From the IMG/VR virus record IMGVR_UViG_3300046616_000421, positions 1-23,012 of that record: a stretch of 23,012 nt of DNA; one strand, written 5' to 3'. Origin of the DNA: a virus. Made by a program: the position numbers and the translations under genes. Shown piece after piece: positions 1 to 23,012 of this stretch. The first letter of the stretch is position 1. The number at the start of each line of letters is the position of its first letter. The notes under the pieces are model-generated. The model saw only the letters and a program-made list of their open reading frames with translations, was not told where the DNA came from and did no database searches.

Positions 1-36
1 GTGTACGACGCCGCCCGTCAGGCGGTGGCGGCATGA
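1..36 (+). CDS. 3' end of an upstream gene (partial)
   Basis: Eleven codons are open from the window edge to a TGA at 34-36, which overlaps the next ATG at 33 (ATGA). This coupling is the same as at most downstream junctions, so it is probably the tail of the preceding gene in the operon. The piece is too short to identify. Confidence 0.5.
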   Translation: MYDAARQAVAA

Positions 37-515
37 GCATCCCCAGTTTCCTGGCCGCGATCTCTGGTGGCGACCTGCCCGCGGATGCGGTGCGCGAGGA
101 CCGGTGCCTGAAGGCTCCGATCGGCTGTGGCAACCCGCTCATCGCCGAGGACGGCACGACCCGAGTCTTCTGGGACGAAGAGGAAGCCGGCCGGTACGAA
201 GCGGAGTGGCGCATCACCGGGTTGTGCCCGGACTGCCAGGACGCCCTCGATGCGGCCGACGCCGAGCCGATCACCGACCTGGCCACGGCCGTGGAGGTCA
301 TGGGCGCCCTGCCGATGCCCGCCGGGCCTGCGCCCGCCACCCCCCGCTGGCACCAGCTCCGCACCGAGCTGATCCGCACGTTCCGCCCCTACATGCCGGA
401 GACGGCCGCGACCAAGGCAGTCGACCTGGTGGACGAGCTGATCACGGAGGCGCTGCTGGAAGGCGCGAGGAACCCGTCGCCGCTCGGCCTCACCGGCGAG
501 GAGGCGGCCCGATGA
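33..515 (+). CDS. Hypothetical protein with a zinc-ribbon-like Cys pattern
   Basis: A 160-residue protein of unknown function. The N-terminal third carries Cys25 and Cys32, then a Cys65-x2-Cys68 knuckle (CPDC), which looks like a small structural zinc site. The C-terminal half is predicted to be helical and rich in Glu and Ala. The start overlaps the previous stop (ATGA at 33-36), and the stop overlaps the next ATG at 512. Codons end strongly in G or C, as expected for a real gene here. I do not recognise a named family. Its position in a run of overlapping small genes suggests a phage early-region protein. Confidence 0.75.
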   Translation: MSIPSFLAAISGGDLPADAVREDRCLKAPIGCGNPLIAEDGTTRVFWDEEEAGRYEAEWRITGLCPDCQDALDAADAEPITDLATAVEVMGALPMPAGPAPATPRWHQLRTELIRTFRPYMPETAATKAVDLVDELITEALLEGARNPSPLGLTGEEAAR

Positions 516-781
516 CCCGCTCGATCTCCGACCTGGACGTGCCGCTGTCCACCGTGCAGCAGCTCGTCGCCCGGCAGCGCAACTGCCAGACGCTGGCCGA
601 CGCCGCCGCCCACACGCACTCCCCGTCAGACCGCATCGCCTACGCCCACGACGCGTGGCTCCTCAGCCACCCGGACGGGGCCTGCTCCAGCGACGACGAC
701 TACCCGGGATTCGCCGAGTACGTCGCCGCCCGCGAAGCCGCCAACCGCAAGATCCGGAACACCCTCAAGGGAGCGTCGTGA
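512..781 (+). CDS. Small hypothetical protein
   Basis: An 89-residue protein of unknown function. The ATG at 512 overlaps the preceding TGA (ATGA). An earlier in-frame ATG at 104 would lie wholly inside the previous gene in another frame, so I rejected it. The sequence is mostly helical, with an acidic, aromatic patch (DDDYPGFAEYVAAREAANRK) in the second half. Its last codons carry the ribosome binding site (AAGGGAG, 767-773) of the next gene. Confidence 0.7.
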   Translation: MTRSISDLDVPLSTVQQLVARQRNCQTLADAAAHTHSPSDRIAYAHDAWLLSHPDGACSSDDDYPGFAEYVAAREAANRKIRNTLKGAS

Positions 782-1125
782 AGCTCGCCGAGATCTACCT
801 GAAGGCCGCCGAGGTCATCCGCATCAACGGCCACTACAAGGGCGCCTACTTCGGCCTCACCGAAGGCTCCGTCGGCATCGAACTGTCGGCCGCCGAGCGG
901 CCCGTGTGCGTCGCCGGCGCCCTCAGCATCGTCATCTGCGGACACCCGCAGCCGTGGGAGGACAGCGACTTCGACAAGGCTGCCGCCGACTTCGCAAGCC
1001 GGACCCTCACCTCCTTCGACGAAGGCAACCCGGTCGCCTCGCTCGCCGACTGGAACGACTCTGACCGCCGCACCGCCGACGACGTGATCGCCGCGCTGGA
1101 GCAGGCCGCGAAGGCGGCAGCGTGA
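778..1125 (+). CDS. DUF6197-like protein
   Basis: A 115-residue protein starting with GTG at 778, coupled to the previous gene by a GTGA overlap and preceded by AAGGGAG at 767-773. The pattern of an N-terminal helix (AEIYLKAAEVI), a central PVCVAGAL segment, a WNDSDRRTADDVIAALEQA tail and about 110 residues matches my memory of the DUF6197 family. That family is common in Streptomyces genomes and actinophages and has no known function. The family assignment is from recall and the start is well supported. Confidence 0.7.
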   Translation: MKLAEIYLKAAEVIRINGHYKGAYFGLTEGSVGIELSAAERPVCVAGALSIVICGHPQPWEDSDFDKAAADFASRTLTSFDEGNPVASLADWNDSDRRTADDVIAALEQAAKAAA

Positions 1126-1625
1126 TGGCAACCGTCCTGGAGCCCCGCCCGCTGGCCGATGAGGTCGAGCAGGCCCTCGTCCAACTCGACACCGACTTCG
1201 CCACCGTCTACGGCCCGAACATGGGTGCCTGGTCGAAGGGCGTGCGCGGTGAACTGCTGGAGATGCAGCGGGCCCGCCGCACCGCCGACCGCGAGACGCA
1301 CCCGCTGCACCCGCGACGGGCCTCGGCTTCCCGCCGGCGCAGGCACCTGAAGCAGCTGGCGTGGCGCGTCCGTGCGATTGCGCCCGGCGCCGTCACGGTC
1401 CTCGTCACTCCGCTGTGGACCGACACCACCGGAACCGGCGTCCGTCACGTCGTCGCCCGCGCCCTCACCGCCGACGGGCAGATCGTCAAGTTCCCGGCTG
1501 GCGGGTCCAGGCAGATCACCGCGCTGCTGCAGGGCGCCTACCCGGCCGCGAACTGGGACCACCCGCAGACGTGGAGCGCCGCCCGCAACACCCTCACCGA
1601 CCGGATCAGCAAGCAGGTGGCGTGA
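1125..1625 (+). CDS. Hypothetical protein
   Basis: A 166-residue protein from ATG 1125, which overlaps the previous TGA by one base. A GTG at 1122 is an equally coupled alternative that adds one residue. A very basic middle (HPRRASASRRRRHLKQLAWR) could bind nucleic acid. The C-terminal half is a compact mixed segment ending WDHPQTWSAARNTLTDRISKQ. I do not recognise the family. The stop overlaps the ATG of the next 33-codon gene. Confidence 0.7.
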   Translation: MATVLEPRPLADEVEQALVQLDTDFATVYGPNMGAWSKGVRGELLEMQRARRTADRETHPLHPRRASASRRRRHLKQLAWRVRAIAPGAVTVLVTPLWTDTTGTGVRHVVARALTADGQIVKFPAGGSRQITALLQGAYPAANWDHPQTWSAARNTLTDRISKQVA

Positions 1626-1726
1626 TGGGCATGGAGCTCGCCGACTACGGCCCGAAGCCGACCACCTCCGAGCAGGCCGAACTGCGCCAGGCCGCCATCC
1701 GCATCGCCAGCAAGGAGCAGCAGTGA
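1625..1726 (+). CDS. 33-residue small protein
   Basis: A short reading frame held between two coupled junctions: its ATG overlaps the preceding TGA (TGATG) and its TGA overlaps the GTG at 1723. The sequence is Glu/Gln/Ala-rich and probably one amphipathic helix in its second half (SEQAELRQAAIRIASKEQQ). The end of the gene supplies AAGGAG (1711-1716) as ribosome binding site for the next gene. It could be a true micro-protein or only a translational bridge. Confidence 0.5.
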   Translation: MGMELADYGPKPTTSEQAELRQAAIRIASKEQQ

Positions 1727-2214
1727 CCATCACCGACCTGATCCCCGGCCTGAAGGGCAACGGCAGCCGGCGCGCCGTCGACAAGATCGCCGAACTCCGC
1801 GACGAGAACCGCAAGCTCCTCACCCGCCAGATGGCCGCCGACGACTACTTCGCCCTCCTCATGCAGGACCGCGACGAGGTGTACGCCGCCTGGGGGTTCG
1901 CGGAGCAGGCCCGGCAGGAAGCCGAGATGGTCGCCGCCTGTATGCAGTCCGAACGCGACGAGTGGCGCGACGAAGCCCTCGAGCTGCGCGCCCGCTTCGG
2001 GCCGCAGATCGCCGCGGAAGCGAATGCCCAGCGCGTCGACGTGCCGCCGATGGTCCGCGACACCGCGGCCATGGAAGACCAGGCGACCGCGCCCATCGAC
2101 GTGAAGCCGCTCTGGGAAGCGCTCGACGTCCACTACGCCGGACCCGGCGCCGCCAGCCCCACACACGTCCCGGCGTGGGCCGTGACCGACGAACTGGCCG
2201 AGGGGGTGGCGTAG
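1723..2214 (+). CDS. Hypothetical coiled-coil protein
   Basis: A 163-residue protein from GTG 1723 (GTGA overlap), with AAGGAG about 7 bases upstream. Residues about 20-95 are long charged helices (AVDKIAELRDENRKLL, EQARQEAEMVAACMQSERDE) with heptad-like spacing, so an extended coiled coil is likely. The C-terminal third is less regular. Phage genomes often carry such coiled-coil proteins, but nothing here identifies a role. The stop is immediately followed by the next ATG at 2215. Confidence 0.7.
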   Translation: MTITDLIPGLKGNGSRRAVDKIAELRDENRKLLTRQMAADDYFALLMQDRDEVYAAWGFAEQARQEAEMVAACMQSERDEWRDEALELRARFGPQIAAEANAQRVDVPPMVRDTAAMEDQATAPIDVKPLWEALDVHYAGPGAASPTHVPAWAVTDELAEGVA

Positions 2215-2769
2215 ATGGCGACCGCTATCGCAACTGTCGATCTCGCCGACCTGACCAGCATGCCGGACGGCCCGCTGCCGGACCGGGACGCGATCAATGA
2301 CTGGTCGATCAAGTCGTTCGACGAGTACTTCACCGCGACCGCTCGGCATAGCGCCCGCGAGTTTGCCCGCCGGGCCGCCGAGTGCGAGGCGACCGGCCGA
2401 TGGGTGCGGGACTGGCACTCGTGCCGTGAGGCCGGTGTCCTCTCGCTGCTCGCCGCGGCCGAGCAGGCGGCCCCGGTCGACGACCGCCCGTGGCATGCGG
2501 CCCGCCTCGACGCCTACGCCGAGCTGCACGGACTGCGCGGCTGGCACCGGTACACCGACCTCCGCGGCAAGCACTGCATCCAGATCAACCTGATCCGCAA
2601 GCGCGAGGACGGCGAGCGAGGCCGGCACTACACGCACGCCGCTGACCGCATGCACGGCCCGCTGCGCTTCTGGGTCATCGACCGCGACACCCACCGCACC
2701 GTCTACCGGTCCTTCGCTAGCGGCATCGCCCAGCAGTGGATCGAAGAGCGCGAATCCGCCACCCACTGA
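2215..2769 (+). CDS. Hypothetical protein
   Basis: A 184-residue protein beginning directly after the previous stop. It has a helical N-terminal half with aromatic and charged clusters (WSIKSFDEYF, HSAREFARRAAECE) and a His/Arg-rich C-terminal half with alternating segments (HCIQINLIRKRED, LRFWVIDRDTHRTVYRSF) that look like a small beta sheet. I do not recognise a family. It ends the first uninterrupted run of coupled genes; a GC-rich hairpin follows. Confidence 0.7.
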   Translation: MATAIATVDLADLTSMPDGPLPDRDAINDWSIKSFDEYFTATARHSAREFARRAAECEATGRWVRDWHSCREAGVLSLLAAAEQAAPVDDRPWHAARLDAYAELHGLRGWHRYTDLRGKHCIQINLIRKREDGERGRHYTHAADRMHGPLRFWVIDRDTHRTVYRSFASGIAQQWIEERESATH

Positions 2770-2770
2770 C

Positions 2771-2809
2771 CGCCGGCCGGGCGGTGATCCGCTCCCGCCA
2801 CGGCCGGCG
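2771..2809 (+). promoter_or_regulatory. GC-rich intergenic hairpin
   Basis: CGCCGGCCG at 2771-2779 pairs perfectly with CGGCCGGCG at 2801-2809. An inner GGCGG (2780-2784) pairs with CCGCC (2795-2799). It fills most of the gap between two plus-strand genes and lies just before the AAGGAG at 2823-2828. There is no T-run, so it may be a partial terminator or an mRNA processing or stability element. Similar hairpins occupy other gaps in this window. Confidence 0.55.
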
Positions 2810-2834
2810 CCCACTTCCCAAGAAGGAGCAGCAA

Positions 2835-3167
2835 ATGCTGCACACCGAAGAGCTCGCAACCTGCCCCGTCCTGAACGAGGCCGACAACTACCACTTCGAG
2901 ATGCGCTGCGAGGACTGCGACGTCAAGACGCTGTCGCAGCTGAACCTTGGCCAGGTCGAGGAGCGCTTCCACGTCGGACGCGTGACGCGCGACGAGTTCG
3001 AGGCGTACATGCACGTCTGGGCGACGCTCTCTCCGGGCGGCAGCAGGGCGACATGGCGCGAGACGCCGGAGGACCCGGCCGTGCGGCGTATCGCCCGCAA
3101 GGTGCTTGCCGCCCGCAGTCTCCCCATCCCGGCCGACCTGCTCGAAGAATGGGAGGTGGCGGCATGA
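2835..3167 (+). CDS. Small Cys-containing hypothetical protein
   Basis: A 110-residue protein from ATG 2835, with a clear AAGGAG at 2823-2828. Cys10, Cys25 and Cys28 (RCEDC) form a partial zinc-knuckle pattern near the N-terminus. The rest is helical, with a basic C-terminal stretch (VRRIARKVLAAR). The stop overlaps the next ATG at 3164. The function is unknown; zinc binding is only suggested by the Cys spacing. Confidence 0.7.
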   Translation: MLHTEELATCPVLNEADNYHFEMRCEDCDVKTLSQLNLGQVEERFHVGRVTRDEFEAYMHVWATLSPGGSRATWRETPEDPAVRRIARKVLAARSLPIPADLLEEWEVAA

Positions 3168-3568
3168 TTCGCCCGCCCCTCGTCGGAGCCGCGATCTGGG
3201 AGGCCGTCGTCGAACGCTGTGGCGGCCGGTGCGAGTGCCAGGGCGCGTGCGGCAAGAAGCACGACCCGGAGCACAAGCGGGTCCAGGGCCGCTGCGACGT
3301 CACCAACGGCCAGCGGACCACGAAGCGGGGCATTGTCGCCCTGCTCGCCACACCGCGCGACCCGGTCAACGAGAGCAGCTTTCACGTCGCTGCCTCCCTA
3401 CCGGCCCACCGCCTGATCGCCCTCTGCCCCGACTGCTATGACGGCGTCCGCCGGATCTTCAAGCGGGCCGAGAAGACGCTCCCACCGCAGGAGGACGGGC
3501 TGTTCGCCGTCGAGGAGTTCGTCGTCAGCAAGGCCAGCAAGACGCAGGCCGACGTGGGCGCCGCCTAG
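3164..3568 (+). CDS. Cys-rich, HNH-like or zinc-ribbon protein
   Basis: A 134-residue protein coupled to the previous gene (ATGA). It starts like HNH-nuclease N-termini (IWEAVVERCGGRCECQG) and carries Cys19, Cys23, Cys25, Cys29, Cys44, Cys88 and Cys91. The last pair sits in a CPDCY knuckle after a His-containing segment (PAHRLIALCPDCY). This layout resembles the zinc sites of HNH-type proteins, but I see no complete H-N-H catalytic triad, so nuclease activity is not supported. It may be a structural or DNA-binding zinc protein. Confidence 0.7.
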   Translation: MIRPPLVGAAIWEAVVERCGGRCECQGACGKKHDPEHKRVQGRCDVTNGQRTTKRGIVALLATPRDPVNESSFHVAASLPAHRLIALCPDCYDGVRRIFKRAEKTLPPQEDGLFAVEEFVVSKASKTQADVGAA

Positions 3569-3571
3569 ACC

Positions 3572-3612
3572 GCGCCGGGCCGCCGGATGCCACCGGCCAG
3601 CGGACCCGGCGC
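3572..3612 (+). promoter_or_regulatory. Hairpin just after a stop codon
   Basis: GCGCCGGG at 3572-3579 is the exact reverse complement of CCCGGCGC at 3605-3612, and the loop contains further GC self-complementarity. It starts four bases after the stop at 3568, the usual place for a terminator or attenuator, but no T-tract follows. Confidence 0.45.
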
Positions 3613-3670
3613 TCAACAGCCACCCATACCGCCGCGGTGAGCGCGCCCCCCTCGCGCTCCGCGGCATCCA

Positions 3671-3715
3671 GGGCCGCCGCCTCGCGGCAACCCCCCAGCC
3701 AACAGGCGGCGGCCC
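3671..3715 (+). promoter_or_regulatory. 12-bp perfect inverted repeat upstream of a gene
   Basis: GGGCCGCCGCCT at 3671-3682 and AGGCGGCGGCCC at 3704-3715 are exact reverse complements separated by 21 bases. It lies in the 176-base gap before the gene at 3745 and 20 bases before its ribosome binding site. It may be an mRNA stem-loop controlling the downstream operon. Confidence 0.5.
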
Positions 3716-3744
3716 GCCCTCAGCGCACCCAGAAACGGAGAACC

Positions 3745-4080
3745 ATGAGCACCAGCAGCCCCACCATTCCGCCGGACGTCGCCGCGCACGTCCTGTTCCA
3801 CTACGGCCGCGAGGGCGGCTACCAGGCAGGCGGGTTCACGGAGAGCCTCGTCACGGCCATCGACCGGTCCGACCCCGCCAATCGGGACCGACTCGCCCTC
3901 GGCTTCCCCGAGTACGTCGCCGCCGTCGCCGCGGTCCAGTACGACCCGAACGGCGTCGCCCGCCTCCAGGACATCGCCGCCGGACGGTGCACCCGCTGCA
4001 AGCAGGACGACGGGCCCATCACCGAGACCGGCCAGTGCGAGGCGTGCGCCCAGCCGATGCCCCTGGACGGTGTCGCGTGA
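3745..4080 (+). CDS. Zinc-ribbon hypothetical protein
   Basis: A 111-residue protein from ATG 3745, with ACGGAG at 3735-3740. The N-terminal 80 residues (HVLFHYGREGGYQAGGF, DRLALGFPEYVAAVA) resemble a small helical protein I recall from many Streptomyces genomes and phages. The C-terminus has two Cys pairs, Cys82-x2-Cys85 and Cys98-x2-Cys101, a classic zinc-ribbon spacing. It immediately precedes and is coupled to the exonuclease gene (GTGA at 4077-4080), so it may be co-produced with the recombination genes. The function is unknown. Confidence 0.75.
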   Translation: MSTSSPTIPPDVAAHVLFHYGREGGYQAGGFTESLVTAIDRSDPANRDRLALGFPEYVAAVAAVQYDPNGVARLQDIAAGRCTRCKQDDGPITETGQCEACAQPMPLDGVA

Positions 4081-4913
4081 CCGCCGCGGTGGAGGCGCCG
4101 GCCGAGGTCGAGCCCGGCCTGTACAACATCGACGCCGAGCTGTACCACTCCGACCCGATCCCCGGCGGCAGCCTGTCCAGCAGCGGCGCCCGCAAGCTCG
4201 CCGCCGAGTGCCCGGCCAAGTTCAAGTACTGGCTCGAGAACCGGGAACCGCCGAAGAAGGCACTGGACTTCGGCACCGCGGCCCACCGGCTCGTGCTCGA
4301 CGACGGTCCCGAGCTGGTGCTCGTGGACGCGGCCCGCTGGGACACCAACGCCATCAAAGCCGAGGTCGCCGCGATCCGCGCCGAGGGGAACATCCCGCTC
4401 AAGCGGCACGAGCTCGACGAGGTCAAGGCCATGGCCGCGGCCCTGCGCGCCGACCCCGACGCGGCCCGCCTCCTGGAGCCCGGCTCCGGCGTCGCCGAAC
4501 AGTCCGCCTTCTGGGAGGACCACGGCGTCTGGCGGCGGGCCCGCTTCGACTGGCTCCGCCACGACGGCCAGATCGTCGACTACAAGACCGCCCGGTCCTG
4601 CCGCCGCGAAGACCTCGAACGGGCCTTCAACGAGCACGGCTACATGCAGCAGCAGGAGTGGTACATCGACGCCGGCCTGGCGCTCGAAGTAGCCGACCCG
4701 GAACAGCCGTTCCAGTTCGTGCTGCAGGAGAAAGAGCCGCCCTACCTGGTGGTCGTCACCACCTGCGACCCGATGGCCCGCGAGATCGGCCGCCACCTCA
4801 ACACGGTCGCCCTCAACACCTACGCCATCTGCCGCGAGTCCGGCGAATGGTCCGGCTACCTGCCCAACCCGATGACTGCTCTGCCCTCGTGGGTCGAGCG
4901 CCAGTACGCCTAG
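4077..4913 (+). CDS. RecE-like PD-(D/E)XK exonuclease
   Basis: A 278-residue protein from GTG 4077 (GTGA overlap). It has the pattern of phage RecE/exonuclease VIII-type nucleases of the PD-(D/E)XK fold. An FGTAAHRLVL motif supplies His70, Glu141 sits in EQSAFWED, the core Asp158 is in ARFDWL, and IVDYKTA supplies Asp168 and Lys170. A downstream Gln-rich helix ending in Tyr (YMQQQEWYIDA) matches the QxxxY motif. Such enzymes resect double-stranded ends to give 3' single strands for a partner annealing or recombinase protein. That partner is likely the ATPase encoded ten bases downstream. Confidence 0.88.
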   Translation: MTAAVEAPAEVEPGLYNIDAELYHSDPIPGGSLSSSGARKLAAECPAKFKYWLENREPPKKALDFGTAAHRLVLDDGPELVLVDAARWDTNAIKAEVAAIRAEGNIPLKRHELDEVKAMAAALRADPDAARLLEPGSGVAEQSAFWEDHGVWRRARFDWLRHDGQIVDYKTARSCRREDLERAFNEHGYMQQQEWYIDAGLALEVADPEQPFQFVLQEKEPPYLVVVTTCDPMAREIGRHLNTVALNTYAICRESGEWSGYLPNPMTALPSWVERQYA

Positions 4914-4922
4914 GAGAACCGC

Positions 4923-5711
4923 ATGTCCCAGCTTGGCCAGCCCGTCCGCACCGCGCCCCGTGCCGCGGCCAACGGCACCCCGCAGTTCGCGTTCAGCCCC
5001 GCCAGCAAGGCCGGACGCAAGGCCCGCCTGTCCATCCAGGGCCTGTCCGGCTCCGGCAAGACCTGGACCGGCCTCGGCATCTGCCACGGCCTGTCCGAAG
5101 GCAAGCGGTTCGCCGTCATCGACACCGAGAAGGGAGCCGCCAGCCTCTACGCCGGAATCGGCGGCATCCAGTTCGACACCCTCGCCATGGACCGCTACGA
5201 CCCCCGCGACCTCGCCCGCGCCCTCGACGCTGCCGCACAGGCCGGATACCCGACCGTGTTCGTCGACTCCCTCTCCCACTTCTGGAAGGGCACCGACGGC
5301 ACCCTCGACCAGGTCGAGAAGGCCAGCAGCCGGTACGGCGGCAACAAGTTCGCCGGGTGGAAAGACGGCACCCCCATGCAGAACGACATGGTCGCCGCGA
5401 TCCTCGCCTACCCCGGCCACGTCGTCGCCTCGATGCGCTCCTACACCGAGTGGGTGCTGGAGAACGGCAAGCCGAAGCAGGTCGGCACCCGGCCCGAGCA
5501 GCGCAAGGGCATCGAGTACGAGTTCGACGTCGCCGTCGCGATGGACATCGACAACACGCTCGAAGTCCTCAAGTCCCGCTGCCCCGCGCTGAACCGCAAG
5601 GTCATCCAGCGCCCGCAGGGGGCCCGCGACATCGCCGGTCCGCTCCTCACCTGGCTGAACACCGAGCCGGAAGCTCAGCCCGCACCCGCACCGGCACCCG
5701 AGCAGCAGTAG
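4923..5711 (+). CDS. Sak4-like RecA-fold ATPase (recombination)
   Basis: A 262-residue AAA/RecA-fold ATPase. Walker A is GLSGSGKT (residues 40-47), a FAVIDTEKG strand follows at about 63-71, and Walker B is TVFVDSLS at 111-118. Size, motifs and position match phage Sak4-type single-strand annealing ATPases, which work beside an exonuclease. The C-terminus is a Pro/Ala/Glu tail (APAPAPEQQ), as found in partners of single-strand binding proteins. The ribosome binding site AGGAGAA overlaps the stop codon of the exonuclease gene, so the two are probably translated together. No separate Ssb or RecT gene is seen in the window. Confidence 0.85.
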   Translation: MSQLGQPVRTAPRAAANGTPQFAFSPASKAGRKARLSIQGLSGSGKTWTGLGICHGLSEGKRFAVIDTEKGAASLYAGIGGIQFDTLAMDRYDPRDLARALDAAAQAGYPTVFVDSLSHFWKGTDGTLDQVEKASSRYGGNKFAGWKDGTPMQNDMVAAILAYPGHVVASMRSYTEWVLENGKPKQVGTRPEQRKGIEYEFDVAVAMDIDNTLEVLKSRCPALNRKVIQRPQGARDIAGPLLTWLNTEPEAQPAPAPAPEQQ

Positions 5712-5726
5712 CCCGCGCATACCGGA

Positions 5727-5753
5727 GGCCGCCCGCGGGCAGTGCGGGCGGCC
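5727..5753 (+). promoter_or_regulatory. 10-bp hairpin after the recombination genes
   Basis: GGCCGCCCGC (5727-5736) and GCGGGCGGCC (5744-5753) are exact reverse complements around a 7-base loop. It sits 15 bases after the ATPase stop and is followed by AAGGAGAA for the next gene. It may be a partial terminator or stability hairpin within the operon. Confidence 0.55.
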
Positions 5754-5775
5754 CCGCTCTCAAGGAGAACACGCC

Positions 5776-6162
5776 ATGGCAACTACCCCGCAGCAGGCCC
5801 GCGCCCGGTCGATAACCGAGCTCCGCGCCCTCTACTCGACCGTCACCGACTGGGACGCCGCCGTCTACGACCAGGTCGTCCTGCACCTCGCCGACACCGA
5901 CCAGCCGATCGGCATGAACCAGATCCGCACGATCGTCCCCGACGGCGCAGCCCGCGGCGCTGGCCTGTACTTCCACGCCCTCGTCGGCCACGACACCCTC
6001 CACCCCGCCGAGCCCGCGCTGCTGGTCAAGGTCGACGAAGAGGTGTCGATCAACCCGAAGGCCCGCGGCAAGAAAGTCAACGTCTACCGGCTGACCCGCG
6101 CCGGACGCGCCTACATACAGGACCGCCAGGCCGCCCGCGTCGAGCAGCGGAAGGCGGCGTGA
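5776..6162 (+). CDS. Hypothetical protein, possible winged-helix
   Basis: A 128-residue protein from ATG 5776, with AAGGAGAA at 5762-5769. Helices in the first half (ITELRALYSTV, AAVYDQVVLHLAD, GMNQIRTIV) are followed by a wing-like stretch ending in VNVYRLTRAGRAYIQDR. That ending resembles the last strand and helix of winged-helix proteins (xYxLTxxGxxxI). A DNA-binding role is plausible but unproven. The stop overlaps the ATG at 6162. Confidence 0.72.
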   Translation: MATTPQQARARSITELRALYSTVTDWDAAVYDQVVLHLADTDQPIGMNQIRTIVPDGAARGAGLYFHALVGHDTLHPAEPALLVKVDEEVSINPKARGKKVNVYRLTRAGRAYIQDRQAARVEQRKAA

Positions 6163-6245
6163 TGGCCCTCACCGTCGCCTGCCTCGCCCTGATGACCGGT
6201 ATCGCCGCCGTCACCTACGCCTGCATCACCGGGAGGCGGACGTGA
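6162..6245 (+). CDS. 27-residue membrane micro-protein
   Basis: A short frame coupled on both sides (TGATG at 6160-6164 and GTGA at 6242-6245). The product is almost entirely one hydrophobic helix (LTVACLALMTGIAAVTYACI) ending in a positive GRRT tail, so a single membrane-spanning peptide with the C-terminus in the cytoplasm is likely. The double coupling supports translation. The function is unknown. Confidence 0.5.
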   Translation: MALTVACLALMTGIAAVTYACITGRRT

Positions 6246-6505
6246 ACAGCGCCGCCAGCAACGCCGCGATCGCCGCCGGTCTCCTCGTCTTCGCCGCCTG
6301 GGCCATCCGCCGCAGCATCCGGGCCCTACGCGGCGCCGACCGGATCGTCGCCGACGCCATCCTCCGCACCGACCCGCCCGCCATCGATACCCAGCCGGGC
6401 AGCGACAGCGACCTGCTCCTCGACGCAGTCCTCGTCTACTACGGGTCCGCCGGACTCCAACGACTCCACAACGCCATCAACCAGCACCGGAAGGAGACGC
6501 CGTGA
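6242..6505 (+). CDS. Small membrane-anchored protein
   Basis: An 87-residue protein from GTG 6242 (GTGA overlap). Residues about 7-22 form one hydrophobic helix (AAIAAGLLVFAAWAI) followed by arginines (RRSIRALR), which suggests an N-terminal membrane anchor with a cytoplasmic tail. The C-terminal part (LLLDAVLVYYGSAGLQRLHNAI) is amphipathic. With the preceding micro-protein it forms a small membrane pair inside the early operon. I do not recognise a family. Confidence 0.65.
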   Translation: MNSAASNAAIAAGLLVFAAWAIRRSIRALRGADRIVADAILRTDPPAIDTQPGSDSDLLLDAVLVYYGSAGLQRLHNAINQHRKETP

Positions 6506-7473
6506 CCACCGCCGCCGAAACCCACACCCCCAGCACCGGCTGCTACAAGCGCGGATGCAAGCAGCCCGGTTGCGTGGCCGCCGGCCGCCGCTACGCCAAG
6601 CTCCTCGCCTACGACATGGCCCGCGGCATCAGCCGCATGCACGACACGACCCAAGTCCGCGCCCACGTCGAGCGCCTCGTCGCCGCGAAATGGACGCACC
6701 GTGAGATCGGCAATGCCGCCCACGTCGCCCGCGCCACCATCTCCTATATCGCCGCCGGGCAGCCGGAGACGTCGAAGCGCATCGCCTTGGCCATCCTGTC
6801 CATCCCTATCGGGCCGCCCCCGAAGACGCCGACGCATACCGAAGCTGTCGGCAGCACCCGCCGGATCCGAGCCCTCGCCTTCGCCGGCTACACGCTCGTC
6901 GACCTGGCCGGCCGCCTCAACATGAGCGACGACAGGGTCAGTTCGATCGCCCGCGGCGCCGTGTCTGTCGTCCGGACCAGCGATGCCCAGCTCATCGCCC
7001 GCACGTACCGGCAGCTGGCCGACAAGCCCGGCCCCAGCGAGCGGGCCCGCGCCGACGCGCGCAAGAAGGGCTGGGCCCCGCTCGGCGTCTGGGATGACAT
7101 CGACGACCCGGACGCCGTCCCCGACTGGACCGGGCACTGCGGGTCGGACCGCGGCTACTGGATGCATCAGCGGCAGCAACTCCCCATGTGTCAGCGATGC
7201 AAGCAAGCCCACGAGGCGTGGCTGGAGGAGCACGCCCACCTGTCCATGCAGGAACTCAACCAGGAACGCTTCCGCGCCCGCGCCGCAGCCACCACCCGCG
7301 AAGCCGACCTCGCCCACGACGCCCGCGAACTCATGCGGGTCTCCGGGCTCAGCGTCGAACAGGCCGCCGAACGGCTCGACGTCACCCGGCCGCACCTTCA
7401 CCAGGCGCTCAAACGGCACCCCGCGCCGGCCAAGGCGGAACCGACGAAGCCTCAGCTGGTCAAAGCCGCCTAG
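6502..7473 (+). CDS. Multi-helix-turn-helix DNA-binding protein
   Basis: A 323-residue protein from GTG 6502, coupled to the previous gene. The N-terminus has a Cys cluster (Cys14, Cys19, Cys24). Three helix-turn-helix segments follow: about 56-88 (THREIGNAAHVARATISYIAAG), 122-150 (TLVDLAGRLNMSDDRVSSIARG) and 275-305 (SVEQAAERLDVTRPHLHQAL). Cys213, Cys230 and Cys233 may bind zinc. The layout, including GPSERARADARKKGWAPLG and WDDIDDPDA, matches a family I recall from actinophages and Streptomyces mobile elements. It is a DNA-binding protein of unknown regulon, possibly a regulator at the end of the early operon. Confidence 0.8.
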   Translation: MTTAAETHTPSTGCYKRGCKQPGCVAAGRRYAKLLAYDMARGISRMHDTTQVRAHVERLVAAKWTHREIGNAAHVARATISYIAAGQPETSKRIALAILSIPIGPPPKTPTHTEAVGSTRRIRALAFAGYTLVDLAGRLNMSDDRVSSIARGAVSVVRTSDAQLIARTYRQLADKPGPSERARADARKKGWAPLGVWDDIDDPDAVPDWTGHCGSDRGYWMHQRQQLPMCQRCKQAHEAWLEEHAHLSMQELNQERFRARAAATTREADLAHDARELMRVSGLSVEQAAERLDVTRPHLHQALKRHPAPAKAEPTKPQLVKAA

Positions 7474-7488
7474 CCCGGACACGACGAA

Positions 7489-7509
7489 GCCCCGCCGCAC
7501 AGGCGGGGC
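7489..7509. terminator. Bidirectional hairpin terminator
   Basis: GCCCCGCC (7489-7496) pairs perfectly with GGCGGGGC (7502-7509) around a 5-base loop. It lies between two convergent genes, ending at 7473 on the plus strand and 7534 on the minus strand. It could therefore stop transcription in both directions. Confidence 0.75.
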
Positions 7510-7533
7510 CGGAGGAAGGAGGAGGACGTGGAA

Positions 7534-7818
7534 TCAGGTCGAGTCGGCGGCCATGACGCCGTCGTACAGCTCGGTGTAGTGCGCCTGGAACGTGCGCGCG
7601 ACCGACGTGTCCTCCTCGAAGACCAAGCGCAGATGGGCCACGAGATCGGCGTGCGCGAGCGCCTCGTTGTGCCGCTTGACGGAGATGAGGACGGCCTGCG
7701 GCTTGTCGCGACGAGTGAGCACGAAGTCGACGTTCAACAGCCGGGCTTCGGCGATGACGTCGGTCATGTTGGCGCGGGCGTCGGAGACGCCAATCTCGCG
7801 GAACTCCCTCTCGCTCAT
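7534..7818 (-). CDS. Phd/YefM-type antitoxin (no toxin partner seen)
   Basis: A 94-residue protein from ATG 7818. The N-terminus has the Phd/YefM pattern: a short strand (IGVSDARANMTDVIAEAR), then FVLTRRDKPQAVLISVKRH, the usual DNA-binding and dimerisation half of these antitoxins. The C-terminal helical tail would normally neutralise a toxin of the Doc or YoeB type. No toxin gene follows: the frame runs into a convergent terminator. An upstream GTG at 7833 is possible, but a -10-like TATCCT lies inside that extension. It is divergent from the replication gene at 7979 and could act as a repressor. Confidence 0.78.
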   Translation of the reverse strand: MSEREFREIGVSDARANMTDVIAEARLLNVDFVLTRRDKPQAVLISVKRHNEALAHADLVAHLRLVFEEDTSVARTFQAHYTELYDGVMAADST

Positions 7819-7831
7819 GCGACCAGGATAC

Positions 7832-7869
7832 ACAACAGCCCTGTTGTAATCCCCGACGCGTTGTACAAT
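7832..7869. promoter_or_regulatory. Divergent operator region with two palindromes
   Basis: ACAACAG-CC-CTGTTGT (7832-7847) is a perfect dyad, and TTGTACAA (7861-7868) is a second palindrome. GTTGTA occurs at 7843 and again 17 bases later at 7860. TACAAT (7864-7869) is a reasonable -10 for rightward transcription, though its -35 is weak. Leftward, TATCCT (complement of 7824-7829) ends 6 bases before the antitoxin ATG. Phd-type antitoxins commonly bind such palindromes and repress their own promoter. Confidence 0.55.
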
Positions 7870-7978
7870 TCAGATGCGAGCGAAGCCCTAGCGCCACAGG
7901 CCACGTCGCCCCCATGAGGGCTGTCCCGAAACAGCGACTGACCAGTAGAGACACCCTCGTTGAGAAGAGATCCACTCC

Positions 7979-8905
7979 ATGCCAAGCCGGTTCGAGTTCG
8001 AGCGCGCGATCAGGCGCAGTGACCTGCCGCCTCTGGCGCGGCTCATTGCGCTGACGATCGCGACCTGGGCCGACGCCGAGACCGGCTCCATCTCCCGCAA
8101 GAACCAGCCCGCCCAGTCCGTCCTGTTGGAGGCGACCGGAATGTCGAAGTCATCGTTCCTGACGCACCGCAAGACGCTGCTCGAACAGGGCTGGCTGGAG
8201 TGTGAGTCCCCGGACCGCATCAAGGCCCAAAAGGAACATGCCCAGAATGTCTACTCCATCCTCATTCCGGACGGTAAGGCTGGGTCGGGAGGCGACCTAG
8301 CTAATTCCGGCAAACGACCCGGAAAGCGACGCGAACCTAGGTCGGGAGACGACCTAGCCCTAGGTCGCGAGGCGACCCAGCCAAAAGGGACAGAACCCGC
8401 TAAGTCCGGATCGAACCTAGGTCGCCAGGCGACCACAAGAGTCTTTCCTTCTACTACTCCCTCCTCTCCTGCAAGCGAGAGCGAGCAGGCAGGCAACGAG
8501 GAACGGATCCCCCGGGCCTTCGACTACTGCCAGCCGCTCATCCAGGCGATGACAGACGCGGGACTCACCGTCTCCTGGCAGATGAGTGCCGACGACTGGC
8601 AGTCCGTCGCTCGAATCCAGCAGCGAGCCGGAGTCGCGGAGATGGTCCGGTTCGCCCGCGGCGCCAAGTCCCGCACGCCGATCCGCTTCGCGACCTTCTA
8701 CCTGCGGGCCGGCTGGCTCGGCCTTCCGCCCATGAGCACGAAGCCCAGTACCGAGCCGAAGCACCTCCGCGTCTTGCCCGACTGGTGCAAGGACCCGGAC
8801 TGCGACGAGAAGACCCGCTACCGCCAGCGCGAGGACGACGACGGCCTCCGCTCGCTCTACCCCTGCCCCGACTGCCACCCCGACCGTAAGGACTCCGCAG
8901 CGTGA
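7979..8905 (+). CDS. Helix-turn-helix replication initiator (lambda O-like layout)
   Basis: A 308-residue protein from ATG 7979; the ribosome binding site is weak (GAGAAGAG, 7963-7970). Residues about 1-92 look like a winged-helix domain (RSDLPPLARLIALTIATWAD, SVLLEATGMSKSSFLTHRK). Residues 98-175 are a low-complexity linker rich in Gly, Ser, Arg and Pro. A helical C-terminal domain (about 175-250) and a zinc motif (Cys270, Cys275, Cys296, Cys299) follow. This matches phage initiators that bind origin iterons and recruit helicase. The linker DNA holds four iterons, and the DnaB-like gene follows by GTGA overlap. The role is inferred from domain order and context. Confidence 0.82.
   Translation: MPSRFEFERAIRRSDLPPLARLIALTIATWADAETGSISRKNQPAQSVLLEATGMSKSSFLTHRKTLLEQGWLECESPDRIKAQKEHAQNVYSILIPDGKAGSGGDLANSGKRPGKRREPRSGDDLALGREATQPKGTEPAKSGSNLGRQATTRVFPSTTPSSPASESEQAGNEERIPRAFDYCQPLIQAMTDAGLTVSWQMSADDWQSVARIQQRAGVAEMVRFARGAKSRTPIRFATFYLRAGWLGLPPMSTKPSTEPKHLRVLPDWCKDPDCDEKTRYRQREDDDGLRSLYPCPDCHPDRKDSAA
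8280..8437 (+). repeat. Four origin-like iterons inside the initiator gene
   Basis: Four 21-bp dyad units start at 8280, 8337, 8360 and 8417, so the spacings are 57, 23 and 57. Each has a left arm CTAGGTCG, a 5-base centre and a right arm CGACCTAG. The second unit is perfect; the others carry one to four changes, mainly in one arm. Units 1 and 2 are read as SGGDLA and SGDDLA, while units 3 and 4 are read one frame over as LGREATQ and LGRQATT. DNA, not protein, is therefore conserved. The position in the linker of an initiator gene is that of the lambda origin in gene O. Confidence 0.82.
8441..8471 (+). other. Pyrimidine-rich tract beside the iterons (candidate unwinding site)
   Basis: Just after the fourth iteron, nearly every base on the plus strand is C or T, with clusters such as CTTTCCTTC and CCTCCTCTCCT. 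Its GC content is visibly lower than its surroundings. Such asymmetric, lower-stability tracts beside iterons often mark where origin DNA opens. This is inferred from position only. Confidence 0.4.
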
Positions 8906-10269
8906 ACGACTTCGAACAGCCCGACGACGTCGAGCGCATGCCGCCGTGCGACCTCGGCGCCGAACAAGCCGTGCTCGGCAGCATGCTGCTCTCGCAGGGC
9001 GTGATTGACCGCATGATCGGCATCGTCGAGCCGGCTGCCTTCTATCGCCCCTCGCACACCACGATCTTCAGTGCGATCACCGACCTGTACGGCCGCAGCC
9101 GCAACCCCAAGATCGACCCGATCACCGTCGGAGCGGAACTCAACCGCCTCGGCGACCTCGCCAAGGTCGGCGGCAGCGACTACCTACACCACCTCGTTGC
9201 CGCCGTACCGTCCACCAGCCACGCCGAGCGATACGCCGAGATCGTCCGCGACAAGGCCCTGCTCCGCGCCGTCATCGAAACCTCGACCCGAGCCGCGGCC
9301 CGCGCCTACGCCCAGCAGGACGAAGCCACCGAGATCCTCGACGACGCCATGGCCGAGTTCCAGGGCGCCGCCACCGGCGCCTCCCCGCTCGAAGTGAAGC
9401 TCTCCGTCGGCGACCGATGGGCCACCTTCCTCGACGAGCTGGAAGCCGGCAAGGACCCCAACGCCCTCGATACGCCGTGGCACGACGTCAACGAAGTCGT
9501 CGAACTCAAGCCTGGCCAGCTGGTCACCGTCGGCGCCGCAACCGGCGGAGGCAAATCCCTGTTCGGCATGAACCTCGCCGCGCACGTCGCGATCCGGCGC
9601 AACCGGCCCGCCCTTGTCGCCTCCATGGAGATGGGCGGTAGCGAGCTCATGGCCCGCCTCACCGCCGCTGAGGCGAGTGTCGACCTCGACCGGCTCGTCC
9701 GTCGCAAGCTCAACGACCACGACTGGGCCAAGGTCATCAAGGTTTCGGACCGGATGCAGAACGCCGCCAACTTCATCCTCGACGACTCCCCGAACCTCAC
9801 CCTCTCCAAGATCCGTGCCCGGCTCCGCTGGATGGCCGGACACGGCAACCCGGCCGCCATCGTCGTCGCCGACTACCTCCAACTCATGACCCCCGAAGGC
9901 TCTGGCAGCAACGCCAACCGGGCGCAGGAAGTCGCCACCATCAGCCGCGGACTGAAGCTCATGGCGATGGAGTTCGAGATCCCCATCGTCGCCCTCGCTC
10001 AGTTCAACCGCGGCGCCGTCGGCAGGCAGCCCCTCGTAACCGACTTCAAGGACTCATCGGCGATCGAGCAGGACTCCAACGTGATCCTCCTGATGCACAC
10101 GCCGCCCGCACCGGACCCGGACCTGCCCGTCAGCGAACGCGCCCCCGACCGCACTGGCGAGATCGACGTGATCGTCGCGAAGAACCGCAACGGCATCTCG
10201 GGTCGCATCGTGACCCTCGCCTTCCAAGGCCACTACGGCCGCCTTCAGTCCCTCGGCCGCGACCTCTGA
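8902..10269 (+). CDS. dnaB: Replicative DNA helicase, DnaB family
   Basis: A 455-residue protein from GTG 8902 (GTGA overlap with the initiator). The N-terminal domain carries the DnaB signature (PPCDLGAEQAVLGSMLL, residues 14-30). The RecA-fold motor has Walker A GAATGGGKS (211-219), Walker B AIVVADYLQL (319-328), motif H3 LAQFNRG (365-371) and the DFKDSSAIEQDSNVI segment (381-395). An NRNG sequence near the C-terminus fits the arginine-finger region. It forms a hexamer that unwinds the fork; here it would be loaded by the upstream initiator. No separate loader or primase gene is visible, so those may come from the host. Confidence 0.95.
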   Translation: MNDFEQPDDVERMPPCDLGAEQAVLGSMLLSQGVIDRMIGIVEPAAFYRPSHTTIFSAITDLYGRSRNPKIDPITVGAELNRLGDLAKVGGSDYLHHLVAAVPSTSHAERYAEIVRDKALLRAVIETSTRAAARAYAQQDEATEILDDAMAEFQGAATGASPLEVKLSVGDRWATFLDELEAGKDPNALDTPWHDVNEVVELKPGQLVTVGAATGGGKSLFGMNLAAHVAIRRNRPALVASMEMGGSELMARLTAAEASVDLDRLVRRKLNDHDWAKVIKVSDRMQNAANFILDDSPNLTLSKIRARLRWMAGHGNPAAIVVADYLQLMTPEGSGSNANRAQEVATISRGLKLMAMEFEIPIVALAQFNRGAVGRQPLVTDFKDSSAIEQDSNVILLMHTPPAPDPDLPVSERAPDRTGEIDVIVAKNRNGISGRIVTLAFQGHYGRLQSLGRDL

Positions 10270-10283
10270 AAGGGAGAAACGTC

Positions 10284-10556
10284 GTGATCACCTGGCCCGA
10301 ACTGGCAGCCGCGGAACCGCGGCTCGCCGAACTCGAGGAAGCCGTCCGCCTCGAGGCCGCCACGGTCGAAGCCGATCCGATGTGGTCGTTCTCGATCTAC
10401 TGGTCCCGCACCCTGCGCCCCGCGATCAAGCCGCTCGTCGGCTGGGAGCGCGACACCGGCGCCCGTCCCGAGCTGCACACCGAGGAAGCCTGGCACGCCG
10501 CGATCAGCTACCTCATCGGCCTGCTCCCCGCAGACGAGGGGCTGTGGGCGTCATGA
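10284..10556 (+). CDS. Small hypothetical protein
   Basis: A 90-residue protein from GTG 10284, with AGGGAGAA just upstream. It is helical and acidic, with a Trp-rich centre (MWSFSIYWSRTLRPAIKPLVGWERD) and an amphipathic C-terminal helix (EEAWHAAISYLIGLLPADE). The stop overlaps the next ATG at 10553. It lies directly behind the helicase, which suggests a replication-region accessory protein, but nothing in the sequence identifies one. Confidence 0.7.
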   Translation: MITWPELAAAEPRLAELEEAVRLEAATVEADPMWSFSIYWSRTLRPAIKPLVGWERDTGARPELHTEEAWHAAISYLIGLLPADEGLWAS

Positions 10557-10843
10557 CCGAGCTCAGCGTCGAAGACATTGCCGAACTCCGGAAAGACCCC
10601 GCCAGCTTCCGCGACTACCTCCGCCACGTCACCGGCCGCGCAGTCGTCGAGCCCAAGCCGGCCGAGACCGCAGCCCCCGTCGAGCCTGGCTACCGGATCG
10701 CCCACACCGGCGGCTGGCCCATCGGCACCACCGCCACCGGCCCCACCCCGACGCACGGCCGCTGCACCTGCCCGCAGTGCGAGCAGGCCGCCGTCGTCGC
10801 ACTGCCCCGACCGCACCAGATCCAGGAAGGAGAAGCCGCGTGA
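10553..10843 (+). CDS. Small hypothetical protein with a CPQC knuckle
   Basis: A 96-residue protein coupled to the gene before it (ATGA) and after it (GTGA). The N-terminus is a short helical domain (SVEDIAELRKDPASFRDYLRH). The middle is Pro/Ala/Thr-rich and unstructured. A C-terminal CTCPQCEQ could be half of a zinc site. I do not recognise a family. Confidence 0.68.
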   Translation: MTELSVEDIAELRKDPASFRDYLRHVTGRAVVEPKPAETAAPVEPGYRIAHTGGWPIGTTATGPTPTHGRCTCPQCEQAAVVALPRPHQIQEGEAA

Positions 10844-11861
10844 CGAACCTCAGCCTCTGCTCCGGCTACGGCGGCCTCGATCTTGCCGTCGAGCAGATCA
10901 CCGGCAACAAGACGTTGGTCTACGCCGAGAACGACAAGTACGCCGCCCAGGTCATGGCCGCCCGCTTCCCGTGGGCCACCAACCTCGGCGACATCAGCAA
11001 GACCAACTGGGCCGACGTCGCCCAGCAGTACCAGATCGAAACACTCGCCGCCGGCTTCCCCTGCCAGGGGCTCTCCAACGCCGGCCTCCGGAAAGGACTC
11101 CTCGATGCCCGCTCGGCGCTCTGGAAGAACGTTGCTGAAGCTGTTCGCGTCATTCGACCTCGCCTCGTCTTCCTGGAAAACGTGGCGGCGATCCGGTCGG
11201 GGGCCTCGACGAAGTCGTCGCCGACCTGGCCTCGATCGGGTATGACGCGCGATGGACTTGTGTACGAGCTGGAGACCCGTCCGTCGGCGCGCCGCACCCG
11301 CGCGACCGCTGGTTCCTCGTCGCCTATCCCGCTGCTCAAGACCCCGACAGCGCAGCTTGGCGTGAACGGTGGACCGCAGCATCCGGACAAGCGGAAGGCC
11401 GGGGGGCACGGGCCGACCTTGGAGGACGAGGTGGTGTTCCTGTTCTCGCCGCCGCCGGCGGCATAGCGCTCCTGCCCACCCCGAAGGCCAGCGACGGGCC
11501 GAACGGCGGCCCAAACCAGCGTGACGGGCAGGGCAACTACTACCTGCCCGGCATGGCGGTGCGCCTCGGGCAGGACTGGGTCGGTACGAACGGCTCCGAC
11601 TACGGGCCGGCCATCCGGCGCTGGGAGGCCGCCACCGGCCGACCCGCACCCTTGCCGACCGAGCCCGGCGAGCGCACCAGCCGACGCCTCAACCCGCTGT
11701 TCGTCGAATGGCTCATGGGCCTGCCTGAGGGCTGGGTCACCGGCCTCAGCCTGCCCCGCGCCCAGCAGCTCAAGATCCTCGGCAACGGCGTCGTCACCCG
11801 CCAGGCCGTCGAGGGCTACCGCCGGCTCCTCACCGCCGACCTCGCCGCGATGGCCGCGTGA
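10840..11861 (+). pseudogene. C5-cytosine DNA methyltransferase split by a -1 frame change
   Basis: The first part (GTG 10840, open to 11466) has the C5-methyltransferase motifs SGYGGLDLA, GFPCQGLSN (catalytic Cys75) and LVFLENVAAI (ENV). After about residue 120 this frame turns to nonsense. The -1 frame takes over at a run of five G (11199-11203) and continues without a stop to 11861. It encodes GLDEVVADLASIGYDARW, the motif VIII-like PHPRDRWFLVA and a proper C-terminal motif LKILGNGVV. A joined product would be about 340 residues, normal for the family. Explanations are a one-base deletion, a sequencing error, or slippage from GGG to GGG at the G run. If real, the enzyme would methylate element DNA, perhaps against host restriction. 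Confidence 0.8.
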
Positions 11862-11982
11862 CGTCGCCCGTTGTTTGCCGCCCGACCCTCGGGCCGGGGA
11901 AACGGCGCACACCAGCCCGACCGACAGGCCCGCCCGCAGTAGGCACAAACCCCAGCGAACCGCCCACCAGACAAGGAACCCC

Positions 11983-12228
11983 ATGACCGACCAGAAGCCC
12001 CTCACCGAGCAGCAGCTCGCCCAGATCGACGACCTTCAGGCCCGCGCCGAGCTGTGCGCCGAGGGCGACTGCCCGCACGCCTACCAGGCCCGGAGCAACG
12101 AGAGCGAGGCGTCGCGGTACCGGCACGAGCTGGAGACCCTGGCGGACTACCTCGAAGACCGGGACGGCATCGACCCGGCCGTGGCCGTCACGCTGCGCGG
12201 CATCCTCGCCCGCGCCCTCGACCGCTGA
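11983..12228 (+). CDS. Small acidic hypothetical protein
   Basis: An 81-residue protein from ATG 11983, with AAGGAA about 8 bases upstream. It is Glu/Gln-rich and helical throughout (LTEQQLAQIDDLQARAELC, ESEASRYRHELETLADYLED), likely a small helical or coiled-coil protein. It has two Cys (LCAEGDC). The function is unknown. The 121-base gap before it holds only a short stem (CCCGA/TCGGG, 11881-11893). Confidence 0.65.
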   Translation: MTDQKPLTEQQLAQIDDLQARAELCAEGDCPHAYQARSNESEASRYRHELETLADYLEDRDGIDPAVAVTLRGILARALDR

Positions 12229-12251
12229 GCCCGTGACTCCCCGCACCGGTC

Positions 12252-12272
12252 GCCGCCTGCCCTACAGGCGGC
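12252..12272 (+). promoter_or_regulatory. Intergenic hairpin
   Basis: GCCGCCTG (12252-12259) pairs exactly with CAGGCGGC (12265-12272) around a CCCTA loop. It occupies the gap between two small genes and is followed by AAGGAG for the gene at 12315. It is the same type of element as the hairpins at 2771, 5727 and 20501. Confidence 0.55.
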
Positions 12273-12314
12273 GGCCGGCCCCCCAATCCTCTCGCACGAT
12301 CAAGGAGCCACAGC

Positions 12315-12815
12315 ATGACCGACCCGCTCGACACCCACGGCATGACGATGGACGGCGAACCGGCTATGCCGATCCTCGTCGCCGAGTACAACGCGCTGAT
12401 CGGCCGCGTCAACGAGGCCGAGGCCCGTGCCGCCGTGCCATCTGCGCCCGCCGACGAGGCCGCGATCCTGCGGGACGCCGCCGACGCACTGGACGCCGAC
12501 ATGGAACGGTTCTTCGCCGAGTGGCCCGACGAACCCCGCAACTCGCCCTACGCGCTGGGACGGAAGGACGCCGCCACCGAGCTGCGCCGCATGGCCGGCG
12601 AGGCGCAGCAGCCCGAGACGCAGGCGTTTGTCTGCAAGTGCCCCGCCGTGCTGCCCGCGACCACCGACCGGGCAGACGTGCTGCGGGAGCCCGTCAACCC
12701 GTGCACCCGCGGTAACAACTTCTGCGGCCAGCACGGCTACGACTGCCCGCCGGACGAGCCCGCCGCCGGGCTGCCCGCTGGCGGGGCGCCGCACACGAAG
12801 GAGGCCCGGCCGTGA
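12315..12815 (+). CDS. Hypothetical protein common in Streptomyces elements
   Basis: A 166-residue protein from ATG 12315, with AAGGAG at 12302-12307. A helical central part (EAAILRDAADALDADMERFFAEWPDE, followed by a YALGRKDAATELRRMA helix) resembles proteins I recall from Streptomyces prophages and plasmids. The C-terminus holds Cys107, Cys109, Cys130, Cys137 and Cys144, so a zinc site is possible. The stop overlaps a GTG at 12812. The function is unknown. Confidence 0.7.
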   Translation: MTDPLDTHGMTMDGEPAMPILVAEYNALIGRVNEAEARAAVPSAPADEAAILRDAADALDADMERFFAEWPDEPRNSPYALGRKDAATELRRMAGEAQQPETQAFVCKCPAVLPATTDRADVLREPVNPCTRGNNFCGQHGYDCPPDEPAAGLPAGGAPHTKEARP

Positions 12816-12991
12816 GCCCGCAGCGTCGCCCGCAGGCCCGCCAGCTCCTCACCGTGCAGTCGGAGCGGATCCTCGCCACCTGCTACGCCGGTCAGGTGCG
12901 GGCCGCGGTGATCGAGCGGGCGCTGCGGCGGATGGTCGCCGCCGACATGCGGGCGGAACGCAAGGCGCTGCGCGAGGGGGAGCAGCCGTGA
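12812..12991 (+). CDS. 59-residue basic small protein
   Basis: A short frame from GTG 12812 with GTGA overlaps at both ends. The product is very basic and helical (Arg-rich start, then QVRAAVIERALRRMVAADMR). It may bind nucleic acid or be a short helical adaptor. It is supported by the coupling chain and the high GC third positions, not by homology I can name. Confidence 0.5.
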   Translation: MSPQRRPQARQLLTVQSERILATCYAGQVRAAVIERALRRMVAADMRAERKALREGEQP

Positions 12992-13329
12992 GCGGGCCGA
13001 GCAGCGCGCCCCGTGGCGAGCACGCCGGGACCCCGGGCGCCGGGTGGGAGACGGAACTCCGATCGCTGGGCGAGCAGTGGGTGCCGGACGGCCAGCCGGA
13101 GCCGACGGCGAACCGGGCGGCACGGCGGGCGGCGAGACGGGAGCGGAAGCGCTCAGACGGCCGCACAGCGCTTCGGCAGGGTCCGACTGGACCCCAGGAG
13201 GCCCGAGAAGGGCCCCAGGCGGCCGTCTCCGCCCCGAACTCCCCGCAGCGGACCGGAGCCCGCCGAGACGCGCAGATCGGCTCTCAGAGCCCCAACCCCG
13301 CCCCGCCGACCCGAGCGGAGACCCCGTGA
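12988..13329 (+). CDS. Basic, low-complexity hypothetical protein
   Basis: A 113-residue frame from GTG 12988, coupled at both ends. The first 60 residues look ordered (WETELRSLGEQWVPDGQPEPTA, Arg-rich helix after it). The rest is Pro/Arg/Ala/Gln-rich and probably disordered. A competing frame (13044-13478) overlaps it, but the GTGA chain and the next gene's own start make this reading more likely. Confidence 0.5.
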   Translation: MSGPSSAPRGEHAGTPGAGWETELRSLGEQWVPDGQPEPTANRAARRAARRERKRSDGRTALRQGPTGPQEAREGPQAAVSAPNSPQRTGARRDAQIGSQSPNPAPPTRAETP

Positions 13330-13478
13330 CCCCCGAGCCCCCACCCCTCAAGCAGATGCTGCACCTCGTCGACCGGGCCGAACGCGGCGTCATCCTCCCC
13401 GCCGAAGCCGCCCGACTCCGCATCGCCATACGGGCCCTGTACGCCCGCGCCTACCCGCAGGCGGGGGAGGGTCGGTGA
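13326..13478 (+). CDS. 50-residue small protein
   Basis: A short frame from GTG 13326 (GTGA overlap). The product is a helical peptide (LKQMLHLVDRAERG, EAARLRIAIRALYARA), similar in style to the small phage proteins around it. It is the last convincing gene of the plus-strand block. A further coupled GTG at 13475 opens a frame to 13753, but that product is low-complexity and I do not accept it. Confidence 0.5.
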   Translation: MTPEPPPLKQMLHLVDRAERGVILPAEAARLRIAIRALYARAYPQAGEGR

Positions 13479-13484
13479 CCGGCC

Positions 13485-13667
13485 TCAGCTCGAACCGGCC
13501 GGGCCCGCCTCGCCGTGGACGCCATCCGGTTCCGCGGGCGTCGGACGAGGCCTCTGCCGTGGCACTTTCTCCTTGGCCACCCCGGCAGCGGCACGAGCCA
13601 ACTGTGTCCGCAGCTGGTCGAACGCCTGAGGTCCTGACAGATCCCGCAACCTGCGACTCCTGCTCAT
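13485..13667 (-). CDS. Possible small minus-strand gene
   Basis: A 60-residue frame from ATG 13667, convergent with the plus-strand block and ending 6 bases from its last stop. The product has a plausible amphipathic stretch (GPQAFDQLRTQLARAAAG) and a Pro-rich tail. About three quarters of its codons end in G or C, lower than for neighbouring genes, and no strong ribosome binding site is seen. It may be a decayed or foreign gene, or chance. Confidence 0.3.
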   Translation of the reverse strand: MSRSRRLRDLSGPQAFDQLRTQLARAAAGVAKEKVPRQRPRPTPAEPDGVHGEAGPAGSS

Positions 13668-13763
13668 GCACGACTAACGCCGCACCGCGCGGGCCGACAC
13701 CAAAATGCGGCCAAATGGGGCATGTTGCGAACGGCGGCGAGCAGCAGCCGTAACACAGGAACG

Positions 13764-13787
13764 CCCCCGGCCGGGAAACGGCGGGGG
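13764..13787 (+). terminator. Hairpin terminator candidate for the plus-strand block
   Basis: CCCCC and GCCG (13764-13768 and 13770-13773) pair with CGGC and GGGGG (13779-13787), with one bulged base and a short loop. It lies downstream of the last plus-strand genes, where the transcription direction changes. No U-rich tail follows. Confidence 0.5.
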
Positions 13788-13944
13788 GGTGATGCGCTGT
13801 AGGGCGGCCGATCACGGCGCGCCGGGCACGGAAGACTCAACGGGCGGTCGATAAAGCGGTGCGGGCCGCTGCCAACCACAATCCCCCAGAACCCAAGTCC
13901 AGCATTGGCGCGTTCGGATACCGTTGACGTACCTCCTGGCTGGA

Positions 13945-14080
13945 GGGTGGGCTGGGCCCTTGCATTCCCCCGTGCGACCGGGGGTGGGCTCAGCCCTTTG
14001 CGTGCACCAGTCCGGGTACGGCGGGCCCTCTGCGGCCAGGGCGGCGATGCCGTAGGGGGTGAGCCCCTTGGCTTCGTGCG
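13945..14080. repeat. Four imperfect repeats in the non-coding region
   Basis: Related sequences begin at 13945, 13982, 14014 and 14057, each starting GGGT and soon followed by a GCCCTT- or GCCCTC-like core and TGC. Examples are GTGGGCTGGGCCCTTGC and GTGGGCTCAGCCCTTTGC. The spacing is 37, 32 and 43 bases. The match weakens in the third and fourth copies. No reading frame explains it well. Confidence 0.4.
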
Positions 14081-14128
14081 GTTCGGGCCCGCTGTCACTG
14101 CCGCGTGCCAGGGTGGAGACCGCACGAA

Positions 14129-14156
14129 GCCCGTCCTCCGTCGACGGAGGACGGGC
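14129..14156 (-). terminator. 28-bp perfect palindrome, strong terminator
   Basis: The 28 bases are a perfect palindrome (arm GCCCGTCCTCCGTC followed by its exact reverse complement). It starts 9 bases beyond the stop of the minus-strand gene at 14166, so it would end that operon. Its left edge overlaps the right arm of a 12-bp inverted repeat, so alternative folding is possible. Confidence 0.75.
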
Positions 14157-14165
14157 GTATACGGC

Positions 14166-15056
14166 TTACCGCCTCCACACGTTGACTTTCTCCGTCGACA
14201 GCAGCGGCGCCCCCTCCGGGCCCTTCACGTAGGACGGGATCCACTGCCTGGAGTTCCGCAACTCGTCGCTGTACCGGTCCGACGTATAAGTCCGCCAGTG
14301 CCCCGACACGACCCAGCGATTCCGATACCGCCGCCCTTCGGAACCCGCATCAGAATTCCGATCTGCAGGCCGGTACTGGCGGCGCAGATCAACCAACGTC
14401 ACCCCGCCATCCGGCATTGCCGCACGCCGCAACGCTCGTGCCTCAGCCCGCCCCGGCTCCCGTGCCGCCCGCTCCACGAGCTGCGGCTGCTGCATCAGAT
14501 GCCACGCCGCGGCAAGCGCCGCCACGATCGACCGAGACGGGCGCATCCCGTCGTAAGCGGGCAGGTCATCCAGCGGGATCGCCTCGGCGGTCACCGGTAG
14601 CCGCGCCTCGCGAACAGCGAGCAGCGGGGGCACCCGGCTGACGTCCGCGCCGGGCAGACCGGACAGGAGTTCCGGCCCGTTCAGCAGATGCCACACGATG
14701 AGCGTGGAGTCCGGTCCGGGACCCCAGGCGAGCGCCTGCACCGGGGCGTTGACGCCTGGTGCGACGTCCACCATGCCCAGCCCGCCGTCGAACACCGCGA
14801 GGCCGATCGGGGACGGCCGGTCCGCGGTCACCCACCGCGCTGCGGCGAGGCTCTCGCCGGCGTGCATGGAGAGCGCGGTCATGTCCTCGCTGATCCAGAA
14901 CAGGTCAGCGGCCTTCAGATGCGTGGCCATCGCCCCGACCAGGTTGTCGTCGCCGGGCAGCATGAACGGGCTCGGATTGCCGTCCAAGTCGAGAGCGGAG
15001 ATCCGCTGGAGCGTCTGCGCCCTCAACTTCGGCAGCGAGCGGGGGTGGAAGGTCAC
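14166..15056 (-). CDS. AcrVA2-like protein (putative anti-CRISPR family)
   Basis: A 296-residue protein from ATG 15056, overlapping the upstream stop (ATGA). The middle is an Ala/Leu-rich globular part with a helical segment (SIVAALAAAWHLMQQPQLVE). The last 55 residues carry WVVSGHWR, a variable stretch, then WIPSYVKGPEGAPL and a final VNVWRR. This HWR...WIxxYxxGP ending resembles the C-terminal domain of AcrVA2-family proteins, which spread widely on mobile elements. The Moraxella founder blocks Cas12a production. Most relatives are untested, and an actinobacterial one need not target Cas12a. The similarity is from recall of motifs, not a search. Confidence 0.65.
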   Translation of the reverse strand: MTFHPRSLPKLRAQTLQRISALDLDGNPSPFMLPGDDNLVGAMATHLKAADLFWISEDMTALSMHAGESLAAARWVTADRPSPIGLAVFDGGLGMVDVAPGVNAPVQALAWGPGPDSTLIVWHLLNGPELLSGLPGADVSRVPPLLAVREARLPVTAEAIPLDDLPAYDGMRPSRSIVAALAAAWHLMQQPQLVERAAREPGRAEARALRRAAMPDGGVTLVDLRRQYRPADRNSDAGSEGRRYRNRWVVSGHWRTYTSDRYSDELRNSRQWIPSYVKGPEGAPLLSTEKVNVWRR

Positions 15057-15619
15057 CGGCTCTCCAGATCCGTGCGGGTACCGCGGCCGGGCCGCGCCGT
15101 GAGGGCGGCGCGAACCTCACCAGCCAGGTAGATGGCCTGCGGCCGGCCAGCAGCGGACGGGACGTAGGTGAACGGCTTCAGTCCGAGCCGGGACATGGCG
15201 GCAGCTGCGGCCTTGGCGGGGTTGGCCGCCTTGGACTTGAGCTCCCACCGGCCGATCGCGTCGAGGGTGAGCGGGTCGTTGCGCTCGACGATGGGGCCGA
15301 GGTCGATGTCCTCGAACAGCGCCTTGAAGTCGAGAGAGCCGACGTCGTCGGTCGGGTAGCCGTCGAACTCGTCGTCTTCCGGGTAGGCGGGGCCGATGAA
15401 CTCGTCGCCGGACAAGGAGACGCTGGGCGGCAGGGCTGCGTCGATCGCGTCCCGGTACTCGGACTGGATCCGGGCGAGGGCGCCGCTCTCTTCGAGGAGC
15501 GTCCGCCAGTCGTCGTCGCCGCCGTTGATGTAGTCGAGGACGTCGGAGTCGGGGCTGGTGCTGTACGGGCTGACCCGGTTGCACCAGGTGCCGTAGCTGG
15601 TGGTGGTCGTGTAGCTCAT
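15053..15619 (-). CDS. Hypothetical protein, MSYTTTTSYGTW family
   Basis: A 188-residue protein from ATG 15619, with GGAGAT just upstream. The opening (MSYTTTTSYGTWCNRV) and the PPSVSLSGDEFIGP and DEFDGYPTDD motifs recall a family common on Streptomyces plasmids and integrative elements; its function is not known. It is acidic in the first two thirds. A basic C-terminus (KSKAANPAKAAAAAMSRLG, then GRPQAIYLAGEVRAAL) looks like a small helical DNA- or protein-contact region. It is coupled to the AcrVA2-like gene, so the two are likely made together. Confidence 0.78.
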   Translation of the reverse strand: MSYTTTTSYGTWCNRVSPYSTSPDSDVLDYINGGDDDWRTLLEESGALARIQSEYRDAIDAALPPSVSLSGDEFIGPAYPEDDEFDGYPTDDVGSLDFKALFEDIDLGPIVERNDPLTLDAIGRWELKSKAANPAKAAAAAMSRLGLKPFTYVPSAAGRPQAIYLAGEVRAALTARPGRGTRTDLESR

Positions 15620-15647
15620 GGGGATCTCCGTGGATTGTCGGGGTGGC

Positions 15648-16154
15648 TCAGAGGGCGGCGATGGCGGTGCGGACTCCGGCGACGATGGCGGCCCACACCT
15701 CGTCGCGGGTGGCGACGCGGGACTCGCTCCAGCCGAAGCGGCAGTGCAGCTTGCCGTCGGCGGCGTCGAACCAGATCTTGTCGATCGAGCCGAGGAGCTT
15801 GTAGGCCTGCGAGTTGGAGATGCCCCCGCCCTGGTAGGCGGCGGAGGAGATGTTCCCGGTGTTGTACTGCGTGGTCTCGATGCCGGCGAACTCGGTCCAG
15901 TTGTTGAGGTAGACGCGGTCCATGCCGTTCTTCTGCCAGCGGTTGCCGCCGATCGCGGTCATCGTCTCGATGGAGTAGATGACCTTCTTGGCGGGGCGCT
16001 TCATGGCGCCGATGGCGATGCGGGCGGCGAGGGAGGCGGTGTCGATGATCCAGCGGCCGGCCTGTTTGACGGCGGCGACGGCTCCGAGGCGGCACCAGGT
16101 GCGGACGGTGGCGACGGTGACGTGGGCTTCGGCGGCGGCGGTGCTGGTGTTCAT
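15648..16154 (-). CDS. HTH protein of a Streptomyces plasmid-type family
   Basis: A 168-residue protein from ATG 16154, with a GGGAGAGGGG ribosome binding site. The first 45 residues form a MerR/excisionase-type helix-turn-helix (AAEAHVTVATVRTWCRLGAV, then AGRWIIDTASLAARI). The remainder (SIETMTAIGGNRWQKNGMDR, SNSQAYKLLG, LHCRFGWSESRVATRDEVW) resembles a conserved hypothetical domain I recall from Streptomyces plasmids. It is the first gene of a three-gene operon and may regulate it through the palindrome in its promoter; that link is inference. Confidence 0.78.
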   Translation of the reverse strand: MNTSTAAAEAHVTVATVRTWCRLGAVAAVKQAGRWIIDTASLAARIAIGAMKRPAKKVIYSIETMTAIGGNRWQKNGMDRVYLNNWTEFAGIETTQYNTGNISSAAYQGGGISNSQAYKLLGSIDKIWFDAADGKLHCRFGWSESRVATRDEVWAAIVAGVRTAIAAL

Positions 16155-16183
16155 CGGGTTCCCCTCTCCCTTGCGATGACTCC

Positions 16184-16213
16184 ACTATGCTGTACGTACA
16201 GCGAGGTTGGCAA
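16184..16213 (-). promoter_or_regulatory. Minus-strand promoter with a palindrome in its spacer
   Basis: Read on the minus strand, TTGCCA (complement of 16208-16213) and CATAGT (complement of 16184-16189) form a -35/-10 pair with an 18-base spacer. The 12-bp perfect palindrome CTGTACGTACAG (16190-16201) fills the spacer next to the -10. This placement is typical of a repressor operator. Confidence 0.65.
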
Positions 16214-16267
16214 GGGGGGTAACCCGAAAGAGTGAAAGCGACAGCAGAAACCCCAGTTCAAACACGA

Positions 16268-16301
16268 GCGCCCCCGCAGCCACACACGGCTACGGGGGCG
16301 C
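16268..16301. terminator. Hairpin terminator between minus-strand units
   Basis: GCGCCCCCG (16268-16276) pairs perfectly with CGGGGGCGC (16293-16301), and an inner AGCC/GGCT pair extends the stem. It lies just beyond the stop of the minus-strand gene at 16312 and upstream of the next promoter, so it isolates the two units. Confidence 0.7.
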
Positions 16302-16311
16302 CCTGCTGCGC

Positions 16312-16626
16312 CTAGAACTGCCCGGTGCAGGCGAGACAGAGCTGCGCCGCACTCCACTCCGCCAGCGACGCCCGATACCGCTCCACGCCCTGGAACATCA
16401 CCACGCCGTAGATGAGACCGCCCACCGCAACCAGCAGGCCGAGCAACACCGCACCCGACACAGCGACAGCAATCCCGCCGATTGTCGCCAGCAGGGCGAT
16501 CCAGTAGTTGGCCTGCACCTCACCCGGCGGCGCGTACTTCACCCGCAACGGCGACTCCGCCGGCAGAGACTGCCAGTAGTGCGAGAGACGCTCCACGTTC
16601 GTCGACGAACACGACTTGCACTGCAT
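16312..16626 (-). CDS. Zinc-ribbon membrane protein
   Basis: A 104-residue protein from ATG 16626; ATG 16641 adds five residues and is possible, and a GGGGG lies near the chosen start. Cys3 and Cys6 (CKSC) and Cys97 and Cys100 (CLAC) form two halves of a zinc ribbon. Between them, residues about 42-80 are two hydrophobic segments (YWIALLATIGGIAVAVSGAV, then LLGLLVAVGGLIYGVVMF). It is probably a double-spanning membrane protein with both Cys pairs on the same side. The role is unknown. It stands alone between terminators. Confidence 0.65.
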   Translation of the reverse strand: MQCKSCSSTNVERLSHYWQSLPAESPLRVKYAPPGEVQANYWIALLATIGGIAVAVSGAVLLGLLVAVGGLIYGVVMFQGVERYRASLAEWSAAQLCLACTGQF

Positions 16627-16738
16627 TCCAACCCCCGGCATCCACCCAGCACCTGACGGCAGATTGGCCAGCCGGGGCAGGGTCGGCAAGCAGTACCGGC
16701 GGGTCTGTGAGCGGGGCCACAAGCGGGACGCACCGAGA

Positions 16739-16761
16739 GCCCCACCTGCATCAGATGGGGC
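16739..16761 (-). terminator. Hairpin terminator
   Basis: GCCCCA (16739-16744) pairs with TGGGGC (16756-16761), and CTG/CAG extends the stem after one mismatch. It sits 19 bases past the stop of the minus-strand gene at 16780. Confidence 0.6.
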
Positions 16762-16779
16762 CCTCGGGTGACGGTGCGG

Positions 16780-17076
16780 CTACAGCTCCGTCAGCTCGTA
16801 CATCTCCGGCAGCGGTCCGAGCGGCACGCCGATCACCCGCCCGAGCATCGCCCGCGCCACTGTGTCCCGCTCAAGGCGCGGCCGGCCCGGCGGCATCGAC
16901 AGGACCAGGGTCCCGTCCGGCAGTTGGATCAGGGCGCCGATGAATCCGGAGTCGGTGATCTGCGAGAGGTGGAGCTTGACGTCCAGCTCGAGGAGGAGGT
17001 CGTCGAGTGGTGCATCCAACAGGCGGGCGGCGGTGATTGTCCGTCGTGCTGGTAAGGCCGAGACGGTAGTCTGCAT
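16780..17076 (-). CDS. Hypothetical protein
   Basis: A 98-residue protein from ATG 17076, with AAGGGG about 8 bases upstream. Features are a Leu-rich acidic segment (DAPLDDLLLELDVKLHLSQI), a strand-turn-strand (ALIQLPDGTLVLSMPPGRP) and a final helix (RDTVARAMLGRVIGVPL). It looks like a compact globular protein of mixed fold. I do not recognise a family. It is bracketed by hairpin terminators, so it is probably transcribed alone. Confidence 0.68.
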   Translation of the reverse strand: MQTTVSALPARRTITAARLLDAPLDDLLLELDVKLHLSQITDSGFIGALIQLPDGTLVLSMPPGRPRLERDTVARAMLGRVIGVPLGPLPEMYELTEL

Positions 17077-17138
17077 AGCAGGGTCCCCTTTGACGAGACG
17101 GATCTGATGATCGGCGAGTTAGCGCTCGCTGGTTGAAT

Positions 17139-17164
17139 CGGCCCGGTGTTAGCGCACCGGGCCG
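17139..17164. terminator. 10-bp hairpin terminator
   Basis: CGGCCCGGTG (17139-17148) and CACCGGGCCG (17155-17164) are exact reverse complements around a TTAGCG loop. On the plus strand it is followed by TTCGCTGTTT. It lies between the Nudix operon and the next minus-strand gene. Confidence 0.6.
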
Positions 17165-17248
17165 TTCGCTGTTTCTGGGCTGGTCTCATTCATTCACCCG
17201 CGCGAGGTGCGCGCCAGACCCTCCATCGAGTGAGAGCCGGGCCACACG

Positions 17249-17659
17249 TCAGTGCGGCAGAACCTCGTCGAGGTAGGCCTGCACCTTGTCGTACAGCGGG
17301 TACGGCACGTAGTCGGTGATCTCCGAGTGGGCGACCCAGGCGACCGCGTCCAGCTCCTCGGCATCCGCGACCCGGGCCTCGCCCTCGATGACCGTCGCCG
17401 CCGTGTACGACATCAGCCGGCCCGTGTTCGGGTGGATGCGCTCACCTAGCAACCGGATCGCCTTCACGGTCAGCCCGGTCTCCTCGAGCGTCTCCCGCAC
17501 GGCCGCGTCCTCCGCGCCCTCGCCGGGCTCGATGGCGCCCGCGGGGAACTGCCAGCTGAGCTTCCCCTCCTTGACGGCGCGGCGCACCATGAGCACCTTG
17601 CCGTCCTGGACGATGATCGCGGCGGAGATGCCCGGCTTCTCGGTGATGGTCTCGGTCAT
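17249..17659 (-). CDS. Nudix hydrolase
   Basis: A 136-residue protein from ATG 17659, coupled to the upstream gene (ATGA at 17656-17659). Residues 41-63 are a full Nudix box: Gly41, Glu47, Arg55-Glu56, Glu59-Glu60 and Gly62. Length and strand pattern fit a MutT-type hydrolase of nucleoside-diphosphate-linked compounds. Longer upstream starts would run into the preceding gene. Its substrate cannot be told from sequence. Coupling to a second Nudix protein and position next to transfer-type genes recall the Nudix immunity factor (Pif) of pSAM2. Confidence 0.88.
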   Translation of the reverse strand: MTETITEKPGISAAIIVQDGKVLMVRRAVKEGKLSWQFPAGAIEPGEGAEDAAVRETLEETGLTVKAIRLLGERIHPNTGRLMSYTAATVIEGEARVADAEELDAVAWVAHSEITDYVPYPLYDKVQAYLDEVLPH

Positions 17660-18294
17660 ACGGTGGCCTCCAAGGCTTCCAGGATCGGCGGGTAGATGCG
17701 GTCTTCGGGGATGTAGCGGGCGAGCTCCGTTATCGGGGCCCACGCCACGGCGACGTTCTCGGAGGAATCCCCATTGATCGCCTCGCCGTGCACGAAATCG
17801 CAGAGAAAGTAATCGCAGTAAGCGCGCGTCACGGGATGCAGTCGTTCACCCAGATGCTCGCGGACCATGCAGTGCACGCCCGTCTCGTCCAGCGTCTCCC
17901 GGACCGCGACCTTCGTAGCCGACCCGCCCGGCTTCACGATGCCGGCCGGGAACTGCCAGGTCATGTCGCTGCCGTCCTGCCTGCAGACGAGGAGCACCTT
18001 GTCCTCGCGTCGCACCACGGCGATGGCCACACGCAGCGCCTGCGCCGCCGTCTGACTTTCCGGTGGGCGCGCGAGGTGAATGAACCGCCGACGCACCGCA
18101 TCACCTGCCCTCTCGTATGCCAAGTCGAGGATCTGCTGTACCTCGGTCCGGTGCACCATTTCCGGGCTGGAATGCCAGCGGGTAATGGTGCGCGCGGAAA
18201 TGCCGAGGTGTTCGGCGAATCCGTCGTTCGTCATTCGTAGCGCCTCCTGGAGGAGGCACGCTGTCCGGCCGGTCCATGTACCGACGACGTCCAC
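17656..18294 (-). CDS. HTH-Nudix fusion protein
   Basis: A 212-residue protein from GTG 18294, preceded by GGGAG. Residues about 6-60 are a helix-turn-helix domain of the WTGRTACLLQEALR type seen in Streptomyces regulators (FAEHLGISARTITRWHSSPE). Residues about 88-205 are a Nudix domain with box 118-140. Here Gly124 replaces the first Glu of the box and Asp136 replaces a catalytic-site Glu, while Arg132, Glu133, Glu137 and Gly139 remain. Catalysis may be weak, so a ligand-sensing repressor role is possible. It is coupled to the intact Nudix gene downstream. Confidence 0.85.
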   Translation of the reverse strand: MDVVGTWTGRTACLLQEALRMTNDGFAEHLGISARTITRWHSSPEMVHRTEVQQILDLAYERAGDAVRRRFIHLARPPESQTAAQALRVAIAVVRREDKVLLVCRQDGSDMTWQFPAGIVKPGGSATKVAVRETLDETGVHCMVREHLGERLHPVTRAYCDYFLCDFVHGEAINGDSSENVAVAWAPITELARYIPEDRIYPPILEALEATV

Positions 18295-18366
18295 AATGGG
18301 GCTCCCGTGCTCGCTGCGCTCGGGTCTGGCTTGGCGGTGACGGGGTCGTGTCGCCGCGGTGTCTAC

Positions 18367-18699
18367 CTACTGCTGATCTGGCGTTCCGGTGTCGTGCGAG
18401 TGTCCTTCTGTCGTGCCCGCGCGAGGCGTTGACTCGGCGTCATGACGAAGTGGCCCCCGCCCTTTGGCGATCTGCTCGGCGCGAGAGCCGGATACGCCCA
18501 GCAGTTCTCCGACCTCGCGCCAGGGTCGGTCCTTCTTGAGCTCGTTGACGACGGCCCGTTCCAGTGCCTTGCCGCTGCGGTCGCCATCTGCCAGGGCTTG
18601 CCGGAAGTCCCGGACCGCGTGGAAGCGCTCGACGAGGTCGGTGATCTCTGCGAGCCGACCCGTCTCGGACTCGATGGCGGAGGTGAGCGCTTCTGTCAT
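18367..18699 (-). CDS. Sigma region 4-like HTH protein
   Basis: A 110-residue protein from ATG 18699. A helical N-terminal half (ESETGRLAEITDLVERFHAV) is followed by a helix-turn-helix (KKDRPWREVGELLGVSGSRAEQIAKG) like sigma-70 region 4. The C-terminus is disordered. An upstream in-frame start at 18729 would overlap the -35 box; TACGCT ends 6 bases before the chosen ATG, which suggests a leaderless transcript starting at that ATG. It lies first in the minus-strand operon with the two Nudix genes and is divergent from the transfer-type block, so a regulatory role is plausible. Confidence 0.75.
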   Translation of the reverse strand: MTEALTSAIESETGRLAEITDLVERFHAVRDFRQALADGDRSGKALERAVVNELKKDRPWREVGELLGVSGSRAEQIAKGRGPLRHDAESTPRAGTTEGHSHDTGTPDQQ

Positions 18700-18705
18700 G
18701 GACGT

Positions 18706-18734
18706 AGCGTATGGGCCAATTGCCGCCACTTCAA
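18706..18734 (-). promoter_or_regulatory. Minus-strand promoter, probably leaderless
   Basis: On the minus strand, TTGAAG (complement of 18729-18734) and TACGCT (complement of 18706-18711) are separated by 17 bases. The ATG of the HTH gene begins 6 bases after the -10, so transcription would start at or next to the start codon. Confidence 0.6.
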
Positions 18735-18742
18735 GACGCCCC

Positions 18743-18772
18743 TTGACAGTGAGGTGTGGCTCGCTACAGGAT
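18743..18772 (+). promoter_or_regulatory. Plus-strand promoter for the right-hand block
   Basis: TTGACA (18743-18748) is a perfect -35. CAGGAT (18767-18772) is a fair actinobacterial -10 with an 18-base spacer. It diverges from the promoter at 18706-18734 and would drive the genes from 18933 rightward. Confidence 0.55.
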
Positions 18773-18863
18773 GTACCTCAACGGCTACAAGGACCCCCTT
18801 GAAGTCGCCGGCCGTCCACTCCTACCGGACCCAGTCCGCGGACGGCACCCCACAAATGAAGAC

Positions 18864-18901
18864 GGGCCGGACACCGCGACTCCTACATCGCAGGCCGGCC
18901 C
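18864..18901 (+). promoter_or_regulatory. Leader hairpin
   Basis: GGGCCGG (18864-18870) pairs with CCGGCCC (18895-18901) in the roughly 150-base leader between the promoter at 18743 and the gene at 18933. It may be an attenuator or mRNA stability element for the right-hand operon. There is no T-run after it. Confidence 0.4.
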
Positions 18902-18932
18902 TCACCACGAGGAATCTCTGAAGGGTCCCCTC

Positions 18933-19277
18933 ATGGCTACACAAGAGCTTACCGGTGCGCCCGTGCGCCCCGACCGCACCACCCCCACCGCCCGCCACCA
19001 CTACGCCCAGATGCGCCTCGCTGAGACCGTCGCGCGGTCCGTGTCGGTGCAGCTGTCCGTCCGTGGCTTCGTCGGCGGGTTCGCCGGTGAGATCTCGGAC
19101 GGCGAGATCGCCGAGATGAAGGCCCAGCGGGACAGCTACTGCCGTCTGGCCGTCGCGCACCGGAACGCCGGCCGGCGCCGGGAGCGCGCCGAGATGTTCT
19201 GGGCGTCCCGCCCGGGCACGATCCTCCGCATCACCGCCCGCGGCCTCCGCGCCGTGCGATCGGCGGTGACGGCATGA
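18933..19277 (+). CDS. Hypothetical basic protein, first gene of the right block
   Basis: A 114-residue protein from ATG 18933, with AAGGG about 8 bases upstream. In-frame starts at 18756 or 18771 would use promoter or leader sequence and were rejected. The protein is basic and helical (ARHHYAQMRLAETVARSVSV, DGEIAEMKAQRDSYCRLAVA, then an Arg-rich helix), consistent with nucleic-acid binding. The stop overlaps the next ATG at 19274. I do not recognise a family. Confidence 0.68.
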   Translation: MATQELTGAPVRPDRTTPTARHHYAQMRLAETVARSVSVQLSVRGFVGGFAGEISDGEIAEMKAQRDSYCRLAVAHRNAGRRRERAEMFWASRPGTILRITARGLRAVRSAVTA

Positions 19278-19459
19278 GCACCGCAACCCCCACTACCCCG
19301 CTGGAGGCGGCTTCCCGCTACCAGTCGGCCGCCGTCCACTACCAGGAGCTCGCCGCGAACGGCGACTACGAGGGCTGCGAGTACGTTCGCGACGAGATGA
19401 CGATGTGCCGCTGCCAGCTCCAGGCCGCCGGCCGCCTCGACCTGATCGAGGCCGCGTGA
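19274..19459 (+). CDS. Small hypothetical protein
   Basis: A 61-residue protein coupled to the genes on both sides (ATGA at 19274-19277, TGATG at 19457-19461). It is acidic and helical, with Tyr-rich segments (ASRYQSAAVHYQELAANGDY) and two Cys (CRC). It looks like a small helical-hairpin protein. The function is unknown; similar tiny genes commonly precede spread genes on Streptomyces elements. Confidence 0.6.
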   Translation: MSTATPTTPLEAASRYQSAAVHYQELAANGDYEGCEYVRDEMTMCRCQLQAAGRLDLIEAA

Positions 19460-19626
19460 TGGCCCGCGAGATCCTCGCCGCCACCCAGGCCGGCCACCCG
19501 CGCGGTTCCTGGCCGGCGGAGGAGCAGGCGCAGCAGTTCCGCGACAACGGCATCCCGGCGACCGTCCTGCAGGACCTGCGCACCGACCGGTTCCTCGTCG
19601 TCACGGACGAAGGCGGCCAGCGATGA
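19459..19626 (+). CDS. Small hypothetical protein
   Basis: A 55-residue protein from ATG 19459. It has a short N-terminal helix, a Gln-rich middle (EEQAQQFRDNG) and a strand-like end (LRTDRFLVVTDEGG). An earlier in-frame start at 19405 lies inside the preceding gene. The stop overlaps the next ATG. I do not recognise a family. Confidence 0.55.
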   Translation: MAREILAATQAGHPRGSWPAEEQAQQFRDNGIPATVLQDLRTDRFLVVTDEGGQR

Positions 19627-19700
19627 CCGACGCCGAGTACGCGGAGCTGCTCCGCAAGCTGCGCGAGCAGAACCACCAGTCCGAGACCCGGCCGAAGTAG
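19623..19700 (+). CDS. 25-residue micro-protein
   Basis: A short frame coupled to the preceding gene (ATGA). The product is a single charged helix (TDAEYAELLRKLREQNHQ). Coupling and codon use support translation. Its size prevents any functional call. Confidence 0.4.
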   Translation: MTDAEYAELLRKLREQNHQSETRPK

Positions 19701-19716
19701 CCGGGCCCCTAGACCG

Positions 19717-19751
19717 CCGTCGGTGGGTTGACCCCCCGTCCCCACCGACGG
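19717..19751 (+). promoter_or_regulatory. 11-bp intergenic hairpin
   Basis: CCGTCGGTGGG (19717-19727) and CCCACCGACGG (19741-19751) are exact reverse complements around a 13-base loop. It fills the gap before the gene at 19799 and has no T-tail. It belongs to the same series as the other gap hairpins. Confidence 0.6.
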
Positions 19752-19798
19752 TGCCCCACCCCCGCACTACTCCCATTACCCGGAAGGGCTGATTCGTC

Positions 19799-19960
19799 AT
19801 GGACAAGAACACTGCGGTCCAGTCCGCCGCGGACGCCGTGCAGGCACACATCGATGCGCCGGACAGCGTCACGTTCCACAACATGCAGCGGGCGGTGCAG
19901 GACGCGCAAAACCTCGGCGCGAGCCTCACCGACATCCGCGACGCCCGCCCCACCGCCTGA
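19799..19960 (+). CDS. Small hypothetical protein
   Basis: A 53-residue protein from ATG 19799, with GGAAGGG at 19782-19788. It is helical (TAVQSAADAVQAHIDAP, TFHNMQRAVQDAQNLG) and slightly acidic. Its leader resembles that of the next gene at 20012: both have a GAAGG- or AAAGG-type site and end TGATTCGTC or TGATCCGTC before ATG. The leader may have been duplicated. The function is unknown. Confidence 0.6.
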   Translation: MDKNTAVQSAADAVQAHIDAPDSVTFHNMQRAVQDAQNLGASLTDIRDARPTA

Positions 19961-20011
19961 CCCCGCACCACCCCACGCACCCCCATGACCCGAAAGGTCC
20001 CGTGATCCGTC

Positions 20012-20242
20012 ATGTCTCCGTTCCTGTTCTCCGCCGACTTTGCCGCCACCGAGATCGGCCGTCGGGCCCGCGCCAACACGACCGTGGCCGAGGCGACCGT
20101 CCTGTCGATCACCGACCTGTTCGGCGAGTACGCCAAGGCCCGCGGCTCCGGTGATCTGGCCCGCATGCGGCAGATCCGGCAGGACGCCGACGCGGACCTG
20201 CTCGCCGAGTTCGACGGCTTCGACTACCCGGCCGCCGCCTGA
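20012..20242 (+). CDS. Small hypothetical protein
   Basis: A 76-residue protein from ATG 20012, with GAAAGG at 19992-19997. It is helical (TEIGRRARANTTVAEATVLS, DLFGEYAKARGSGDLARMRQ) with an acidic tail (DADADLLAEFDGFDY). It is coupled to the next gene by TGATG. It lies in the run of small genes that leads to the SpdB-like gene. I do not recognise a family. Confidence 0.62.
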   Translation: MSPFLFSADFAATEIGRRARANTTVAEATVLSITDLFGEYAKARGSGDLARMRQIRQDADADLLAEFDGFDYPAAA

Positions 20243-20490
20243 TGGGCCGCCGGTTCCGCGACATGGAGACGCCGGAGCAGCGGTTCGTCCGCGAGGCTTC
20301 CCAGCGTCCGCATCGCCCGGCGGTGGAGGCAGACCAGCTCTCGAACCGGGAGTGGCGGTCGATGGACGGCTACGAGCAGGCCGCGTACTTGGCTCGCCAG
20401 TCCGGCAACGAGTCGGAAGCTCGCAAGCACGAGACGGCACGCGCCGAACGGATCGCACCCGCACCGAAGAAGCGCGGCTGGTTCCGGTAA
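20242..20490 (+). CDS. Small basic hypothetical protein
   Basis: An 82-residue protein from ATG 20242, overlapping the previous stop. It is Arg/Glu-rich and helical throughout (RFVREASQRPHRPAVEADQL, DGYEQAAYLARQSGNESEAR) with a basic end (KKRGWFR). The Trp/Phe/Arg ending may contact a membrane or partner. The function is unknown. Confidence 0.62.
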   Translation: MGRRFRDMETPEQRFVREASQRPHRPAVEADQLSNREWRSMDGYEQAAYLARQSGNESEARKHETARAERIAPAPKKRGWFR

Positions 20491-20500
20491 CCCCCTGATC

Positions 20501-20545
20501 GCCGTGGCGGTGGGATTCGTTCCCCCGCGGCCTCGCCGCCACGGC
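20501..20545 (+). promoter_or_regulatory. 10-bp intergenic hairpin
   Basis: GCCGTGGCGG (20501-20510) pairs perfectly with CCGCCACGGC (20536-20545). It lies 11 bases after the stop at 20490, in the 142-base gap before the gene at 20633. It may be a partial terminator or processing element. Confidence 0.6.
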
Positions 20546-20632
20546 CCAGCCCCGGTCCGGTCACCACGGACGTAGCCGCGAAGGCAACCCGGGGCACGCA
20601 CCACCACCCGTCCACCGCATCGAAGGAGACCC

Positions 20633-20821
20633 ATGGCGATCAAGAAGCGTGACCGGGTGACCGTCACGTCCAGCCCGGACGCCCCCGGCCTGGTCGGGCG
20701 GACCGGCGAGGCCTGGCCGACCAGCGACGGACGGGTGCAGGTCGACGGCATCCGCGACCCGCAGATCGACCTGGCGCTCGGGACCCCGACCTTCACCGAA
20801 GACCAGCTCCGCCAGGCCTGA
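20633..20821 (+). CDS. Small hypothetical protein, beta-rich
   Basis: A 62-residue protein from ATG 20633, with GAAGGAG at 20622-20628. The pattern (KKRDRVTVTSSPDAPGLVGR, then TSDGRVQVDGIR) suggests a small beta-barrel, like KOW- or SH3-type folds. This is only a shape guess. It lies in the small-gene run before the membrane genes. Confidence 0.62.
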   Translation: MAIKKRDRVTVTSSPDAPGLVGRTGEAWPTSDGRVQVDGIRDPQIDLALGTPTFTEDQLRQA

Positions 20822-20858
20822 CCAACCGACCCGACCACCCCAACCCGAGAGGAACCCC

Positions 20859-21035
20859 ATGTTCGGACGCAAGAGCAGCCCCGAGATCGCAACGCACAGG
20901 GCCGCAAAGAAGGCCCTGCTCGACAACCAGCGCAGCGAGAAGGCGGCCGGTGTCACCGAGGAGACCGACACCTACGTCGCCCTCAACACCGCAGTCGTCC
21001 AGGCCGAGAAGAACGTGCCCTGGTACCGCCGCTGA
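20859..21035 (+). CDS. Small basic hypothetical protein
   Basis: A 58-residue protein from ATG 20859, with GAGAGGAA just upstream. It is Lys/Ala/Glu-rich and helical (THRAAKKALLDNQRSEKAAG, then a Val/Ala helix) with a VPWYRR end. It may be a short helical adaptor. The function is unknown, and no close family is recognised. Confidence 0.55.
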   Translation: MFGRKSSPEIATHRAAKKALLDNQRSEKAAGVTEETDTYVALNTAVVQAEKNVPWYRR

Positions 21036-21048
21036 CCGGCTGCCCGAT

Positions 21049-21070
21049 CCGCCCGTCGTGGCACGGGCGG
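21049..21070 (+). promoter_or_regulatory. 8-bp intergenic hairpin
   Basis: CCGCCCGT (21049-21056) pairs with ACGGGCGG (21063-21070) around a 6-base loop. It lies 13 bases after the stop at 21035 and before the ribosome binding site of the next gene. Confidence 0.5.
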
Positions 21071-21116
21071 TGAGGGGAACCGATCAGCGTTCCAACCCCC
21101 ACCCGAGGAGAACCGT

Positions 21117-21314
21117 ATGCCGAAGTTCAACATCGTCGCGAAGGTCACCGGCCGCGACGGCACCACCCGCGAGGTCACCGGCACCGTCGAGCAGGCCAGC
21201 CCCATGTACACGCACGACAGGGCCCGCGCTGACGCCGCCACCCAGCTCGGCAAGAACATCGCGTCCGGCGAAAAGGTCGACACCGACAACATCCAGGTCC
21301 GCTACAGCCGCTGA
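21117..21314 (+). CDS. Small hypothetical protein
   Basis: A 65-residue protein from ATG 21117, with GAGGAG about 7 bases upstream. It starts with two strand-like segments (KFNIVAKVTGRDG, TREVTGTVEQAS) and ends with a helix and strand (RADAATQLGKNIASGEKV, IQVRYSR), so a small alpha/beta fold is likely. It may be a mobile-element protein. The function is unknown. Confidence 0.62.
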   Translation: MPKFNIVAKVTGRDGTTREVTGTVEQASPMYTHDRARADAATQLGKNIASGEKVDTDNIQVRYSR

Positions 21315-21329
21315 CCGGTAGCCCTTGGT

Positions 21330-21346
21330 GCACGTCCCGCACGTGC
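21330..21346 (+). promoter_or_regulatory. Short intergenic hairpin
   Basis: GCACGT (21330-21335) pairs with ACGTGC (21341-21346) around a 5-base loop, 16 bases after the stop at 21314. It is weaker than the other gap hairpins but in the same position relative to its genes. Confidence 0.35.
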
Positions 21347-21401
21347 GCCTTGGAGATCTGGCCAGCAACCCGCATCCCCCCAACCTTCGAGAGAGGCCGT
21401 C

Positions 21402-21611
21402 ATGCGTCGTCACCCCATCCTCTGGCTGCTCGCCGGGACTTACCTGCTGGTCGTGGGCCTGTGGCCTGCGGCTGCGACCCCGGTCGAGCTGGCTGCGACG
21501 GGCGCGTTCACCGTGTTGGCGCAGCCGGCCGTGCTGCTGCTCGCCGCAGTCGTCGCCCTGATCGCGTCCGCCCGCCGCAAGCCCGCTCCTGCGCCTGCCG
21601 GGAGGCGCTGA
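21402..21611 (+). CDS. Small membrane protein
   Basis: A 69-residue protein from ATG 21402, with GAGAGG upstream. Two hydrophobic stretches (HPILWLLAGTYLLVVGLW and a Leu/Val/Ala-rich one, residues about 32-56) are followed by a basic tail (ARRKPAPAPAGRR). It is probably a two-span membrane protein with both ends in the cytoplasm. Its neighbours suggest a part in element spread, like small Spd proteins, but this is inference. The stop is followed directly by the next ATG. Confidence 0.65.
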   Translation: MRRHPILWLLAGTYLLVVGLWPAAATPVELAATGAFTVLAQPAVLLLAAVVALIASARRKPAPAPAGRR

Positions 21612-21814
21612 TGCCGATCACGTTCCGCAAGAGCATCCGGATCTTCCCCGGCGTCCGGCTCAACATCAACCGGCGCTCCTGGTCAATCACCGTCGGGTCC
21701 CGGAACGGCCTGCAGCACACCCGCAGTTCGACCGGCCGCGACACCACCTCGCTCAACCTGCCCGGCCCGTTCGGCTACAGGTCCACCCGCACCCGACGTA
21801 ACCGAGAGGGGTGA
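21611..21814 (+). CDS. DUF4236-like small protein
   Basis: A 67-residue protein from ATG 21611, overlapping the previous stop by one base. The opening (TFRKSIRIFPGVRLNINRRS) and the end (GRDTTSLNLPGPFGYRS) fit the DUF4236 pattern of an N-terminal FRKS motif followed by small beta strands and a threonine/serine-rich LPG turn. That family is widespread and of unknown function. It is placed within the possible transfer block. Confidence 0.68.
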   Translation: MPITFRKSIRIFPGVRLNINRRSWSITVGSRNGLQHTRSSTGRDTTSLNLPGPFGYRSTRTRRNREG

Positions 21815-21819
21815 CCGCC

Positions 21820-21906
21820 ATGCGCGAAAGCACTTGGGAGGTCCTCAGCTTCGTGATCCCCGGACTCATCGCCCTGGTGATCATCCTGCTGGTCGCCTGC
21901 CTCTGA
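21820..21906 (+). CDS. 28-residue membrane micro-protein
   Basis: A short frame from ATG 21820, with GAGAGGGG at 21804-21811. The product is almost one hydrophobic helix (FVIPGLIALVIILLVACL) behind a charged start (MREST). It is a likely single-span membrane peptide. It is of the same kind as the one at 6162, but in the other gene block. Confidence 0.5.
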   Translation: MRESTWEVLSFVIPGLIALVIILLVACL

Positions 21907-21973
21907 TCTGGCTTGTCCCCCGGCCACAAGCCGTCCCGTACCCCCACCGAGCCTCGAAAGGACACCGATCACC

Positions 21974-23012
21974 GTGACCGCCACATCCGTCGAGAAGGTC
22001 AACGGCACGCCGAAGACCTCGCCCGAGCCGCGGTTTGACCCGCGCGCGCTGGCCGAGGCGGAGGCGATCCGTACCCGAGCCGCCGCCGAAGCCGAGGCCC
22101 TGCGCACCGAAGCGGCGGGCAAGGCTGAGGCCGAGAAGATCCTCGCCGCGGAGAAGGCCGAGAAGGAGCGCATCGCCAACGAGCGCGCCGCCATGCGGCT
22201 GGAGAAGGAGCAGGCCGACCACCAGGCGTACCTCGCCAAGAAGAACGCCGAGACCGCCAAGTCCAACACCGAGAAGGAGAAGGCCAACAAGGCCGCCGCC
22301 GAGAAGGAGGCGGCCGAAGCGAAGAGGGACGCCGAGCAGCAGCGAACCGAGCTGTGGTGGAAGTGGGGTGCCCGCGGCATCTACGCCGTCGGCCTGGTCA
22401 TCGCCGCGCCGGTGCAGTTCATGCACTTCTGGGACCGGGCCCGCCCGTTCCTGATCGCGGCGCCTGCGCTCCTCGAAGGCCTCGCCCTCGTGTTGGCGTT
22501 CGGCGCCGCCTGGGCGGTCGCGCACCGCCGGGATGTCGCCCCGTACCGGGTCGGCATCATGCTTGGCGCCGTGATCGCCGCCGGCATCAACATGTACGGC
22601 GGTCTGTCCGATCCGCGGATCGGTTTCAACGCCGGCCTGATCGGCGCTATCGCCTCCCTTGGCGGGCCGATCGTGCTGATGGCCTACGAGCACGGCATCG
22701 CCCAGAAGGCGGACGGGATCCCGTCGTGGCGGGAGCGGCGCAGCGCTGAGAAGGTCGCGGAGGCGGAGGCCGCCGTTGTCGAGCAGGCGCGCCTGGAGAA
22801 GGAAGCGGCCGAGACGGCCGCGGCGGCCGAGAAGAAGGCTGCGCAGGAGCGCGCCGAGGAGGAGCAGCGGCGCCGCGACGATGACCGCCGTGAGGGTCAC
22901 CCGGAGATCTGGAAGACCGCCGAGGCGATGCGTTCCGCTCGCGGCTCGCAGTACGTCACGGAGCAGATCTGGGCCGAGGCCTGGTACCGCAAGACGGGCT
23001 CGAAGTTGGTCG
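21974..23012 (+). CDS. SpdB-like plasmid-spread membrane protein (3' end missing)
   Basis: The frame is open from GTG 21974 to the window edge (346 codons seen), with AAAGGA at 21957-21962. Residues about 25-125 are an Ala/Glu/Lys coiled coil. Four hydrophobic segments follow: about 134-152, 157-184, 192-210 and 217-238. They contain RPFLIAAPALLEG, AAGINMYGG and GGPIVLMAYEHG, then a PSWRERR motif. A second charged coiled coil follows. This order and these motifs match SpdB-type spread proteins of Streptomyces plasmids and AICEs, which help element transfer between mycelial compartments. The DNA translocase that would normally accompany it is not in the window. Confidence 0.8.
   Translation, partial: MTATSVEKVNGTPKTSPEPRFDPRALAEAEAIRTRAAAEAEALRTEAAGKAEAEKILAAEKAEKERIANERAAMRLEKEQADHQAYLAKKNAETAKSNTEKEKANKAAAEKEAAEAKRDAEQQRTELWWKWGARGIYAVGLVIAAPVQFMHFWDRARPFLIAAPALLEGLALVLAFGAAWAVAHRRDVAPYRVGIMLGAVIAAGINMYGGLSDPRIGFNAGLIGAIASLGGPIVLMAYEHGIAQKADGIPSWRERRSAEKVAEAEAAVVEQARLEKEAAETAAAAEKKAAQERAEEEQRRRDDDRREGHPEIWKTAEAMRSARGSQYVTEQIWAEAWYRKTGSKLV

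Follow-up and report, generated by a model that had tools for sequence, protein, structure and literature searches.

A probable phage replication origin inside its own initiator gene, with dyads that track the winged-helix domain

Replication origins located inside initiator genes are already known from lambda O, SPP1 gene 38, TP901-1 and pSK41. The DNA analysed here, an IMG/VR virus record of 23,012 bases (this whole stretch is referred to as the window), carries a cluster of short dyads inside a replication initiator gene, and the question is what these repeats are for: are they an origin, the operators of a repressor, the site of some other process, or simply the DNA of a repetitive peptide? 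We consider it very probable that the array is a theta-type phage replication origin embedded in the coding sequence for its own initiator, whose N-terminal domain would bind it and whose C-terminal domain would recruit the DnaB-type helicase.

The array consists of four 21-bp dyads at 8280-8437 with the consensus CTRG-GTCG-N5-CGAC-CYAG, and the start-to-start distances between them are 57, 23 and 57 (Table 1). The fourth dyad retains an intact 15-bp core and has lost its right outer arm; in most relatives, too, the final copy ends in ACA. The core, GGTCGNNAGNCGACC, occurs exactly four times in the 23-kb window, always within the array, and at one mismatch or fewer a shuffled sequence gives a mean of 0.6 matches. 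Dyads 1 and 2 (offsets 304 and 361, both 1 modulo 3) encode the peptides SGGDLA and SGDDLA, while dyads 3 and 4 (offsets 384 and 441, both 0 modulo 3) encode LGREATQ and LGRQATT. The third codon frame is empty because CTAG would there create an in-frame TAG stop; CTAG would likewise be a stop at the right arm of the frame-0 copies, which therefore have CCAG or ACA in its place. When synonymous codons were shuffled with the protein held fixed, none of 200 shuffles matched the score of the observed array. A preliminary description of the locus had reported four dyads in the linker-coding part of the gene, read in two frames to give unrelated peptides, and both statements are borne out by the coordinates and offsets. 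The repeat sequences were not found in the text of the openly accessible papers searched.

Table 1. Features of the initiator locus, given as positions in the window.
Feature	Position	Strand	Basis or remark
Replication initiator gene, 308 aa	7979..8905	+	PHROG 391 and PHROG 270
N-terminal winged helix-turn-helix domain, coding part (residues 1-100)	7979..8278	+	AlphaFold2 pLDDT 80-92
Recognition helix, residues 57-70 (KSSFLTHRKTLLEQ)	8147..8188	+	Helix 57-70 in the AlphaFold2 model
Ser58 codon	8150-8152	+	Column 58 is the sole separator of GTCG and GTCA phages
Dyad 1, CTGGGTCGGGAGGCGACCTAG	8280..8300	+	Codon frame 1
Predicted disordered linker, coding part (residues 103-173)	8285..8497	+	pLDDT < 50
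Dyad 2, CTAGGTCGGGAGACGACCTAG	8337..8357	+	Codon frame 1
Dyad 3, CTAGGTCGCGAGGCGACCCAG	8360..8380	+	Codon frame 0
Dyad 4, CTAGGTCGCCAGGCGACCACA	8417..8437	+	Codon frame 0; right outer arm changed to ACA
Candidate unwinding tract, ACAAGAGT and pyrimidine-rich run	8435..8470	+	Lowest stability of any 36-mer in the gene
C-terminal domain, coding part; cysteine pairs near the end (CKDPDC...CPDC)	8510..8902	+	Swapped between relatives
DnaB-type replicative helicase gene	8902..10269	+	Pfam DnaB 1.5e-29, DnaB_C 1.9e-57; PHROG 19 6e-96

The protein encoded around the array can be assigned to replication initiators through modest PHROG matches, to family 391 ('replication initiation O-like', 1e-7) and family 270 ('replication initiation protein', 1e-5). 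Pfam gave no match to it at 1e-3, its N-terminal domain did not reach the Pfam threshold for HTH_36 (PF13730), a tblastn search of GenBank phages and PLSDB plasmids returned no match, and a profile search of solved structures returned no useful one. In the AlphaFold2 model the winged-helix N-domain is confident, the segment 103-173 is disordered and the C-terminal domain is less certain; the best matches among solved folds are N-domains of plasmid initiators, including a Rep-DNA complex, and these are weak (E about 0.1). Nearly all of the dyad array falls in the part coding for the predicted disordered linker. Since nothing but a flexible linker is encoded by the array, one sequence can serve both as DNA sites and as protein code, and two frames are usable.

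Relatives found through their protein carry an array at the equivalent place (L003-L010, L012, L194, L198, L224, L226, L227, L228 and L230), and nearly all long-linker relatives do so, with a few weak cases. In L003-L009, L012, L198, L224, L226, L228 and L230 the arrays comprise 3-8 dyads and were matched by no synonymous shuffle (0/200 or 0/100); L227 is marginal at 8/100. No full-length homologue was found that has the linker and no trace of an array, dyads being visible by eye even in the three protein-found relatives that did not pass the shuffle test (L013, L225 and L229). The distant winged-helix matches from Streptomyces (L199-L212) have no array in the stretches examined, which are 99-136 residues in length and without a long linker. 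Where the window, L003, L004, L005 and L155 share a residue, 158 of 159 codons (99%) inside the dyads are the same, compared with 1106 of 1693 (65%) elsewhere in the gene; two further groups gave 138/138 inside and 839/1083 outside, and 86/86 inside and 290/403 outside. The proposal that selection acts on the DNA is thus upheld by the alignment of homologues, in which the repeat is kept as DNA while the peptide varies.

Another set of relatives (L019, L022, L028, L032, L103, L155 and L245) was first found by the DNA pattern, so that the presence of an array in them is not independent evidence, whereas their proteins are independent. A two-copy pattern search of genome contigs yielded many unrelated dyads, and only L103, L155, L171, L125 and L173 were used; the unrelated dyads included a repeated Cryobacterium element and chance repeats. 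Two other repeats stand out. A dispersed dyad pair, GAGGGGTCGCAAATCGACC followed by AAGGTCGATTTGCGACCCCTC 32 bp apart, occurs in many copies in L062, L063, L071, L075, L109, L167 and others (mostly Cryobacterium) and has the appearance of a small mobile or REP-type element. In Streptomyces chromosomes (L069, L080, L101, L113 and others), TGGTCGACAATCGACC is found repeatedly in pairs with a distance of about 22-27 bp, possibly the operators of a chromosomal regulator.

The array adjoins an easily melted stretch. The candidate unwinding tract ranks first for instability in the window gene, none of 200 synonymous shuffles being equally unstable, and is about half G+C, hence only moderately A+T-rich. 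Directly after the last dyad, ACAAGAGT is present in 14 of the 15 relatives compared and ACAAGAAT in the remaining one, and in 15 of 15 genes tested the stretch following the array ranks among the least stable 3% of the gene. The array itself is restricted to this place: across eight phage records (410 kb) the exact core has 4-6 copies per record, every one in the initiator-gene array, and a reversed control pattern has no match in the same records. The GTCA form described below is likewise confined in four records, with one stray copy. GC skew across the window has no clear sign change at the array and is uninformative.

Within the 21-bp frame, the outer bases, CTRG and CYAG, are mostly kept among relatives; changes in the inner four bases are symmetrical and extend to all or almost all copies within one gene, the forms encountered being GTCG, GTCA, GGCA, GGGC, GCTC and TCCC. 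In 18 proteins, Ser58 accompanies GTCG (10 of 10) and Gly58 accompanies GTCA (8 of 8), and within the N-domain no column other than 58, which was picked after the data had been seen, divides the two classes. A tree from which the recognition helix was left out calls for about three switches between Ser58 and Gly58, at least two of which are forced by well-supported branches, with a warning from the tree program of long branches meeting. Two pairs of relatives bring this down to close comparison. L028 and L230 resemble each other closely in protein and in linker DNA, yet six of their six dyads differ, GTCG in the former and GTCA in the latter; the change alters the encoded peptides as a side effect (SGDD/SGAD and GRETT/GQELT), and the recognition helices read AKSSFLTYRGHL and AKGTFLTHRKTL, respectively. 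Between L022 and L245, the helix differs at residues 58 and 62 only; position 62 was rejected as the specificity switch because Thr62 is found with both GTCG and GTCA. L028, L103, L019/L022/L032 and L198 have different C-terminal domains behind arrays of the same kind.

As judged from these comparisons, the dyad sequence tracks the N-terminal winged-helix domain and not the swapped C-terminal domain. This association is new in the present analysis, and the built-in, co-varying sites are the most interesting part of the system. A stepwise change in the specificity of initiator and origin is an old question, since one change alone should be harmful, and the pairs L028/L230 and L022/L245 provide a direct test of the two changing in step. 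A broader proposition, on which we are evenly divided, is that phage initiators of this broad winged-helix type carry their own cognate sites, so that public sequence would amount to a collection of self-labelled protein-DNA recognition pairs, and that in this branch Ser58/Gly58 alone would determine a single base pair in each half-site throughout the array, which would follow every switch as a whole. If this is true, array-wide Ser58/Gly58 switching would stop related replicons from using each other's origins.

Similar arrays are found beyond the immediate relatives. An HTH_36 (PF13730) match is present in L030, L038, L041, L045, L046, L050, L054, L125 and L173, and HTH_36 proteins have the PHROG replication-initiation families 391/270 in common with the window initiator. 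Arrays of GGTCG-N5-CGACC lie inside HTH_36 phage initiators, among them L125 from Metaclostridioides and those of many environmental phages. Some of these arrays use all three codon frames; L173, for example, has seven such dyads (one with a mismatch) at 5290-5418, distributed over all three. As in the window, the initiators of L038, L054, L125 and L173 combine a winged-helix N-domain with linker-coded arrays of this type, but their helices and flanks are different. Among named phages with related initiators, SfV, phiPYB5 and Aeromonas 56 carry arrays of other half-sites at the equivalent place that no shuffle reached, SP120 passes the dyad test weakly, and r1t, LASTA, Parlo, YeP1, Vibrio 1.147, BpsM61 and Javan73 do not pass it. 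An in-gene origin therefore looks like a common habit of winged-helix/HTH_36-type phage initiators.

The closest known systems share features with the window and also differ from it. The origins of lambda and Stx phages have iterons in the middle of gene O, four in lambda and six in Stx, beside an AT-rich tract (PMC7466680). Repeats in the middle of the initiator gene and an adjoining easily melted tract are present here as well, and the likeness to lambda put forward in the preliminary description holds for the layout, which comprises a winged-helix N-domain, dyads in the linker part, the melting tract and a replication gene. It does not extend to membership of the lambda O family, for which Pfam gave no match at 1e-3, the resemblance being that of the PHROG 'O-like' label; the site is another one, and its copies occur in two frames with long, unequal spacing. 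The same description had correctly placed a DnaB-type helicase gene next to the initiator, and a related gene (62-86% identity) has this position in L003-L005 and L155, but to see lambda's arrangement in it was mistaken: the gene after lambda O is P, which encodes a helicase loader, and here it is the helicase itself.

In SPP1, gp38 binds sites in its own gene, oriL, which functions with the DnaB-family helicase gp40 and an AT-rich unwinding element (PMC6316719). The window shares with it the sites inside the initiator's own gene, a DnaB-family helicase and a candidate unwinding element; the repeats of SPP1 are direct ones, and it has in addition the loader gp39 and oriR as a second origin, whereas the repeats here are dyads, no loader was seen, and the records searched contained no further cluster. 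The replisome organizers ORF13 of TP901-1 and Rep2009 of Tuc2009 also bind origins inside their cognate genes (PMC8965321), but these belong to lactococcal phages and the regions are rich in direct repeats. The RepA_N initiator of pSK41 has four Rep boxes centrally in rep, bound by its N-domain, and the central part encoded by the origin is a linker dispensable for replication (PMC5703833). The central position of the boxes is the same in the window, and N-domains of plasmid initiators are its best solved-fold matches; pSK41, however, is a plasmid whose initiator belongs to the RepA_N family and has a primase-interacting C-domain, and the window initiator has no Pfam match to the RepA_N domain and weak fold similarity to it (E about 0.1).

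From these precedents we infer binding, strand opening, helicase loading and use as an origin. The N-terminal winged-helix domain would bind the 21-bp dyads, probably as one dimer on each dyad, and its recognition helix would read the four inner bases (GTCG). With several dyads occupied, the adjacent tract at 8435-8470 would come under strain, and the C-terminal domain would recruit the DnaB-type helicase, the product of the gene that follows.

The competing explanation that fares best, while improbable, holds that the dyads are operators, through which the winged-helix protein represses or tunes the transcription of its own operon and at which no replication starts. A fold search does liken the winged-helix domains to MarR/ArsR-type repressors, and autoregulation may coexist with origin function; against this, the arrays are located some 300-500 bp into the coding sequence, a conserved low-stability tract lies behind them, and across eight phage records every exact copy is in the initiator gene. 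The family label in PHROG, moreover, is replication initiation, and the short winged-helix relatives that are without a linker are also without an array. Very unlikely, and more so than operators, is that the array serves another process or protein, such as packaging, site-specific recombination or a host factor. Any of these would suit a dyad cluster confined to one place, but the site tracks the N-domain of the protein whose gene surrounds it, as far as a single residue of the helix, while the C-domain and neighbouring genes vary, and such tracking is not expected of a host factor or a terminase. That the repeats are kept for the protein, the repeated linker peptide being what matters and the DNA likeness a by-product, is scarcely credible, for although peptides such as SGDDLA recur, the same DNA yields unrelated peptides in two frames (three in distant initiators such as L173), its synonymous sites are nearly frozen, none of 200 synonymous shuffles reaches the array, and the segment it encodes is predicted to be disordered.

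With the array read as an origin, the likely origin of a Streptomyces-type phage group is narrowed to about 200 bp, and the initiator gene together with its array would be a minimal replicon that can be cloned. For initiators that carry their own sites, binding specificity would become readable from sequence alone.

Elsewhere in the window, the minus strand carries a Phd/YefM-like antitoxin gene (7534-7833) upstream of the initiator, with no obvious toxin gene adjacent. The C-5 cytosine methyltransferase gene at 10777-11466 seems shortened, as roughly the N-terminal third of the Pfam domain is matched. The gene at 21974-23011, cut by the end of the window, encodes a long protein that resembles a coiled coil, has apparent membrane segments and gives no PHROG or Pfam match. 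Two overlapping frames on the minus strand, 17249-17743 and 17656-18294, both give the impression of NUDIX hydrolases, and the second has an N-terminal part that resembles a helix-turn-helix.
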